Below, piece by piece: positions 1-64,000 of a DNA stretch of 64,000 nucleotides; positions within the stretch are counted from its first letter, which is position 1; the number at the start of each line of letters is the position of its first letter. The notes under the pieces were generated by a model. The model was not told where the DNA came from, searched no databases, and saw only the letters and a program-made list of their open reading frames with translations. The stretch covers positions 992,001 through 1,056,000 of the forward strand of contig JAPLFF010000007.1 of the NCBI GenBank assembly GCA_026390775.1, read 5' to 3'. The DNA is from Ignavibacteriales bacterium. Its GTDB lineage: Bacteria; Bacteroidota; Ignavibacteria; Ignavibacteriales; Melioribacteraceae. A program made the translations under genes and the position numbers.

Positions 1-847
1 TTTTAATTGGAACAGTTGCTGGTCCCAAATTATTTTTTGCTACAATTTTCTGGCCTTCAAAACTTGTTAAGAAAGTTGCAAATCCCGAAGCCAAACCAAT
101 ACCAATTTCATTCAGAAAAATAGTTGTAGTCCGTGTAAAAGGATAATTCTGAGTTATCAAATAAGCGGCATATGGTTTATAATATAACACTTCTCCATCA
201 CTCCTAATTTTTGAACCTAATTCCAAAACTTTAATTCCTTTTACATCAGTTAATGTGTTAACTCCTACAAAGCCAATACTTTTTTTTGTCTGTTTTATTT
301 TGCTGATTACTTCTTCTTCACTTTTAACTATTGTAATATTCTGAAGTTCCTTTTTATCAAGTACGTTTTCCTTCAAATATTCATAAACACCGGAATTGTG
401 TTCGGGAACAATAACTTTATAATTTGTTGTTTGCCCGGATATTAAACTTTTTATTTCTTGGACTGTAATCTGATATTTCGAATCGTTTTCACTTACAACT
501 GGAACAACGGCATCATAACAAAAATTAATGTGGTGCAAATCTAATTTTGATTTTTCAGAAAATGCTTTTTCTTCAGCGTTCAATTCCCTGGTGCTGATAA
601 AAATCTTTGCTTCTTGATTAAGAACCGATGCAATTCCTTCGCGCGCTTTAACTGAAACTAATTCTATACTGCTGCCGGGGTAATGCACAACAAAAGTATC
701 TCTTGCTGCTTTAACAACATTGTAAAGAGATTCATCAACATAACATTTAAGTGAGCCCTTGAGCGGAGATATTTGACGTTCGTTGCAAGCAGTGAACATC
801 AAAATAAAATGAAAAAACAGAAAAGATATTTTAGTTAGAGTCCTCAT
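1..847 (-). CDS. PstS-like phosphate-binding lipoprotein (partial, 3' end outside window)
   Basis: About 282 codons are visible before the reading frame leaves the window. The N-terminus is a lipoprotein signal: basic MRTLTK start, hydrophobic stretch, then FTAC with a lipid-anchor Cys. The remainder reads as a periplasmic-binding-protein fold of the PstS type, with segments such as FVGVNTLTD and PYAAYLITQNYPF that are typical of phosphate-binding proteins. The ATG at 847 lies 17 bases inside the preceding small gene, so translation is probably coupled to the TonB operon. No pstCAB transporter genes are visible. Its position after TonB suggests it serves TonB-dependent uptake or phosphate sensing rather than a classical Pst importer; that part is inference. 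Confidence 0.75.
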   Translation of the reverse strand, partial: MRTLTKISFLFFHFILMFTACNERQISPLKGSLKCYVDESLYNVVKAARDTFVVHYPGSSIELVSVKAREGIASVLNQEAKIFISTRELNAEEKAFSEKSKLDLHHINFCYDAVVPVVSENDSKYQITVQEIKSLISGQTTNYKVIVPEHNSGVYEYLKENVLDKKELQNITIVKSEEEVISKIKQTKKSIGFVGVNTLTDVKGIKVLELGSKIRSDGEVLYYKPYAAYLITQNYPFTRTTTIFLNEIGIGLASGFATFLTSFEGQKIVAKNNLGPATVPIK

Positions 848-1043
848 TTTTTATGCGTCTTTTAACCTTGAACATAGTAGATAAAATTCTGAATGCGCCA
901 TAGAGAAAAAGAACAATTCCCATCGTTATTTTAAGTTGAGAAGGAAGATGGGCCGGAAATAAGTTTGTAAACAAAATTGCCAGCCCAAGTAAAATAAAAA
1001 TAACGCCCGCAGTGTATGCAATATATGTCATCAAGTTTTTCAT
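831..1043 (-). CDS. small two-helix membrane protein in TonB operon
   Basis: A 70-residue protein with two predicted transmembrane helices (about residues 10-29 and 37-56) and a short basic, hydrophilic C-tail. The start ATG shares one base with the TonB stop (TAATG), so the two genes are translationally coupled, and its end overlaps the PstS-like gene. I do not recognise the family. Its conserved-looking placement between tonB and the phosphate-binding lipoprotein suggests an accessory subunit of the energy-transduction complex, but nothing in the sequence proves it. Confidence 0.7.
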   Translation of the reverse strand: MKNLMTYIAYTAGVIFILLGLAILFTNLFPAHLPSQLKITMGIVLFLYGAFRILSTMFKVKRRIKNEDSN

Positions 1044-1777
1044 TATTCCTGTAATTGGAATCTATATGGTAAAACTATCCAAACAGCAATCGGGTGATTA
1101 TTCTGCAATGCAGGAGTAAAAGCCGATTTCATAGCTGCTGCAATCGCTGCATCATTAAACAAATCTGAATCTGTTTTAATTACTACTGCCCTTTTCGGTT
1201 TACCTTCTTTATCAACTAAGACTTTCACAAAAACTTTTCCGGTTATACCTGCGCGTTTTGCAATTTCAGGATATTCCGGTTTTACGGCAACTACCATCTC
1301 GGGTAATTTCTCCACTGCTACGAAAGCATCTATTCCCGGCTCTTCTTCAATTTTTATATCTTGAGTGATTTGAGTTTGTCCGCCTATATCATTACCCAAA
1401 GCTGGCGCAACCTGCTGGCTCATCTCTTGTTGAGTAGCAATTGTAGCTTCAGGTGGAGCTTGTTCATCAGGAACAGGGACAGGAACACCAACCGTAGGAG
1501 GAGCTACTGGGCCTGCAACAGATATTTGCGGAGGTGCTTCATTTGTAATAGAAGGCGGTGGACCAAGGTCACTATATTTTAATACTCTGCCTACCGTCGG
1601 CGCATTATCAAAATCTTCGCGAGTAATCTCTTGATATATATAATAAGATGCTATCAACGATAAGTGAAGAAGTATCGCAATCGTTACTCCGATCGCATAA
1701 TTTCTTGGGTAGAGCTTTTTTAATTCGAAAGCTCCATATATTCCGCCATTTTTTTTAAGTGCTATTGTTTCAGACAT
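1043..1777 (-). CDS. tonB: energy transducer TonB
   Basis: A 244-residue TonB: cytoplasmic N-terminus of about 28 residues, one membrane anchor (about 29-48), a Pro/Val-rich periplasmic linker (about 85-125) and a C-terminal TonB domain (about 160-244) containing PEYPEIAKRAGITGKV and the terminal PYRFQL strand. It carries proton-motive energy from ExbB/ExbD to outer-membrane receptors. The start is preceded by a good GGAGGA ribosome site. It follows two exbD genes with a 14-base gap, so exbB-exbD-exbD-tonB is one operon read right to left. Confidence 0.93.
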   Translation of the reverse strand: MSETIALKKNGGIYGAFELKKLYPRNYAIGVTIAILLHLSLIASYYIYQEITREDFDNAPTVGRVLKYSDLGPPPSITNEAPPQISVAGPVAPPTVGVPVPVPDEQAPPEATIATQQEMSQQVAPALGNDIGGQTQITQDIKIEEEPGIDAFVAVEKLPEMVVAVKPEYPEIAKRAGITGKVFVKVLVDKEGKPKRAVVIKTDSDLFNDAAIAAAMKSAFTPALQNNHPIAVWIVLPYRFQLQE

Positions 1778-1791
1778 AATTTTCCTCCGGC

Positions 1792-2298
1792 TTATATGGT
1801 TGCTTTTGACATTTCTTTTTTATCGATTTCAGTCATTGGTGCAAAAGCACGACTGTTAAGATTGGCTTGAACACATTCGTCAACCAGATCAATCATAACA
1901 TGATATTTTGCTTTTCTATCTATCTTAAGAAGTACAACAAATTTTGGGTTCTCTTGTCTTTTCTCTTTTAGGAATTTTGGTAATTGCTCAAAAGTAAGTT
2001 TATGAGGCAAATCAAATCCAACACTCCAATAAAGATTATGTTGTTCATCGCATCTGATAGTTAGCAAATTTGATTCGGCCATTTTAACTTCAACATCTTT
2101 ATCCGGAGGAAGATTTATTTCAAGTGTTTGTGGCTTACGGAAGACTGTTGTTAACATAAAGAATGTTAACAGCAAAAAAGCAACGTCTACCAAAGGAGTC
2201 ATATCAATACGAATATTGAGTCTTTTCTTTGGTTTCCTTTTACTACCTTTTCTCTGTTTGTGTCCACCGCCATCGCCGCCAACGTCACCACCAGCCAT
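1792..2298 (-). CDS. exbD: biopolymer transporter ExbD (second paralogue)
   Basis: A 168-residue ExbD/TolR protein. After a Gly/Lys/Arg-rich cytoplasmic head (about 1-30) comes the diagnostic motif RIDMTPLVDVAFLLLTFFML, whose Asp is the proton-path residue inside the single helix, and then a periplasmic domain. It differs from the upstream ExbD by its Gly-rich head (AGGDVGGDGGGHKQRKG) and a different periplasmic part. Two ExbD paralogues in one operon are common in Bacteroidota-type TonB systems and probably form a mixed dimer with ExbB. Confidence 0.92.
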   Translation of the reverse strand: MAGGDVGGDGGGHKQRKGSKRKPKKRLNIRIDMTPLVDVAFLLLTFFMLTTVFRKPQTLEINLPPDKDVEVKMAESNLLTIRCDEQHNLYWSVGFDLPHKLTFEQLPKFLKEKRQENPKFVVLLKIDRKAKYHVMIDLVDECVQANLNSRAFAPMTEIDKKEMSKATI

Positions 2299-2312
2299 AT
2301 TATTCTCCTATT

Positions 2313-2786
2313 TTAACTTTTTTTATCAACTTTAAAATTTGTTACCATATTAAATCTGGTTATCTGAACTTTTCGAAGCAGCTCCATCATATCCTGAACT
2401 AATCCAAATTCTGATTCAGCATCAGATTTCACTATAGTAATAAGTTTAGGATTAGAAATTCTTGCTTTGATTAAAAGATCACCAAGATTTTCCTGTTTAA
2501 CTTCAACAGCCTGGCGAAGCCGATTAGCTTGGCCAAACATTTTTTCCATTAATATAGATGAATCGAAACCAAGAAACAGTTTTGAATCTTTGCTTACATA
2601 TAGAATCATTGTGTTGGTTTCCGGAAGTTTAACTTCCGCATGCGAATATGGAAAGGTAATCTCTACTTCTTCTGTGGGTTTAAACTGTGTAGTAAGCATG
2701 AAGAAGGTAAGAAGCAGGAATGCCACATCCACCAACGGAGTCATATCTATACGAACAGAGACTCTTTTCTTTTTAATGCGCGGCAT
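2313..2786 (-). CDS. exbD: biopolymer transporter ExbD (first paralogue)
   Basis: A 157-residue ExbD/TolR protein with a short basic N-terminus (MPRIKKKRVSVRIDMTPLVD), one helix carrying the conserved Asp and a periplasmic domain of about 110 residues. It lies 8 bases after exbB and 14 bases before the second exbD, so the three are co-transcribed. It forms the proton-driven motor with ExbB that energises TonB. Confidence 0.93.
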   Translation of the reverse strand: MPRIKKKRVSVRIDMTPLVDVAFLLLTFFMLTTQFKPTEEVEITFPYSHAEVKLPETNTMILYVSKDSKLFLGFDSSILMEKMFGQANRLRQAVEVKQENLGDLLIKARISNPKLITIVKSDAESEFGLVQDMMELLRKVQITRFNMVTNFKVDKKS

Positions 2787-2794
2787 TAATTACC

Positions 2795-3583
2795 TCACTT
2801 TTCTTTTAATAATTGCATAACGTTATAGTTTGCTTCATCAATTTGGTATGTGAAGTTATCGACTTTGTTTACGTAAAAGTTATAAGCAACGATAGCAAGA
2901 ATAGCTGCAAACAAACCGCCCGCGGTATTGATCAATGCTTCAGAAATACCGGTAGCTAAAGAAATTGCATCCGGGGCGCCTGCTTGTGCAAGAGCTTTGA
3001 ACGCACGAATCATACCTATAACTGTTCCTAAAAGACCAACCATTGTTGCAATAGATGCAATTGTTGAAAGTGCAATTAAGTTTTTCTCTAAGAGCGGTGT
3101 TTCCAACATCATTGATTCTTCAACTGAACGTTGAACTTCAACAAGTTTCTTTTCATTATCAACTGTTGAACCGGATGAGGTAACTTCTTGAAATCTGCTT
3201 AAAGCTGCTTTTAAAACATTTGCCACAGAACCTCTTTGTGCATCACAAGAAGCTATAGCGTCATTTATTTTATTCGCTCTGATCTGATCAATTACTTTTT
3301 TAAAGAATTTTGGAATTACTTGTTTACCAGCAGCTTTTTTAAGTGAAAGTGCTCTTTCAATAATAATTGCAAATACCATAATTGAAAGACAAATTAATAA
3401 TGCAACAAGCGGACCGCCAACGTAAACCATACCCATAATGTTACCGCCCAATGGAACTTCTTTTGTCCCTTTTGTTGCATAGTCTGCAAAATTAGCCGGA
3501 TTGCCCAGCACAAATAAATAAATAATAAAAGCTGCGACTAAGGCAACGAAGAAAAGAATTACGATAAAAGCAGATTGTTTCAT
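2795..3583 (-). CDS. exbB: MotA/TolQ/ExbB proton channel protein
   Basis: A 262-residue member of the MotA/TolQ/ExbB family. It has an extra N-terminal helix (about 7-26), a second helix (about 56-76), a long cytoplasmic stretch, and two helices (about 171-193 and 219-238) with the signature GLLGTVIGMIRAF in the third. It is the first gene of the exbB-exbD-exbD-tonB operon. The ATG is preceded by AGGAGAG. It forms the stator pentamer of the TonB motor in the inner membrane. Confidence 0.92.
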   Translation of the reverse strand: MKQSAFIVILFFVALVAAFIIYLFVLGNPANFADYATKGTKEVPLGGNIMGMVYVGGPLVALLICLSIMVFAIIIERALSLKKAAGKQVIPKFFKKVIDQIRANKINDAIASCDAQRGSVANVLKAALSRFQEVTSSGSTVDNEKKLVEVQRSVEESMMLETPLLEKNLIALSTIASIATMVGLLGTVIGMIRAFKALAQAGAPDAISLATGISEALINTAGGLFAAILAIVAYNFYVNKVDNFTYQIDEANYNVMQLLKEK

Positions 3584-3877
3584 TGTTACTCTCCTGTTAA
3601 TAAATAAATATGTTACTTAAAGTACAGCCAATTTACGTGCCTATATGCCCAAGGCAAAATTTTCTATAAAAAATCGTAAAAACGATCGGAATGTTTAAGA
3701 TTACGATCTACTCGAAAATTGAAAAAATGCATAGTGAAAGTAAGGCGATTTCATTTTGCAATCAAGAGAAAATAATGGTTGTAATTAAAGGATTTACGGG
3801 TATTTCAAAATGAAATTATATATAACAAATGAAACATAATCACGTTTTAACTAAGACTATTAGTATTAATTAATAAG
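3584..3877. other. intergenic region upstream of the exbB operon
   Basis: About 294 bases without a convincing open reading frame. It must contain the exbB promoter (minus strand) and the 3' end of the neighbouring two-component operon. The only candidate element I see is a near-match to a sigma-54 -24/-12 element on the minus strand at 3627-3642, described in the findings. Confidence 0.5.
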
Positions 3878-5206
3878 TTATAATCCATAAAGTTTTCTCT
3901 TTCTCCACAGTGTTGTTTCGGATATGCCGAGAATCTTTGCAGCTTCTTTAGTATTTGAAGCGATTTTTAGAGTCTCTATTATGTGTAACTTTTCAAGATC
4001 TTCAATTTTCTGCAATGAATATATATTCTGTTTTGGTTTGAAGTTTATGATCTCATGAGGAAGGTATTCCGACTTAATTATGCTGTCCTTTGCAAAAACC
4101 AGAAGTCGTTTAATAACAGTCTCAAGCTCACGAATATTTCCCGGCCAATCATAATCTGCAAGAAGCTTCTGTGTCTCTTTGGGAATAGTAATCTCATTTC
4201 TGTCGGAATATTTTTTTATGAAGTAGTCTATAAGAACAGGTATGTCATCCTTTCTATCACGAAGCGGCGGTAGTTTTATTTTTACGCCTGCTATTCTAAA
4301 ATAAAAATCGTCGCGCAGCATTCCAGAACTTAAATCATGTTCAACATCTCTGTTTGTTGCACTAATAATTCTAATGTCAATACTGTGGGTAATGCTTTCG
4401 CCCACCCTTTCAAATTCCATCCTTTGAAGAAACCGAAGCAACTTTACCTGCATAGATTTTGGAATTTCCGCAACTTCATCTAAAAAAACCGTACCAGTAT
4501 CGGCAAGCTCTAATCTTCCAATTCTATCTTTAATTGCATTTGTAAAAGCGCCTTTAACATGACCGAATAGTTCGCTTTCAAAAAGATTTTCCGGGATAGC
4601 AGAGCAATTGATAATGATAAACGGATTGTTGCTTCTTAAACTATTTTTATGAATAAATCTTGCAAGGACTTCTTTTCCTGTTCCGCTTTCACCTTCAATT
4701 AAAATCGGAATGTTGCTGTCGGAAACATCTTTTGCGGTTTTTAAAATATCTTTTACTTTGTTATTTGAACTTACAAAATTATCATCGTCAAACTTTTCGT
4801 CTATTTGATAAGCTAATCCCTTCAACTTTTTACTTAGCCGGTGATGCTCATATACACGTTCTATAATATGTATGAATTCTTTGTGAGTAAATGGTTTCGT
4901 AATATAATCGTAAGCGCCTTTTTTGATCGCTTCAACAGCAGATTCAATTGAACCATGTGCAGTCATCAATACAACTGTTGTATCGGGTGAAGATTTTTTT
5001 AATTCATGAAGAACTTCAATACCGTTCATCGGCTGCATTTTCAAATCAATAAAAGCAAGATCAAAATAAACTGTTTTTGCTCTGGCAAGTCCATCTATAG
5101 GATTTGCAAAAACTTCCGGAGAATAGCCGTATGAACTAAGCGAAAGCTCAATAGTTTTTAAAATGTTTACTTCATCATCAATTACAAGAATTTTTCCTTT
5201 ATGCAT
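3878..5206 (-). CDS. sigma-54-dependent NtrC-type response regulator
   Basis: A 442-residue regulator: receiver domain (1-120, phospho-acceptor Asp54 in FIDLKM, Lys104 in YITKPF), AAA+ sigma-54 activation domain (about 140-385, Walker A GESGTGKE at 172-179), and a Fis-type helix-turn-helix (about 400-442, TKEAAKILGISETTLWRKR). Phosphorylation by the adjacent kinase should trigger ATPase activity and sigma-54 open-complex formation. The sigma-54 contact loop reads GAFTNA instead of the usual GAFTGA (residues 219-224). The kinase gene ends directly in front of this start, so the two form an operon. Confidence 0.93.
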   Translation of the reverse strand: MHKGKILVIDDEVNILKTIELSLSSYGYSPEVFANPIDGLARAKTVYFDLAFIDLKMQPMNGIEVLHELKKSSPDTTVVLMTAHGSIESAVEAIKKGAYDYITKPFTHKEFIHIIERVYEHHRLSKKLKGLAYQIDEKFDDDNFVSSNNKVKDILKTAKDVSDSNIPILIEGESGTGKEVLARFIHKNSLRSNNPFIIINCSAIPENLFESELFGHVKGAFTNAIKDRIGRLELADTGTVFLDEVAEIPKSMQVKLLRFLQRMEFERVGESITHSIDIRIISATNRDVEHDLSSGMLRDDFYFRIAGVKIKLPPLRDRKDDIPVLIDYFIKKYSDRNEITIPKETQKLLADYDWPGNIRELETVIKRLLVFAKDSIIKSEYLPHEIINFKPKQNIYSLQKIEDLEKLHIIETLKIASNTKEAAKILGISETTLWRKRKLYGL

Positions 5207-7057
5207 TTATGCTTCCGGCAATTTTATTTGAAATGTACTTCCTTTACCAAGGTCACTGAACGCTTTTATTTCACCGTTATGTAATTCGATCACTTCTTTT
5301 GCAATGGAAAGACCGAGCCCCAAGCTCCCGGGGGCCGAATCATCTATCTGTATAAACTTATCAAATATTTTTTTCAAGTTATCTGGACTGATACCAATTC
5401 CCGTATCGGAAATTTCGATTAGCAAATTTCCATCGTTTCTTGAAAAATTAACTTTTATTTCTCCTCCAGTGGGTGTGAACCTAAGTGAATTAGACACTAA
5501 GTTTTCCAGAGCGCTGATCATATTATCATAGCTGCCGTTGATCTTTAACTTATTACTTTTATCAATAATCTGAAGATTAATCTTTTTTTCTTTTGCTAGA
5601 ATTAAAAATTTCTTTGAAATATGTTCTGCAAGTTTTTGAGCTTCGAATTTTTCGAATTTACTTTTACCAATATTAGCCTCGAGTTTTGTCAGCTCAAGTA
5701 TCTCATACACAAGTCTGTTGAGTCTTTCAAAATCTTCTTTCATAGATAGAATAAGTTCATTTTGATTTTGAGATAGACTGCCAACAACCCCATCTTCCAA
5801 TATTCCCAACGCCATACCTATTGAAGTAAGCGGGGTTTTAAGTTCATGAGATACTTTAGCAATAAACTCGGACTTCATGCGGTCAAGTTCTTGATACTTT
5901 GTAATATCATTAAAAACAATTACGGTCCCTTTCAAATTGCTTTCCGGAATATCAAGAGAAGCGGCAATAACCTTAAAATATTTTTGCTCTCCGTTTCCGT
6001 ATTTAATATTTATTATATCCTCTTTTTGATAAAGATCTTTACTTACTTGTGTAGTATCATTTTTTGAACCGATAGTTTGCGGTGCTAGTATTTTTTGAAT
6101 GTTATGCTGTGTAAGCAGACTTTCCCCAAATACTTCATTAAACGTCTTATTGGAAAGCATAACATCAAAATTCTCGTCCACCATTAACACCGGTTCGTTC
6201 ATGCTTTCTATTATTAGTTCCGATTTTTTCTTTTCATACAAAATCTTATTTAGATTAAACTGTTCGTAAACCTGAAGTTTTTCGCTCATCTTATTAAATT
6301 CTTCTGCCAATGAACTTATCTCGTCGCCATTTTCATCAATCTCAATTCGTTCATTAAAATTTCCTTCCGCAATGTGTGTCACCGATTGTCTTAGATTTGA
6401 AATCGGTTTAACAATATAATCTGAGAACCGAGATCCAAAGGCTAGACTGGTTGCTATAGCTCCGAAAAGAATTATAAGAATTGTAATAGTTGCGCCTTGT
6501 GTAATATCTTTTACTCTCGATACGGCACCGTTTAATGCGGAGTGATTGATTTCGAGAATACTATTGTTTCTTTTTTTAATAGATTGAATTTCATCAACGA
6601 ACCTTACAAAATCACTACGCAATGTTTGTCGTTTGTTTGAGATATAAATGTTATAATCAATATTATCGGAAATATCTTTAACAAACCTTTGGTATTCGGA
6701 GTTTAAATCATCCAAGATATTTCTAATATCTTTTTCTTCGGATGCGGGGACTGATTCGCGGGCGCGATCATACCAGTAATAGAAATCCTGTTTCGTTTTT
6801 TCAAAAAGCTTTTCGCCTACTTCAAAATTTTGATTATACATTATTACGATTGACTGTAATTGTTCATCAAGCGCACGGCCCATATTATCTGCAGCTATAA
6901 TGCTTGTATAATTCTGCTGCATAGTAATTTTGATCTGCTCATTAAGACGGTAAAAATTATAGATACTCCATAATGTTGCAAAGAACATGATGAGCAGTAT
7001 TACTGTAAAACCGAGCAGAATTTTACTGCGCAGACTTGTTGTGTAAAGCTTAAGCAT
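5207..7057 (-). CDS. membrane sensor histidine kinase (HAMP-PAS)
   Basis: A 616-residue kinase: helix 1 (about 12-33), a helical extracytoplasmic sensor of about 150 residues, helix 2 (about 190-210), HAMP (about 210-262), PAS (about 275-390), dimerisation/phosphoacceptor domain with His404 in KVSHELKTPLTS, and an ATPase domain (about 500-616) with N, G1 (DTGIGIS) and G2 (SLGLGLSIAKE) boxes. It should phosphorylate the NtrC-type regulator encoded immediately downstream. The sensor is of the four-helix-bundle kind, so the signal cannot be predicted from sequence. Confidence 0.92.
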   Translation of the reverse strand: MLKLYTTSLRSKILLGFTVILLIMFFATLWSIYNFYRLNEQIKITMQQNYTSIIAADNMGRALDEQLQSIVIMYNQNFEVGEKLFEKTKQDFYYWYDRARESVPASEEKDIRNILDDLNSEYQRFVKDISDNIDYNIYISNKRQTLRSDFVRFVDEIQSIKKRNNSILEINHSALNGAVSRVKDITQGATITILIILFGAIATSLAFGSRFSDYIVKPISNLRQSVTHIAEGNFNERIEIDENGDEISSLAEEFNKMSEKLQVYEQFNLNKILYEKKKSELIIESMNEPVLMVDENFDVMLSNKTFNEVFGESLLTQHNIQKILAPQTIGSKNDTTQVSKDLYQKEDIINIKYGNGEQKYFKVIAASLDIPESNLKGTVIVFNDITKYQELDRMKSEFIAKVSHELKTPLTSIGMALGILEDGVVGSLSQNQNELILSMKEDFERLNRLVYEILELTKLEANIGKSKFEKFEAQKLAEHISKKFLILAKEKKINLQIIDKSNKLKINGSYDNMISALENLVSNSLRFTPTGGEIKVNFSRNDGNLLIEISDTGIGISPDNLKKIFDKFIQIDDSAPGSLGLGLSIAKEVIELHNGEIKAFSDLGKGSTFQIKLPEA

Positions 7058-7162
7058 TTAAGCAAGACCTCTTTTATCGCTCCATTTAAAATAGGTTATT
7101 GAATTGCTTAAATAAACACCTTTTTTGTAATTTGGATTTATCAACTCATCGAAGGAAATAAA

Positions 7163-7312
7163 ATGCTGCGGGAAAAACTAATAAATAAAAAATTGGTTAT
7201 GATAAACATTTTAATTGGAGAAGTCATGAAGTTATTCGGCTCTTTTATCTCTTCACAAAAAAAGGAATTCAAAATAAAATTAAAAAATTTGTCTAAGTTA
7301 ATCACCCGTTGA
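7163..7312 (+). CDS. possible small basic peptide
   Basis: A 49-codon frame between two divergently read genes, with GAAGGA seven bases before the ATG at 7163. A second in-frame ATG at 7226 has its own TTGGAGAAG ribosome site and would give a 28-residue lysine-rich amphipathic peptide beginning MKLFGSFISSQKKEF. I recognise no family, and AT-rich spacers produce such frames by chance, so this remains a candidate only. Confidence 0.25.
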   Translation: MLREKLINKKLVMINILIGEVMKLFGSFISSQKKEFKIKLKNLSKLITR

Positions 7313-7349
7313 TTATTTTAGAACCAATTGATCATAAAAAAATTGCCTT

Positions 7350-8984
7350 ATGAAAAAAATAATATCGCTTCTGTTCATTGTTTTATCCACACAAATCTTT
7401 GCACAATTCGGCTCTCAAGATTCCGGCGGAAAACTTTCTCCTTTTCAAGCTTGTTATGATGTAAAATTTTACGACCTTAATCTGACAATAGACTTAAACG
7501 AAAAAGCTATCGCCGGTACGGTTATTATGCGTGCACAAGCTCTAAGTGATTTCAAAAAAATCTTGATTGATCTTGACAGCAGATATACAATTGATGGGGT
7601 TCAGTCTGTTCTGGACAACAAACAAGAAATTGATTTGAAGTTTACCCACGAAAGCAATAAAGTTTGGATTGATTTTCCCGCAACGATTAAGAAAGGTGAG
7701 TTCTTCTCAACAAAAATTACTTATGCGGGTCTTCCTCGAATTGCAAAACGTCCGCCGTGGGATGACGGATTGGTGCTTGCTAAAACAAAGGATGGAAAAG
7801 ATTGGGTAACTCTAACATGTCAAGGTGGCGGAGCTGATACATGGTGGCCATGTAAAGATCATCCGTCTGATGAACCCGATTCGGTTTCACTTCATTTCAC
7901 TGCACCTTCCGATTTAATTCTTGTCAGCAATGGAAGATTTATTTCATCTAACGAAAACAACAACGGAACTAAAACGTGGAACTGGTTTGTATCAACTCCA
8001 ATCAATAATTATGGTGTAATTTTTTATCTCGGCCCATATAAACGGATAGATTACGATTACACAAGTGTAACCGGAGAAAAATTTCCATTCACCGTTTGGG
8101 TACTTCCGGAAAGTTATGAGAAGGCAAAAGAACATGCCCCTCAGTTTTTAATTCATATGAAAGTGATGGAAGAACTCATCGGGCCGTATCCTTTCCGCGG
8201 CGATAAATATGCTGTTGTTGAAGCGCCTCATCTTGGCATGGAACAACAAACTGCTATTGCATACGGTTATGGCTGGAAGAATCATCCGCAGTTTGCGTTC
8301 GATTGGCTTCATCATCATGAATTTTCTCACGAGTGGTGGGGCAATCTTGTTACGTGCAGAGATTGGAGCGATTTCTGGATTCATGAAGGAATTGGAACTT
8401 ATATGCAGCCGCTTTATTTGGAAAAAGTTTTCGGTAAAGACGAATACTTCCGATATATGAAATCAATAAAACATTTTAGTAATAAAAATCCGGTTGCCCA
8501 GCGTGGTGAAAAAACTTCGAGCGAATCTTACAATAACGATATCTATTATAAAGGTGGATGGATAGTTCACACACTTCGCTATTACCTGGGCGATGAAATG
8601 TTTTTCAAAGTGCTGCGAAGATGGGCATATCCAACAGAAGAGATGGAAAAAATAAAAGACGGAAGACAATGCCGCATTACTACAACCGACGAGTTAATGG
8701 AAATGGCAGAAAAAATTTCCGGTAAAAAATTAGATTGGTTCTTTGAAGTTTATCTTAGACACGCACCTTTACCGATTCTAAATGTGAAAAGCACCAACAA
8801 TAAAGTTGAACTAAGCTGGGAAACTGAAAATAATCTTCCTTTCCCAATGCCTGTTGATGTAAGTATCGCCGGAAAAATTGTTCGCATGGAAATGAAAAAC
8901 GGAATTAGCGTGATTGATTTACCACAAGGATCTGATTTTACAGTTGATCCAATGGATTGGGTATTAAAGGCAGTTAAACAATAA
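7350..8984 (+). CDS. M1-family metallopeptidase, secreted
   Basis: A 544-residue protein with a signal peptide (MKKIISLLFIVLSTQIFA). After an N-terminal beta domain comes the gluzincin catalytic domain: exopeptidase-type loop LGMEQQT (GAMEN equivalent), zinc site HEFSH (residues 323-327) with the third ligand Glu 19 residues later (IHEGIGTYM), and a probable catalytic Tyr region YYKGGWIVHTLRYYLGD. It is shorter than classical aminopeptidase N (about 850), lacking most of the C-terminal helical domain, as in compact bacterial M1 enzymes. It is expected to trim peptides in the periplasm or outside the cell. It is followed by a strong hairpin, so it is probably monocistronic. Confidence 0.92.
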   Translation: MKKIISLLFIVLSTQIFAQFGSQDSGGKLSPFQACYDVKFYDLNLTIDLNEKAIAGTVIMRAQALSDFKKILIDLDSRYTIDGVQSVLDNKQEIDLKFTHESNKVWIDFPATIKKGEFFSTKITYAGLPRIAKRPPWDDGLVLAKTKDGKDWVTLTCQGGGADTWWPCKDHPSDEPDSVSLHFTAPSDLILVSNGRFISSNENNNGTKTWNWFVSTPINNYGVIFYLGPYKRIDYDYTSVTGEKFPFTVWVLPESYEKAKEHAPQFLIHMKVMEELIGPYPFRGDKYAVVEAPHLGMEQQTAIAYGYGWKNHPQFAFDWLHHHEFSHEWWGNLVTCRDWSDFWIHEGIGTYMQPLYLEKVFGKDEYFRYMKSIKHFSNKNPVAQRGEKTSSESYNNDIYYKGGWIVHTLRYYLGDEMFFKVLRRWAYPTEEMEKIKDGRQCRITTTDELMEMAEKISGKKLDWFFEVYLRHAPLPILNVKSTNNKVELSWETENNLPFPMPVDVSIAGKIVRMEMKNGISVIDLPQGSDFTVDPMDWVLKAVKQ

Positions 8985-9004
8985 GTTATTACCCTTCACT
9001 TTAT

Positions 9005-9047
9005 AAACGAAGAATCTGTTTTCAATTATGCACGGGATTCTTCGTTT
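9005..9047 (+). terminator. 12-bp hairpin after the M1 peptidase gene
   Basis: AAACGAAGAATC (9005-9016) pairs perfectly with GATTCTTCGTTT (9036-9047) around a 19-base loop, 20 bases past the stop codon. The following bases are only moderately T-rich, so this may be a terminator or an mRNA-stabilising hairpin. Confidence 0.6.
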
Positions 9048-9086
9048 CATTATATTTCGTATGTGTTCTAATAAATAAAAACTTCT

Positions 9087-9449
9087 ATGAATGAAATAAT
9101 AATTCTTTTAATCATCGGTCTCGCTGCCGGTTTAGTTAGCGGTGTTCTTGGCATCGGCGGCGGAATAATTATTATACCAATGCTTGTAGGATTTTTAAGT
9201 TATACACAAAAAGACGCACAAGGAACATCGCTTGGTCTTCTTCTTCTCCCTATCGGTATTCTTGCCGTAATGAATTATTATAAAGCCGGGCATGTAAATC
9301 TTAAAGCCGTTGGTATAATGGCTGTTACATTTGTTATCGGAAGTTATTTATCATCTTTATATGCTCTTACTCTTCCCGAAGGAGTTTTGAAAAAAGTTTT
9401 TGCTGTATTTCTTATTCTTTATGCCCTTAAACTATTGATGGGAAAATAA
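9087..9449 (+). CDS. half-size TSUP (TauE/SafE) membrane transporter
   Basis: A 120-residue protein with about four helices and the TSUP hallmark GVLGIGGGIIIIPML near residue 20. Full TSUP proteins (about 250 residues) consist of two such four-helix repeats. This one holds a single repeat and both ends look intact, so it probably dimerises. Family members move sulfite, sulfonates and other small anions; the substrate is not predictable here. A possibly decayed relative may lie at 28163-28412. Confidence 0.8.
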   Translation: MNEIIILLIIGLAAGLVSGVLGIGGGIIIIPMLVGFLSYTQKDAQGTSLGLLLLPIGILAVMNYYKAGHVNLKAVGIMAVTFVIGSYLSSLYALTLPEGVLKKVFAVFLILYALKLLMGK

Positions 9450-9504
9450 AAATTATTTATAGCTGCTTATTTAAAATTTAATAACAGCGTAGCAAGAGGC
9501 GAAC

Positions 9505-10398
9505 ATTTTCTCAAAACCGCTTTCAAGAACCGCATCTGTTTTAATTGCATTGCTTGTTACTTTCTTCTGGTCTACATCATTCATAATAATAAAGTTGGGA
9601 TTGCGAGATATTCCCCCGTTGACTTTTGCCGGGTTGCGTTACTTCTTAGCTTTTGTTTGTCTGCTTCCTTTTGCGTTAACAAAAGAAAGAATTTCCGAAA
9701 TAAAGAAAATAGATAGAAAAGATTGGCTTCGTTTAACTGTCCTCGGACTTCTCTTTTATACATTTACTCAAGGAACTCAATTTATCGGATTATCACTTCT
9801 TCCCGCAGTAACTGTAAGTCTGCTTCTTAATTTCACACCTATCATAGTTGCGATAATGGGAATTTTTCTTTTATCTGAAAGACCTTCAGTGCTTCAATGG
9901 GTAGGGGCAAGTTTATTTATTGTAGGAATCCTTACTTATTTTTATCCGGTTGATCTGCCCGAAAGCAAAACTCTTGGAATTATTGTGATGGCAGTTGGAG
10001 TTTTCTCCAACGCATTTTCTTCCGTATTGGGCCGCGGAATAAATCGAAGCAGTAAATTCCATCCTTTAACGGTTACAGTTATAAGCATGGGGATTGGATC
10101 AATCGTAATGTTGATTATTGGTCTTGTAACACAAGGATTACCGCTTTTAAGTTTAACAAATATTTTATTTTTACTTTGGCTTGCAGTTGTAAATACAGCT
10201 TTTGCATTTACACTTTGGAATTTATCTTTGAGAACTCTCACTGCGATGGAATCAAGCATAATAAACGGAACAATGTTAATCCAAATTGCTTTTCTTGCTT
10301 GGATATTTATTGGTGAGCCTGTAACGTGGAGGGAAGGGATCGGAATGTTGATTGCTGCTGCCGGAGCTGTTGTTGTTCAAATCAAAAGAAGAAACTAA
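9505..10398 (+). CDS. EamA/DMT-family transporter (probable ATT start)
   Basis: A member of the drug/metabolite transporter superfamily: ten predicted helices in two EamA repeats (first repeat FWSTSFIIIKLGLRDIPP, second repeat from about residue 155). The shortest frame begins with TTG at 9550 but cuts the first helix. Upstream the frame stays open, and an AAGAGG ribosome site at 9494-9499 precedes an ATT codon at 9505 that restores a normal N-terminus (KPLSRTASVLIALLVTFFW). I therefore prefer the 9505 start, giving 297 residues. Likely exports a small metabolite or amino acid; substrate unknown. Confidence 0.8.
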   Translation: MFSKPLSRTASVLIALLVTFFWSTSFIIIKLGLRDIPPLTFAGLRYFLAFVCLLPFALTKERISEIKKIDRKDWLRLTVLGLLFYTFTQGTQFIGLSLLPAVTVSLLLNFTPIIVAIMGIFLLSERPSVLQWVGASLFIVGILTYFYPVDLPESKTLGIIVMAVGVFSNAFSSVLGRGINRSSKFHPLTVTVISMGIGSIVMLIIGLVTQGLPLLSLTNILFLLWLAVVNTAFAFTLWNLSLRTLTAMESSIINGTMLIQIAFLAWIFIGEPVTWREGIGMLIAAAGAVVVQIKRRN

Positions 10399-10445
10399 TT
10401 TTAAGTATCAAATTTAACTCACAACAAAAAATCATAAATTACCCA

Positions 10446-11339
10446 ATGAAAAATTTAAGGGTTACTGCGATAGGTGAAATACTTTACGATGTTTATTCTG
10501 ATAGAAAAAGATTAGGCGGGGCATCGTTTAATTTTATTTATCACATTTGGAAGATACTGGGCAAAGCAAATTTCATTTCAAGTGTTGGTAATGATGATAA
10601 CGGTAAAGAAATGCTTTCTTACCTCAACTCTATCGGTTTCAATACAAATCACATATATATAGATAAGAAATATCCAACAGGAACAGTTCAAGTAAAACTT
10701 AGCGAAGATAGAACACCGCAATTCACAATTTCTCCCGAGTGCAGTTACGATTATCTCACCTTAAATAATTCTACAACTAATCTTATCGAGAAGGAAACTG
10801 ATTTGTTGTATTTCGGTACGCTTTCAACGCGCAGTGATATTTCCCGCAATACAATTCAATCTCTCTTTGGAAAACCGCACTTAAAATATTTTTGCGATCT
10901 CAATCTTCGTCACAATTTTTACACAAAGGAATTGATTAAACAAACTTTGTTGACATGTAATGTTCTTAAAATCAACCAAGAAGAATTAGACAAGCTTAAA
11001 CAGTTCTTCAATCTTGATCAATCTAACAAAAGTGCTATCGAACAATTAACAAAAGAGTTTGATATTGATTTGATCGGATTAACACTTGGTGAGAATGGCG
11101 CAGAACTTTACAATAAGAATGAAACAAATTATTACAAAACAGAATTTGTTAATGTGGTTGATACTCTTGGTGCGGGTGATGCTTATGCGGCAATACTTTG
11201 TCTTGGCTATTTATACAAAATGCCGATTGGTAAAATGAATAAACTGGCAAATGAATTTGCCTGGGAAATTTGCATGGTGAATGGCGCTTTGCCGAAAGAT
11301 GATACTATTTATGAAAAGTATAGGATCATTTTTAACTGA
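10446..11339 (+). CDS. PfkB-family carbohydrate kinase
   Basis: A 297-residue ribokinase-fold sugar kinase. The start at ATG 10446 gives the usual N-terminus (MKNLRVTAIGEILYDVYSD); upstream extension of the frame overlaps the transporter and is not coding. It has the glycine-rich sugar site (RLGGASFNF), and the C-terminal signature DTLGAGDAYAA with the catalytic Asp and anion hole. Closest in character to fructokinase-like enzymes. It converges with, and overlaps by 8 bases, a fucose-isomerase-like gene, hinting at a shared sugar pathway (isomerise, then phosphorylate). Confidence 0.88.
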   Translation: MKNLRVTAIGEILYDVYSDRKRLGGASFNFIYHIWKILGKANFISSVGNDDNGKEMLSYLNSIGFNTNHIYIDKKYPTGTVQVKLSEDRTPQFTISPECSYDYLTLNNSTTNLIEKETDLLYFGTLSTRSDISRNTIQSLFGKPHLKYFCDLNLRHNFYTKELIKQTLLTCNVLKINQEELDKLKQFFNLDQSNKSAIEQLTKEFDIDLIGLTLGENGAELYNKNETNYYKTEFVNVVDTLGAGDAYAAILCLGYLYKMPIGKMNKLANEFAWEICMVNGALPKDDTIYEKYRIIFN

Positions 11340-12582
11340 TAAACATCTCCCACCATTCGATCATTTCTTTAGCATAACTTCCACGCATGAGCAAGATGTG
11401 ATTACCAAGCGGTTCGTTAAGCAAATCTGTTACTTTAGCAGAGCCGTGCAATTTTACTTTCACTTGTGTTCTGCAAAGATTTTCCGATGAACCGGTTTCT
11501 AATATCTCACCGTTCGATGCCCATATTTTTTTCAGATTTTTTCCGCCAATCCTCAATAAAGTAATTTTTCCCTTTGCTAATTCTCCTTCTATACCAACTC
11601 CAAGTCCAGATTCAAAATGCGAGCGTAATTTATAATTCTCCGTCATACTCATCGGAACACTGCAATGAGCAAGCCATATTGAATTGCTCTGTTCATCTAT
11701 CTGTGCAGGGTTAGCCATCCAGACAATCTGATTTGTTAAATAATTTGCCCAGAGCATTCCGAGTGTTGAAACAAGATCACCTTCACAGCCGGCAGTTATT
11801 CCTTCATCGTTCAGTTTTGATAATGCAACACATCCGGTAGTTTTAAGATCAGTGACCAAATCAAAACAGCGGACTGAAACTGAATTTAATTCTTGAGCGC
11901 TGATCAACTCTTTAAGCGCTGCATAAACCTTAACCACATTCTTAATTTCTTTCTTTGAGGGTTCTTTTATTGCTGCGGCTTTTGTTGTTAAGTTGTAATG
12001 ATCGTCTTCGATTTGTTCATCTTTTATTTCTGCTATTCTTGTTTTTAGTTCTTCAAGATCAACATTTACTACTTGAGGACCCCAAATTTTTTTTATGACG
12101 GAAGGATCGGGCATACTTGCAACAAGCCAATCGGACGGATTTCCAATTAAACCGATCTTTGTGTTTTTCAATTGATGAAATACTTGATGATGTTTTACGT
12201 TTCTTTCTAAATCGTCCCGCCAATCTTTGTTTGCATTATTATCTATATAAATGATCTTTCCTTTTTCGCCGTCTTGCTGAAGCTTTGCTAAAATTTCCAT
12301 TGATGCGGCAAGAGAATTATTCCCGGCGTGAGCAATTAAAATTACCGGTTCATTATTATAAATTTCCTTCCGTTTATGCCAAAGTTTTAAAACTTTCTCT
12401 TCTGTCCCACCGGTAATTATAAAATAAAAAATCGGCGTGTTTAGATTAATCATCTCTTCTGTAAATCGTTCACCGCCATAATCATGAAATGAAGAAAGAA
12501 GATTGCCTGCTATCTCTTCTATTGAGGTTTGAGTAATTGAGCTTGAAACAGGAATAAAACCGAATTTTGTGTTTGCATTCAT
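11332..12582 (-). CDS. L-fucose/arabinose isomerase-like protein
   Basis: A 416-residue protein with the two-domain layout of the FucI/AraA-like family: an N-terminal Rossmann-like half (about 1-190) and a C-terminal half containing TAGCEGDLVSTLGMLW, a pattern seen at the metal/substrate region of fucose isomerase-like proteins. It is shorter than true FucI (about 590), so the exact sugar is uncertain. It may interconvert an aldose and a ketose that the neighbouring PfkB kinase phosphorylates. Confidence 0.7.
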   Translation of the reverse strand: MNANTKFGFIPVSSSITQTSIEEIAGNLLSSFHDYGGERFTEEMINLNTPIFYFIITGGTEEKVLKLWHKRKEIYNNEPVILIAHAGNNSLAASMEILAKLQQDGEKGKIIYIDNNANKDWRDDLERNVKHHQVFHQLKNTKIGLIGNPSDWLVASMPDPSVIKKIWGPQVVNVDLEELKTRIAEIKDEQIEDDHYNLTTKAAAIKEPSKKEIKNVVKVYAALKELISAQELNSVSVRCFDLVTDLKTTGCVALSKLNDEGITAGCEGDLVSTLGMLWANYLTNQIVWMANPAQIDEQSNSIWLAHCSVPMSMTENYKLRSHFESGLGVGIEGELAKGKITLLRIGGKNLKKIWASNGEILETGSSENLCRTQVKVKLHGSAKVTDLLNEPLGNHILLMRGSYAKEMIEWWEMFIS

Positions 12583-12629
12583 GTTGTTTTCCCAAATACT
12601 TTATTGATTGTTAGATTATTTTCTGGTCA

Positions 12630-12702
12630 TCATTCTTCCAAAATATTCAACTCATCTAAAATCTCTTCCGCACTTGTCGCATACTAATTCTTTTTCGTTC
12701 AT
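12630..12702 (-). pseudogene. possible frameshifted zinc-ribbon remnant
   Basis: An ATG at 12702 with AGGA six bases before it starts MNEKELVCDKCG and then hits a stop at once in frame (ORF end 12652). Shifting one base after the CxxC motif continues as EEILDELNILEE before a stop at 12630. CDKCG is a zinc-ribbon half, with no second CxxC visible. It could be a genuine 16-residue peptide, a sequencing error, or a decayed gene. Confidence 0.3.
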
Positions 12703-12710
12703 CTTTTATC

Positions 12711-13199
12711 CTAATCACTTTTTTGATTTTTAAATTCTCTTTTCTTTGTGATCGTGAGCGAAGCTTTTTCGTCTTTGTGAGAGAGTATTACAATTGCGTC
12801 TGTTCCCAAATTCCAGGTTATAACAAAAGCGGAGTAAACTTTTTGAGATTCGTATTTATCACCGAAATGTTCTACAGCATAATTCTTAAACACATCAAAA
12901 AACTTTTGGCCGGACCGAGCGTCTTTACCAAGATTATTAATAGCTTTAGCTCTTAGTTCCTTATTGTTGTTAAAGAAAAAACCGATCTTAACATCTATCG
13001 AGTCACTAGTTTCATTAAAATAGATCTCGCGCAAATCGAGAAATATTTTCTCCGTGAATTTTATTTTGGGAAATAGTGACTGAATTGATTTATATGAAGC
13101 GTCCCAGTCAACCGAAAAAAAATTTTGAACCGTGCTTTGTGCAAAGCAGAAATTTGTGAAAATAAGAAATGCAATAAAAAGTGGAAATAGTTTCTTCAT
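12711..13199 (-). CDS. secreted hypothetical protein
   Basis: A 162-residue protein with a clear signal peptide (MKKLFPLFIAFLIFTNFCFAQ). The mature part is mixed alpha/beta, with no Cys and no motif I can place; it ends lysine-rich. It begins with an ATG and reads consistently, so it is probably a real periplasmic protein. No functional context: it sits alone between the isomerase and a stretch of degraded sequence. Confidence 0.65.
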   Translation of the reverse strand: MKKLFPLFIAFLIFTNFCFAQSTVQNFFSVDWDASYKSIQSLFPKIKFTEKIFLDLREIYFNETSDSIDVKIGFFFNNNKELRAKAINNLGKDARSGQKFFDVFKNYAVEHFGDKYESQKVYSAFVITWNLGTDAIVILSHKDEKASLTITKKREFKNQKSD

Positions 13200-13295
13200 C
13201 TAGACAGTCTGCAAATTTTCTCTGAATAACATAGAGAGAAAAATGTTTGCGGGCAACCAAAAAATTTGCTTCTATTCTTTTGGTTTTCTCTAAAA

Positions 13296-13668
13296 CTATT
13301 TAATGAGTTCGCCCTCGGGAATGTTTTTTAATTGAGCATTCCTCACAGTCAAAAACGGAATTCCGATCGTAACCGAGTCGAGTAAAAAGAACTACGTTGG
13401 TTATCTATCTTCGTTTATTGTTTTCTGCTCTATTGATTTTATCATCGCTTCCTCTTGATAGAAGTTGTGATTTTGGTGTTTGCATCATTTCTTTATTTGG
13501 AATTTGAATTACCATTTTCAATTCGTAACCAAGTGCTTTGAGAATAGATTCACCCGGAATCCAGCATGTTTTGCTTTTCGATATCAGATACACAGCATAT
13601 TTGTTTCCTTTTACAAGCGCGCCTTCTTCGAATTGAGCGGTAGCATTCACAACAAGCAAAAACAATAA
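13296..13668 (-). pseudogene. decayed secreted gene with a VYLI...WIP...LGY domain
   Basis: The longest frame (13405-13665, 86 residues) begins at TTG inside a likely signal peptide (frame open upstream: YLIGTLLFLLVVNATAQ) and encodes ALVKGNKYAVYLI, TCWIPGESILKALGYEL. It then ends in a low-complexity basic tail. Further along the same strand but in another frame, 13296-13391 encodes FLTVRNAQLKNIPEGELIK, which resembles the normal ending of the same kind of domain. The pieces together look like one gene broken by a frameshift. No ATG start is present in the visible frame. Confidence 0.45.
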
Positions 13669-14026
13669 AGTGCCGATTAAATAAATTTTCTCTCTAAATT
13701 TTTGAACTGCTCTATGCTCGGTTAAAATCCTTATTAATGAATTAGCTCATTAAATATCATTAATTAATCTTTCTCTGCCAATCTAAAAATACTTTCATAA
13801 AACAAAAAAGGCCTGGCTTAACCCAACCTTTTTTCTTCTTTGTTTCAATGTGGGGTAGAATAAGATCCGTAGGCAGTCATATTCGCGAGGCGACGGGAGA
13901 AAAATTCTAAGAAATAATTTGTTTTTACTTTTATAATAATTAGGGCTCGAGCCTTTTTCTTTTATCTTATTTAATATTTGAATGATATCTTAACTAAATT
14001 GTAATAGAAAATTTGTTTGAGAAAAG
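13669..14026. other. gene-free region with a bidirectional terminator
   Basis: About 360 bases between a decayed gene and a methyltransferase gene. It holds the hairpin at 13804-13834 and AT-rich sequence beyond it. A minus-strand 11-codon frame (MTAYGSYSTPH) lies near 13880 but has no ribosome site. I see no RNA gene here. Confidence 0.5.
13804..13834. terminator. bidirectional A-stem-T terminator hairpin
   Basis: AAAAAAGG (13804-13811) pairs with CCTTTTTT (13827-13834), with an inner TGG/CCA pair inside the loop. The A-run on one side and T-run on the other make it usable from either strand. Confidence 0.6.
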
Positions 14027-14794
14027 ATGAAACAGCAGCCTTCAAAACTTATTAGTGCTAACAACTTCTACGACGAGGTTTCGGATATTTATGAACAGAT
14101 GATTGATTTCAAGAAAAATCTTGTTCTGCGTGAGAATGCATACAAGAAAATATTTTTTGTTAAAGGAAATGTTGCAGATATTGGATGCGGTATTGGATTA
14201 GATTCGATTGCTCTTGCATTAAACGGACACAGCGTAACAGCTTTTGATATTTCTCCCAAGATGGTTGAGCAGGCAAAACTTAATGCGGCAAAATATAATG
14301 TTAACATCTCTTCGCATGTTCACTCTTTCCAAACAATATCGAAAAGATTCAGTGGTAAATTTAATTATGTTGTCTCGGTAGGAAATACAATCGCTCATGT
14401 TAACACACGAGAACTAAGAGAAGCTATAAAAGTAATGTGTCGTCTGCTTCTTCCGGGCGGTAAAATATTTCTTCACATTCTTAATTATCAGCTAATCAAA
14501 AAGGAAAATAAAAGAATTAATAACATAGCTAACAGTAACGAAAAAATTATTATCCGCTTTTATGATTTCCGGAAGAATGATCTGGATTTCAACATTCTTT
14601 CTTTTCCACAAAACTTGCCGAAAGAATTCAAATTAGTTACGACAAAACATTATCCACACACAAAAGATGAAATTGGAGCTTATCTAAGAGCGGTTGGATT
14701 TACTAAAATTAAATTCATGAAGAATTTTGCCGGCGAAAGGTTTAACACGAACCATTCGAAAGATATGTTTGTTGAAGCGGTAAAGAAATTATAA
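14027..14794 (+). CDS. class I SAM-dependent methyltransferase
   Basis: A 255-residue methyltransferase with the SAM-binding motif VADIGCGIGLDSIAL (about 50-64) followed by the acidic motif II (HSVTAFDISPKMVEQA), and a Rossmann fold up to about residue 160. The C-terminal part (TKHYPHTKDEIGAYLRAVGF) resembles small-molecule methyltransferases of the ubiquinone/glycine-sarcosine type. Substrate unknown. It overlaps the convergent PH-domain gene by six bases. Confidence 0.85.
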   Translation: MKQQPSKLISANNFYDEVSDIYEQMIDFKKNLVLRENAYKKIFFVKGNVADIGCGIGLDSIALALNGHSVTAFDISPKMVEQAKLNAAKYNVNISSHVHSFQTISKRFSGKFNYVVSVGNTIAHVNTRELREAIKVMCRLLLPGGKIFLHILNYQLIKKENKRINNIANSNEKIIIRFYDFRKNDLDFNILSFPQNLPKEFKLVTTKHYPHTKDEIGAYLRAVGFTKIKFMKNFAGERFNTNHSKDMFVEAVKKL

Positions 14795-15388
14795 TTCTTT
14801 TTTACAATATCTACACACTTTTGCTTTGGCTTTTATTTTTTCTGCACAAAATGGACACTCTTTCATCTCTTCGCCAATTTCACCGTCAACAGCATCGGCA
14901 AGTTTATACGCCTGTTTGTTCATCTGGTACTCTTTATATAATTCTTGTGCATTTGAAAGAGCTTCTTTTAATTGTTGCGGGCGAGAAATATTTGTGTAGC
15001 TCGTTTCACCCATCTCTGCAGCTGTTTGAATCTGCACATTTCCAAATCCCATAATTCTTCCAAGGAGAGACTGCTGATAAGACACATTATTTATTTTATC
15101 AATCGGACTTTCTTTGGAGCTAATAGAGAAGACGCCAAATTCATCGATGACACGATAATTTGTAACTACCCAAAGATCAAATTTCCAAGAATAATATTTG
15201 AAGACAAAGTAGATAACTGCTATTAATGGAAAAGTGAAATACCACCAATATACTGGGTTTGGCTTTGTATAAAAGTAGAGCGATAATGAGATTATAATTA
15301 GCGAAAACAAAAACGGGATAATAAGCACATACCAATGTTTGTGAGTTTCGAAAAGTATTTGTTCATCTTTCCTAAGCGGCGTTCTCAT
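14789..15388 (-). CDS. PH-domain membrane protein with C-terminal zinc ribbon
   Basis: A 199-residue protein: basic N-terminus, two helices (about 22-43 and 48-68) separated by a short loop, a bacterial PH domain (about 68-150; RVIDEFGVFS, SYQQSLLGRIMGFGNVQ), a short linker, and a zinc ribbon at the end (ECPFCAEKIKAKAKVCRYC). The start has a strong GGAGGA site. It is a typical bPH2 membrane protein; role in envelope biology unknown. Confidence 0.82.
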   Translation of the reverse strand: MRTPLRKDEQILFETHKHWYVLIIPFLFSLIIISLSLYFYTKPNPVYWWYFTFPLIAVIYFVFKYYSWKFDLWVVTNYRVIDEFGVFSISSKESPIDKINNVSYQQSLLGRIMGFGNVQIQTAAEMGETSYTNISRPQQLKEALSNAQELYKEYQMNKQAYKLADAVDGEIGEEMKECPFCAEKIKAKAKVCRYCKKEL

Positions 15389-15622
15389 TTATTCCTCCGT
15401 TTGAAAAAGATTAAAGAATGCAATTTTATTTACAGTTTTCTCCTTCAAATTTTCCAAAGTTTCTTCACTTATTGAAAAAATCCTTCTATTCTTCAGTTGT
15501 TTCAGTAATAATTAAATCTTTTTAATCTTTCTTTAACTCTATCTTAATTCAAGAACTTTAACTTTTCAGTGTACAAATTAATCAATAATAAATAACAAAC
15601 ACATAATTACAAGGAGTTTCGA

Positions 15623-16024
15623 ATGAAGAAGTTAATTGCATTATTAGTTGTAGTTGCATTTACAGCAACAGCATTTGCACAAGCTCAGCCACAAAAGAAA
15701 GCCGAAGCTGCTAAACCAGCGGTTAAAGTTGAAGCTGCTAAGAAAGTAGCAGAGAAAAAAGTTGAAACAGCTAAAGTGGTAGCTGACAAAAAAGTTGAAG
15801 CTGCTAAACCAGTAGCTGCAAAGAAAGTAAAGGCAGCTAAAGTAACAGCTGACAAAAAAGTTGAAGCTGCTAAACCAGTAGCCGCAAAGAAAGTAAAAGC
15901 TGCTAAAGTAACAGCTGATAAGAAAGTAGAAGCTGCTAAACCGGTAGCTGCAAAGAAAGTAAAAGCAGCTAAAGTAGTAGCTGATAAGAAAGTTGAAGCT
16001 GCCAAGAAAGAAGTTAAAAAGTAA
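15623..16024 (+). CDS. secreted Lys/Ala-rich protein with 11-residue repeats
   Basis: A 133-residue protein with a signal peptide (MKKLIALLVVVAFTATAFAQ) followed entirely by a repeat built of two 11-residue units, KKVEAAKPVAA and KKVKAAKVTAD, giving a 22-residue (66-base) tandem period at least three times. The composition is Lys, Ala, Val with almost no other residues. This predicts a long amphipathic helix, recalling LEA group 3 hendecads and histone-H1-like tails. The ribosome site is AAGGAG. A strong terminator follows, so it is monocistronic. Role unknown. Confidence 0.8.
   Translation: MKKLIALLVVVAFTATAFAQAQPQKKAEAAKPAVKVEAAKKVAEKKVETAKVVADKKVEAAKPVAAKKVKAAKVTADKKVEAAKPVAAKKVKAAKVTADKKVEAAKPVAAKKVKAAKVVADKKVEAAKKEVKK
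15701..16020 (+). repeat. 66-bp tandem coding repeat
   Basis: The coding sequence repeats with a period of 66 bases (two 33-base half-units), visible in GCTAAAGTAACAGCTGA.AA and GCTAAACC.GTAGC.GC. Copies differ at third positions, so the array is old or selected rather than freshly expanded. Confidence 0.75.
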
Positions 16025-16061
16025 TTTTAACGGATAATTATTCTTGAAATTGTTGAAGACT

Positions 16062-16093
16062 AAAAAAGGAGAGTTTAACAACTCTCCTTTTTT
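16062..16093 (+). terminator. intrinsic terminator after the Lys/Ala-rich gene
   Basis: AAAAAAGGAGAGTT (16062-16075) pairs perfectly with AACTCTCCTTTTTT (16080-16093) around a TAAC loop, with a T-run on the plus strand: a textbook rho-independent terminator. Confidence 0.9.
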
Positions 16094-16108
16094 GTTTATC
16101 TTACTTTA

Positions 16109-16777
16109 ATGAGAATATTAGTTGTTGAAGATGAAAAGAAAGTTGCCTCTTTCATAAAGAAAGGTCTTGAAGAGGAATTTTACCAAGTAGATCTTGCTTC
16201 TAATGGCAAGGAAGGCTTGGAAATGGTTATCGGCAATGAATATGATTTGATTATTTCCGATGTAATGATGCCGGTGATGAATGGGATTCAATTTGTAAAA
16301 GAAATAAGAAAAAATGAAGTTATTACTCCAATATTATTTCTTACCGTTAAAGACAGCACTAAAGATAAAGTAGAGGGATTAGACTGCGGCGCAGATGATT
16401 ACTTGACCAAACCCTTTTCATTTGAAGAACTTACCGCAAGAGTAAGAGCTCTATTAAGAAGAAAAGAAACTCAAAAAGATAATACTCTTACCGCTGCTGA
16501 TTTAAGAATGGATCTTGTTGCACATAAAGTAATCAGAACCGATGAAGAAATAATATTAACCCCAAGGGAATATTCCATTCTGGAATATCTTTTAAGAAAC
16601 AAAAATAAAATTGTTTCCCGAACGAAATTGATTGAACATGTTTATGATTTTCATTTTGATAGCGGCACAAATGTGATTGATGTTTATATTAACAAACTCC
16701 GCTCAAAGATCGATTTGCCTAATAAGAAACAATTAATTCATACCGTTCGCGGTGTTGGTTACATAATAAAAGAATAA
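16109..16777 (+). CDS. OmpR/PhoB-family response regulator
   Basis: A 222-residue regulator: receiver (1-120, phospho-Asp51 in IISDVMMP, Lys in LTKPFSFEELTAR) and a winged-helix DNA-binding domain (about 125-222, LTPREYSILEYLLRN, and VYINKLRSKID). It is followed nine bases later by its histidine kinase. The start is 15 bases past the preceding terminator, with the SD region overlapping that hairpin's end. Target genes are unknown; the downstream barrel genes are candidates. Confidence 0.93.
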   Translation: MRILVVEDEKKVASFIKKGLEEEFYQVDLASNGKEGLEMVIGNEYDLIISDVMMPVMNGIQFVKEIRKNEVITPILFLTVKDSTKDKVEGLDCGADDYLTKPFSFEELTARVRALLRRKETQKDNTLTAADLRMDLVAHKVIRTDEEIILTPREYSILEYLLRNKNKIVSRTKLIEHVYDFHFDSGTNVIDVYINKLRSKIDLPNKKQLIHTVRGVGYIIKE

Positions 16778-16786
16778 AAAAATTTT

Positions 16787-18223
16787 ATGTTAAAGAACAT
16801 TAAGTTGTTTTTTACTTCAACGCGTTTCAAGATTACAATTTGGTATTCTTCGCTTTTCCTTCTGCTTGAAGTATTACTTGGTGTAAGTGTTTACATTTAT
16901 CTTTATCACATTTCTCACGTTAACTTGGATCTAAATTTAAAAACACAGGCAAGTGCAATTCTGCGAGTTGTAGAGGAAAAGCATCTTGATCTTGATACGT
17001 TTGAACCTAGCCCTGTTTATAAAAGCGAGGATGAATTAATCTGGGATATTATTTATGATGCCGTTGTATTCAACAGAAGAAATACTTTTATCGAAATCTC
17101 AGCATCGCAAAAATTAATCTATAAGTCTGCAAATCTAGAGCAAAATCATTTGGCTTTTCCGGAAAAAAAGAACGCTGAGTCAATCTTTGATTATAATAAC
17201 GAATTATTATCTAAAGATGTAATCAGAATTTGCCAATTGAAAGGAAAGAGATTTGTTGTGATCGTGGCATATCCGATAGAACATATTGCACAGACCCTTA
17301 ATAATCTGAGAGATATATACATAGTGATGGCGCCAATATTTTTAATTATTTCAATTATTGGCGGCGCGCTTATTTCTACAAAGTCATTATCGCGTATAGA
17401 CGCCATAATTAAAAAGACGGAAGAAATAACTGCGCAGAACTTATCCGAGAAAATTCCCGGCGGCGAATATTTTGATGAGTACGGTAGATTAGTAAACAAA
17501 ATGAATGAAATGATCCTGAGAATAAAAACCTCATTGGATTTTATGAACCAGTTTTCAATTTCTGCCGCACACGAATTAAAAACTCCGCTTACTATACTTA
17601 GAGGCGAGATTGAGATTGCGCTGAAATCGGAAAAAACTCCCGAGCGCTATATTGAAGTGTTAAAAAGTAATTACGAAGAGACTATCCGTTTAACAAAAAT
17701 TGTTGATAACCTCTTTTTTATTTCTAAGAGCGATAACGCTCTTATAACTATAGATAAGAGATGGGTTGAATTAAACTCATTTTTAACTCATCTAGCCCAA
17801 AGTATGAAACTGCTTGGACAAGAAAAAAATATGGATCTTGTCCTTGATCCAACAGCTAAAATCGGTATTGATATTGATCAAGATTTAATAAAACAGGCGT
17901 TATCAAATATTATTGATAATGCATTTAAGTTCGGCGATGAGAACACAACAGTTCTAGTGCGCGCTGCAGAAATTAATAACACAATTAAGATTAGTGTTAC
18001 AAATACAGGCCCGGGAATTCCGAACGAATCCCTTGATAAAATCTTCAATAGATTTTATCGTGTGGATGTTTCAAGAACAAGAAGAACAGGCGGTGTTGGG
18101 CTGGGTCTATCTGTTGTTAAATCTATTATAAATCTTCATGGTGGAAATATTGAAGTGGTTTCTATTCCTAATGGCAAAACAACAATTTCAGTTTCTCTTC
18201 CGAAGAATTACAAGACAATTTAA
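16787..18223 (+). CDS. membrane sensor histidine kinase (HAMP)
   Basis: A 478-residue kinase: helix 1 (about 17-40), periplasmic sensor of about 130 residues, helix 2 (about 178-198), HAMP (about 199-250), phosphoacceptor domain with His262 in SAAHELKTPLTI, and an ATPase domain with N box IIDNAFKFG, G1 NTGPGIPN and G2 GGVGLGLSVVK. Paired with the OmpR-type regulator just upstream. It resembles CusS/heavy-metal-type sensors in layout, but the ligand cannot be read from the sequence. Confidence 0.92.
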   Translation: MLKNIKLFFTSTRFKITIWYSSLFLLLEVLLGVSVYIYLYHISHVNLDLNLKTQASAILRVVEEKHLDLDTFEPSPVYKSEDELIWDIIYDAVVFNRRNTFIEISASQKLIYKSANLEQNHLAFPEKKNAESIFDYNNELLSKDVIRICQLKGKRFVVIVAYPIEHIAQTLNNLRDIYIVMAPIFLIISIIGGALISTKSLSRIDAIIKKTEEITAQNLSEKIPGGEYFDEYGRLVNKMNEMILRIKTSLDFMNQFSISAAHELKTPLTILRGEIEIALKSEKTPERYIEVLKSNYEETIRLTKIVDNLFFISKSDNALITIDKRWVELNSFLTHLAQSMKLLGQEKNMDLVLDPTAKIGIDIDQDLIKQALSNIIDNAFKFGDENTTVLVRAAEINNTIKISVTNTGPGIPNESLDKIFNRFYRVDVSRTRRTGGVGLGLSVVKSIINLHGGNIEVVSIPNGKTTISVSLPKNYKTI

Positions 18224-18408
18224 GCTACTTCAATTTCGAATGACCGTCTCAAACAGTTTATGATCTAAGTCATTCCTTGTTTGAACATGTTGTACGACAG
18301 ATTGACAATAGAAAATGTAAATAGTATTTTCTATTTGATTATAAATTACAAAATAAATTAATTCAACTGTACTTAATAAATTTTTTCAGAACAACTAAAG
18401 GAGAAAGA

Positions 18409-18966
18409 ATGAAATTACAATCAACCATGTTTCGTAACAGTTCTCTTTTCTCAATCGTTTTAATTTTATTTTTATCTACATCATTTATCCAAGCACAGAG
18501 TTATTCTAATAATTCCTCCATATCAGAATCTCCTGCCGCAAGTTCTGGAGTCAATTGGATGGTGGGAGGAAGATTTGGATTATCAATCGGTAGCGGAGGC
18601 GGTGGGTCATCTGCCGGGCTACAACTGGGACCGATGGCTGAAGTTCTTTTTAATAAGAATATCGCTTTAGGTACCGAACTAAATATTAACACTCAAGCTG
18701 GAACTCCAGTTGAGTGGGCGGCATACTTTAAGTATTATTTTGTTACTCAAAATCCATCTATTAAAATATATGGAGACGCAGGAATGGGTTTGTGGTTTTT
18801 AACTGGCGGACCATATATTGGTTTGCGTTTTGGCGGTGGGGCTAATTTCAAAGTTGCAAATAATCTTTATATCCCCGCTGATTTACAATTGGGCCCGGTT
18901 TTCGTCACAGGAGGAAACTTTTTCTATATAGCAATAACAACCGGAATAAGGTACGAGTTACCATAA
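18409..18966 (+). CDS. outer-membrane beta-barrel-like secreted protein
   Basis: A 185-residue protein with a signal peptide ending near SFIQAQS, then alternating Gly/aromatic strands (GGRFGLSIGS, GDAGMGLWFLTGG, YIGLRFGGGANF) that read as a small outer-membrane barrel. AAAGGAGA precedes the ATG. It is followed 30 bases later by a second barrel gene, so the two may be co-expressed. No specific family beyond a beta-barrel domain. Confidence 0.7.
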   Translation: MKLQSTMFRNSSLFSIVLILFLSTSFIQAQSYSNNSSISESPAASSGVNWMVGGRFGLSIGSGGGGSSAGLQLGPMAEVLFNKNIALGTELNINTQAGTPVEWAAYFKYYFVTQNPSIKIYGDAGMGLWFLTGGPYIGLRFGGGANFKVANNLYIPADLQLGPVFVTGGNFFYIAITTGIRYELP

Positions 18967-18996
18967 ATTTAATAACTAAAAGAAGGGTCAAATTCT

Positions 18997-19662
18997 ATGA
19001 AAAAAATTTTACTACCATTTCTATCTATACTACTGATATTATCATTCAGTAATATTAATGCTCAAACACATATCAGTTTCGGTGTTAGAGCTGGATTAAA
19101 TATTGCCAGTCTTTCATTTGATCCAGACATAGCGAGCGGAATTAATAAGTCGTCCCGAACTGGATTTAAATTTGGCGGTGCTCTAGAAGTCGGATTCGCC
19201 CCTATGTTTGCACTCCAAATCGAACCGATGTATTCTCAGGGGGGTTGTGTTCTAGATAACGTTCCTTTTGGTTTTACCAATGGTAAGGTTACTTTTAAAA
19301 TATCATACATCGAAATCCCCATACTGTTTAAAGTAAAGATTCCTGTAAAAGGATCGGTTACCCCTTACGCTTTTGTAGGACCAAATCTGGGCTTAGTGCT
19401 TTCTGCAAACCAGCTAGCCGAAGGAGGTGGGCAGTCTCAAGATACCGACATTAAGGATCAGACGACTTCTATGGTTTTTGCGCTAGATTTTGGAGCTGGC
19501 GCCGGTATTAAGGTCACCCCATTGACCACAGTTATTCTTGACGTTCGTTATTCTTTGGGTTTATCAAACGTATTAAACGATAAGGGCAAACAAGTTAATG
19601 GTCTTAACTCGGTAAAATCGAACGGATTTCAAATTGTAGCTGGAGTGATGTTCGGATTATAA
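18997..19662 (+). CDS. PorT-like outer-membrane beta-barrel protein
   Basis: A 221-residue protein with a signal peptide (MKKILLPFLSILLILSFSNINAQ) and the pattern of the outer-membrane beta-barrel family: HISFGVRAGLNIASLSF, IEPMYSQGG, YIEIPILFKVKI, PYAFVGPNLGLVLSAN, TTVILDVRYSLGLSNV. It follows the two-component genes and another barrel gene. Probably an outer-membrane protein of unknown cargo. Confidence 0.85.
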   Translation: MKKILLPFLSILLILSFSNINAQTHISFGVRAGLNIASLSFDPDIASGINKSSRTGFKFGGALEVGFAPMFALQIEPMYSQGGCVLDNVPFGFTNGKVTFKISYIEIPILFKVKIPVKGSVTPYAFVGPNLGLVLSANQLAEGGGQSQDTDIKDQTTSMVFALDFGAGAGIKVTPLTTVILDVRYSLGLSNVLNDKGKQVNGLNSVKSNGFQIVAGVMFGL

Positions 19663-19686
19663 AATTATAGGATTGTTTAAAAATAT

Positions 19687-19722
19687 AAAGCCGTCACAAG
19701 AAAGTTTTGTGACGGCTTTTTT
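19687..19722. terminator. terminator shared by convergent genes
   Basis: AAAGCCGTCACAA (19687-19699) pairs with TTGTGACGGCTTT (19707-19719) around a short loop, followed by a T-run on the plus strand, with A-rich sequence on the other side. It separates the barrel gene from the RlpA-like gene. Confidence 0.9.
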
Positions 19723-19727
19723 ATTTA

Positions 19728-20207
19728 TCAATTAAGTGTATTAATCGGGTTAGTATCAGAATTTAATAGTACTTCAGAAACTTTCACTTTTATAACACCA
19801 CGGCCAATCATACCGAGATTAAGTGCTGTCCCTTTAGATAAATCTAAATCACGTCCTTCAATGAATGGACCCCTATCATTTATTCTTACAATAACTGATT
19901 TACCATTCTTCAGATTTGTTACTTGAAGGATAGTTCCAAATGGTAATGACTTATGTGCTGCTGTAAGCGCCATTTGATTATACTGTTCGCCGTTTGCCGT
20001 TAACTTTCCGTGAAAGCGCGGACCGTACCAAGATGCGGTCATTACACCCAAATTGTTAAAGTTAACAGATGTCATTATGGGTTCTGCATCTTTGCTTACA
20101 GTTATTTTAGCCACACCATTTATCTCGCCTGCAGAAGTATCGCTAAGATTGAACCCGACACTTACAGCAAACAGACTGATGATGAAACCTATTTTTAACG
20201 TACGCAA
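19728..20207 (-). CDS. rlpA: RlpA-like septal-ring/peptidoglycan protein
   Basis: A 159-residue secreted protein with a hydrophobic signal (residues about 1-24) and a double-psi beta-barrel domain of the RlpA family (about 60-150): [61 protein letters not shown]. RlpA enzymes cleave naked glycan strands in some species and are structural in others. The SPOR domain of longer RlpA proteins is absent, so this is the short form. Confidence 0.88.
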
Positions 20208-20282
20208 ATTTTACCTCTTTTTTTGTTGAACATACCTTTTAGTTGGAGTAATGGAAAACTTTAGGTGAAAATACAGGTGGAG

Positions 20283-20624
20283 TTAATTTTTCAGATACGT
20301 AAGAAGTCTAAGGCTGGTTCTTCTTAGATTTTCTTTAGTAAAAAGATTTTGTTGAAGGAAAAATTCTTTAGCTAGATTCTGATGTTGAGTTAAGTCCGCT
20401 GAAGATACAAATTTATCATAAAACAAAGATTTTCCAGATTGGTTGTTAAGATCTGAAGCATTGATAAAAAAACCATCAATATTATGACTCAGGCTTTGGT
20501 TTAAAACAGACTGATTCACTTTTATAACCAAGTCCTTTTTATCAGTATTGGTTCTTGCGTATAAAGTGAAAGTCGAGACGAGCATTAACCAAACAACAAA
20601 ATATGTCAGATTTCTATACTTCAA
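20283..20624 (-). CDS. secreted hypothetical protein
   Basis: A 113-residue protein with a signal peptide (LTYFVVWLMLVSTFTLYA) and a small helical, Asn/Ser/Lys-rich mature region. I recognise no family. It lies upstream of the RlpA-like gene on the same strand with a 75-base gap, so a shared transcript is possible. A perfect 8-bp dyad sits about 32-53 bases upstream of its start. Confidence 0.55.
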   Translation of the reverse strand: MKYRNLTYFVVWLMLVSTFTLYARTNTDKKDLVIKVNQSVLNQSLSHNIDGFFINASDLNNQSGKSLFYDKFVSSADLTQHQNLAKEFFLQQNLFTKENLRRTSLRLLTYLKN

Positions 20625-21022
20625 TTGATAATCTATTAGTTATTGAAAACTTACATCCTAAATTTAATCATTTAGGAAATCTCAGCCAATCTTTGAATGG
20701 GACTGAAATCACAATTCAAAAAATAAATTAGTTAAAAACTTCGTTTTTAAGCGATTTATGAGATCGGAGATTTTTTTTATACTTTTAAACCATTTGAGTC
20801 CGGCTGACTGGTCTAAAAAGAAGTTATTAAGTCTTAAGCAGACTGTTTCCTCTTTAGTGGAGATTTGCGATCGTTCTAAATAACAGTTTAATAAGCAAAA
20901 GCAACCGGTGAATTTTATGATAATTAATCATCCAATAGATTTATAAATAAAGTAATCTTGTAACTTCCAATTTACAGTCATAACCATTTTTCATAATTTA
21001 CTCTTAACAAACTAAGATTATA
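20625..21022. other. gene-free region with several dyads
   Basis: About 400 bases between divergently read genes. It holds a dyad at 20656-20677, an AT-rich hairpin TTAAAAAC/GTTTTTAA at 20732-20750, and a 5-bp hairpin AGTCT/AGACT at 20830-20844. No tRNA cloverleaf or convincing small ORF is seen. Confidence 0.4.
20656..20677. promoter_or_regulatory. 8-bp inverted repeat, possible operator
   Basis: TCCTAAAT-ttaatc-ATTTAGGA, a perfect two-fold dyad 32 bases upstream of the 20624 start. The half-site spacing fits a dimeric regulator, but no regulator is identified. Confidence 0.35.
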
Positions 21023-22486
21023 ATGAGAAACATTTGCGCCTTTATTCCTTATTTAAATAATTCAATTACCAGTGGTATTGTGCAAGTGCTTTCTGCTTCT
21101 CAGCACATAGAAAAGATATTTATCCTTTCTGAGCTCAATTTAGGATTTAATAGTGATAAGGTTCTGGAACTATCTATTGATCATTTTAAGAGTACTAACT
21201 CAATAAGAGTTATGGCGAAAAGCACTGAATCTGAATATGTGCTTCTTGTTACTCAACCAGTAGAAATTAATTTAGGCATTTATTCACTTGAAAGATTTTT
21301 AAGAATCGCACAAGAGATTCAAGCTGGGATACTCTACTCAAATTATTATGAAATTAAAAATAATAAGACTCAGCAACATCCAACCATAGATTATCAACCG
21401 GGCAGCATACGCGATGATTTCAATTTTGGCCCCTTACTTTTTATTAACACAAAAGCATTGAAGAATACTGTATCCTCTATGAAAGAAGATTACTCGTTTT
21501 CAGGGCTTTATGATTTACGACTTAATATTTCACGGTTTAATTCTATACTTCGAATTCCGGAATATTTATATACATCCTATGAACAGGATCTAAGAAATTC
21601 AGGTGAAAAGCAGTTTGACTACGTGAATCCGGATAACCGTTCTATACAAATTGAAATGGAGAAAGTCGCAACTGATCACTTAAAAAAAATAAATGCATTT
21701 TTGAGGCCAACTTTTAAGACTGTTGATTTGATGAATAGTTCTTTCGACACAGAAGCTTCCATAATTATCCCGGTAAAGAATAGAATAAAAACAATTGGAG
21801 AGGCTGTAACTTCTGCACTTAAACAAATAACTAATTTCCGCTTTAATATAATTGTTGTTGACAATCATTCAACTGACGGAACAACAGAGCTTCTAAAAAC
21901 TCTTTCTGCAAAACACGAACAACTGATTCATATTATTCCATCAAGAGAAGATTTATTAATTGGCGGATGCTGGAATGAAGCCATCAACAATAAAGCTTGC
22001 GGCAAATTTGCTGTTCAACTTGATAGCGACGATGTTTACTACGATGGGAATACACTTCATAAAATAATTGATACATTCTATAGAGAAAAATGTGCAATGG
22101 TCATCGGTTCTTATATTCTAACAGATTTTTCTCTAAATCAAATTCCGCCCGGATTAATTGATCACAAAGAATGGAGCAATGATAACGGTTCTAACAACGC
22201 ACTTCGAGTTAACGGCTTAGGCGCACCTCGGGCTTTTTATACACCACTACTTAGAGAAATAATAATTCCAAATGTCAGCTATGGTGAAGATTATTATTTG
22301 GGAATTACGATTTCGAGGGAATATAAGATTGGAAGAATCTACGAGCCAATTTATTATTGCAGACGTTGGGAAGAAAACACCGACTCTCTTCTTGATATTA
22401 ATAAACTGAATCTGAACAATCTTTATAAGGATCGCCTTCGTACATTCGAAATATTAACGAGGCAAAAAATGAATAAATCTAAATGA
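21023..22486 (+). CDS. two-module glycosyltransferase (GT2 C-terminal domain)
   Basis: A 487-residue protein. The C-terminal half (from about 240) is a GT-A family 2 glycosyltransferase: [29 protein letters not shown], and the metal/nucleotide site [12 protein letters not shown]. The N-terminal half also looks GT-A-like ([19 protein letters not shown]) but lacks a clear DxD. Its stop overlaps the start of the next gene (ATGA), so the two are coupled. Likely acts on a nucleotide-sugar donor for a surface polysaccharide or storage compound. Confidence 0.85.
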
Positions 22487-23478
22487 TCATCAACGACAAA
22501 CCCGAAAGAAATGCCAGCGCTGATTGGTGGGCAGAGCAATCTAAAAAACTGCTCGAAGACCAAAGACAATCTTGGCCATTACTAAATGAGAATTATCAAA
22601 ATTTTTCTTCTACTAAAATTCGAACTTTTGAATTTGATGGTTTTGAAATAAAAGTTCAGTTTAACCCCGCCAGAATAAAATCATCTTCTGCGGATGTAAG
22701 TGAAGATGCTATCAAATCGCGCAAATGTTTTTTGTGTCTTGATAATCTTCCGAAAGAACAAACAGCTTTAGGTTACAATAAGAATTTTGTTGTTCTTGCT
22801 AATCCATACCCGATCTTTCCGGAACATTTTACGATTTCAAAAAAAAATCATATGCCGCAAACTTTGATCGGAAATTTTGCGGAGATGCTTGTTCTTTCCC
22901 GTGATCTCGACAAGTATTATTCGGTTTTTTATAATGGACCAAAATGCGGTTCCTCCGCGCCGGATCATATGCATTTTCAGGCAGTAACAAAAAATGTGAT
23001 GCCGGTAGAAATTGAATTCGATAAAATGATAAATTTATTTTCTAAAGAAGTTTTGCGAAACAGAAAAATAGAGGTTCGTTTTTTTGAAAAACATTTGCGT
23101 TACTTTATTTCCTTCGAATCCAGAGACAAAGGTGAATTGCTTTATGTTTTCAAAACTTTAATCTATGCACTTAGAAAGATATCTCCTCCGCATGAAGAGC
23201 CTCTAATAAACATGCTGGCGAATTACCAGGAAAATATTTGGCGTTTAGTTTTCTTCCCCCGAAGCAAACACAGACCAAAACAGTTTTTTGCATATGGCGA
23301 TAATCAGTTGCTAATTAGTCCTGCCACCGTTGATATGAGCGGTTTAATTATTACCCCGCGTGAAGAAGATTTCTTAAAAATTACCAGAGACGATGTGATT
23401 GATATTTACAAACAAGTAACTATAACAAAAGAATATTTTGAATTTCTAAGAAAGAAAATAGGTGAGATATTTATTTAG
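22483..23478 (+). CDS. DUF4922 protein, GalT/Ap4A-phosphorylase-like
   Basis: A 331-residue DUF4922-type protein. Seen directly: a CFLC pair (Cys82, Cys85) and a histidine-triad variant HMHFQ (His162, His164, Gln166). The CxxC-then-HxHxQ layout is the one in galactose-1-phosphate uridylyltransferase and Ap4A/GDP-hexose phosphorylases, where the middle His carries the nucleotidyl group. It overlaps the glycosyltransferase by four bases. I infer a nucleotidyl-transfer or phosphorolysis step in sugar-nucleotide metabolism coupled to the glycosyltransferase. Confidence 0.72.
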
Positions 23479-23514
23479 ATATGAAAACAGTTAATAGCAA
23501 GGAATAAAAAAACA

Positions 23515-24657
23515 TTACAATACCTTAACTGCTATTACGCTTATATCATCATCCATCTCTCCGCCGGTATAATCAAAAATTTCTTTTTGCATCTGAGCTA
23601 GTGAGTCTTCGTTCGGATTTAATTCTTCTAAAAACTTCATCAAGTGATCTTCCGAATAAAGTTCACCGGCTGTGTTTCTCGCTTCAGTAATTCCATCAGT
23701 AACTAAAAATAGTTCGTCCCCCTTATTTAGTTTCAATTCAACATCCTCATATTCTCCCGATTTACTAAATCCAAGAAGAACACCTTTAGAAATTATTCTC
23801 TCAACGGTTTTTGATTTATATATCAGCGGTAGATCTCCTGCTCCGGAGTAGCGTGCAATTTTATTTTTTTTGTCAAGAATAATTACTGAAAGCGTGATAA
23901 ACACTTCGGAAATTCTTTCATCCTTAAAAACAGATTCGTTTACTTTGTGCAGTATGTGGCTTGGTTGATAATCTTTGGATGATTCAAGCACAAACCGTGC
24001 GGCACTGCGCACATAGCCGGCATAAGCAACCGCAAAATACCAGGCGCCCCATCGTTTACCCATTACATCTCCCAAAATTATTGCTATATGATCATCGTCC
24101 ATTTTAAAGTAATCAATAAAATCCCCACCGGGAACATTTTTGAAGGGCAAGTGCCAATGCTTGATTTGAAATCCTTCGAACTGCGGAAATTCTTCCGGAA
24201 CAACTTTAGCTCCCATTGAGTCCGCAGCTTTTTGAACTTCATCAACAACTTTTACCCGTTCTTTTTCAAGACTTTTCAAAATTGCGGATACTTTTGCAAT
24301 TACAACTTTGGGACTGGATGTTTTAATAATATAGTCTTCTATTTCAAGATCAAATCCTTGAAGAATATCTTCCTCTTCTCCTTTTGCTGTAAGAAAGACA
24401 AATGGAATTTGTTTGAGTTCGGGATTTGCCAATAAGCGTTTACGAAATTCGTATCCGTCAACCTCAGGCATCATTACGTCGCTGATTATAAGATCCGGCT
24501 TTATTTTTTCTGCCAGCTCAAAACCTTCTCTTCCGTTACCAGCTACCTCACAACGAAACCCCGCCTTTGTTAAATTGAAAGTAAAAAGCTTAGCAATGTT
24601 AAATTCGTCTTCAACTAATAAGATTGTGTTTACGGATTTATTATTTTCTTGTGTCAC
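23515..24657 (-). CDS. response regulator fused to PP2C (RsbU/SpoIIE) phosphatase
   Basis: A 380-residue protein: receiver domain (1-130, phospho-Asp60 in LIISDVMMPE), short coiled linker (about 125-150), and a PP2C/SpoIIE phosphatase (about 170-380). Metal-binding Asp motifs are visible: VPGGDFIDYFKMD, IAIILGDVMGKRWGA, FLVTDGITEARN and MDDDISVIAV. In the known partner-switching scheme such a phosphatase dephosphorylates a STAS protein; a STAS gene is adjacent. It reads the same way as the following STAS, NtrC and kinase genes. Confidence 0.92.
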   Translation of the reverse strand: MTQENNKSVNTILLVEDEFNIAKLFTFNLTKAGFRCEVAGNGREGFELAEKIKPDLIISDVMMPEVDGYEFRKRLLANPELKQIPFVFLTAKGEEEDILQGFDLEIEDYIIKTSSPKVVIAKVSAILKSLEKERVKVVDEVQKAADSMGAKVVPEEFPQFEGFQIKHWHLPFKNVPGGDFIDYFKMDDDHIAIILGDVMGKRWGAWYFAVAYAGYVRSAARFVLESSKDYQPSHILHKVNESVFKDERISEVFITLSVIILDKKNKIARYSGAGDLPLIYKSKTVERIISKGVLLGFSKSGEYEDVELKLNKGDELFLVTDGITEARNTAGELYSEDHLMKFLEELNPNEDSLAQMQKEIFDYTGGEMDDDISVIAVKVL

Positions 24658-24735
24658 TGGCTTTCCAAAAATATTATTTGCAATTATTAAAGATTCTTCT
24701 CCGGCTAAAGCAAGATCAGAATCATCGCTACATTA

Positions 24736-25077
24736 TCATTTATGAAAACTTTTTATTGCGTCTTGTAATTCACTATACGATTCAAATACTCTGAACAATC
24801 TTGTCAATTCAAACATAGAGCGAACATTAGGTTTGAACCCGACTAATTTTAGATCTCCCCCAAGTTTAGCAACTTTTTTTAATGTGTTGACAATTATCCC
24901 GAGAAATGTTGAATCAAGATATTCTACTGATGTAAGATCAATTATTACCTTTCTATAACCGCTGTCAATCTTATCGTTAACTTGTCTTTTCAATTCCTCG
25001 GCTTCAAGAAGAGTGGCTCTATCAAAATTTACAATCTCAACAATAATATCATCAATTGTTTCTTCAATTATGCTCAT
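24736..25077 (-). CDS. STAS-domain anti-sigma-factor antagonist-like protein
   Basis: A 113-residue single STAS domain with the helix-start motif VEYLDSTFLGIIVNTLKKV, where RsbV/SpoIIAA proteins have DSSGLG and the phosphorylated Ser. It sits between the NtrC regulator gene and the receiver-PP2C phosphatase gene. I infer that it is the phosphatase's substrate in a partner-switch; no RsbW-type kinase is visible within the window. Confidence 0.88.
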   Translation of the reverse strand: MSIIEETIDDIIVEIVNFDRATLLEAEELKRQVNDKIDSGYRKVIIDLTSVEYLDSTFLGIIVNTLKKVAKLGGDLKLVGFKPNVRSMFELTRLFRVFESYSELQDAIKSFHK

Positions 25078-25094
25078 GGTCTACCTTTAATTTT

Positions 25095-26477
25095 TCAATC
25101 CTTTGGTGATTCGATTTTATATTTATCCATTAGACGGTAAAGTGTTGCTCTGCCAATTTTAAGTTTACGTGCGGCTTCAACAATGTTACCTTCCGTTACT
25201 TTTAATGCATGCCTAATGGCTTCTTCCTTTAATTTTTCGAAAGGAACTACGGGTGAATCCTCGCCGAAGAGAACTCCGTTAGTGTTTGAACTCGGTGTTC
25301 CTAAAGCTCCGGAAATATTTGCCGGCAGGACATCAGCTTCAATATAATCTCCATCACTTAAAATCATACATCGCTCTATAGTGTTCTCAAGTTCTCGCAC
25401 ATTTCCCGGCCAATCATAATCGTACATAATTTTTAGAGCTGCCTTGCTTACATTTTTTATTTCTTTACCGATCTTCTTATTAAATATTTTCATGAAGTGA
25501 TCAATTAAAATTACTATGTCGCCTTTTCTTTCTCTTAAAGGGAGAATATGTATTGGGAATGAGCTAAGTCGGTAATAGAGATCTTCTCTAAACTGTTTAT
25601 TATCCACTGCTAATTTAAGATCACGATTAGTTGCGGAAATAATTCTTACATCTGTTTTAATAACTTCGTTTCCACCAACGCGTTCAAATTCTTTTTGTTG
25701 AATTACTCTTAGAATTTTTGCTTGAAGAGACATTTCCATTTCGCCTATTTCGTCAAGGAAAATTGATCCTCCTTTTGCAAGTTCAAACTTTCCAATTTTT
25801 CTAACATGAGCTCCTGTAAATGCGCCTTTTTCATGACCAAATAATTCGCTTTCCAAGAGTTCGCGCGGAATGGAAGCGCAATTTACAACAACAAAGGGTG
25901 CGGTTTTTCTCTTTCCATTAAAATGTATTGCGCGTGCTACCAACTCTTTGCCTGTTCCGCTTTCTCCGGTAATTAATACTGTGATTTCGTTATCAAGTAC
26001 TTTTGATACCATCTTAAAAGCTTCCTGCATTTTTTTATCTGCAGAGATGATGTTATCAAAACTATATTCTTTCTCAATATTTTCTTTTAGCTTTTCAAGT
26101 TCACGTTCCAGATCATAATTTTTAATTGCATTTCTAATTGCCGGTCCAAGACGGTTCTTATCTATTGGTTTAGGAAAGTAATCGAACGCTCCAAGACGAA
26201 TAGATTCAAGTGCAACTTCTACGCTTCCCTGAGCCGATAACATTATTATTGGCAGGTGCGGACTCTTTTGCTTCATCCTGTTAAGAACTTCATTGCCGTT
26301 AATATCAGGAAGCATTATATCAAGAAGAACCAAATCGGGATTGTCGGAAAAAGAATTTAGCGCATCTGTTCCGGTTGTAAAAGTTTTGATTCTGTAATTC
26401 CATTGATTTTTAACCCAATGAGTAAGCATTTTTTGAATTGAGTCTTCGTCATCAATAATAAAGATTAATTTTTCCAA
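25095..26477 (-). CDS. sigma-54-dependent NtrC-type response regulator
   Basis: A 460-residue regulator: receiver (1-120, phospho-Asp53 in LVLLDIMLPD), AAA+ domain (about 145-380) with canonical GESGTGKE and GAFTGA, and a Fis-type DNA-binding helix pair at the C-terminus (NIVEAARKLKIGRATLYRL). It sits 20 bases after the PAS kinase gene and before the STAS gene, all on the minus strand. It should activate sigma-54 promoters in response to the kinase. Confidence 0.93.
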   Translation of the reverse strand: MEKLIFIIDDEDSIQKMLTHWVKNQWNYRIKTFTTGTDALNSFSDNPDLVLLDIMLPDINGNEVLNRMKQKSPHLPIIMLSAQGSVEVALESIRLGAFDYFPKPIDKNRLGPAIRNAIKNYDLERELEKLKENIEKEYSFDNIISADKKMQEAFKMVSKVLDNEITVLITGESGTGKELVARAIHFNGKRKTAPFVVVNCASIPRELLESELFGHEKGAFTGAHVRKIGKFELAKGGSIFLDEIGEMEMSLQAKILRVIQQKEFERVGGNEVIKTDVRIISATNRDLKLAVDNKQFREDLYYRLSSFPIHILPLRERKGDIVILIDHFMKIFNKKIGKEIKNVSKAALKIMYDYDWPGNVRELENTIERCMILSDGDYIEADVLPANISGALGTPSSNTNGVLFGEDSPVVPFEKLKEEAIRHALKVTEGNIVEAARKLKIGRATLYRLMDKYKIESPKD

Positions 26478-26497
26478 TTTTTCCCTCGGCTGTATTT

Positions 26498-28078
26498 CTA
26501 CTTTGGTAAACGAATAATAAATGTTGTTCCTTTATCCACCTGACTTCTAACTTTAATAAAACCTTTGTGCAAATCTACAATTTGTTTTACGCTTACAAGA
26601 CCAAACCCAGCGCCGCCCAGCGGTGTTCCAAATTGTTGAATTTTACTGAATTTTTGAAAAAGATTCGGCAAATCTTTTTCCGGAATTCCAACACCTGTAT
26701 CGCTAATAACTATTTCAATTTCCTTCCCGTAGTCCTGCAGTATTACTGTAATTCTTCCGCCAGCATTTGTGAATTTAACTGCATTAGATATTAAATTTCC
26801 AAAAACTTTTTTTAGACGGTCTTTATCAACGTTAATTTGTAATTCATGTTTAGGATATTCTTTTGAAAGTGTAATCTTTTTTTCTTTAATCTGATCTGAA
26901 AAATTAATTAAGGATTCATCCAGGACATTAACAATATTAATTAAGGATTTTTGTAATTCTTCCTCGCCGCTTTCCAGTTTAGAAAAATCAAGTACATCAT
27001 TAATTAATTTGCCTAAGCGTTTGCCTTCCATTAAAATAATATTACTGAATTCACGAATAGTTTCTTTGGGAAGATCCGGATCCGATAAAATTGTTTCTGC
27101 AAAACCAACTATTGATGCAAGCGGTGTTCGCAGTTCGTGCGATACATTTGAAATGAATTCGCTTTTTAATTTATTCACTTCTTCAAGAACAGTTATCTTA
27201 TGCTGGGCTCTTTCCCGTTCAATAGAAATTATACGATTAGCTTCAACTAATTTTGCATTGAGATCTTTTATTTTTTGTTCATCAAGTTTGCGGTTTGTAA
27301 TATTGCGTCCGATGCTTAACATACCGGAAACTTCTCCGTCGCTTAACATCGGCTTTGCGCTAAATTCAAATGTAATCCCCTTATCAAATCTGTCTAGAAA
27401 CATTGCTTCGAAAGTTGTAATTCCGTTTGAGTTTAATATTTCAGTAAATGCGGCGGCTATTTTAGGTTCATCTTCTTTATCAATGAATTCAAGAAAATGT
27501 CTGCCTATCATTTCATCGGGGGTATAACCAAGTGTAGTCGCGCCGTTTTTATTAACCATGCTGAAATAACCAAAACCGTTAAGAATAAAGATCAAATCAT
27601 CGGCAGTGTCAATCAGCGCTCTAAATCTTTCTTCAGAACCTTCTAGTTTCAGTAGTATTTGTTTCTCTTCGGTAATATCTTGAATTGCGCCAACTACGCG
27701 TACGGTTTTATTGTTTTTAATAATCGGAAATCCGGAGTGTCTGACCCAGTGCTCTTTGCCGAATCTATCTTTCATCCGGTATTCAACGGTTGACTCAATC
27801 CCATTATTAAGATTATTAATAAAACTTTTAAAATTGCTGAAATGTGCAGGATATATTGACCGCAATATTTGTGTTTTGTTCTTATAAATTTCTTCGGGCG
27901 AGAATCCGTATAAAGTTCTTACTGCATCTGTAATAAAATTATATTCTGTTCCTTCAGCATTAATTGAATAAAGAACTATATTAATAGAACTAACCGTCTC
28001 GCTAAAAAGCTGTCCGGTTTTATCTTTTAAAAGTTTTTCTTTTTCGGATGATTTTGTTTTACCGCTTCCGCGTTTCAT
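26498..28078 (-). CDS. cytoplasmic PAS-PAS sensor histidine kinase
   Basis: A 526-residue kinase without membrane helices: PAS/PAC 1 (about 25-140), PAS 2 (about 148-265), a coiled-coil segment (about 265-305), phosphoacceptor domain with His314 in ISNVSHELRTPLAS, and an ATPase domain (about 415-526; SNAVKFTNAGG, DTGVGIPEKD, GAGFGLVSVKQIV). The PAS domains suggest sensing of an intracellular signal such as redox or a small ligand. It is the first gene of the kinase-NtrC-STAS-PP2C group. Confidence 0.92.
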   Translation of the reverse strand: MKRGSGKTKSSEKEKLLKDKTGQLFSETVSSINIVLYSINAEGTEYNFITDAVRTLYGFSPEEIYKNKTQILRSIYPAHFSNFKSFINNLNNGIESTVEYRMKDRFGKEHWVRHSGFPIIKNNKTVRVVGAIQDITEEKQILLKLEGSEERFRALIDTADDLIFILNGFGYFSMVNKNGATTLGYTPDEMIGRHFLEFIDKEDEPKIAAAFTEILNSNGITTFEAMFLDRFDKGITFEFSAKPMLSDGEVSGMLSIGRNITNRKLDEQKIKDLNAKLVEANRIISIERERAQHKITVLEEVNKLKSEFISNVSHELRTPLASIVGFAETILSDPDLPKETIREFSNIILMEGKRLGKLINDVLDFSKLESGEEELQKSLINIVNVLDESLINFSDQIKEKKITLSKEYPKHELQINVDKDRLKKVFGNLISNAVKFTNAGGRITVILQDYGKEIEIVISDTGVGIPEKDLPNLFQKFSKIQQFGTPLGGAGFGLVSVKQIVDLHKGFIKVRSQVDKGTTFIIRLPK

Positions 28079-28162
28079 TCAACTATTCTTAATAAATTTT
28101 GTTGTAAGATAATAAATTCGTGTGAGGAAATATAGAGAATGCACTAATAGAATATCTTCTTT

Positions 28163-28412
28163 TTATAGTATTTGAACAAAAAGAAAAAGCAGAAACAAAG
28201 TTCCCGGGTTAAAAATTGTTTTTCCTCCGAATGAGTTTTTAAGCCTTCCGGCGTATCTTGAAAAAATTACAATGCTTATATCTCCAACCATCGCCGATAA
28301 ACCTATTGTTCTGCTCGGCACATGATTTTGTTCAAGCAGTATAATTGTAACCGGGGTAGCTAAACCCAATTCCTCCAGTGCCGATCAAGGCAAAAATAAA
28401 ATTATTCCGCAT
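28163..28412 (-). pseudogene. frameshifted small membrane protein (possible TSUP remnant)
   Basis: Starting at ATG 28412 the frame reads MRNNFIFALIGTGG, then breaks by one base; continuing in the shifted frame gives LGLATPVTIILLEQNHVPSR and IGLSAMVGDISIVIFSRYAG, ending at 28163. The joined sequence resembles the first helices of a TSUP transporter. The intact 68-codon frame (28163-28369) lacks the natural start. A genuine frameshift or an assembly error cannot be told apart here. Confidence 0.4.
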
Positions 28413-28485
28413 ATCTTTTAAAAAGTAATATTGTTAAATAATTTGGTTAAAATTAATTATACAACTTTTATTATTATTGTGATAG

Positions 28486-29709
28486 ATGGAAAAAGAAAAA
28501 ATCAAAAAACCTGAACTCCTGGCTCCTGCTGGTGATTGGATTATGCTAAATGTCGCAATAAATAGCGGGGCTGATTCAATTTATTTTGGATTGAAAAACC
28601 TAAGCATGCGCGCTGCCGCTAATAATTTCGATGTTTCCGAACTCCCTAAGATTGTTGAATTTTGCAATGAAAAAAATGTAAAGGCACATCTAACACTCAA
28701 CACAATTGTTTTTGAAAATGAATTAGAAGAACTTGATATAATTATTCCCGCAGCTAAGAAAGCCGGCGTGGAAATGATTATCTGTTGGGATATGTCTGTA
28801 ATACAAAAGTGTATTGATTATAAAATACCTTTTTGTGTTAGCACACAAGCATCTGTATCTAATTCTTCAACAGTAGCATTTTATGAGCGGCTAGGTGCCA
28901 AGCGGATTGTTCTTTCTCGCGAATGCACGCTTGATAAAATTAAAGAGATAAAAAGTAAAACCAATGTTGAAATTGAAGCCTTCGTTCATGGTGCAATGTG
29001 TATTGCTATTAGTGGAAGATGTTTTATGAGCCATGAAATTTTTGGTAAAAGCGCTAACCGGGGCGAGTGTCTTCAGCCATGCAGACGAGAATATGAAATA
29101 AAAGATGTGGATGAAAAATTTTCTTTAACACTCGGAGAAGATTATGTATTATCGCCAAAAGATTTATGCACAATTGATTTTATTGATAAACTCATAGAAG
29201 TGGGTATTGATGCATTCAAGATCGAAGGAAGAAAAAGGGCTCCCGAATATATAGAAAAAGCCGTATCAACATATCGAAAAGCAATAGATCGTTACTTTGA
29301 TGGAACTCTTACTCAAGAACATAAACTAGAATACCAAGAAGATTTAAAAAAAGTTTATAACCGCGGATTTTCTTCGGGTTTTTATTTCGGTCAGCCCGGT
29401 TCGGAAAGTTATACTAAAACTTTTGGGAGTATTGCTACTACAAGAAAAGTTTATATCGGAAGAGTTTTAAATTATTATAAGAAAAGTAAGATCGCATTTG
29501 TAAGATTAGAAGCTGATTCGTTGGCAATTGGAGATTTAATATATATAATCGGAAGTACCACCGGGGTCGTGGAATTAAAACTTAACAAAATTATTCAAGA
29601 TGATATCGAGTTAAATTCTGTTAATAAGGGAGGTGATTTTACTTTTGAATGTGAAGAATTGGTTCGTGCAAATGATAGAGTTTATAAAATAGTTTCTGTT
29701 GTTGAGTAA
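28486..29709 (+). CDS. U32-family protein (TrhP/YegQ-like tRNA hydroxylase)
   Basis: A 407-residue protein of the peptidase-U32 family in the TrhP/YegQ subgroup: LLAPAGDWIMLNVAINSGAD at the start and the Cys-rich signature GAMCIAISGRCFMSHE plus RGECLQPCRREYE, followed by SPKDLCTIDFIDKL and FKIEGRKRAPEY. In Escherichia coli the relative hydroxylates tRNA uridine 34 in a prephenate-dependent way; peptidase activity is unlikely. Stand-alone gene, divergent from the frameshifted remnant. Confidence 0.88.
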   Translation: MEKEKIKKPELLAPAGDWIMLNVAINSGADSIYFGLKNLSMRAAANNFDVSELPKIVEFCNEKNVKAHLTLNTIVFENELEELDIIIPAAKKAGVEMIICWDMSVIQKCIDYKIPFCVSTQASVSNSSTVAFYERLGAKRIVLSRECTLDKIKEIKSKTNVEIEAFVHGAMCIAISGRCFMSHEIFGKSANRGECLQPCRREYEIKDVDEKFSLTLGEDYVLSPKDLCTIDFIDKLIEVGIDAFKIEGRKRAPEYIEKAVSTYRKAIDRYFDGTLTQEHKLEYQEDLKKVYNRGFSSGFYFGQPGSESYTKTFGSIATTRKVYIGRVLNYYKKSKIAFVRLEADSLAIGDLIYIIGSTTGVVELKLNKIIQDDIELNSVNKGGDFTFECEELVRANDRVYKIVSVVE

Positions 29710-29711
29710 AA

Positions 29712-30077
29712 TTATTTCCAAGTTAACTTGGGTTTTCCACCTTCAAAACTATCAATAGCTTCGTCCAGCATAGGAAAAACTTTGAATACTTTATCCATTC
29801 GTGTTAAAACAAAAACTAATGAGGGCGTTTCTTTATTATAAACTAACCGTAAGTCGCCATTAATAGAATTAACTTTCTTGAGCAATGCAACCATCGAACC
29901 CAAAAAAGTTGAGTCAACATATTCACATACGCTTAGATCAATGATAATTTTGGTCGCACCCTCTGTAATAATTTCGCTAACAAATTCTTTAAACTTTACA
30001 GCTTTTGCAAGAGTAGCTCTATTCAAATAAACATGTATAACCGCAATTTCGCCAATTTTATCAGATTTAAAATCCAT
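29712..30077 (-). CDS. STAS-domain protein, paralogue of the 24.7 kb STAS gene
   Basis: A 121-residue STAS domain with YVDSTFLGSMVALLKKV at the phosphorylation loop, closely similar to the other STAS protein (YLDSTFLG). Both replace the usual DSSG by DSTF. No kinase or phosphatase gene is next to it, so it may be a second antagonist in the same partner-switch. It ends two bases from the end of the U32 gene. Confidence 0.86.
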   Translation of the reverse strand: MDFKSDKIGEIAVIHVYLNRATLAKAVKFKEFVSEIITEGATKIIIDLSVCEYVDSTFLGSMVALLKKVNSINGDLRLVYNKETPSLVFVLTRMDKVFKVFPMLDEAIDSFEGGKPKLTWK

Positions 30078-30644
30078 AGACTTTTTATATTATTAAAACT
30101 CATTTCGGGTAGTCAATATATGAATTCTAACTTTAATAGAAAACAAATTTACACTGGTGAGAGCATTGGGTTTTTTAACTAATTAAAAATCTAATATGTG
30201 ATTTGGGTAATACGGATTATGAACTATTTATAAACACATAATGATCTACTTGATTACTATGGAGTAAATCCATTCTTGATGATTCGATAGTAATAAATAG
30301 ATCTGTGATAATCAGTAATTGGAATCAACTGAACTTAATGATTTACAGATTAAGTTTTGTAGTAGTGGTTTAAAAAGGAAAGGCGAAGGACGCCTTTTAA
30401 ACTTTTACCCTTCGCCAATCTTAAGGACGGAGCCTTATTGTGTGTGTGCATAAATAGAGTCAAGTTGAATGCCAAGAAAATAATGACAGAATTTGAATGA
30501 TACGATAACCAAATAGCTAAATTTTGCTGTTTTATAGCTTTTTTAACGATTAATTTATGATTCTATATGAAAGAAATATGCTAATGAATTTATGGGGGCG
30601 AATAATATTCGCAACTCGCGAAAATTATGCCTTATAAAAAAGCA
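30078..30644. other. 567-base gene-free region with nested hairpins
   Basis: No gene-length ORF with a ribosome site. It contains overlapping hairpins (30379-30436; see findings). AT-rich apart from that GC-richer island. No CRISPR or tRNA signature. Confidence 0.45.
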
Positions 30645-31466
30645 TTATAGAGGAACTCTAATATTTATTTGTAATGTGCTTAACGGGGAAGATGTAAAGT
30701 TAAAATTATTTAATTGGGAAAGTTTGCTGTTAGAATCATGTTCACCATTTGAGAAAAATAGTAAATCAATCTGACTGTATAACCAAACAACTGCATATGA
30801 AATAATTAGTACATTTCTGATTTTATAAAATTTATTATAATCATCATACTTTTGTTGAATTAATAATTTATCTGTTTCATTCAAATAAGCATCTTCTTTC
30901 TTTTGAGTATTCAGCACTAAATAAATCATAGCACCTAAGCTTAAAGTTGAAACAGATGTTGTAAACCATCCTTTTGTGTTGTTTCCAATATAGAATTGCC
31001 CAAGTCCGGGAAGTAATATATTCTGCACAACCGCACTTTTCATTGTACTTAGATCTATAATTTTTATTTCCGGTTTTGTTTGTGTTGAATCTTGCGTTTG
31101 TACTACGTCAGGATGCTGGCGCAAATATTCGGTTTTCACTTCGTTAAAAATCGATATTAATTTCGGAGATATATTTGATAGGTCTGGCGTGTAATTTTTT
31201 TTGATCAATAAAATATTTTCAAAACTTTTTCTTGTTGATAATTCATCACCGTTCGAATAAAATATGTTTGCCCTCATTATATAAACATCTATCGCTAATG
31301 AATCGGATAATCCGCCCTGCTGCTGCAGTTGATCTGAAAGTATAATCACATCTTCGTACTTGAATTTTTCATATAACTGTTTAACTTTTTGATAGGATAC
31401 ACCCTGTGCGAAAGAATATGATGCCCCAATTAACAGAATTATAATAAATAATTTTTTTTTCATCAT
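30645..31466 (-). CDS. DUF5683-type membrane protein
   Basis: A 273-residue protein with a signal sequence (IIILLIGASYSFAQ), a helical repeat-like N-terminal region (KVKQLYEKFKYEDVIILSDQL; TPDLSNISPKLISIFNEV), then a DUF5683-like part starting with LLPGLGQFYIGNNTKGW and two or three helices. It overlaps the Kelch gene by four bases, making it the last gene of the five-gene operon. Function unknown. Confidence 0.75.
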   Translation of the reverse strand: MMKKKLFIIILLIGASYSFAQGVSYQKVKQLYEKFKYEDVIILSDQLQQQGGLSDSLAIDVYIMRANIFYSNGDELSTRKSFENILLIKKNYTPDLSNISPKLISIFNEVKTEYLRQHPDVVQTQDSTQTKPEIKIIDLSTMKSAVVQNILLPGLGQFYIGNNTKGWFTTSVSTLSLGAMIYLVLNTQKKEDAYLNETDKLLIQQKYDDYNKFYKIRNVLIISYAVVWLYSQIDLLFFSNGEHDSNSKLSQLNNFNFTSSPLSTLQINIRVPL

Positions 31467-32737
31467 TTAAGAAGAAGCATTTTTTTAGTTAAGGAATAAC
31501 TGCCCGCTGTTAAACGATAAAAATAAATCCCTGAAGGCAATTGAGAGTTTAGGACTGAGAATCGAGTATTATATACTCCTGACTGTTGATATTCATTTAC
31601 AAGAGTTTCTATTTCTCTACCGATCATATCATAAACCTTCAATGTAACAAAACTTCCCTTCGCTAACTGATAACTAATAACAGTTTCTGGATTAAAAGGA
31701 TTCGGATAATTTTGATTAAGTTGAAATTCATTGGGCATAGATAAATTTGATACAACATCAGTAATGTTTTCTGAGATTTCTACATAAGGAACAACTTTTC
31801 CGCTCGCATCTTTTCCGCCAAACACCGCTACTGTTCCCTTATAATTAACAGCCATTAAATTTGTTCTTGAATAATTTAAGGGAGTAGATGAAACTATGTT
31901 TAAGGATCCATCAGGTAAAATAGTAACTTCTTCAACTGAGTTAAGTGCTATATTTGTTTCATTATATCCGCCAATAATAAACCCTTTCTGACTTATTGGG
32001 TTATATACGGCGGCGGCACCTGCTCTTGCCTCAATCAATTTTTGTGTCGAATCGGAAAAAGTTCGTAACGGTATATTAAATTTTCTGATTGATCTGTTTA
32101 CTCCATTAAATACTCCGCCGAAAATATAAATGTTGTCTCCTACAATGAACGACATATGCTGCCGTGGTTTATCCTTTGAGGAATTAATCTTGGCAATACC
32201 AGTATCCTTTTTTGTTATCAAATTATATTCAACAATGTATGGAAAATCTGAAGAACTGCCGGCATTTAATGAATCACCACCAATAATATAAAACTTATCA
32301 CCAAGAATATGTCCGGTGGATAATGATCTTCCAAAATTAGATTTGTGATCAAAAACGATCGCTGGCGATGTTGTAAGCTTAAAGTCCCATGATTCAATTG
32401 AGTATTTATCAGTAGATGTTTCAACAACTCCGCCGTAATACATAATATTATTTTTCCAGATACCGGCAACAAAATCTTTTCTGATTTGCTGCATGTTGCC
32501 CACTATTCGCCATGTATTCTGAAATACATCATACTCCTGAATCCAATCAACTTCGCGCTGAAGTGATTCAGAATATCCGCCAAGTATATAAATCTTGTTA
32601 CTAAGAGAAGCAATATCATAAACTACTTGACCGCCGTATACCGGATACGGCATAGTACCGGTGATTTTCCATTTTAATTGAGCGTGAACCGGATAAAACA
32701 GAAACAGCAATAATGATATGGTTAATAATTTTTTCAT
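31463..32737 (-). CDS. Kelch-repeat protein with T9SS sorting tail
   Basis: A 424-residue secreted protein: signal peptide (LLTISLLLFLFYPVHAQ), five or six Kelch-type beta-propeller blades (NKIYILGGYSE, NNIMYYGGVVE, DKFYIIGGDSL, DNIYIFGGVFN, KGFIIGGYNE, TVAVFGGKD), then a type IX secretion sorting domain (about 340-424) opening with NQNYPNPFNPETVISYQL. It should cross the outer membrane by T9SS and be exposed outside. Coupled by overlap to the DUF5683 gene and 10 bases after the kinase gene. Confidence 0.9.
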   Translation of the reverse strand: MKKLLTISLLLFLFYPVHAQLKWKITGTMPYPVYGGQVVYDIASLSNKIYILGGYSESLQREVDWIQEYDVFQNTWRIVGNMQQIRKDFVAGIWKNNIMYYGGVVETSTDKYSIESWDFKLTTSPAIVFDHKSNFGRSLSTGHILGDKFYIIGGDSLNAGSSSDFPYIVEYNLITKKDTGIAKINSSKDKPRQHMSFIVGDNIYIFGGVFNGVNRSIRKFNIPLRTFSDSTQKLIEARAGAAAVYNPISQKGFIIGGYNETNIALNSVEEVTILPDGSLNIVSSTPLNYSRTNLMAVNYKGTVAVFGGKDASGKVVPYVEISENITDVVSNLSMPNEFQLNQNYPNPFNPETVISYQLAKGSFVTLKVYDMIGREIETLVNEYQQSGVYNTRFSVLNSQLPSGIYFYRLTAGSYSLTKKMLLLK

Positions 32738-32746
32738 TGTATAAAA

Positions 32747-34345
32747 TTATTTATTTCTAAATCTAAATTGAAGTCTCAGCGTATCTTTTGCTTTAATAGT
32801 AAACGATGTATCAATATCCTGAAAGTTAGAATTTTTAATTGTCAATGTAATTGGACCCGGCGTAACTTTTATCAAATCACTTTTTTTCATAGGTACTTGT
32901 GTTTTATAATTTCCGTTAATATAGATATCTCCAACTAACGGATAAACTGCACAATTAATAAATCCCAAAGTTTCCGTTTCGAGATTAACATAAACCTTTG
33001 TTATACTATCAACTTCAACCTTTACGGTTTTATAAAAAGGGGGATAATTGGGATGTATAAACTTAATTATGAATTCTCCTGTTTTCATTGGGATTACTCT
33101 CTTAAACGGAGTTTTATCATAACTCTCCCCGTTAATGAAGACCTCAACATTGGTCGGAAATGTTTTAATATCGAGAGAACCGGTACCCATTGAATTACTG
33201 GGGTTTAAATTTGGATTCGTTTTTTGATTTTCTGTTGATGCTTGATCTTTATTATCAACAAGTGGCTCTTTCAATTTATTAAGATCAACCGGATTATTTG
33301 TTTGATCTTTCTGCTGATTTGAAATATTGTTTTGAATCGCGGAATCATTTTTAAGTTGAGCCGAGTCTTTCCCAAATGGAACTTGAGAAGAGTTTTGTTT
33401 TTGTCCATTGATTATTAGTACAACAACAATCCCGATAACTACAAGAGCAATTGCTGCAAGAAAAATCCACGCAAGTTTTGATTTTCTTCCTTCAGTATCT
33501 ATATTATTAACTACTATTGTTGGCTGATCCACTTGTATATTTAACTCTTCTAAAATCTCTCCGGCGGATTCATACCGTTGATTTATATTTTTCTTAAGTA
33601 AAACAAGAAGTATCTCTCTTATATTTTCCTGAACACCGGAAAGTTTTTCTTCGAGAGTAGTTTCATCATAACTGTTAATTTCATTGAGGGTAAGGCTAAC
33701 ATTTTCTTTTAAGAATGGGTTTTGCCCCGTAAACAATTCCGCAAGAACAACTCCCAAAGAGAATAGATCGCTTTGCGCTGTAAGTTTTGAACCTCGTATT
33801 TGTTCTGGGCTCATATAACTTGGAGTGCCTACAATTGAATATGGATTGGTTACATAATTATCCTCAGCGGAAAGCGCCAGACCAAAATCACCTAATTTTA
33901 CGTTGAGGTTTTTATCAATAAAAATGTTTTCCGGCTTTATGTCTCGGTGTATAATTTGATTAGCGTGCGCGTAATCCAATCCCTTAAGAAGCTGAATCAT
34001 TAAATGTTCTTTTTGTTCTTGAGTAAGAGTTTTTGTTTTGAAAACATTTCGAAGTGATTCGCCTTCAATATATTCAAATGAGATGTAGAAAAACTCTTTG
34101 CTAAGTCCAAAGTCTAGAACTTTGATAATATTCGGATGATCGAGCTTTGCTAATATTTTTGCTTCGCGTTTAAATCTTTCAACAAGTGATGGATCGTGAA
34201 TTTTTTGTGTATTAAGAACTTTAAGAATAATTTTTTTATTGAGATAAATATGATTGGCGAGAAATACCGCTGCGTGTTCGTCTTTCTTTAACACTTCAAT
34301 AATTTGGAACTTCTCGAATAATATTTCAGCAGAGAGTGCGGACAT
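32747..34345 (-). CDS. Ser/Thr protein kinase with PEGA domains
   Basis: A 532-residue membrane kinase: catalytic domain (about 12-270; ATP-site Lys42, HRDIKPEN at 133-140, DFG at 153-155, GTPSYMSPEQ), one membrane helix (about 291-313), a Ser/Asn/Gln-rich linker (about 315-390), and two PEGA-type beta domains outside (about 393-460 and 461-532; EVFINGESYDKTPFKR and IYINGNYKTQVPMKK). The glycine loop is unusual (KKDEHAAVF, no GxGxxG). It starts 1 base after the sigma-54 activator gene. Confidence 0.93.
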   Translation of the reverse strand: MSALSAEILFEKFQIIEVLKKDEHAAVFLANHIYLNKKIILKVLNTQKIHDPSLVERFKREAKILAKLDHPNIIKVLDFGLSKEFFYISFEYIEGESLRNVFKTKTLTQEQKEHLMIQLLKGLDYAHANQIIHRDIKPENIFIDKNLNVKLGDFGLALSAEDNYVTNPYSIVGTPSYMSPEQIRGSKLTAQSDLFSLGVVLAELFTGQNPFLKENVSLTLNEINSYDETTLEEKLSGVQENIREILLVLLKKNINQRYESAGEILEELNIQVDQPTIVVNNIDTEGRKSKLAWIFLAAIALVVIGIVVVLIINGQKQNSSQVPFGKDSAQLKNDSAIQNNISNQQKDQTNNPVDLNKLKEPLVDNKDQASTENQKTNPNLNPSNSMGTGSLDIKTFPTNVEVFINGESYDKTPFKRVIPMKTGEFIIKFIHPNYPPFYKTVKVEVDSITKVYVNLETETLGFINCAVYPLVGDIYINGNYKTQVPMKKSDLIKVTPGPITLTIKNSNFQDIDTSFTIKAKDTLRLQFRFRNK

Positions 34346-34346
34346 T

Positions 34347-35861
34347 CTACTGTTCTCCCATTTCTTTCATTTTGAGTTGTATCCATCTGACGGAAACATC
34401 AAGTGATTTAGCCGTAAGTGTTTTGTTCCCGTTTAACTCTTCCAAACGTTTTTTCAATAGCAGCATTTCAAATTCTTGTAAAGTGCCTTGAAAATTTTCT
34501 GTGACTGCTGCAAGTATAATATGTTCCGCTGTATCTTCAAGTATAATATGTTCCGCGTGTAATTTATTTCCGTCGCAAAGAATAAGTGCACGTTGAATTA
34601 CATTTATTAATTGTCTAATGTTCCCGGGCCAATAATAGTTTTCTAATTTTTTAATAGCTTCTGAATCTATCGCCATATCTTTTTTGCCCATCTTCTTAAT
34701 AAAATAGCTAACAAGTAAAGAAATATCAGTTCTTCGCTCTCGTAATGGTGGAATGCGAATTGGAAAAACATTTAATCTGTAAAACAAATCTTCGCGGAAC
34801 GCACCTTCCTTTACGAGTGCTTGTAAATCTTTGTTTGTCGCGGTTATTATTCGAACATTAATTTTCCTTACTTTAACATCTCCAAGCCGAATGATCTCTC
34901 TATTTTCAAGGACACGCAATAATTTTGCTTGAAGCGCCGTGGAAATATCCGCAATTTCATCTAAGAAAAATGTTCCACCTTCTGCGGCTTCAAGTAATCC
35001 CTGCTTATCACTATTGGCACCGGTAAACGCGCCTTTTTTGTATCCGAACAATTCACTTTCTAGAAGATTGTCGGGAATTGATCCACAGAACTGAGCAAGG
35101 AACGGTTTATCTTTTCTCTTGCTCAATTCATGAATTGCTTGTGCCGCAATTTCTTTTCCCGTTCCGCTCTCACCTGTAATTAACACTGTTGTGTCAGTCA
35201 GTGCTACTTTATAAAGAATTTGCGAGAGGGTATTCATAACGGGGCTATCACCGATCATGTCCGGGATTTCAAAATATGACTGCAATCTGTTGGTAAGAAT
35301 TTGATTCTCTTTTTCTAATTCTTCCAGTCTAATTATCCGATCTAGCGCAAGCGAAACTAAGTTTGAGAAGAAGCTTAAGAATAAAAGATTTTCTTCAGTA
35401 AACTCACGGCGATCAAGCTGGCTATCGGCAACAATTACTCCCCACACCTTTTCGTCGCGGACAATTGGAACGCCAATTACAGATTTGATCCGTTGAATTT
35501 GCACGCTCTCAAATTGTGAAAGGTGCGGATCGCTCATTACATCATGATAGAGAAGCGGTTTCTTTTCTTTGATTACTTTTTGCAAAATTCCTGAAGAAAA
35601 TTCATGAAGATCAGTAATGCTCTCATTCGAAATTTTTCTCGCGGTGATTATAGAAAAGCTGTCATTTATTTCATCATACTTCACAAATAATCCGCGCTCC
35701 GCATTAATAATATTTATCACAATATCAATTGCGTCTTCAATCAATAATTCTTGTTTGGTCGCTGAATTAAGAATTTGGCTGAATTCATAAAGAGATTCGA
35801 ATTCATCCTTCGATAAATTCTTAATATGATTAATATTATTTGTAAAAAAAGTTGTCATCAA
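34347..35861 (-). CDS. GAF-domain sigma-54-dependent transcription activator
   Basis: A 504-residue activator without a receiver: GAF domain (about 25-180), AAA+ (about 205-430; [14 protein letters not shown]) and a C-terminal Fis-type DNA-binding segment ([19 protein letters not shown]). GAF domains usually bind a small ligand or serve as a docking surface. No histidine kinase adjoins, but the very next gene is a Ser/Thr kinase, so the kinase is a possible input. Likely drives sigma-54 promoters, perhaps its own operon. Confidence 0.92.
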
Positions 35862-35876
35862 TTTCTAAAAAACTCT

Positions 35877-36848
35877 TTATTGAACATTAAACGTTGCCGG
35901 CTTGGATTGTGCTCTGTTTTGAAAATCATCTATTCCCCAAATTACCCAATAGTAATTTCCGGCAGGTAAATTAATTTCAGTTATAGCTTCAATATCATCC
36001 TTGGAAATCTTTTGCTTTTCCCATTTCAATTGGGAGTTTGCTTCATCAGTATATATTTGAAGCATATACTGAAAATTAAATCCAGGTAAAAATCTGTTCC
36101 ATTTGAGAACCGGTTTAGAACCAACTGTTATACCGTTAGCGGGTAATTCAAATAAAATTTCTTGTTTGATGATTCTCTTTATCGTTGAAGTACCCACAGT
36201 AAAAAATTTGCCAAGTCGGTCTCTTACTATTATATCAAAATTTTTTCCTATCGCATCATCTATTGAAGGAAGACTATTCTTGCTTCCATACAGATAGCTT
36301 AGTTCATATAAACGAGTCTGAGAATTATATATTAATTGCTTATTAAAATTTAATGCATTGCAGCGTACATAAACGCTGTCTATGTCATTCTCAACATCTG
36401 TAATAGATGCTTGAACGAACAAAGTATATCTTTGGTCATCTTGATATCGGTTCTCAACACTTGTGTAGATTGCTAAATTATCTAACTTGGGAATAGAATT
36501 GAGTGAAGTTGTCCCGAGATTAATGTTTTTCTGGTTTTGCCAATTTATTCTTATTGAATCTTTACTATAGCTGTCCTTTTCTAAATAAAGAATTCCATCA
36601 ATCATTGGTAAGTTTTCTAATTTATAATATCCGTTAGCATCCGTCTCAAGAGTTCTATTATCATTTTTCCAGGAAACTTTTACTCCCATAATCGCTTGTT
36701 GAGGAATTGTTTGTGTTTTAACAAATCCATAAAACTGTCCAAGTTTGGAATCCGGATTATTCGGGTCCAATGGATTAAGTTTTGGCGCATCGCATGAGAT
36801 AACGAACAACAAACCCATAAAGACAATTAGACTACGAAAAATTTTCAT
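35877..36848 (-). CDS. lipoprotein with regulatory (carboxypeptidase-like) domain
   Basis: A 323-residue lipoprotein; the start at ATG 36848 (MKIFRSLIVFMGLLFVISC) gives a signal ending in VISC, better than the earlier ATG at 36893. It is followed by PKLNPLDPNNPDSKLG, then a carboxypeptidase-regulatory-like beta-sandwich (GFVKTQTIPQQAIMGVKVSW, ETDANGYYKLENLPMIDG), and a longer beta-rich region ending in FN3-like strands (NYYWVIWGIDDFQNRAQ). First gene of the operon. Its location at the membrane surface makes it a candidate ligand or scaffold for the PEGA kinase. Confidence 0.8.
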   Translation of the reverse strand: MKIFRSLIVFMGLLFVISCDAPKLNPLDPNNPDSKLGQFYGFVKTQTIPQQAIMGVKVSWKNDNRTLETDANGYYKLENLPMIDGILYLEKDSYSKDSIRINWQNQKNINLGTTSLNSIPKLDNLAIYTSVENRYQDDQRYTLFVQASITDVENDIDSVYVRCNALNFNKQLIYNSQTRLYELSYLYGSKNSLPSIDDAIGKNFDIIVRDRLGKFFTVGTSTIKRIIKQEILFELPANGITVGSKPVLKWNRFLPGFNFQYMLQIYTDEANSQLKWEKQKISKDDIEAITEINLPAGNYYWVIWGIDDFQNRAQSKPATFNVQ

Positions 36849-36942
36849 ACAGACAATTTTCAATGTTAATAATTTGCGAGATAAATCATCCAACTTTAAA
36901 AATCCCCAATTTCCAGAGCTAATATGCAGGAAATAATCTGAA

Positions 36943-37731
36943 TTATAAACTCAAAAATAAATTTCCTGTGGAATAGAGCACAGCTCTACCAGATATTTTA
37001 ACCCGTTTTCCAAGGTCTTCACAAAAAAGCTCTCCTTCTCTTTTAGATACTTGAAGTGCACGAAAATTTTTCTTACCTAATTTTTCCGCCCAATATGGAA
37101 TAAGAACAGTATGTGATGAGCCGGTAACCGGATCTTCGTTAATGCCTTCATTGGGGGCAAACATGCGCGATACAAAATCTGCTTCTTTTCCTTTTGATGA
37201 AATTATTACTGCATGAGGATGAATTTGTTTTATCAATTCGAAATTTGGTTGAAAGTTGCGGATGTAATCTTCGGAATCAAAAACTGCGAGAACATAAAAT
37301 CCATTTTGTAAAACTTCCAGCGGCTCTTTATCAAAACAATTTTTAATTGTGTCGGTAATTTTGATTGGCGTTGGTTTATGTGAGGGAAAGTCGAGTGTCA
37401 ACATCTCTCCATTTCTTTCAACAATTAGTTCTCCGCTCTTTGATATGAATTTTATTGTGTTCGAGTTCTTCTCAATAAAATTAAAAATTACAAATGCAGA
37501 GGCAAGCGTAGCGTGTCCGCATAAAGGAACCTCGCTCGCCGGTGTCATCCATCGAATTTTATAATGCTCTCCTTCTTTAACAAAATAAGCTGTCTCGGAT
37601 AAATTATTTTCTACGGCAATGTTTTGAAGAGTTGAATCATCTAACCATTTTTCTAACGGAATAACCGCAGCCGGATTACCGCCAAAAAGTTTTGTTGTGA
37701 AAGCATCAACTTGATATAATGGTAAAGTCAT
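36943..37731 (-). CDS. PhzF-family isomerase/epimerase-like protein
   Basis: A 262-residue PhzF-type protein. The start is ATG 37731 with AAGGAG seven bases before it; the TTG 15 bases upstream is not used. Signature FGGNPAAVIPLEKW, catalytic Glu in NLSETAYFV, and DPVTGSSHTVL in the second half. The family catalyses isomerisation of small acids; the substrate in this lineage is unknown. Stand-alone. Confidence 0.9.
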   Translation of the reverse strand: MTLPLYQVDAFTTKLFGGNPAAVIPLEKWLDDSTLQNIAVENNLSETAYFVKEGEHYKIRWMTPASEVPLCGHATLASAFVIFNFIEKNSNTIKFISKSGELIVERNGEMLTLDFPSHKPTPIKITDTIKNCFDKEPLEVLQNGFYVLAVFDSEDYIRNFQPNFELIKQIHPHAVIISSKGKEADFVSRMFAPNEGINEDPVTGSSHTVLIPYWAEKLGKKNFRALQVSKREGELFCEDLGKRVKISGRAVLYSTGNLFLSL

Positions 37732-37816
37732 ATTTTTCTCCTTCAAATCGTAATCATGCTCATGATTTTGCCCTTGATCGTTTTCTATTTGAGCAGATCG
37801 AGATCATGAGCAAGAT

Positions 37817-38353
37817 TTATTTAAAATACATTTCTTTATGCAAAAAAGGAATTACCGCAACTTTCAATCCTTCAACGTAAAGTTCTTTTCTATTCATAAC
37901 ACCATTTGTGAAAAACCCGATCGCACCGTTTTTCTGTTTTGTGTTTTGTTGATTCATAATTTCATCCATTACATCACCAAGTTCAATCCCTCGCAAAAGT
38001 TTTTCAACAACACTTGGTGGAAGTTGAAAATGTGGAGACGTTCCAAATCCGGTTCTTCCATTATTATCTAAAACACAGATACAACCAAAAGCAAACCACT
38101 TGCTGAATTGTTCCGTAATTCCTCCTTCAATTCTCACAAATAATTCAGCGCCGAGATTTTGCAAATCGTTAATCTCTTTCAATCTTAACGCACGGTTTTG
38201 CGCTCCGGTATATGTTTCATCGTTAATCGGTTGAACTGAAACTCCGGATTCAATCTCAGTTCCAATTACTTCAATATTTTTAAAATAATTTTTAAGCGCA
38301 TCATCAACTGAAGATATTTTTACTGGATTTTTTGAGCCGACAAGAATTTTCAT
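37817..38353 (-). CDS. yjjX: inosine/xanthosine triphosphatase (YjjX family)
   Basis: A 178-residue NTPase: MKILVGSKNPVKISSV at the N-terminus and ETYTGAQNRAL and RIEGGITEQFSKWF motifs of the non-canonical purine NTP pyrophosphatase family. It hydrolyses ITP/XTP to keep them out of nucleic acids. Its stop is adjacent to the neighbouring esterase gene (38354), with the genes reading in the same direction. Confidence 0.88.
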   Translation of the reverse strand: MKILVGSKNPVKISSVDDALKNYFKNIEVIGTEIESGVSVQPINDETYTGAQNRALRLKEINDLQNLGAELFVRIEGGITEQFSKWFAFGCICVLDNNGRTGFGTSPHFQLPPSVVEKLLRGIELGDVMDEIMNQQNTKQKNGAIGFFTNGVMNRKELYVEGLKVAVIPFLHKEMYFK

Positions 38354-39490
38354 TTAATGAACACCAAAAAATATCTTTATTGGTTTCCAAACACGCTTAG
38401 CCCAGGCAGCTTCATTGTGTTCAGCGTTCTTATCAAGAAAAACAAAAAGATCTTTCCCTTCTTTATAACCTTTCTCTTTCAGTACTTCAATCATTTTATC
38501 AACACCTGGTTGAAGCACTGTTTCCAGACCTACGCCGCCGTTATCTATATATATTAGCAACTTCTTCTTTGGTGATTTATCATCTTGAATGACTTTAGTG
38601 TAATCAAAATCGCGGAACATAAATGCCGGGGAAAAACAGGCTGCTTTTGAAAACACATTGGGATAATTCCATGCACAGATCATCGAAATTAGTCCGCCCA
38701 TTGATGAACCGCCTATTGCTGTATGTTTTGCCTCCGGTAGTGTTCTATATTCTTTATCAATGAAAGGTTTTATTTGTTCCACTATCAATTTCATATAAAG
38801 TTTTCCAAGCGGTGTATTGCTGTATTCCGTTCCGCGGTCGTCAGTGTTATTTATTCCAACAATGATGAACGGTTCAACCTCTCCCGCGCGGATTAAACTG
38901 TCTGCGGCTTCATCAACTTGCCAATCAATAAATGTATTTGAAGTTCTCGGATCTACAAGGTTCTGTCCATCGTGCATATAAAATACAGGATATCGTTTCT
39001 TTATATTGATTTCATAATCCGGTGGGAGCCAAACAAAAATGTTGCGTGGTTTTAATCCGAGAAGAATAAAATTTTTATGATATTTAACTGTTCCGGTAAT
39101 TTGTCCTTTCACTTTGAAATTAAATTTATCTCGCCAATTAAAAATTGTTATCGATACAGTAGTATCGCGATTGGCTACTAATACTGAGTTTTGAGGAACG
39201 GAAGAATCGCTTCCGAGAGCTTCGGTTGCCCAGCTTCCTTTTGTAAATTTATATTCGAGCCGAGTTCCTTTTGATATTTCAAATTTCTTACTCCAGATTT
39301 TATTGCCGTAAGTATCCAGCATTACTTTGTCCGGTCGCCATCCGCCAAGCTCATCAACATTTCCCGCAACATAAATTTTTGTTGTGTCCTCCAGTGTTGG
39401 CGAAATAACTTCTAAAGTTACTTTTACTTTCTCTTGTGCGTTTAGAAGAGACAAAGATAAAACTAGCAAAACAAAAAAATTTTTCATCAT
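38354..39490 (-). CDS. secreted esterase with N-terminal CBM20-like domain
   Basis: A 378-residue protein: signal peptide (MMKNFFVLLVLSLSLLNAQ), a starch-binding-type beta domain (about 22-105; IYVAGNVDELGGWRPDK), and an esterase domain of the Esterase-D/Fes type (about 130-375) with nucleophile GGSSMGG and acid/base His in AEHNEAAW. Suggests an enzyme acting on a polysaccharide ester or siderophore-like substrate at the cell surface. It ends one base before the ITPase start. Confidence 0.85.
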   Translation of the reverse strand: MMKNFFVLLVLSLSLLNAQEKVKVTLEVISPTLEDTTKIYVAGNVDELGGWRPDKVMLDTYGNKIWSKKFEISKGTRLEYKFTKGSWATEALGSDSSVPQNSVLVANRDTTVSITIFNWRDKFNFKVKGQITGTVKYHKNFILLGLKPRNIFVWLPPDYEINIKKRYPVFYMHDGQNLVDPRTSNTFIDWQVDEAADSLIRAGEVEPFIIVGINNTDDRGTEYSNTPLGKLYMKLIVEQIKPFIDKEYRTLPEAKHTAIGGSSMGGLISMICAWNYPNVFSKAACFSPAFMFRDFDYTKVIQDDKSPKKKLLIYIDNGGVGLETVLQPGVDKMIEVLKEKGYKEGKDLFVFLDKNAEHNEAAWAKRVWKPIKIFFGVH

Positions 39491-39634
39491 ACTTTCCTTT
39501 AATGATTTTTCCTTTACTTAACCGTCAATGTTTTTTTAATTCTAATTGTATCAACCCGATGATTTCGCCAATAACACATGGCAATACAGATATTGATAAA
39601 CCAATTTTCTTTGAGAAGTTTGGTTTATTCCAAC

Positions 39635-40189
39635 CTATGTTGTTGCCGCAACCACTGCGACCGTGGAAGAATCCATCTGAAGAACAATTATTAAATACCA
39701 ACCGAGTAAAATCAAAATTGAAAGTTCTTTAAGATTTTTTTTGTGATCCGAAAATTCAACACGTGCTTGTGTCTTGAACCAATCTTTTAACTTCGGTTCT
39801 TCAACGCCTGAACGGAATATAACAACAGATTCACCGTCGGAATTTTTGAACTCAAACTTTGTAGCCCAAAAATTTGATGACTGCCATTGATATTTCTTTC
39901 CATTATTAAATTCTAAGATCCCGCTTGATGCCATCAGATTCGGTTTGAACACGGCGAGATCATTTTCCTCTCCGGTATTTCTAATTGTTATTCGTGTTGT
40001 AAAAAATCCCACCCGTTTGAAAGTCCATTTTCCGTCAAATGTTTCCGCCTCGGCAAGCGATCCAACCGATTTGGGAAACAATAACGTGCCGAACAAATCA
40101 TCTTTAATGCGCAGTTCAAATAATTGTTGAGTGGCTTTTGGTTGAATCCAATTTAAATGTTCGTTTGATATTTCTTTTAATGATTTCAT
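39635..40189 (-). CDS. hypothetical protein with C-terminal membrane anchor
   Basis: A 184-residue protein: soluble beta-rich part (about 1-150) with AEAETFDGKWTFKRVGFF and a short hydrophobic helix at the end (about 157-170, SILILLGWYLIIVLQM), then a VAVVAATT tail. It resembles a tubby/scramblase-like small beta protein only in outline; no family assigned. It reads in the same direction as its thioesterase neighbour, 19 bases apart. Confidence 0.6.
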   Translation of the reverse strand: MKSLKEISNEHLNWIQPKATQQLFELRIKDDLFGTLLFPKSVGSLAEAETFDGKWTFKRVGFFTTRITIRNTGEENDLAVFKPNLMASSGILEFNNGKKYQWQSSNFWATKFEFKNSDGESVVIFRSGVEEPKLKDWFKTQARVEFSDHKKNLKELSILILLGWYLIIVLQMDSSTVAVVAATT

Positions 40190-40207
40190 TTTATCATTCC
40201 AAATAAT

Positions 40208-40693
40208 TTATTTTGCTCTTGCAAGTCCGACAAAAATTCCTTTATGAGTGGCAACTAGTTCGCCTTGCGAATATAGATTTGTGAACATTGAAATTCTTGC
40301 TTTTCCTTTTGCAAGCAAACCGTTCTTAAACTCATTCCACAATTTTTCATTCAGCGTATCGCATACCGCTTCAAAGTCTGTGCGTGCCGGACGTAAATAT
40401 TTCATATTGCTTTCTTGAATTACAATTACACATTTGAGTTTCTCTTCCGCTGCCCTAAAATGCAAAATTGACCACCCGGCTAAAATACCTAGCGTTGAAA
40501 GACTGCCTCCGAAAGCAGTTTCATAATGATTGTCATTCGGTTTTATCGGCGCGGATAGTTTGATCGAATAGAGTTGTAAATCTTCAATACGGAAATTCAT
40601 ATAATCGGTTATTGGAATGCTACTTCGAATATAATTTTGAAGATCGAAAACTTTTTTGTTTGATAAATCTTTACTTTCATCCCGCAAAAACAT
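40208..40693 (-). CDS. YiiD C-terminal-like thioesterase
   Basis: A 161-residue hotdog-fold protein (start ATG 40693 with GAGG just upstream; the TTG 33 bases earlier only adds a tail). Motifs: IPITDYMNFRIEDLQLYS, NHYETAFGGSLSTLGILAGW, MKYLRPARTDFEAVC, TNLYSQGELVATHKGIFVGL. This matches the YiiD_C (PF09500-type) thioesterase group. Substrate unknown. Between a membrane hypothetical and a DinB-like protein. Confidence 0.78.
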   Translation of the reverse strand: MFLRDESKDLSNKKVFDLQNYIRSSIPITDYMNFRIEDLQLYSIKLSAPIKPNDNHYETAFGGSLSTLGILAGWSILHFRAAEEKLKCVIVIQESNMKYLRPARTDFEAVCDTLNEKLWNEFKNGLLAKGKARISMFTNLYSQGELVATHKGIFVGLARAK

Positions 40694-40759
40694 TGATGCC
40701 TCATCTTTGTGTTTAATTAATAACAATAGCTCCGGAGCGATTGTTCCGTTATTAAGAAA

Positions 40760-41245
40760 TTATTCCTCCAATAGAATGAATATTTGATTCAAATGATGTT
40801 TCATGTGACCGATGTAATCTTCTATTAAATATTCCAAGGTTGCAGATTCATTTTTAGATAACTCTTTCCATGCAATCTGATCGTAATTGTGATTTATTGT
40901 TGATTTCTTTAACACGTCATCCGGTATTGACCCGATCACTCGGACTAATTGTAAATTATTCATCGTCCATAAACCAATTAGAAAATTCCATTCGGCGTTC
41001 TGGTAATGCTGCGCTTCAACCCATTTGTTTTGATCGTAACCGGAGAATTCTAAATCACTTTTGAATTGGCCGTTGACAAATCTTATCATGTTATTAAAAG
41101 AGGAATCAATCAAGTGACCCAATATTTCTTTCGATGACCATTTATCCGGCGAAAATTTCTTTGAGCTTTGTTGTTCAGTTACTGTTTTTAATTTTTTCTC
41201 TGATGATTCTAAAACAGAATTTAATTTGCGTGCTAAATCATTCAT
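40760..41245 (-). CDS. DinB-family metal-dependent protein
   Basis: A 161-residue four-helix-bundle protein. The start ATG 41245 has GGAG about 9 bases upstream. Motifs KWSSKEILGHLIDSSFNNM and EDYIGHMKHHLNQIF supply three metal-binding His residues expected for DinB/YfiT proteins. Role in stress or thiol chemistry is typical of the family but not shown here. Confidence 0.85.
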   Translation of the reverse strand: MNDLARKLNSVLESSEKKLKTVTEQQSSKKFSPDKWSSKEILGHLIDSSFNNMIRFVNGQFKSDLEFSGYDQNKWVEAQHYQNAEWNFLIGLWTMNNLQLVRVIGSIPDDVLKKSTINHNYDQIAWKELSKNESATLEYLIEDYIGHMKHHLNQIFILLEE

Positions 41246-41274
41246 TGTTAACGACTCCAAATAAGTTAATTGTT

Positions 41275-41925
41275 CTAAGATATTTGTTTTAATGCTTCAA
41301 GGAATGATTCCGTAAGCGGAGCTTCGATTGAAATATTTTTCTTATCCGGCAGCTGAAACTCAAGACGCTTTGCATGAAGCATTATTCGTAAATATTTTTC
41401 TTGAATTGTTTTGTCGCCGTAACGCAAATCGCCTGCAATCGGGAAACCAATACTATATAGATGAACGCGTAGTTGATGGCGGCGGCCTGTTGATGGATTT
41501 AATTCCAACAAAGTATAATCGCGGAGTCTTTGAACAACATGGAATTTCGTTTCACTAGGTTTTCCATTCCGGTCATCAACACCCATTCTTCCCGAACCGA
41601 ATTCGCGAATCGGTTTCTTAATCACGCCGTCATTTTCTTTTATAATTCCGTGAACCACTGCTGTATAATACTTTTTTACTTTTCTCCCGGCAAATTGATC
41701 GTTTAAGTATTTATGTGCATCCGAATTCTTTGCGAATAGAATTACACCGCTAACTTCTTTATCCAACCTGTGAACGATAAAAAGTTTTTGTTCGTATTTT
41801 TTTTCTAGAAGTGAATGAAGAGAATCAACAGTTGTGTCGTTTTCTGTTATTGAGGCAAGCCCTTCCGGTTTGTTAACAGCAATAACATTTTTGTCTTCAA
41901 AAAGTATTTCAATTTGATCAGCCAT
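41275..41925 (-). CDS. RluA-family pseudouridine synthase
   Basis: A 216-residue synthase with catalytic Asp in HRLDKEVSGVILFAKN and the binding motifs NPSTGRRHQLRVHL and LHAKRLEFQLP. No S4 domain is present; it is the compact RluA/RsuA-like form. It modifies uridines in rRNA or tRNA; which site cannot be said. It lies upstream of the DinB gene on the same strand. Confidence 0.9.
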   Translation of the reverse strand: MADQIEILFEDKNVIAVNKPEGLASITENDTTVDSLHSLLEKKYEQKLFIVHRLDKEVSGVILFAKNSDAHKYLNDQFAGRKVKKYYTAVVHGIIKENDGVIKKPIREFGSGRMGVDDRNGKPSETKFHVVQRLRDYTLLELNPSTGRRHQLRVHLYSIGFPIAGDLRYGDKTIQEKYLRIMLHAKRLEFQLPDKKNISIEAPLTESFLEALKQIS

Positions 41926-41974
41926 TAATCGCTTCCTTAATTGTACTAATTTGTTTTGCGGATGCCGTCATCGT

Positions 41975-42607
41975 TCAAGATAAAATGTCAAGGCAATAAA
42001 CCGGTTTTGAATCTAAGCTTGATTTAACAAAACCCATCCGCTTCAAATATTGTTCATGCTTCTTGTTGCCAGTATCGCTGTAAATCTTTTTTATTTTTTT
42101 CTCTTTGAGTATTTCATGAAATACATATTTGCCGATCTTAAAATCTCTGTAGTCGGGAATTGCATAATCTAATTTCATGTAGATGCAGTCATTGTCAAGA
42201 TATTCCGAGCAGACAAGTCCAGCAGGAACAGTATCTCTTAGTACGAACATCACGTGGGATTTATCGTTCGGTTCAAAAATAAAATTGGGAATGAATTTTG
42301 TTATTTCCTTCTCGTGAAATTTCAAAAAATATTCCAAATATTCGGAATTTGTTTTCACCTCCAATATGCGGAAGTATTCTTTAGCGCCGAATATCTGAAG
42401 CAGATAATAAACATCAACGAGTGTAATAAACCCGTTAAGCATAAAGACCGGGTATGCTTTAATAATTAATCCGTAACTGGAAAATAACATCGCCCCGCAT
42501 AGATTTATAATTCTAAGTTTTACAATCGAGCTCATCATCAAAGAAACTGCAATAATAGCTGATGCAGCGTAACCGAAGAGCACGATCGGCTGTATGTTGT
42601 TAAACAT
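41975..42607 (-). CDS. YgjV-like membrane domain fused to a GNAT acetyltransferase
   Basis: A 210-residue protein with a start at ATG 42607 (or 42622). Residues about 1-80 are three helices resembling YgjV-type inner-membrane proteins (NIQPIVLFGYAASAIIAVSL, YGLIIKAYPVFMLNGFITLV). Residues about 95-210 form a GNAT-like domain (GLVCSEYLDNDCIYMKLDYA, KIYSDTGNKKHEQYLKRMGF). This two-part layout is unusual but each part is recognisable. Function unknown. Confidence 0.72.
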   Translation of the reverse strand: MFNNIQPIVLFGYAASAIIAVSLMMSSIVKLRIINLCGAMLFSSYGLIIKAYPVFMLNGFITLVDVYYLLQIFGAKEYFRILEVKTNSEYLEYFLKFHEKEITKFIPNFIFEPNDKSHVMFVLRDTVPAGLVCSEYLDNDCIYMKLDYAIPDYRDFKIGKYVFHEILKEKKIKKIYSDTGNKKHEQYLKRMGFVKSSLDSKPVYCLDILS

Positions 42608-42652
42608 TTTTCTCCATTTCAATTTTTGTTTATAATTCTAATTTCTGCCGAT

Positions 42653-43549
42653 TTATTTTTCTGATTCTGAAAAAACAGATTTCAATCCATGGGTTACTAT
42701 ATATGGAATTATAGTATAGTGGGTTTCTCCTTCGGCAATTTCGGATTTTAACTTCATTCCATCATAGCCATGTGATTTTAAGTTATTAACTAATTGTGTC
42801 CAGGGATTTTTAAATGTTTCGTTTTCTAGAGAACCAACCGCTGTGTAAATAATTGACTTTAATGATTTATGATCTTGCGAGAATTTTGCTTCTTCCTTTA
42901 TTAATAATCCATCATCCCATAATAAAGCCGGGCTAATTGCGATATATCTTTTAAATAATTCCGGTTCCTTAAACAATGAATAAAAAACAAAAAGTCCGCC
43001 CAATGAATGACCTTCTATTGTTCTGTCACCGGGACTAAATCTATAATTCGATTCAACATACGGTATCAATTCGTCTTTGATAAATCCAAGAAATTTTTCT
43101 GCCCCGCCTGAAATTGGGAATGTTGATCTAAATTCTTCCGGCAGTTTTTCCGGCTGGATCTGTGTTGGTGTAAAATCTCGCGCTCGATTATAATTAAATT
43201 CTTTAGAGCCGCCCTCGGATGATATACCTACAATTATTACTTCGGGAATTTCTTTATCGAACGAAAGCAAGCGCGCCATTTGAACCATAATTCCAAATGA
43301 TGAATATGCATCAAGCATGTAAACAACGGGATAAGTTTTATTAGATGTAGAATAACTGCCCGGCAGTGCAACAAATATCGGGTAGGTTACGCTATTTATT
43401 TTTGATGTAATATTTATTACTTGTGAGCGGTGTATTGTAACTGGAGTGGCTTTATCTGTTGCTTTATCTTGTGATTTTAGCTGGAGAGCAGGCAACATTG
43501 CCCAACAAAAAAATAGGGTAAGAAATATTTTCTGAATATAATTTTTCAT
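42653..43549 (-). CDS. secreted alpha/beta-hydrolase esterase (Fes/IroE-like)
   Basis: A 298-residue protein: signal peptide (LTLFFCWAMLPALQLKS), an esterase fold with nucleophile GHSLGGLF at about 183 and catalytic His in AEGETHYTIIP. Similar to putative iron-siderophore or carbohydrate esterases. It follows the YgjV-GNAT gene upstream, and is divergent from alanine racemase. The nearby esterase at 38354 is a different subtype. Confidence 0.85.
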   Translation of the reverse strand: MKNYIQKIFLTLFFCWAMLPALQLKSQDKATDKATPVTIHRSQVINITSKINSVTYPIFVALPGSYSTSNKTYPVVYMLDAYSSFGIMVQMARLLSFDKEIPEVIIVGISSEGGSKEFNYNRARDFTPTQIQPEKLPEEFRSTFPISGGAEKFLGFIKDELIPYVESNYRFSPGDRTIEGHSLGGLFVFYSLFKEPELFKRYIAISPALLWDDGLLIKEEAKFSQDHKSLKSIIYTAVGSLENETFKNPWTQLVNNLKSHGYDGMKLKSEIAEGETHYTIIPYIVTHGLKSVFSESEK

Positions 43550-43659
43550 TTTTCTCCATTCTGGATTGTCGTTTAATTAAATATATAGCTTGCAGATACA
43601 TTATTCCATTCTAGTTATATTATAAAATATTACTTTTACATTAACAAAAAACTTAAGCG

Positions 43660-44811
43660 ATGGCAAACACGATTAATCACCCGACAATGAGCGTGGACGA
43701 AATTATTCGTCCTACGCGTTTAGAAATTGATCTGAAAATTTTATCCGATAATTTTAATAAAATAAAAAAGTTTGTTTCACCGGCGAAGATGATGCCGATC
43801 TTAAAAGCCAACGCTTACGGACACGGATTGGTAAGAGTTGCTCGATTGATGCAGGAACTAAAATCAGATTGTGTCGGAGTCGCTGTTCTTGAAGAAGGAA
43901 TTCTTTTGCGGGAACAGGGAATTACAATTCCAATTTTAGTACTGGGAGGAATTTGGGGAAATCAAATTCCGCTTTTCTTAAAACATGATTTAACAATTAC
44001 AGCGTCTTCCATTGGTAAGTTGAATCAAATAGATGAACTTGCTTCGATGATGAAAACAAAAGCTAAAGTTCATCTAAAGATTGATACAGGAATGGAACGG
44101 ATCGGGGTTCATTATTATACTGCGGAAAAATTTCTTGATGCCGCTGTTAAATGTAAAAATATTAGAATAGACGGAATATATTCTCATCTTGCAAATTCGG
44201 AACTGAGAGACACATCCTATACGCGCACACAACTTGAAAGATTCCACGATGTATTAAAGTTCTTCGAAAAACATTCTATCGAAATGCCGCTTCGTCATAT
44301 CGCAAACTCTGGTGCAATACTTCAAATGTCCGAAGCCAATCTTGATATGGTGCGTCCCGGAATTTTATTATACGGAGTTTATCCTTCACAAGAAATCCCA
44401 CAAACGATAAAAGTCCATCCGGCATTAACATGGAAATCGTTGGTAGTTTATTTTAAAATCATCAAAGCGGGTCATCCTGTCGGATATGGTTTAACGTGGA
44501 AGCCCGAGCACGACATCCGAGCAGTTACTATTCCTCTCGGTTATGGAGATGGGTATTTGCGAAGCATGACTCACAAAGCTGAGGTTTTAATCCGTGGAAA
44601 ACGTTATCCTGTTGTTGGATCAATTTCAATGGATCAAATTGTTGTGAACATCGAAAACGATTCTGCATTTAACGGCGATGAAGTTATTTTGATTGGTCAA
44701 GACGGTTCAAATAAAATTACAGTTGAAGAACTAGCGGATTGGGCAGGAACAATTCCTTATGAAATTCTAACTAATATAAATACGCGGGTGCCGAGAGTTT
44801 ACTTGGAATAA
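43660..44811 (+). CDS. alr: alanine racemase
   Basis: A 383-residue PLP enzyme: Lys49 in MMPILKANAYGHG, the C-terminal barrel with SMDQIVVNI, and substrate-binding Tyr region in PLGYGDGYLRS. Provides D-alanine for peptidoglycan. No neighbouring cell-wall gene. The start is the first ATG; the SD is weak (AAGCG). It ends four bases before the convergent 603-residue gene. Confidence 0.94.
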   Translation: MANTINHPTMSVDEIIRPTRLEIDLKILSDNFNKIKKFVSPAKMMPILKANAYGHGLVRVARLMQELKSDCVGVAVLEEGILLREQGITIPILVLGGIWGNQIPLFLKHDLTITASSIGKLNQIDELASMMKTKAKVHLKIDTGMERIGVHYYTAEKFLDAAVKCKNIRIDGIYSHLANSELRDTSYTRTQLERFHDVLKFFEKHSIEMPLRHIANSGAILQMSEANLDMVRPGILLYGVYPSQEIPQTIKVHPALTWKSLVVYFKIIKAGHPVGYGLTWKPEHDIRAVTIPLGYGDGYLRSMTHKAEVLIRGKRYPVVGSISMDQIVVNIENDSAFNGDEVILIGQDGSNKITVEELADWAGTIPYEILTNINTRVPRVYLE

Positions 44812-44815
44812 TCTT

Positions 44816-46627
44816 TCAATCAATTTCCACAGCAACAGAAAAAATAGCAAGCAGCCGTTGTTCTAATGCTTCGATCCCTTCTTTAATTATTTCTCTCGTT
44901 GTCTCTGATTCTTCCGAAATATCGGAAATCATTTTTTTGTAGTAGCTAATACCTTCTAAAAGATTCGCGGTAAACATATTATAAAACTCTTCATCTTTTG
45001 CAGAAAACTCGTTTTCATTTTCATCCATCTTTTTCTGAAGGTAATCTATATAGAGCCCGAGTTCTTTTACAAACATATTCGGTCTGTTAGGATGGGTGAT
45101 GAGATCTATTCTACCGTAAATGTGATCAACCATTTCGTGCAGAGAAACAATTTTTGAATAGTATGCCAGGTTAGGTCCGGGACATACAGACACTGAGCGG
45201 CTTAATTTTGGTGTTGCAATATTATTTACGATCAATGCCGGAACGGTAAGCCCTTCACACAAACAAACTTTGTTAACAACTTTATCGAATTGTTTTTTGT
45301 ATTCATCTTCGTTTGTATAATTTTCTTTCAGCTCGGCAATTTTTTTGTTGATGTATGTGATTGAAGCAGTGCACAGCGGTTTATCAGAAAAATCTTTATT
45401 CGACAATAAAAACTTTTTGGGGCAAGGACTGCCGGGTTTTCCGTTTTCAATTCTTTCCATTTTTTCAATGTCTTTGCTGTTGCCGCGCAGACTGTTGAAA
45501 GGAATTCCCAATGGAGAGATATCACTTAAATATAAATCCTCTTCTCCTGCAGCAGAAAGTTTCTGCAATGTATAATCATCAACATTCATTACTTCCGGCA
45601 CCAAAAGAAACGGGCTTCCCCATCCAACCGATTTAACTCCGTAATAGCGAAGAAGAAATTCCTGTTCGCTTGATTTACCCACTCCACCTTGAACGGTTAC
45701 ATCATAATTTAATTTTTCGGCATCAACGGAAATTTCTTTTTTGATGAGCGCGGGTAGATATATTTCTTTTAACGTGTTCAGCAATTCGTCTTTTTTATTT
45801 TTGAATTCTTCGAGAATCGGACCGAGCAATAAACCGTCTGTTGCAAATGCATGTCCGCCGCAGTTTAAACCGGATTCAATTCGATACTCCGAAATCCATA
45901 ATCCTTTCTTAGCTAAAAACTTTCCTTGAATCAATGCGGAGCGGTAATCGCTGACTTTAATAACAATTTTCTTTTTAAAACTGCTTTCCTCGTTTGGATA
46001 AAAATCTTTAAACGTTTCAATGTAGCCGTACAATTTCGGATTCATGCCTGCAGAAAAAACAATTGAGCTTTCAAGATCGCTCATAGCAAATCCGCGCAAG
46101 GCAGCATGTGCATCATTAAATTCATGCGATAGTTGAGTGCCCTCAGAATTATAATTTGCTTTGTCCACCTTGGTCATAATGTTTACATCAATCGAGCCGG
46201 AATAAATATTATTTCGTAATTCATTCTGTAAATTTATTCGAGCTTGCTCGTCTTCAGAGTTCAGCATTTCATAATATTTGATTTTCAATTCAGATGAGTC
46301 CGGAAGCATTTCAAAATATTTTGTAATCTCGCTTCCAATTTCAAACGGAGAGTTTTTTAATTCTTCGAATTGTTCTTTCACTAATTGTTTAACCATATTC
46401 AAGTATGCGCTTATTCTTAGAGAGCGTGCTTCATCGCTGTCTTCAATTTTTACGTATGGTCTGCCTAATTTTTCGAGGTAATGCTGGCGTAGTCGCTCCA
46501 CCAAAGTATCGTCAACGAGCGACATAACAGACGATATTCCGTACTTCGCTACTTTAAGAGGTGCATCAACTGAGTAAGCAACACCGAGAACGGGAATGTG
46601 AAATTTATGTCCGAAAGATTTAAACAC
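44816..46627 (-). CDS. uncharacterised 603-residue putative flavin TIM-barrel protein with Cys cluster
   Basis: A long conserved-looking protein without a family I can name. A distinctive stretch (about 253-275; SGLNCGGHAFATDGLLLGP), GLWISEYRIE before it, and VTVQGGVGKSSEQEFLLRYY with SVGWGSPFLL later resemble the FMN site of nitronate monooxygenase/PfaD-like TIM barrels. The C-terminal half holds several Cys (SPCPKKF, PLCTAS, KVCLCEG, SVCPGPN), hinting at a metal or Fe-S site. Catalytic role unknown. Confidence 0.55.
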   Translation of the reverse strand: MFKSFGHKFHIPVLGVAYSVDAPLKVAKYGISSVMSLVDDTLVERLRQHYLEKLGRPYVKIEDSDEARSLRISAYLNMVKQLVKEQFEELKNSPFEIGSEITKYFEMLPDSSELKIKYYEMLNSEDEQARINLQNELRNNIYSGSIDVNIMTKVDKANYNSEGTQLSHEFNDAHAALRGFAMSDLESSIVFSAGMNPKLYGYIETFKDFYPNEESSFKKKIVIKVSDYRSALIQGKFLAKKGLWISEYRIESGLNCGGHAFATDGLLLGPILEEFKNKKDELLNTLKEIYLPALIKKEISVDAEKLNYDVTVQGGVGKSSEQEFLLRYYGVKSVGWGSPFLLVPEVMNVDDYTLQKLSAAGEEDLYLSDISPLGIPFNSLRGNSKDIEKMERIENGKPGSPCPKKFLLSNKDFSDKPLCTASITYINKKIAELKENYTNEDEYKKQFDKVVNKVCLCEGLTVPALIVNNIATPKLSRSVSVCPGPNLAYYSKIVSLHEMVDHIYGRIDLITHPNRPNMFVKELGLYIDYLQKKMDENENEFSAKDEEFYNMFTANLLEGISYYKKMISDISEESETTREIIKEGIEALEQRLLAIFSVAVEID

Positions 46628-46852
46628 TTTTTTCCAAATAATTTGTACAATAGTTTGTTTCTGATTTCAATTGCGAGGAAATAAAACTTGTGAGATAAAT
46701 AATATCTTCAGTTGCTTGGGTTAATTCCTTTCGCAACTAAAAATAGTAATTAATCCTTTGCAAACTTTGCGCGGATGGCGGTTTTAATCAACTTTTACAA
46801 TACTTTTACAATTCTACAAGTAATATGGAAGAGGTTGTTGTTGAGTAGTTTG

Positions 46853-47440
46853 TTACACATTTTTGATATTAAATTTTTCTAATACTTCATCCGTTGTTGT
46901 TCTACTATAATAACTCATACATTTATTAGTAACATTTTTCCTCAACTCTGGATTTGTTAGAATATTATCAAAAAAATCTAGAAACCCTTTCAAAAATAAT
47001 TCAACCAAAGAATTGATTCTAATTATGAAATATTCGTCCAATATTCCCTCTCCCAAAGCATCGATGGCTTCTTTTTCATTAGTTTCTTTTAGAGTGTAAA
47101 TACCTTTTTTAGCTTTTCTTTCTTCGACAAGAGATGAATTCGCCGTAAGTGTATGGAGTATTCCGCATCGTGCTGAATACAAGTCAATAGCAGTGAATGG
47201 CAATTCTTTATCGCCGATTAGCCATCTGTTGACCCATTCAATAAATCTTTTTCGTCCAGATTTATTATTTGAGTATAAATGTCCAGCACTATCAATAGCG
47301 GTAAAAAGTATCATAAGTGTTGGTAAGACATAATTGTTTTCCAAACATAAATTTATTGCAAATACGATTTCTTCGTATCTATTATTCAGCAATAACAAGG
47401 GGTCGTTACTTTTAAACTCGCTTTTGGTCTTTTCGTCCAT
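46853..47440 (-). CDS. HEPN-like domain protein
   Basis: A 195-residue helical protein. Its only visible motif is RCGILH (Arg-x4-His) in LYSARCGILHTL, the hallmark spacing of HEPN nucleases and toxins. No nucleotidyltransferase or antitoxin partner is next to it; upstream is a gene-free 225-base stretch and downstream a heptamer repeat. Identity as HEPN is suggested, not proven. Confidence 0.5.
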   Translation of the reverse strand: MDEKTKSEFKSNDPLLLLNNRYEEIVFAINLCLENNYVLPTLMILFTAIDSAGHLYSNNKSGRKRFIEWVNRWLIGDKELPFTAIDLYSARCGILHTLTANSSLVEERKAKKGIYTLKETNEKEAIDALGEGILDEYFIIRINSLVELFLKGFLDFFDNILTNPELRKNVTNKCMSYYSRTTTDEVLEKFNIKNV

Positions 47441-47483
47441 TTTATTCTAACAGTATCGTTTATAATTATTCTGAATTAATTCC

Positions 47484-47518
47484 GTCTTCCGTTTCACCTT
47501 TCACGTTTCACTTTTTAC
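47484..47518. repeat. heptanucleotide tandem repeat (5 copies) after the GH92 gene
   Basis: Reading the plus strand in sevens gives GTCTTCC, GTTTCAC, CTTTCAC, GTTTCAC, TTTTTAC. On the minus strand this is a GTGAAAC-type degenerate heptamer. It lies between the GH92 stop (47523) and the HEPN-like gene start (47440). Confidence 0.75.
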
Positions 47519-47522
47519 GCTC

Positions 47523-49862
47523 TTATCTGCTCATCGAATACGGTGCAGAATTTTTATCAACCGCCCAATTTTTATTCGGATGATCTTGCATTACAAATTT
47601 CAATTCCCCGCCGCTAACAATTTCTTTATGTGTAAGATAACTTCTGTCAATACTTTTACCATTCAGCCAAACTTCTTTTATATAAATATTTTTCTCAGAA
47701 AGATTTTCTGCGGTAATTTTAAATTTCTTTCCGTTCTCTAAATTAATTGTTGCTTTATCAACACAAGGACTCCCGATAACATATTCATTGCTTCCCGGCG
47801 CAACGGGATAAAAACCCATTACGCTGAAAATATACCAGGCAGACATTTGTCCGCAGTCATCGTTACCGCAAAGACCGTGCGGTTCTGGTTTGTACATTGT
47901 GTTTACTATCTGATGAATTCTTTCTTGTGTTTTCCACGGCGCTCCCGCAAAGTTATACATGTACGGCACATGGTGAGACGGCTCGTTGCCGTGAACATAA
48001 TTGCCGATCATTCCGACTTTTGTAACATCTTCGCTCTCGCCAAAATATTTTTCCGGCAGATCAACTGTGAAAAGTGAATCGAGCCAGGTTACAAGTTTTT
48101 CTTTTCCGCCGAGAAGTTGAATAAATCCTTTCACGTCGTGCGGAACATACAGAGAATAATTCCATGCGTTTCCTTCTATATAGCCTTGGTTAATTACGCT
48201 TAACGGGTCAAACGGAAATTTAAATGTTCCGTCTGATTTCTTTGCTCGCAAGTAATGAGTTTCTTTGTCATAAATATTTTTGTAACTGTTCGCACGTTTC
48301 AAAAATTCATCTGCCTCTTTTTTATTGCCGAGCTTTTCTGCCATTTTGTAAATCGTCCAATCATCGTAAGCATATTCCAAAGTTTTTGATGCGGAGTTCG
48401 AACTCAAATCTTCCGGCACGAAACCATATTTTTTGTATGCACCGATTCCATCATACAAATCATAATTAGCGCTGGCTGTAGCTGCTTCAAACGCTTTGTT
48501 CACATCAAATCCTCTAATCCCTTTCATGTAAGCATCAACAATAACCGGAACGGCATGGTAGCCGATCATGCACCAGTTTTCATTTGCCCAATGAGACCAA
48601 ACCGGCAATATTTTATGAACGCTTTGCTCGTAATGCGCGAGCATTGAGTTAACAATATCGCCCGTGCGTTTTTGCTGAATGATTGTGTAGAGAGGATGAA
48701 GCGCGCGGTATGTGTCCCACAAAGAAAAAGTAGTATAATCTGTAAACTTGTTCGACTTGTGAATGTTCTGATCCAATCCGCGGTATTCTCCGTTTACATC
48801 GGAAAAAATATTAGGATTCAAAAAGCTGTGATACATCGCCGTATAAAAATTTATTTTTCTCTCTTCACTCGTTTCAATTGTAATTTTAGAAAGTTCTTTG
48901 TTCCATTTTTCTTTTGCCCGATCTTTAACTTTTTCAAAATCCCAGCCAGGTATTTCTGCTTTTAGATTTTCGATTGCGTTTGCGGTGCTTACACCGCTTA
49001 GAGCAACTTTAACTAAAATTATTTCTCCATTTTCAGTTTCAAAGTTGAAAGCGCATTTTACTTTATGTCCGGCGCGTTCAGGAAAATTTTCGTTCTGATT
49101 AAACTTCCGCCAGAATCCTCCGTAAACACTTTGTTCATCGTTACGTAATTGATAAGATTTTATCGGCTTGGAAAACTCCATTGCAAAATAAACGTAACGT
49201 GTTCGCGCCCATCCGTTTGTCTGCCGGAATCCTGTAACCAACTTATTATTTTCAACACGCACCGAAGACCAAACAACTTTTCCATCATAATTATAGATGC
49301 CGGAAGTTAGATCAAGAATTATATGTGCATCATTTGCTTTCGGAAATTTGTATTTGTGAAATCCAACCCGTTCGCTCGCCGTTAATTCTACATCTATATT
49401 ATAGTCATCAAGATGAACAGCATAATAACCGGGATTCGCTTTTTCTGTGTTGTGAGAAAATCGTGAGCGGTATCCGCTTTCGGGATTTTCTTTTGTCCCG
49501 GGATTTAATTTCAACTTGCCGATTGTCGGCATAATCAGGAAATCGCCAAGATCCGAATGCCCGGTTCCATTCATGTGCGTGTGGGAAAATCCAACAATTG
49601 TTTTATCTGCGTACTGATAACCTGCGCAATATTTATAAACATCGGGATTATAGCCTTTGCCGTAACTGTACAAAACAGAATCTGTTTCGGGACTAAGCTG
49701 CACCAATCCAAACGGAACTGCTGCGCCGGGATATGTATGCCCCATATCATCCGTACCAATAAATGGATTAACATAATCGTAAGGAGTTTTTGTTTTATTC
49801 TGCGCTAAAAAATTTGTCGAAAACAGAATGATGATAAGTAAAAGAAAATATTTTTTAGTCAT
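47523..49862 (-). CDS. GH92-family glycoside hydrolase, secreted
   Basis: A 779-residue enzyme; start ATG 49862 (AAGGAA site) followed by a signal peptide (KKYFLLLIIILFSTNFLAQ). The longer frame upstream lacks a signal. GH92 hallmarks: PFIGTDDMGHTYPGAAVPFG near the N-terminus, FSLWDTYRALHPLYTII, GNEPSHHVPYMYNFAGAPW and CGNDDCGQMSAWYIFSVMG. These calcium-dependent enzymes are mainly alpha-mannosidases. Likely degrades external or recycled mannose-containing glycans. Both ends are flanked by heptamer repeats. Confidence 0.93.
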   Translation of the reverse strand: MTKKYFLLLIIILFSTNFLAQNKTKTPYDYVNPFIGTDDMGHTYPGAAVPFGLVQLSPETDSVLYSYGKGYNPDVYKYCAGYQYADKTIVGFSHTHMNGTGHSDLGDFLIMPTIGKLKLNPGTKENPESGYRSRFSHNTEKANPGYYAVHLDDYNIDVELTASERVGFHKYKFPKANDAHIILDLTSGIYNYDGKVVWSSVRVENNKLVTGFRQTNGWARTRYVYFAMEFSKPIKSYQLRNDEQSVYGGFWRKFNQNENFPERAGHKVKCAFNFETENGEIILVKVALSGVSTANAIENLKAEIPGWDFEKVKDRAKEKWNKELSKITIETSEERKINFYTAMYHSFLNPNIFSDVNGEYRGLDQNIHKSNKFTDYTTFSLWDTYRALHPLYTIIQQKRTGDIVNSMLAHYEQSVHKILPVWSHWANENWCMIGYHAVPVIVDAYMKGIRGFDVNKAFEAATASANYDLYDGIGAYKKYGFVPEDLSSNSASKTLEYAYDDWTIYKMAEKLGNKKEADEFLKRANSYKNIYDKETHYLRAKKSDGTFKFPFDPLSVINQGYIEGNAWNYSLYVPHDVKGFIQLLGGKEKLVTWLDSLFTVDLPEKYFGESEDVTKVGMIGNYVHGNEPSHHVPYMYNFAGAPWKTQERIHQIVNTMYKPEPHGLCGNDDCGQMSAWYIFSVMGFYPVAPGSNEYVIGSPCVDKATINLENGKKFKITAENLSEKNIYIKEVWLNGKSIDRSYLTHKEIVSGGELKFVMQDHPNKNWAVDKNSAPYSMSR

Positions 49863-49903
49863 TTTGATTCCTTGGAAGACAAATAGTGAGAGAATAAATA
49901 CTA

Positions 49904-49959
49904 TTTCTTCACTCTGCGTTCTTCGTTCTACGCTCTGCACTCTACATTCTTAGTTCTAA
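49904..49959. repeat. heptanucleotide tandem repeat (8 copies) before the GH92 gene
   Basis: Plus strand in sevens: TTTCTTC, ACTCTGC, GTTCTTC, GTTCTAC, GCTCTGC, ACTCTAC, ATTCTTA, GTTCTAA. On the minus strand this is a GTAGAAC/GCAGAGT-type heptamer. It fills most of the spacer between the kinase-like gene (stop 49956) and GH92, and its last unit overlaps the TAG. Confidence 0.8.
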
Positions 49960-51299
49960 TGATATTCAATCGTGCTTCCGCCAATAAACTCCCGCATTAC
50001 TGAATCGCCAGGAACAGGTGAATCGTCTTCAATCGGTTCAATTGCTTCGAGCATTTTCTTAACGCGTGAAGCGCGCGTGTATGCATCTTCTCTCAAAGGA
50101 TCGTTTTGATATTTCTTTTCCCATTCAATAAAATGAGCTAAAAGTTTTGGTCGGTATAACGAAATTTCATACGGCATGGAAGTATTCACAATATAATCCG
50201 CGGTATTGCTGTATGGAAGAATATTCCTTTTTTCAGATGCCCGCACGTAATGCCAATGCAATAATGTTTGTTCGGGATTATAAGCGCGGTGAACAGAATC
50301 TCTCAGCATGCGGCGAATCAAACGTAAATCAGTCCAGCGGATATATTCTCCGTTCGGCATTTTCATTTGCAGTAACGGTTCAAGGTAGAGTTTAAATTTT
50401 TGTGAAGCAGGAATTTCTTTGCTGAACTCCGGAAACAATCCGTGGAGACTATCAATAAGCAAAACTTCATGATCGTGTATTTGAAGCGGTGTTCTGTCTG
50501 CTAGTCTTTTACCGGTCTTAAAATCATAGTAAGGAATTTTAACTTCTTCACCAGCAGCGAGCCGTTTTAAATGATCGTTGATCATTTCAAGATCGAGTGC
50601 TTGCGGAGTTTCGAAATCATAATCACCAAATTCATCTTTAGGATGCATTTCAAGATCAAAGAAATAATTATCAACAACCAGCGGGACAAAACTCATTCCG
50701 CTTTTTTTCAAACGCTGTTCAAGTTTCATTGTTGTTGTCGTTTTGCCGGAAGACGAAGGTCCGCTTACCATTACCATTTTTAATTCGCTGCTTCTTTCTT
50801 TGATTAGTTCAGCAGCAGTATCAAGTTGTGTTTCGTAAAATGATTCTGCTTCGTGAACGATGTGCGGAAATTCTCCATTACGGATTCTTGCATTGGCAGC
50901 TTCAACTGTGTTTAGATTATGCGTAACCGCCCAATCAAGAGAGCGCCAAACTTTTCTCCATGGAATCAATTCGTTCGGTTTGGAAAAATGGCGTGAGTCC
51001 GCGCGTCTTCTTTGAGCTGCTTCTTCCCTATAAAGAATAAATTCTTTTGCAACTTTAGCGTGTCCGTTCTCAATCAAAACTTTTTCAATTATATCTTGTA
51101 TCTCTTCAACTTGCGGTCTATAACCTTCTTCAAATGTTTCTTCCATCATAGTCACAACTTTTTTAGCAAGTTCAAAAGATTTTTCTTTATCGCGTCCTCC
51201 GACAGAAACCGCCGCTCTGTAAATAACATTTGCAATTCTATCGGGATTAAAAGGAACAACTGCCCCGCTTCTTTTAATTACATATTTGAACTTGCTCAT
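49956..51299 (-). CDS. ATP-cone/uridine-kinase fusion protein
   Basis: A 447-residue protein. Residues about 1-95 are an ATP-cone (KYVIKRSGAVVPFNPDRIAN, VEEIQDIIEKVLIENGH), as found at the N-terminus of ribonucleotide reductase and NrdR. Residues about 180-380 are a uridine/phosphoribulokinase-type P-loop kinase (MVMVSGPSSSGKTTTTMKL, VDNYFFDLEMHPKDEFGDYD, LLIDSLHGLFPE). The combination suggests nucleotide-regulated nucleoside phosphorylation. It is likely to be co-transcribed with GH92 or stand alone. Confidence 0.87.
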   Translation of the reverse strand: MSKFKYVIKRSGAVVPFNPDRIANVIYRAAVSVGGRDKEKSFELAKKVVTMMEETFEEGYRPQVEEIQDIIEKVLIENGHAKVAKEFILYREEAAQRRRADSRHFSKPNELIPWRKVWRSLDWAVTHNLNTVEAANARIRNGEFPHIVHEAESFYETQLDTAAELIKERSSELKMVMVSGPSSSGKTTTTMKLEQRLKKSGMSFVPLVVDNYFFDLEMHPKDEFGDYDFETPQALDLEMINDHLKRLAAGEEVKIPYYDFKTGKRLADRTPLQIHDHEVLLIDSLHGLFPEFSKEIPASQKFKLYLEPLLQMKMPNGEYIRWTDLRLIRRMLRDSVHRAYNPEQTLLHWHYVRASEKRNILPYSNTADYIVNTSMPYEISLYRPKLLAHFIEWEKKYQNDPLREDAYTRASRVKKMLEAIEPIEDDSPVPGDSVMREFIGGSTIEYH

Positions 51300-51433
51300 T
51301 ATTTCTCCAGATCACTGTAAAAAAAAATTTTACTGTTATAATATAACCAGCTTACTTTTTAATTGCTGATTCCAACACAAACCGAAGCATGTAAAAATCT
51401 ATCGTTCGAAAATCTTTATAATATTAACTGAGT

Positions 51434-51793
51434 TTATTTTTTGTCAACTATTTCCATTACATCGGTCTTATTCGGAACAACACACAAAAACTCAAACGGT
51501 TCATTGCCTATATTTTTGTAACTATGTGGAGTGTTGGCAGGAATGAACACAATATCATCCTTCTTTGCTTCGAACTCACAACCGCCGATAATCACTTTCG
51601 CATTTCCGTTGAGTACAAGTTGTTCATGTTCAACTGTGTTTGTATGCATCGGCATTCCGCCGCCCGGCTCTATCGAAAATTTACGCATTGCGAAATTTGG
51701 TCCCTCTTCCGATGAAATTAAAACTTGCTTTGATGTTTTCTCTCCTGCTTTAACTTCTTCTTTTGGAATGTTGTTGAGCGGTTTTACGAACAT
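51434..51793 (-). CDS. cupin-domain protein
   Basis: A 119-residue small cupin; start at ATG 51793 (GGGAAG site), not the ATG 93 bases earlier. Metal-site His/Glu pattern: MHTNTVEHEQLVLNG and PANTPHSYKN. Typical of metal-binding small-molecule-processing cupins or regulators. No partner is evident. Confidence 0.88.
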   Translation of the reverse strand: MFVKPLNNIPKEEVKAGEKTSKQVLISSEEGPNFAMRKFSIEPGGGMPMHTNTVEHEQLVLNGNAKVIIGGCEFEAKKDDIVFIPANTPHSYKNIGNEPFEFLCVVPNKTDVMEIVDKK

Positions 51794-51934
51794 AATTTCT
51801 TCCCTTTCTATTATAATAGATATAATTGCTACAAAATTAACTAAAATTAAATTTTGACCCAGAATAAGTTTTTGTAATTTCCACACAAGAAAAATTTAAC
51901 GAATAATACATCAACTTAATATTACGGGTACATT

Positions 51935-53572
51935 ATGAAATTAATCAGACTAATATTATTCATTGCGATGTTAACTTCATCATTTTTAACTGCATCTTCC
52001 AAACAAAAAATTCTAACAACTGCTGAGAAAACAAATTTTGAATCAACATCACGTTACAGCGAAGTGATGTTTTTTTTCAAACAGCTTAAAAAGAATTATC
52101 CTAATAATATTAGAATTGAATCTCTTGCAAAAAGTATTGAAGGAAGAGATGTTCCGCTTATCATCATGGGAAAACCGCTTCCAAGATCGCCGAAAGAACT
52201 AACAAAAGATAAACGCATTGTAATTTATGTTCAGGCAAATATTCATGCCGGAGAAGTTGAAGGAAAAGAAGCAATACAAATGATCGCTCGTGATATTTTA
52301 TTAAAAGAAACACCTGATTATTTAAAAAATGTTGTTCTTCTAATTTGTCCAATATTCAATTCGGACGGCAACGAACAAATCAGCAAGCAAAACAGAACCA
52401 ATCAGAATGGACCTGTTAATGGTGTTGGCGTACGCCACAATGGACAAATGCTTGATCTGAACCGCGATGCAATGAAACTTGAATCTCCTGAAGACCGCGG
52501 ATTTGTATCGGCAATGAATCGCTGGGACCCTTCTCTATTTATTGATCTTCACACAACGAACGGTTCTTATCATCAAGAGCCGTTAACATACACATGGATG
52601 GTTAATCCAAACGGTGACAGAGGTTTGATAAATTATATGCGCGATAAAATGATGCCTTGGATGAAAACAACCTTAACGGAAAAATATAAACAGCAAAATG
52701 TTTTTTATGGAGAGTTCTTTGATCAACGCGCACCGGAAAAAGGATGGTACTATGATGCAGTTCAACCGCGTTACATTGTAAACTATGTCGGTTTGAGAAA
52801 CCGTCTTTCTATTTTGAACGAGAACTATGTTTATGCAGATTTTAAAACGCGCGTTACCGGATGCTATAATTTACTTAGATCACTCTTGGATTACGTTTCC
52901 GCGAACAAAGATGAAATAAAAAATATGCTGAAAGAAGTTGATGCAAAAACAATTGTGCGCGGAATGAATCCAACTGAAAAAGATTCTTTTTCTGTTGATT
53001 ATACTTACAAACCAACTCCTCAACCGGAAATAATTAATGCATTCGAGATGGAACCGTACAAAGATGCGAACGGAAGAGACCGGTTAAAACCAACCGATAA
53101 AGTTAAAACCGTTACCGTTCCTTACCTTGCGGATTATTTTTCCAAACGAAGTGTGCAGTTTCCTTATGCTTATATTATCACCATTCCGGATGCTCAAGTG
53201 ATTAATCTTCTTAAGATGCACGGAATCAAAATTGAAAAATTGGAAAAAACAATAACGATTGATGTTCAAACAATAAAAACAAAAGAGTTAAAACCGGCGG
53301 CACGCTTGAATCAAGGACATTATAACAATTCTATCAAGGTTGAATATATTAACGAGAAAAAGGAATTTGCGGCGGGAAGTTTAATTGTGCGTACATCTCA
53401 ACGATTAGCAAATGTTGCTGCATATCTGCTTGAACCGGAAACTGATGACGGTTTGCTCTATTGGAATTATTGGGATAAATATCTTGTGCCGCAATGGGGC
53501 GGAATGTTTTTGCCGTATCCTGTTGCAAAAGTTTTAACCGTACAGGAAATTCCATCGAAGGAATTGAAATAA
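51935..53572 (+). CDS. secreted M14-family zinc carboxypeptidase
   Basis: A 545-residue protein: signal peptide (MKLIRLILFIAMLTSSFLTA), an M14 peptidase domain (about 35-330; zinc ligands in ANIHAGEVEGKEA and DLHTTNGSY) and a C-terminal beta region (about 390-545) unrelated to the catalytic core. This two-part form is typical of Bacteroidota-type M14 proteins. Likely trims C-terminal residues of external peptides. Confidence 0.9.
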   Translation: MKLIRLILFIAMLTSSFLTASSKQKILTTAEKTNFESTSRYSEVMFFFKQLKKNYPNNIRIESLAKSIEGRDVPLIIMGKPLPRSPKELTKDKRIVIYVQANIHAGEVEGKEAIQMIARDILLKETPDYLKNVVLLICPIFNSDGNEQISKQNRTNQNGPVNGVGVRHNGQMLDLNRDAMKLESPEDRGFVSAMNRWDPSLFIDLHTTNGSYHQEPLTYTWMVNPNGDRGLINYMRDKMMPWMKTTLTEKYKQQNVFYGEFFDQRAPEKGWYYDAVQPRYIVNYVGLRNRLSILNENYVYADFKTRVTGCYNLLRSLLDYVSANKDEIKNMLKEVDAKTIVRGMNPTEKDSFSVDYTYKPTPQPEIINAFEMEPYKDANGRDRLKPTDKVKTVTVPYLADYFSKRSVQFPYAYIITIPDAQVINLLKMHGIKIEKLEKTITIDVQTIKTKELKPAARLNQGHYNNSIKVEYINEKKEFAAGSLIVRTSQRLANVAAYLLEPETDDGLLYWNYWDKYLVPQWGGMFLPYPVAKVLTVQEIPSKELK

Positions 53573-53605
53573 ATTTCTCCAGGGTTCAATTTATTGAACT
53601 CCATA

Positions 53606-54367
53606 TCAAGTTTTGGTTTTCATCGCCAGCCATTCATACAATCTACCCGGCAGACAACCAACAAACCTCGTTAACAAAACCATCTGCCATGGGAATTGTA
53701 TTACGCGTTTCTCTTTTTTTATTCCATCTATTATTATATATGCGGCTTTCTCTGCCGACATTAGCAAAGGCATTTTAAATTTATTCTGGTCCGTCATCGG
53801 AGTTTTTACAAATCCAGGTTTAACGGTAATAACATTTATTCCATAACGTTTTAATTCAACGCGTAATCCTTCAAGATAAATTGATGCGGCGGCTTTGCTT
53901 GCACCATAGAATCCGCTTCCGGAGTAACCGCGGTTATCAGCAAGAGATGAAACCCCGACTATCATTCCTTCTTTACTTTTTACAAATTCAGGAAGCAGTT
54001 GTTCAACCCAATAAACTATTCCAAAAATATTAGCGCCGAAAGTTTCTTCTGCAAAACGTGAATTATAATTTTCTACTGTAACATTATGTCCAATGCCAGC
54101 ATTTAAAATTGCTACATCAACTTTTTCGAATTTTTCTTTGATCTTGTTATATGCGGAAACAACTTCTTCTTTTTTGCTAACATCACATTTCAAAATAAGT
54201 GGTTGGTTATTGGTAATTAGTGATTGATGTAAATATTTTTCAATCAATTCAGTACGCCGAGCCGTTAAAACTAATTTACAATTCGCTTCTAAAAGTTTAA
54301 CTGCTATTGCTTTTCCAATTCCGGTAGAGGCGCCGGTGATCAAAACAACTTTGTTATTAAAATTCAT
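53606..54367 (-). CDS. short-chain dehydrogenase/reductase
   Basis: A 253-residue SDR: cofactor motif TGASTGIGKA near residue 12, NAGIG, catalytic Ser in VGVSSLADN, and YGASK (Tyr and Lys). The C-terminus is hydrophobic (LLTRFVGCLPGRLYEWLAM), suggesting membrane association as in DHRS7-like reductases. NAD or NADP and substrate undefined. Converges with the M14 peptidase gene. Confidence 0.92.
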   Translation of the reverse strand: MNFNNKVVLITGASTGIGKAIAVKLLEANCKLVLTARRTELIEKYLHQSLITNNQPLILKCDVSKKEEVVSAYNKIKEKFEKVDVAILNAGIGHNVTVENYNSRFAEETFGANIFGIVYWVEQLLPEFVKSKEGMIVGVSSLADNRGYSGSGFYGASKAAASIYLEGLRVELKRYGINVITVKPGFVKTPMTDQNKFKMPLLMSAEKAAYIIIDGIKKEKRVIQFPWQMVLLTRFVGCLPGRLYEWLAMKTKT

Positions 54368-54492
54368 AATGATCTCATATAAAAAAATATTTCCATTTCA
54401 AAATCGTCATTCTTAAATCCTAAACCAAAAAATCAACAGTTTTTTTAGATAGAACAAAATTTGTATCTTTTCACAATTCTAATTTAAAATTT

Positions 54493-55059
54493 ATGAATAG
54501 CGAATTTCTCGAAATAGAAAATGTGTTCGTCAACGCAGAGATTGTTGATATAAACTTTACGTGCGATCTTGCAAAATGCAAAGGTGCGTGTTGTACAATG
54601 GAAAGTGAGTTCGGCGCGCCAATTTCTAAAAACGAAATTGAAGAGATCAATAAAGTTCTTCCTGTTATATTAGAATATTTACCGAAAGATCACGTCGAAG
54701 AGATCAACAAGAACGGATTTTGGATGAATGTGAATGATGAGTTAATGACACGAAGTCTAAACAAGAGAGCCTGCGTTTTCGTAACTTGGGATAGTGATAT
54801 TGCAAAGTGCGGGATAGAGAAAGCACATAACGACGGAAAGATTGATTTTATAAAGCCTGTATCTTGTCATTTATTTCCAATTCGAATTTCAAATTTTAGC
54901 GGACCTGTACTGCGTTATGAAAGATATTCAGATTGTGGGCCCGCATTGGAAAAAGGAAATAATACTCAAATAAAAATTTTAGATTTCTGCCGTACTGCTC
55001 TTGAGAGAGAATTCGGCAAAGAGTGGTTTGAAGAAACAAAAAAAGCGGTTGATAATTAA
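54493..55059 (+). CDS. DUF3109 (YkgJ-like Cys-cluster) protein
   Basis: A 188-residue protein with Cys motif CDLAKCKGACCTMES near the N-terminus, later CVF, KCGIEKA, SCHLFPI, DCGPAL and DFCRTAL. This is the DUF3109/YkgJ-like putative metal-binding family. It ends two bases before rpoN and is therefore co-transcribed with it. Function unknown; the pairing with rpoN is recurrent only if checked in relatives. Confidence 0.85.
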   Translation: MNSEFLEIENVFVNAEIVDINFTCDLAKCKGACCTMESEFGAPISKNEIEEINKVLPVILEYLPKDHVEEINKNGFWMNVNDELMTRSLNKRACVFVTWDSDIAKCGIEKAHNDGKIDFIKPVSCHLFPIRISNFSGPVLRYERYSDCGPALEKGNNTQIKILDFCRTALEREFGKEWFEETKKAVDN

Positions 55060-55061
55060 CT

Positions 55062-56537
55062 ATGTTGTCACTTCATCAAAGATTGTCTTTACAGCAAAAA
55101 CTTTCTCCGCAGCAGATCCAATATCAGAAACTGCTGCAGTTGAATACTCTTGCGCTTGAACAGCGAATCAAAACAGAACTTGAGTTAAATCCGATACTTG
55201 AAGAATCTCTTGATGAAGAATTTGAATTATCACAGGAAGAGAATGAAGATTCTGATGAAGGCGAAGAATTAAAAACTGCCGACGAAGAAGAAAAATACGA
55301 CAGTAAAGAAGATGAGTTCGATCTTGAAGATTACATGAATGAGGCTGAATCGGAACATGAGTTTGACCGCATGAATAGAAGCCGTGACGATGAAAAGATT
55401 CGTCCGATCACTCCTCAGAAAAAATCCCTACGAGAAAATTTGATGGACCAGCTTCATATGCTCGATCTTACAGAAGAAGAGACGATCTTGGGCGAAAATA
55501 TAATCGGTGGATTGGATAAGGACGGTTATTTCAAACAGAGTTTAGAAAAGATGGTTCACGAATTAAATTTGTTTGAAAATATAAAAGTAACAGTTGAGGA
55601 TGCTGAAAAAATAATTAAGCAGATCCAAACGCTTGAACCGATTGGCATTGCTACAAGAAATTTACAGGAAGGTCTTCTTGTCCAGATTAGAAATTCATCT
55701 TACGATCCATACTATTCTTATATCGCAGAGAAAATTCTATCAGAACATTTTGAAGATTTTGCAAATAGGCGGTTCGATGCTATTCAGAAAGATCTTGATC
55801 TTTCAAAAGAAACTTTACGCACAACAATTGATGTGATTCAGAAATTAAATCCACGGCCGGGAGAAGGTAACATTGATTCCGAAGAGATGAATCAGATCAC
55901 GCCGGATTTTCTTATAGAAAAAGTTGAAGAGAATTATATTGTTACTTTAAACGATAGAAGTGTTCCATCCGTAACAATAAGTAAAACTTATCTTGAAATG
56001 ATAGACACTAACAAACGGAAAAGAAAAATTTCCAATCGTGAAAAAGAAACTTATAAGTTCTTGAGGGAAAAGTTTGATTCTGCAAAATGGTTTATTGCAT
56101 CAATTCAACAACGGCGACATACATTAATGAAGATCATGCGCGCTATTCTTGAAAAGCAATATGAATTTTTCGAGATGGGTCCCCGTTTTCTCAAACCGAT
56201 GATCTATAAAGATATTGCCGATGAAATTGGAATGGATATTTCCACCATCAGCCGCGTTGTAAATGGAAAATTTGTTCAGAGTCCGCAAGGTATTCATGAA
56301 TTAAAATATTTTTTCAGCGAAGGACTTTCTACTGATAGCGGCGATGATATTTCGAACAAACATATTAAAGAACTGATAAAAGAAATTTGCGACAACGAAC
56401 CGAAGGACAGTCCTTATAGTGACGATAGAATTGCAAGCATACTTCAGGAAAAAGGAATACACGTAGCTCGCCGAACGATTGCTAAATACCGCGAGGCGCT
56501 CAAAATATCCGTCGCGCGTTTGCGAAGGGAATTATGA
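55062..56537 (+). CDS. rpoN: RNA polymerase sigma-54 factor RpoN
   Basis: A 491-residue sigma-54: activator-interaction region I (about 1-45; LSLQQKLSPQQIQYQKLLQL), acidic region II (about 50-110), core-binding region (about 130-330), helix-turn-helix (about 370-400; YKDIADEIGMDISTISRVV) and the RpoN box (469-478, ARRTIAKYRE). It recognises -24/-12 promoters and needs ATP-dependent activators; three such activators are encoded in this window. Overlaps the NnrU-like gene by four bases. Confidence 0.95.
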   Translation: MLSLHQRLSLQQKLSPQQIQYQKLLQLNTLALEQRIKTELELNPILEESLDEEFELSQEENEDSDEGEELKTADEEEKYDSKEDEFDLEDYMNEAESEHEFDRMNRSRDDEKIRPITPQKKSLRENLMDQLHMLDLTEEETILGENIIGGLDKDGYFKQSLEKMVHELNLFENIKVTVEDAEKIIKQIQTLEPIGIATRNLQEGLLVQIRNSSYDPYYSYIAEKILSEHFEDFANRRFDAIQKDLDLSKETLRTTIDVIQKLNPRPGEGNIDSEEMNQITPDFLIEKVEENYIVTLNDRSVPSVTISKTYLEMIDTNKRKRKISNREKETYKFLREKFDSAKWFIASIQQRRHTLMKIMRAILEKQYEFFEMGPRFLKPMIYKDIADEIGMDISTISRVVNGKFVQSPQGIHELKYFFSEGLSTDSGDDISNKHIKELIKEICDNEPKDSPYSDDRIASILQEKGIHVARRTIAKYREALKISVARLRREL

Positions 56538-57199
56538 TTGCTATTGATGTTTTTATTATCATTTTACTCTTCACACTATTTGCTTTTTCACACACGCTGC
56601 TGGCATCGAATAAAATAAAAATTGCACTTGCAGAAAAACTTGGCGTAAAGATAGCTTTCTACCGGTTGTTTTATAATTTATCCTCATTGTTATTTTTTAT
56701 TGTCTTCTATGCGGCAGCACCAAAACCTAATGTAATTGTTTACGACTTACAGTTTCCTTTCGATATTATTACATTTGCACTCCAAGTTCTTTCGCTAATT
56801 GGATTAGTCTGGGCAACGCGACCGATCGACTTAAAAGAATTTCTCGGAACAGCTCAGATAGAACGTTACTTGCGTGGTGAATACAAAGTTGAAGATCTAG
56901 ATGAAAGACAAACTTTAAGGATCGAAGGTGCGTTTAAATTTGTACGTCATCCGATTTACTTGTTCTCAATTTTGTTTTTAGGTCTGCGTCCAACAATGAG
57001 TTTGTTTTACTTTATCATGTTCATTTGCATCGTTGTTTATTTTTATATCGGTTCGATTTATGAAGAACGGAAGCTTGTAGAAAAATTTGGCGATGAATAC
57101 ATAGAATATCAGAAAAATATTCCGCGATTGGTCCCTTTTGCGAAGTCATACTTGCAAAAGCCGGTATCCAAAATAGATTCCGGATCAAGTCCGGAATGA
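56534..57199 (+). CDS. NnrU/isoprenylcysteine-methyltransferase-like membrane protein
   Basis: A 221-residue protein with about five helices (DVFIIILLFTLFAFSHTLLA; LIGLVWATRP; HPIYLFSILFLGLRPTMS) and the conserved FVRHPIYLFSILFLG/EERKLVEKFGDEYIEYQ pattern of the ICMT/NnrU methyltransferase fold. The start overlaps rpoN (ATGA). Its last residues (SKIDSGSSPE) are encoded by a palindromic element at 57177-57197, so the C-terminus looks extended by insertion. Confidence 0.82.
   Translation: MIAIDVFIIILLFTLFAFSHTLLASNKIKIALAEKLGVKIAFYRLFYNLSSLLFFIVFYAAAPKPNVIVYDLQFPFDIITFALQVLSLIGLVWATRPIDLKEFLGTAQIERYLRGEYKVEDLDERQTLRIEGAFKFVRHPIYLFSILFLGLRPTMSLFYFIMFICIVVYFYIGSIYEERKLVEKFGDEYIEYQKNIPRLVPFAKSYLQKPVSKIDSGSSPE
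57177..57197. repeat. palindromic element ATTCCGGA-TCAAG-TCCGGAAT at the end of NnrU-like gene
   Basis: A perfect 8-bp arm repeat (57177-57184 and 57190-57197) around TCAAG, immediately followed by GACATT. The same kind of GTCATTCCGGACTTGATCC unit is known as a dispersed palindrome in many bacterial genomes. It encodes the last residues of the preceding gene and its TGA. Confidence 0.7.
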
Positions 57200-57221
57200 C
57201 ATTATTAAATTGGAGAGAGAA

Positions 57222-57758
57222 ATGAAAATTCGATCAACAACAATTTTAGGAATAATTAAAGACGGGCAAGCGGCACTTGGCGGAGACGGACAAGTTACGC
57301 TCGGCAACACGGTGATGAAGCATAACTCAATGAAGATCCGCAAGCTTCTTAATGGAAAAGTTATTTGCGGATTTGCAGGATCTACCGCAGATGCATTCAC
57401 ACTCTTAGCAAGATTTGAAGAAAAGCTTGAACAGTACAGCGGTAATGTTTACCGCGCCGTTGTTGAACTTGCAAAAGACTGGCGGACAGATAAATATTTA
57501 CGGAAACTTGAAGCAATGCTAGCAATCGTTTCGGAAGATAAAGCATTTATTGTTTCGGGTACCGGAGATGTAATCGAACCGGAAGATAATATTGTAGCAA
57601 TCGGAAGCGGTGGAATGTATGCTCTTGCCGCAGCAAAGATGTTAAAAAAATATAGCAACCTTTCTTCAAAAGAAATTGTAGAAGAAGCACTGAAAGTCGC
57701 AGCAGATATCTGCATTTATACAAACGAAAAAATTACTGTCGAAGTGATCGGCAAATGA
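57222..57758 (+). CDS. hslV: HslV protease subunit
   Basis: A 178-residue peptidase of the ClpQ family. The start ATG 57222 has GGAGAG upstream; the ATG at 57210 adds four residues. The catalytic Thr is the first of RSTTILGI, after a short N-terminal extension to be removed. [17 protein letters not shown] and [16 protein letters not shown] are typical of HslV. With HslU it forms the ATP-dependent HslUV protease. Confidence 0.94.
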
Positions 57759-57769
57759 GGAAACGAGTA

Positions 57770-59134
57770 ATGAAGAACAATATCACAAAAGATCTTACAC
57801 CTACACAAATTGTAAAAGAGCTGGACAAATATATCATCGGACAAGATGATGCAAAACGCGCTGTTGCAATTGCGTTACGGAATAGATGGAGACGCAGACA
57901 GGTTGATGAGAGTATGCGGGAAGAAATTATGCCGAACAATATTATTCTGATCGGTCCGACCGGAGTTGGTAAAACCGAGATCGCACGCCGTCTTGCTAAA
58001 CTTTCCGGTGCGCCATTTATAAAAGTTGAGGCATCTAAATATACCGAGGTTGGTTACGTTGGCCGTGATGTTGAATCAATGATACGCGATCTTGCTGAGC
58101 TTGCCGTTAGTATGGTTCGTTCCGAAAAGACAAACGAAGTACAGGAAAAAGCAGAGCGGGTGGCGGAAGAAAGAATTTTAGATCAACTAATTCCTCCGCA
58201 GAAAAAATCTTCAACGGTTGAAGATGAAAATGGCGAGAGCGAAGAATTGCGCAACGAAAAAACACGCGAGTGGATGAGAGAAAAACTCCGCAATGGAGAG
58301 ATGGATGATAAGTTAATTGAGTTCGATACATCTGCGCCAGCATTCGGTATGCAAGTTCTTGGTCCGATGGGAATGGATGATATGACGATGAACTTGCAAG
58401 AGATGATGAGCAGTATGATTCCCAAAAAGAAAAAGAAACGCAAAACGCCGATACGCGAAGCAAGAAAAATTATTGCGCAGGAAGAGGCAGAAAAATTAAT
58501 TGATCTGGAAGCTGTTCAGCGCGAAGCAATTAAACGCGTTCAAGAATCCGGAATTGTATTTATTGATGAGATAGATAAAATTGCCGGCGCCAAAAGTCAG
58601 CAAGGACCGGATGTTTCTCGCGAAGGAGTACAGCGCGATCTTCTTCCGATAGTTGAAGGCTCAACGGTAAATACAAAATACGGTCCGGTAAAAACCGATC
58701 ATGTTTTGTTCATCGCTTCCGGCGCATTTCATGTTTCAAAACCGAGCGATCTTATTCCGGAACTTCAAGGAAGATTTCCAATTCGCGTTGAATTGAAAAG
58801 TCTGAGTGAAGATGATTTTGTAAAGATTCTTACTATTCCGCAAAATGCGTTGCTCAAACAATATTCCGCGCTGCTGCAAACGGAGGGCGTTCAAATTTCA
58901 TTTAAGGATAATGCAATAACGGAGATCGCAAAAACAGCTGCGACCGTGAATGACCAGGTAGAAAATATCGGCGCAAGAAGATTGCACACAATTTTAACAA
59001 CTCTTCTTGAAGATATTTTATTTGAAGTGCCGGATAAAATGCCCGAAGCGGCAATCGAAATCACCGGAGAGATGGTAAATGAAAAACTTGACAAGATTGT
59101 TAAGAACAGAGATTTGAGTAAATATATTTTATAG
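57770..59134 (+). CDS. hslU: HslU ATPase subunit
   Basis: A 454-residue AAA+ unfoldase: [18 protein letters not shown] at the N-terminus, Walker [10 protein letters not shown], the pore-loop region near [16 protein letters not shown], Walker B in [13 protein letters not shown], and the C-terminal domain ending in NRDLSKYIL. The start is taken at ATG 57770 with AGGA eight bases upstream; ATG 57755 overlaps the hslV stop but has no ribosome site. Partner of the preceding hslV. Confidence 0.95.
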
Positions 59135-59172
59135 ATTCTTTTTGTAAAGTTTGTGAATTAGAGATATAAAGA

Positions 59173-60801
59173 ATGGCGATAAATATTATTTTCTTTGTTT
59201 CTGTAATTATTGTTGCGATTATTATTTCTAAATTTTATTCCGCCGTTCAACGATACCGCGCAATAAAAAAACTTCGTAATCAATGGGGAAAGTTTTCAGA
59301 GAATTCTACAGATCTGGAAATCTCAAAATTATTATTCCAATTCAAAGAGAAAAAAGAATCTGAAGATTATTACACACTAAATGATGGTACGTGGAATGAC
59401 CTCGATATGGACGAATTTTTAAAAACTGTAGATAGAACCATTACACCTATCGGTGCACAATATCTTTATGATCTTTTAAGAATACCGCTTCTAACTCAAG
59501 AAGAACTAATTGCGCGGGAAAACATAATTAATGCTGTTTCAAAGAACCGCGCTTTAAGAGAAAAAATTCAAGTCGCTTTATTGCCACTTGCAGGACCTTA
59601 TGTAAAATATTTAGTCTTTTCATTATGGACTCCTCTTCCGCAAAAGCCAAAATATGTTTTCGTATTTTATTGTCTGTCTGCACTTGCAATCTGGTTATTG
59701 ATTTTAGTTCTTTCGGGTTTTTTACACGTTGGTTTTATAATTATTCCCTTTGCGGTTAATTCAGTTGTTCTTTTTCTAAATCAGAATAAGTTGAAACAAT
59801 TTCTTGCGTCATTCCAGTATCTTGCAGTTTTAATCAATGTGGCAGGAAAAATTCATGATCTAATAAAAAATGATTTTCCGGAAGTCTGTGAAGATATAAA
59901 TAAAAACTTAAAGCCTGTCAGGTCGGTTGCGTATAATATTTACTCCCTTCAACTAAGTGAGAATAATCCGATTGCTGCTTATTTCAATATTTATTTCTTG
60001 TCTCAAATAACCGGATTTTATTCCGCTTTAAATAAGATAAAAATTAATCTTCACGGTTTGCGAAAGCTTTTTGAAACGGTCGGATATTTAGATGCAATGA
60101 TTTCAATTGCATCCTACAGGAAGCAGTTTCCCAATTTTACTACTCCTTTTTTTGGCAACAATTCTAATCACTTTAATGTTAAAGAAATATTTCATCCTTT
60201 AATTGTTGATCCCATCTCAAACGATTTTAGATTTGAATCGAAAAACATTCTTCTTACCGGATCCAACATGTCCGGCAAAACAACTTTCCTCAAAACGATT
60301 GGCATTAATGCCGTTCTTGCTCAAACCTTAAATATGTGTACAGCAAAAAAATATGAGGCCCCGTTTCTAAAAATAATTTCTTCCATTGAAAGAGCCGATG
60401 ATTTAATGTCCGGCAAAAGTTATTATATGGCGGAAGTTGAATCTATTCTTAGAATTGTTAATGCTTCATGTACAAATAATATTAATTTGTTTATCATTGA
60501 TGAAATTTTTAGGGGAACAAATTCAGTGGAAAGGACTGCAGCGTCAATTGAAGTTCTTAAATATTTGACAAACGGAAAAGATTTTACGATTCTAGCAACC
60601 CATGATTTGCAGTTAACTGAGATACTGAAAGAGAATTATCTAAACTATCACTTCCAGGAACAAATGACAGGAGACGGTCTTCACTTCGATTATAAACTTC
60701 ATAAGGGAAACGCAACAAGCAAAAACGCAATTGCTCTTTTAGAATATGTCGGCTACCCCAAATCAATCGTTGATGGAGCAAAAAGGTTAATAGAAAAATG
60801 A
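59173..60801 (+). CDS. membrane-anchored MutS-like ATPase
   Basis: A 542-residue protein with a hydrophobic N-terminus (IIFFVSVIIVAIIISKFY) and a second membrane pair around 160-215 (VFVFYCLSALAIWLLILVLS, GFIIIPFAVNSVVLFLN), then the MutS ATPase domain (about 340-542): GSNMSGKTTFLKTIG, LFIIDEIFRGTNSVERT. The mismatch-recognition and clamp domains of true MutS are missing, so it is not a mismatch-repair protein. Function unknown. Confidence 0.87.
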   Translation: MAINIIFFVSVIIVAIIISKFYSAVQRYRAIKKLRNQWGKFSENSTDLEISKLLFQFKEKKESEDYYTLNDGTWNDLDMDEFLKTVDRTITPIGAQYLYDLLRIPLLTQEELIARENIINAVSKNRALREKIQVALLPLAGPYVKYLVFSLWTPLPQKPKYVFVFYCLSALAIWLLILVLSGFLHVGFIIIPFAVNSVVLFLNQNKLKQFLASFQYLAVLINVAGKIHDLIKNDFPEVCEDINKNLKPVRSVAYNIYSLQLSENNPIAAYFNIYFLSQITGFYSALNKIKINLHGLRKLFETVGYLDAMISIASYRKQFPNFTTPFFGNNSNHFNVKEIFHPLIVDPISNDFRFESKNILLTGSNMSGKTTFLKTIGINAVLAQTLNMCTAKKYEAPFLKIISSIERADDLMSGKSYYMAEVESILRIVNASCTNNINLFIIDEIFRGTNSVERTAASIEVLKYLTNGKDFTILATHDLQLTEILKENYLNYHFQEQMTGDGLHFDYKLHKGNATSKNAIALLEYVGYPKSIVDGAKRLIEK

Positions 60802-60887
60802 AAGTTGTAAGTATTTTCTTTCCGGTTAGTTATATTTCCAACTGTCTATAAAATATTTATTTTTAGTTTAAACTTATTCGAGAAAAA

Positions 60888-61544
60888 TTGAAATCACCTA
60901 GAATTTATATAACAATTCTTCTTACGTTATTGATTATAGGCTGCACTTCAACAAATCCTACTCTTCAAATAATGAATCTCGGTGCGGCAAAGAATGCTGT
61001 TCAAGCATATTATGAATCAGGCGAGTTTGACCGCGAGTGTGCAAAGATAATTGATAATGCAATTGATCAAATAGACGGAATAAACCTTTCGGGAAAGTCT
61101 GCTGTAGTGTTTGATCTTGATGAGACTGCTCTTTCCAATTATGAATACACAAAGGAAATCGGATTCGGATACGTTGATAAGCTTTGGAACGAATGGCAGC
61201 AAAAAGGAATTGCGCCTGCAATCAAGGATACAAAACGATTTTATGACTATCTTCTTTCAAAGAATATACATGTAATATTTGTTACCGGACGTTATGCAGA
61301 AGTTGGTGAAGCAACGAAGAGAAATCTTATCGAACAAGGTTACGCAAAATTTGATACGTTGATTATACGATCGGATAACGAACGCAAAATTCCCACAGCT
61401 GAATGGAAAGCGGCAAAACGCGAAGAACTAGTTTCTAAAGGTTATAATATTATTGCTTGTATCGGTGATCAGTGGAGTGATCTTGTTGGCGATAGCACGG
61501 GAATAAAAATAAAATTACCGAGTTATTTATATCTGCTTGATTAA
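60888..61544 (+). CDS. HAD-superfamily acid phosphatase lipoprotein
   Basis: A 218-residue lipoprotein: start TTG at 60888, signal ending in LLIIGC, and a class B/e(P4)-type HAD phosphatase domain with VVFDLDETALSNYEY (the two catalytic Asp) and VIFVTGR and IACIGDQWSDLVGD. It removes phosphate from nucleotides or other esters in the periplasm. It is followed 8 bases later by another lipoprotein gene. Confidence 0.87.
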   Translation: MKSPRIYITILLTLLIIGCTSTNPTLQIMNLGAAKNAVQAYYESGEFDRECAKIIDNAIDQIDGINLSGKSAVVFDLDETALSNYEYTKEIGFGYVDKLWNEWQQKGIAPAIKDTKRFYDYLLSKNIHVIFVTGRYAEVGEATKRNLIEQGYAKFDTLIIRSDNERKIPTAEWKAAKREELVSKGYNIIACIGDQWSDLVGDSTGIKIKLPSYLYLLD

Positions 61545-61567
61545 ATCATATTGTGGAAAAATTATTT

Positions 61568-62311
61568 ATGCAGCATAGATTTAGAAATATATTTTTCTTT
61601 TTCTTCATTGCATTGTGTTCAATATCCCTTTTTTCATGTGCGCATAAAGATAATAACACAGATGAAATTGCTAATCCGGACCCAAACACACCGGAGGAAG
61701 CAGATCCGACTATAATTCCGAAATTTGTAATTAACGATTATATCGAATTGAGTAAGATATCTCAGATATCAAAATTCCGTTCCAGTGCCGGACACGATTA
61801 CTCGGACGAAATTGAACATTGCAGAAGTATGAAGCATTATTATAGGCCTTCCGACTATATAGACGCGTCAACTATAAAAATTTATTCTCCGATCAACGGA
61901 ACGGTTGATAGAACAATTGAGGAATGGGCGGGGACGCAAGTACAAATTAGGTCGGATCAATACCCTAATTATTATTTTATAATCTTTCACATAAATTTAT
62001 CAAGCCCACTAAAAGTTGGAGATAAAGTTATTGCCGGGAAACAGATCGGTACACACATCGGTTCACAAACTAGTTCCGATATTGCAGTAGTTCATATGAT
62101 TCCGAATCATCCCTATAATTCTATCCGAAAGTTGATCTCATACTTTGATGTTATAACCGACACGCTGTTTCAAAATTATCAGCAGCATGGAATTACCTCT
62201 CGCAATGATATTATTATTTCCAAAGAAGCTAGAGACGCTAATCCGCTTAATTGCAACGGAGAATATTTTACGACTTCTGAAACTATTGAGGATTGGGTGG
62301 TTTTGAAATAA
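61568..62311 (+). CDS. degenerate M23/LytM-like lipoprotein
   Basis: A 247-residue lipoprotein (start ATG 61568; signal ending in SLFSC) with a lysostaphin-like M23 fold: HDYSD (HxxxD), and VGDKVIAGKQIGTHIG as the typical strand pair. The HxH of active enzymes is replaced by VVH (AVVHMI), so it probably has no hydrolase activity. It may regulate an active LytM partner or bind peptidoglycan. Terminator-like hairpin follows. Confidence 0.75.
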   Translation: MQHRFRNIFFFFFIALCSISLFSCAHKDNNTDEIANPDPNTPEEADPTIIPKFVINDYIELSKISQISKFRSSAGHDYSDEIEHCRSMKHYYRPSDYIDASTIKIYSPINGTVDRTIEEWAGTQVQIRSDQYPNYYFIIFHINLSSPLKVGDKVIAGKQIGTHIGSQTSSDIAVVHMIPNHPYNSIRKLISYFDVITDTLFQNYQQHGITSRNDIIISKEARDANPLNCNGEYFTTSETIEDWVVLK

Positions 62312-62360
62312 AAATATTAAACAAATTGTTTGCTTAAGCGAGAATATGAGTTCCCAATAG

Positions 62361-62382
62361 AAAGCTGCTCTTATGCAGTTTT
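62361..62382 (+). terminator. terminator hairpin before valS
   Basis: AAAGCTGC (62361-62368) pairs with GCAGTTTT (62375-62382), one G-T pair, loop TCTTAT, then more T. Ends the lipoprotein transcription unit before valS. Confidence 0.65.
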
Positions 62383-62430
62383 TCTTTTTATTATATTTGC
62401 ATTCACTTATTATAAATTAAAGAACCGTTA

Positions 62431-64000
62431 ATGAATCCTAAAAATCTTGCAGATATTCCAAAAGCTTATAATCCGAAAGAAGCCGAAGACAAATGGTATA
62501 AGTATTGGGAAGATCACAATCTTTATCATTCAGAAGTTGATGATAGCAGAACTCCATATACAATTGTAATTCCTCCGCCGAACATTACCGGCATACTTCA
62601 CATCGGGCATATACTTAATAACACCCTGCAGGATATTTACATCCGCTACAAACGGATGAACGGATTTAATGCATGCTGGGTGCCGGGGATTGATCACGCA
62701 TCAATTGCCACTGAAGCAAAAGTAGTTGCTCTCTTAAAGGAAAAAGGAATTACTAAAGACGATATCTCGCGCGAAGAATTTTTAAAATATTGTTATGAGT
62801 GGAAAGAAAAATATGGCGGAATAATTTTTCAGCAGTTGCGCAAACTCGGCGTAAGCTGCGATTGGCAAAGAGAGCGGTTTACAATGGATGATCACTATTA
62901 CAAAAAAGTGATTGAAGCATTTGTAGATCTCTACAAAAAAGGTTTGATCTACCGTGGCTATAGAATGGTAAATTGGGATCCGGCTTCGAAGTCGGCAATC
63001 TCCGATGAAGAAGTTTTCTACAAAGAAGTTCAAGGAAAACTTTGGTATTTCAAATATCCGGTTAAGGATTCCAAAGAGTTTGTAATAGTTGCAACAACTC
63101 GCCCGGAAACTATGCTAGGTGATACCGGTGTTGCTGTTAATCCAGAAGACGAGCGCTACAAACATCTTATCGGAAAAACAATTATTCTTCCGATAGTTGG
63201 TAGACAGATTCCTCTTTTTGCTGATGAGTATGTTGATAAAGAATTCGGAACCGGTGCAGTTAAAGTAACTCCTGCGCACGATGAAAACGATTATGAAATG
63301 GGTAAGCGTCATAATCTTGAGTTCGTTAATATTTTTAATGAAGATGCTACAACAAACGGAAATGTGCCGAAAGAATTTCAAGAGATTGACCGTTATGAAG
63401 TCCGTAAAAAAGTAGTAGCGCGATTTGAGGAACTCGGTCTTCTTTATAAAACAGAAGACTACACTAATAAGGTCGGTTACTCCCAACGCGGCAACGTTCC
63501 TATCGAACCTTATCTTTCTGAACAGTGGTTTATGAAGATGGATGAACTATGCAAGCCGGCAATTCAATTTGTTATGGAGGGCAAAGTAAAATTTCATCCC
63601 GAACATTGGACAAAAACTTACGAACACTGGATGAGCAATATTAGAGATTGGTGTATATCCCGTCAATTATGGTGGGGACACCGCATTCCGGTTTGGTATC
63701 ATAAAACAACAAAGGAAATTTACTGCGAGGTTAATCCGCCGAAAGACATTGAGAATTGGCATCAAGATGATGATGTGCTTGATACATGGGCTTCAAGCTG
63801 GCTCTGGGCACAGGATGTTTTTACTAACAAGCGTGATCAAAAATATTATTACCCGACCGACCTACTTGTTACAGCACCAGATATAATTTTCTTTTGGGTT
63901 GCAAGAATGATCATCGCAGGATTGTACTTCATGAAAGAAATTCCATTCAAAGATGTTTACTTCACTAGCCTGGTGCGTGACATGCAGGGCAGAAAGATGA
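62431..64000 (+). CDS. valS: valyl-tRNA synthetase (partial, 5' part)
   Basis: About 523 codons are present, starting at ATG 62431 ([19 protein letters not shown]) and running off the right edge just before the KMSKS loop. HIGH motif is in [16 protein letters not shown]; editing domain motifs include [11 protein letters not shown] and TPAHDEND. It joins valine to tRNA-Val. The visible end [10 protein letters not shown] is the run-in to KMSKS. Confidence 0.97.

Follow-up and report, generated by a model that had tools for sequence, protein, structure and literature searches.

The glycosyltransferase gene and the DUF4922 gene that overlap in the window (the whole stretch of 64,000 nucleotides analysed here, from an Ignavibacteriales bacterium) are inherited together with genes for a SpoIID-like protein and an AmpG-type permease. 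The GT2 enzyme, the DUF4922 protein and the SpoIID-like partner (the trio), together with AmpG, probably constitute a system for the recycling of peptidoglycan disaccharides. The best overall explanation, held with somewhat less assurance, is cytoplasmic processing by the trio of GlcNAc-(anhydro)MurNAc that AmpG has imported. We know of no activity assigned to the GT2, DUF4922 or SpoIID-like protein of the trio, and none of the three is, to our knowledge, part of the recycling route of E. coli or Pseudomonas.

The gene pair and its predicted proteins

The pair, its motifs and its divergent neighbour are located in the window as follows.

19728..20207, minus strand: RlpA-like double-psi beta-barrel protein, divergent neighbour (PF03330, E 1.2e-25)
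21023..22486, plus strand: GT2 glycosyltransferase, ORF of 487 aa (PF00535, E 1e-22, residues 246-380)
22022..22033, plus strand: DSDD of the GT, residues 334-337, metal/nucleotide motif, invariant in 58 sequences
22483..22486, plus strand: ATGA shared by the GT stop and the DUF4922 start, as read from the sequence
22483..23478, plus strand: DUF4922 protein, ORF of 331 aa (PF16269, E 2.4e-58), predicted Ap4A-phosphorylase-like fold, HIT superfamily
22726..22737, plus strand: CFLC of DUF4922, residues 82-85 (C82, C85), cysteines invariant in 76 sequences
22966..22980, plus strand: HMHFQ of DUF4922, residues 162-166 (H162, H164, Q166), nucleotidyl-transfer motif, invariant in 76 sequences

The RlpA-like neighbour is possibly a lytic transglycosylase and is given as context only. 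The ATGA overlap at 22483-22486, noted in a preliminary description of this DNA, is confirmed, and a 4-base overlap recurs in 12 of the 51 loci in which a GT is called directly upstream, within a set of the best 80 of 548 confirmed DUF4922 loci (the 80-locus set). The scan for promoters and terminators gives counts near the shuffled level (16 versus 12.8 and 3 versus 1.4).

The upstream protein is assigned to the GT2 enzymes by its profile, its predicted GT-A fold and its metal motif. It scores 81.3 bits against Glycos_transf_2 (PF00535; cut-off 23.3), and its model (pLDDT 92.6) consists of a GT-A-like N-terminal half (residues ~1-230) and a catalytic GT2 half (residues 243-487). The C-terminal half matches 6p61 (Z 24.1, 186 aligned), and further fold matches of this half are heparosan synthase, RmlT, TarS and TarP. 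Over its full length, the protein finds its best Foldseek match in chondroitin polymerase, in which the two halves are placed differently (rmsd ~22). The QLDSDD and YGEDY motifs are kept in all 58 homologues.

The downstream protein scores 196.7 bits against PF16269 (curated cut-off 23.6). The CFLC and HMHFQ motifs, which the preliminary description had read as the arrangement of nucleotidyl-transferring HIT enzymes, are present at residues 82-85 and 162-166. They are not there by chance, the CxxC and HxHxQ patterns being found in 76 of 76 homologues, and C82, C85, H115, H123, H162, H164 and Q166 are invariant in the alignment of these sequences. By reference to GalT and other HIT enzymes, we take C82 and C85 to be probable zinc ligands and H164 to be the predicted nucleophile. 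The structure model built from the 76 sequences (mean pLDDT 94.1) is closest among solved structures to yeast Apa2 (4i5t; Z 21.4, 268 aligned, rmsd 3.5), followed by a DUF4931 protein (Z 10.5), a uridylyltransferase (Z 9.4), ADP-glucose phosphorylase (Z 9.1) and GalT (Z 7.9-8.6, 204-215 aligned, rmsd 4.7-5.1). In a sequence-profile search of solved structures, Apa2 is the sole significant relative (E 1.7e-4); the alignment spans HxHxQ and places HMHFQ on DHKHLQ of Apa2. A phmmer search of solved structures with DUF4922 alone gives no match up to E 1, and the NCBIfam search with DUF4922 matches no family. DUF4922 is not filed as an Ap4A phosphorylase, because its score against Ap4A_phos_N (20.5 bits) is just under the cut-off (23.1 bits).

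The motif, conserved in every homologue, and the Apa2-like model fold thus bear out the proposed kinship with nucleotidyl-transferring HIT enzymes, and place DUF4922, as far as sequence and model go, in that branch of the superfamily. In the suggested comparison, GalT gives a partial fold match, but Apa2 is far closer among solved structures, so that GalT is ruled out as the closest relative. The fold matches listed include no VTC2 structure. DUF4922 resembles Apa2 in its fold over the whole length and in HxHxQ with the surrounding motif, but is only 17% identical to it and is linked to a GT2 and to cell-wall genes. GalT and ADP-glucose phosphorylase, which are also HIT-type nucleotidyl transferases, match this fold only partially and much more weakly. 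DUF4922 has, as modelled, the Ap4A-phosphorylase fold and probably the corresponding chemistry; the idea that it transfers nucleotidyl groups fits because the predicted fold is Apa2-like. Two papers on the plant GDP-L-galactose phosphorylase mention DUF4922 in their excerpted text.

Linkage and co-inheritance with SpoIID and AmpG

A GT homologue (>150 bits, upstream, on the same strand and within 1.4 kb) precedes DUF4922 in 63 loci of the 80-locus set. In 6 of the 17 loci without it, the DUF4922 match starts no more than 560 bases from the edge of a contig, and the pair is found in 63 of the 74 informative loci. In a second set of 31 loci (the 30 best-scoring DUF4922 loci of another search and the window's own), which is not independent of the first because some genomes are common to both (e.g. 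L037/L012), the GT adjoins DUF4922 in 25. The GT lies elsewhere in five of the other six genomes and is missing from one (G140). The two genes are even fused in L101 (a MAG of Thermodesulfobacteriota), L143 and L144, and L142 encodes GT, DUF4922 and SpoIID in a single ORF of 1266 aa, directly followed by AmpG. In a GT tree of 70 rows, the fused rows need three label changes, at least two of which are forced by starred branches, and L101 is on a long branch; the fusion therefore originated, or was split again, on more than one occasion. The two sets of loci and the fusions rule out a chance pairing, and conservation of the pair, proposed as a check in the preliminary description, is found.

In a single even draw of 395 genomes of the phylum, DUF4922 (E <=1e-30) is present in 57, the GT (E <=1e-60) in 56 and the SpoIID subfamily (E <=1e-40) in 55, the latter two entirely within the 57. 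Thus, 54 of the 395 genomes have GT, DUF4922 and a SpoIID without a signal-peptide-like segment, three have two of them and 338 have none at these thresholds. The three exceptions are G140, with DUF4922 and SpoIID without the GT, and G413 and G534, with GT and DUF4922 without SpoIID, both of which are AnmK-positive. The SpoIID and AmpG profiles are built from DUF4922-linked copies (A2, A3, A5 and A6 largely so), and define subfamilies because they are built largely in this way. The best SpoIID match is at least 558 bits in every positive genome, and the other listed SpoIID matches (in four genomes) are below 178 bits, except for a second copy in G161. Presence and absence of the trio covary inside families f5 and f19, and co-inheritance persists where the genes are scattered, as in the window's genome.

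The AmpG subfamily is present in all 45 DUF4922-positive genomes tested (of 57), as compared with 4 of 35 negative controls, hand-picked from AnmK-positive genomes (Fisher 3.7e-18, kinship ignored); G413, without SpoIID, and G140, without the GT, are counted as module genomes here. The module is therefore co-inherited with an AmpG-type permease, as expected for an AmpG-linked recycling module. Part of the co-occurrence of the trio is due to shared ancestry.

Neighbour genes were clustered across 91 loci; many clusters stayed without identity, and the identified recurring neighbours are mostly cell-wall genes or regulators. In the 80-locus set, in two loci of which the DUF4922 gene escaped ORF calling, the neighbours include SpoIID (43), AmpG (40), a large Golvesin_C-domain protein (22; domain confirmed in L098), NamZ (17), a MurK/BadF-like kinase (15), MurQ (12) and GH3 (9). 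The families SpoIID (PF08486), NamZ (PF07075/PF20732), MFS_1, BadF and AmiA-like (PF07313) are confirmed on example neighbours, and the clusters that we take to be MurQ and GH3 are named from their sequences and general knowledge. The gene immediately after DUF4922 is a GH3 gene in L104 and in L085/L146, the latter two with identical GTs. SpoIID and AmpG mostly follow the pair in Bacteroidales loci, with exceptions including L110 (DUF4922 followed by a c5 kinase-type gene) and L142 (a c9 regulator upstream). In several Ignavibacteria-type loci, the window among them, the genes that follow the pair encode a SpoIIE-type phosphatase and, presumably, a STAS protein, a sigma-54 regulator and a histidine kinase.

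The SpoIID-like partner and the recycling enzymes

The SpoIID partner matches solved SpoIID proteins at E 3e-24 as well as PF08486 and TIGR02669; the copy in the window's genome scores 165.1 bits against TIGR02669 (cut-off 83.3). The SSEM, CADDHC and GHGVG motifs are kept in 40 of 40 partners, and the glutamate of SSEM presumably corresponds to E88 of B. subtilis SpoIID. E88 is essential in the B. subtilis enzyme, and among Waddlia SpoIID point mutants reduced activity is reported for D48A only, according to the accessible part of PMC6635528. The partner is like the SpoIID lytic transglycosylases in profile and motifs, but in Waddlia and Bacillus the SpoIIDs work outside the cytoplasm, on the cell wall (PMC6635528, in excerpt, and general knowledge), whereas the partner is without a signal-peptide-like segment and, in L142, is fused to GT and DUF4922. 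By a hydropathy test with a threshold of our own, which is not a signal-peptide predictor, an N-terminal hydrophobic segment is found in none of 40 partners; the same test finds it in 16 of 18 NamZ proteins (positive control), 0 of 14 BadF-type kinases and 0 of 10 MurQ proteins (negative controls). We take the trio, including the SpoIID partner, to be probably cytosolic.

AnmK is present in 271 of the 395 genomes, every genome outside this complete list being counted as AnmK-negative, but is depleted with the GT: it is found in 22 of 56 GT-positive genomes (one of them, G157, by a weak match only) versus 249 of 339 GT-negative ones (Fisher 1.4e-6, kinship ignored). Its retention in those 22 rules out the trio as a strict replacement of AnmK. 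MurQ exceeds its cut-off in 19 of the 30 module genomes tested, which were picked to include 20 without AnmK, versus 15 of 16 controls, picked from AnmK-positive genomes; in the remaining control, G245, MurQ matches strongly but stays below the cut-off. MurQ is lacking in 11 of the 20 AnmK-negative and in none of the 10 AnmK-positive module genomes, so that the 11 genomes without MurQ, the window's included, are also without AnmK. GH3 and NamZ were searched in 23 genomes, namely 18 module genomes (11 of them without AnmK and MurQ) and 5 controls. GH3 is present in 17 of the 18 and 5 of the 5, the sole absence (22 of 23 positive) being the window's genome. Simple replacement of NagZ by GT and DUF4922 is ruled out by the GH3 found in 22 of 23 genomes and adjoining the pair in some loci. 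NamZ is present in 15 of 18 module genomes, including the window's, and in 5 of 5 controls, and is context rather than a marker because it is equally common in controls. G413, which is without SpoIID, is counted as a module genome in the MurQ, GH3 and NamZ tests.

In the window's genome, SpoIID (C7:925514-926833) and AmpG (C7:1389082-1390836) lie ~86 and ~374 kb from the GT-DUF4922 pair (window, C7:992001-1056000). This genome encodes an AmgK-like kinase that carries a fused RapZ C-terminal domain, a MurU-like protein whose gene starts 2 bases after that of the kinase, and, directly before AmpG, a NagK-like kinase, whose nearest solved structure is a MurNAc/GlcNAc kinase. The AmgK, MurU, NagK and AmpG matches are clear (E 8e-20, 1e-36, 7e-41 and 2e-49, respectively) but all score under the curated NCBIfam cut-offs. 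Searches of this genome find no AnmK, no MurQ above the cut-off (best 37 bits) and no GH3 (NagZ family). As compared with the E. coli and Pseudomonas routes (AmpG, NagZ, AnmK, and MurQ or AmgK-MurU), it is therefore alike in the AmpG-type permease and the AmgK-like and MurU-like genes, but differs in having no AnmK, MurQ or GH3. Among the families searched, no known enzyme in this genome splits the disaccharide or opens the anhydro ring between AmpG and AmgK-MurU; the trio is therefore the remaining candidate.

A similar cluster is present in Tannerella forsythia. In the available text of PMC5388701, Tanf_08345-08370 are annotated as xanthan lyase, glycosyltransferase, glycosyltransferase, lytB, ampG and ybbC and are co-transcribed with murTKQ, which comes next in the operon (Tanf_08345-08385), and the AmpG is functional; this text gives 08350, 08355 and 08360 no function beyond their annotation names. 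Within open-licence PMC text, the three locus tags are found only there. With lytB as SpoIID and ybbC as NamZ, the gene order is that of several loci analysed here, and we infer from its position in the operon that Tanf_08355 is DUF4922. The window's genome differs in that these genes lie far apart and MurQ is missing. According to excerpts of PMC7670621, T. forsythia AmpG imports both GlcNAc-anhMurNAc and GlcNAc-MurNAc, either of which supports growth, its anabolic route is taken to include AmgK and MurU, and no AnmK is predicted; MurK and a second kinase flank the cluster, one on each side (PMC10465942, in excerpt). The listed titles and opening abstract lines of open-licence PMC literature on DUF4922 or on SpoIID, AmpG, AnmK or Bacteroides recycling give no function for the trio, and the excerpted Rhodothermus GH3 paper contains no such locus. 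A search for literature joining Ap4A phosphorylase with peptidoglycan gives nothing relevant among the matches listed, and a preprint on mycobacterial recycling, in its excerpted text, reports another, previously undescribed route.

A proposed route and its alternatives

In the proposed route, an AmpG-type permease would bring in GlcNAc-anhydroMurNAc and GlcNAc-MurNAc, and the trio would replace, or add to, the usual NagZ, AnmK and MurQ steps. The SpoIID domain would act at C1 of (anhydro)MurNAc; a SpoIID-type enzyme can act at C1 of MurNAc with or without water, so that opening of the anhydro ring is chemically thinkable. The GT2 would transfer GlcNAc from the glycan to UDP or back, and DUF4922, through a His-NMP intermediate, would exchange the nucleotide sugar with phosphate or sugar phosphate. 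GlcNAc would exit as GlcNAc-1-P or UDP-GlcNAc, and MurNAc would go to AmgK-MurU. This division of labour, including substrates and direction, is put forward tentatively. GT2 enzymes normally build glycosides, and we suppose that this one runs backwards. Several points count against the proposed route: many module genomes retain AnmK, MurQ and GH3, so that the module is no strict replacement; part of the co-occurrence stems from shared ancestry; the SpoIID and AmpG profiles derive from DUF4922-linked copies; the genes are far apart in the window's genome; and the AmgK, MurU, NagK and AmpG scores there are under the cut-offs.

The preliminary description took the pair as a route by which the GT makes or recycles its donor. 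As an isolated donor-making route this does not stand, the pair being inherited with SpoIID and AmpG and often lying among recycling genes. This co-inheritance and this neighbourhood make it most likely that the GT2 donor belongs to the reuse of cell-wall sugars, and making or recycling the donor within the recycling pathway is possible. In a bolder version, which we consider improbable, the bond energy of 1,6-anhydroMurNAc would be reused: SpoIID would open the ring by reverse transglycosylation, the GT2 would run backwards with UDP to give a UDP-amino sugar, and DUF4922 would exchange it with phosphate or sugar phosphate. Wall sugars would then be reactivated at little or no cost in ATP, and without NagZ, AnmK and MurQ.

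Alternatively, the GT2 may make a surface glycan or glycoprotein sugar, DUF4922 supplying or regenerating its donor, and the linkage to the cell wall would be secondary. GT2 enzymes are usually glycan builders, the fold of this one resembles chondroitin polymerase, TarS, TarP and RmlT, and the T. forsythia operon is called glycosylation-related, after an earlier study, in the excerpted text of PMC5388701. However, co-inheritance with AmpG and with a SpoIID without a signal-peptide-like segment, and the fusion to SpoIID, make this explanation unlikely; the recurring neighbours, as far as identified, also argue against it. It is equally unlikely that DUF4922 is a housekeeping phosphorylase, comparable to GDP-glucose phosphorylase, by which Ap4A or an incorrect nucleotide sugar arising beside the GT2 reaction is removed. 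Such a role is favoured by Apa2 being the best fold match and the sole significant relative among solved structures, but a general clean-up enzyme would not be expected to depend so strictly on GT, SpoIID and AmpG, or to be confined to 57 of 395 genomes of the phylum. That the module senses or signals wall turnover, with DUF4922 passing NMP to a partner or making a signal nucleotide, is suggested by the regulatory genes next to the pair in several Ignavibacteria-type loci, including the window, but is very unlikely, since SpoIID and AmpG follow the pair in most Bacteroidales loci and catalytic motifs are kept in all three proteins.

Processing of imported disaccharides by the trio thus remains the preferred explanation. 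The excerpted text of PMC7670621 (2020) calls the fate of the imported fragments in T. forsythia an important question under study, and the trio is a concrete candidate for answering it, in an organism that grows on GlcNAc-anhMurNAc with no AnmK predicted. If the explanation is correct, DUF4922 and a so far unassigned GT2 would gain functions, a SpoIID domain would be located in the cytosol, and a recycling route via nucleotide chemistry would be revealed in Bacteroides and Ignavibacteria.

Genes flanking the glycosyltransferase-DUF4922 pair

The pair is flanked in the window by genes on the opposite strand.

19728-20207, minus strand: RlpA-like gene of the double-psi beta-barrel type, transcribed away from the glycosyltransferase (GT) gene
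23515-28078, minus strand: gene run after DUF4922, encoding a SpoIIE-type phosphatase, a STAS protein, a sigma-54 regulator and a histidine kinase

According to neighbour clustering, homologues of the RlpA-like gene (cluster c29) occur close to DUF4922 at four loci besides the window (L032, L033, L034 and L039). The phosphatase-to-kinase run also follows DUF4922 at L032-L035, L038, L055, L057 and L060, and the L055 version is without the STAS gene. Elsewhere, the window encodes a protein with a signal-like start followed by repeated alanine/lysine-rich units.

15623-16024, plus strand: short alanine/lysine-rich repeat protein (KKVEAAKPVAAKKVKAAKV...)

Interrupted, split and second copies of the pair

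Neighbour clustering places a member of the GNAT acetyltransferase cluster between GT and DUF4922 at L086, L089, L097 and L100, and a member of the AmiA-like (PF07313) cluster there at L041, L049 and L059; the families were checked in L086 and L049, respectively. The nearest relative of the window's DUF4922 among the named loci (best 80 of 548 confirmed) is that of L032, which is 92% identical. The search for GT homologues at the named loci does not find GT upstream of DUF4922 at L032; the MAG concerned carries a diverged GT-DUF4922 pair at another locus, L048. The second copy of the pair in genome G049 (G049:C140:4511-8750) looks broken, with an internal stop in the GT match and DUF4922 split into two pieces.

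AmpG-type permease and AmgK-like fusion

L163:2562-4349: AmpG-type permease gene, about 600 aa type
L161:2994-5152: AmgK-like kinase fused to RapZ C-terminal domain, then MurU-like gene (window's genome)

The AmpG-type permeases of L163 and other Ignavibacteria loci are about 600 aa long, with an insertion separating two matched halves, whereas that of Bacteroides ihuae is about 430 aa long. At L161, the MurU-like gene directly follows the fusion gene. Given the role of RapZ, its domain in this fusion suggests regulation by an amino sugar.
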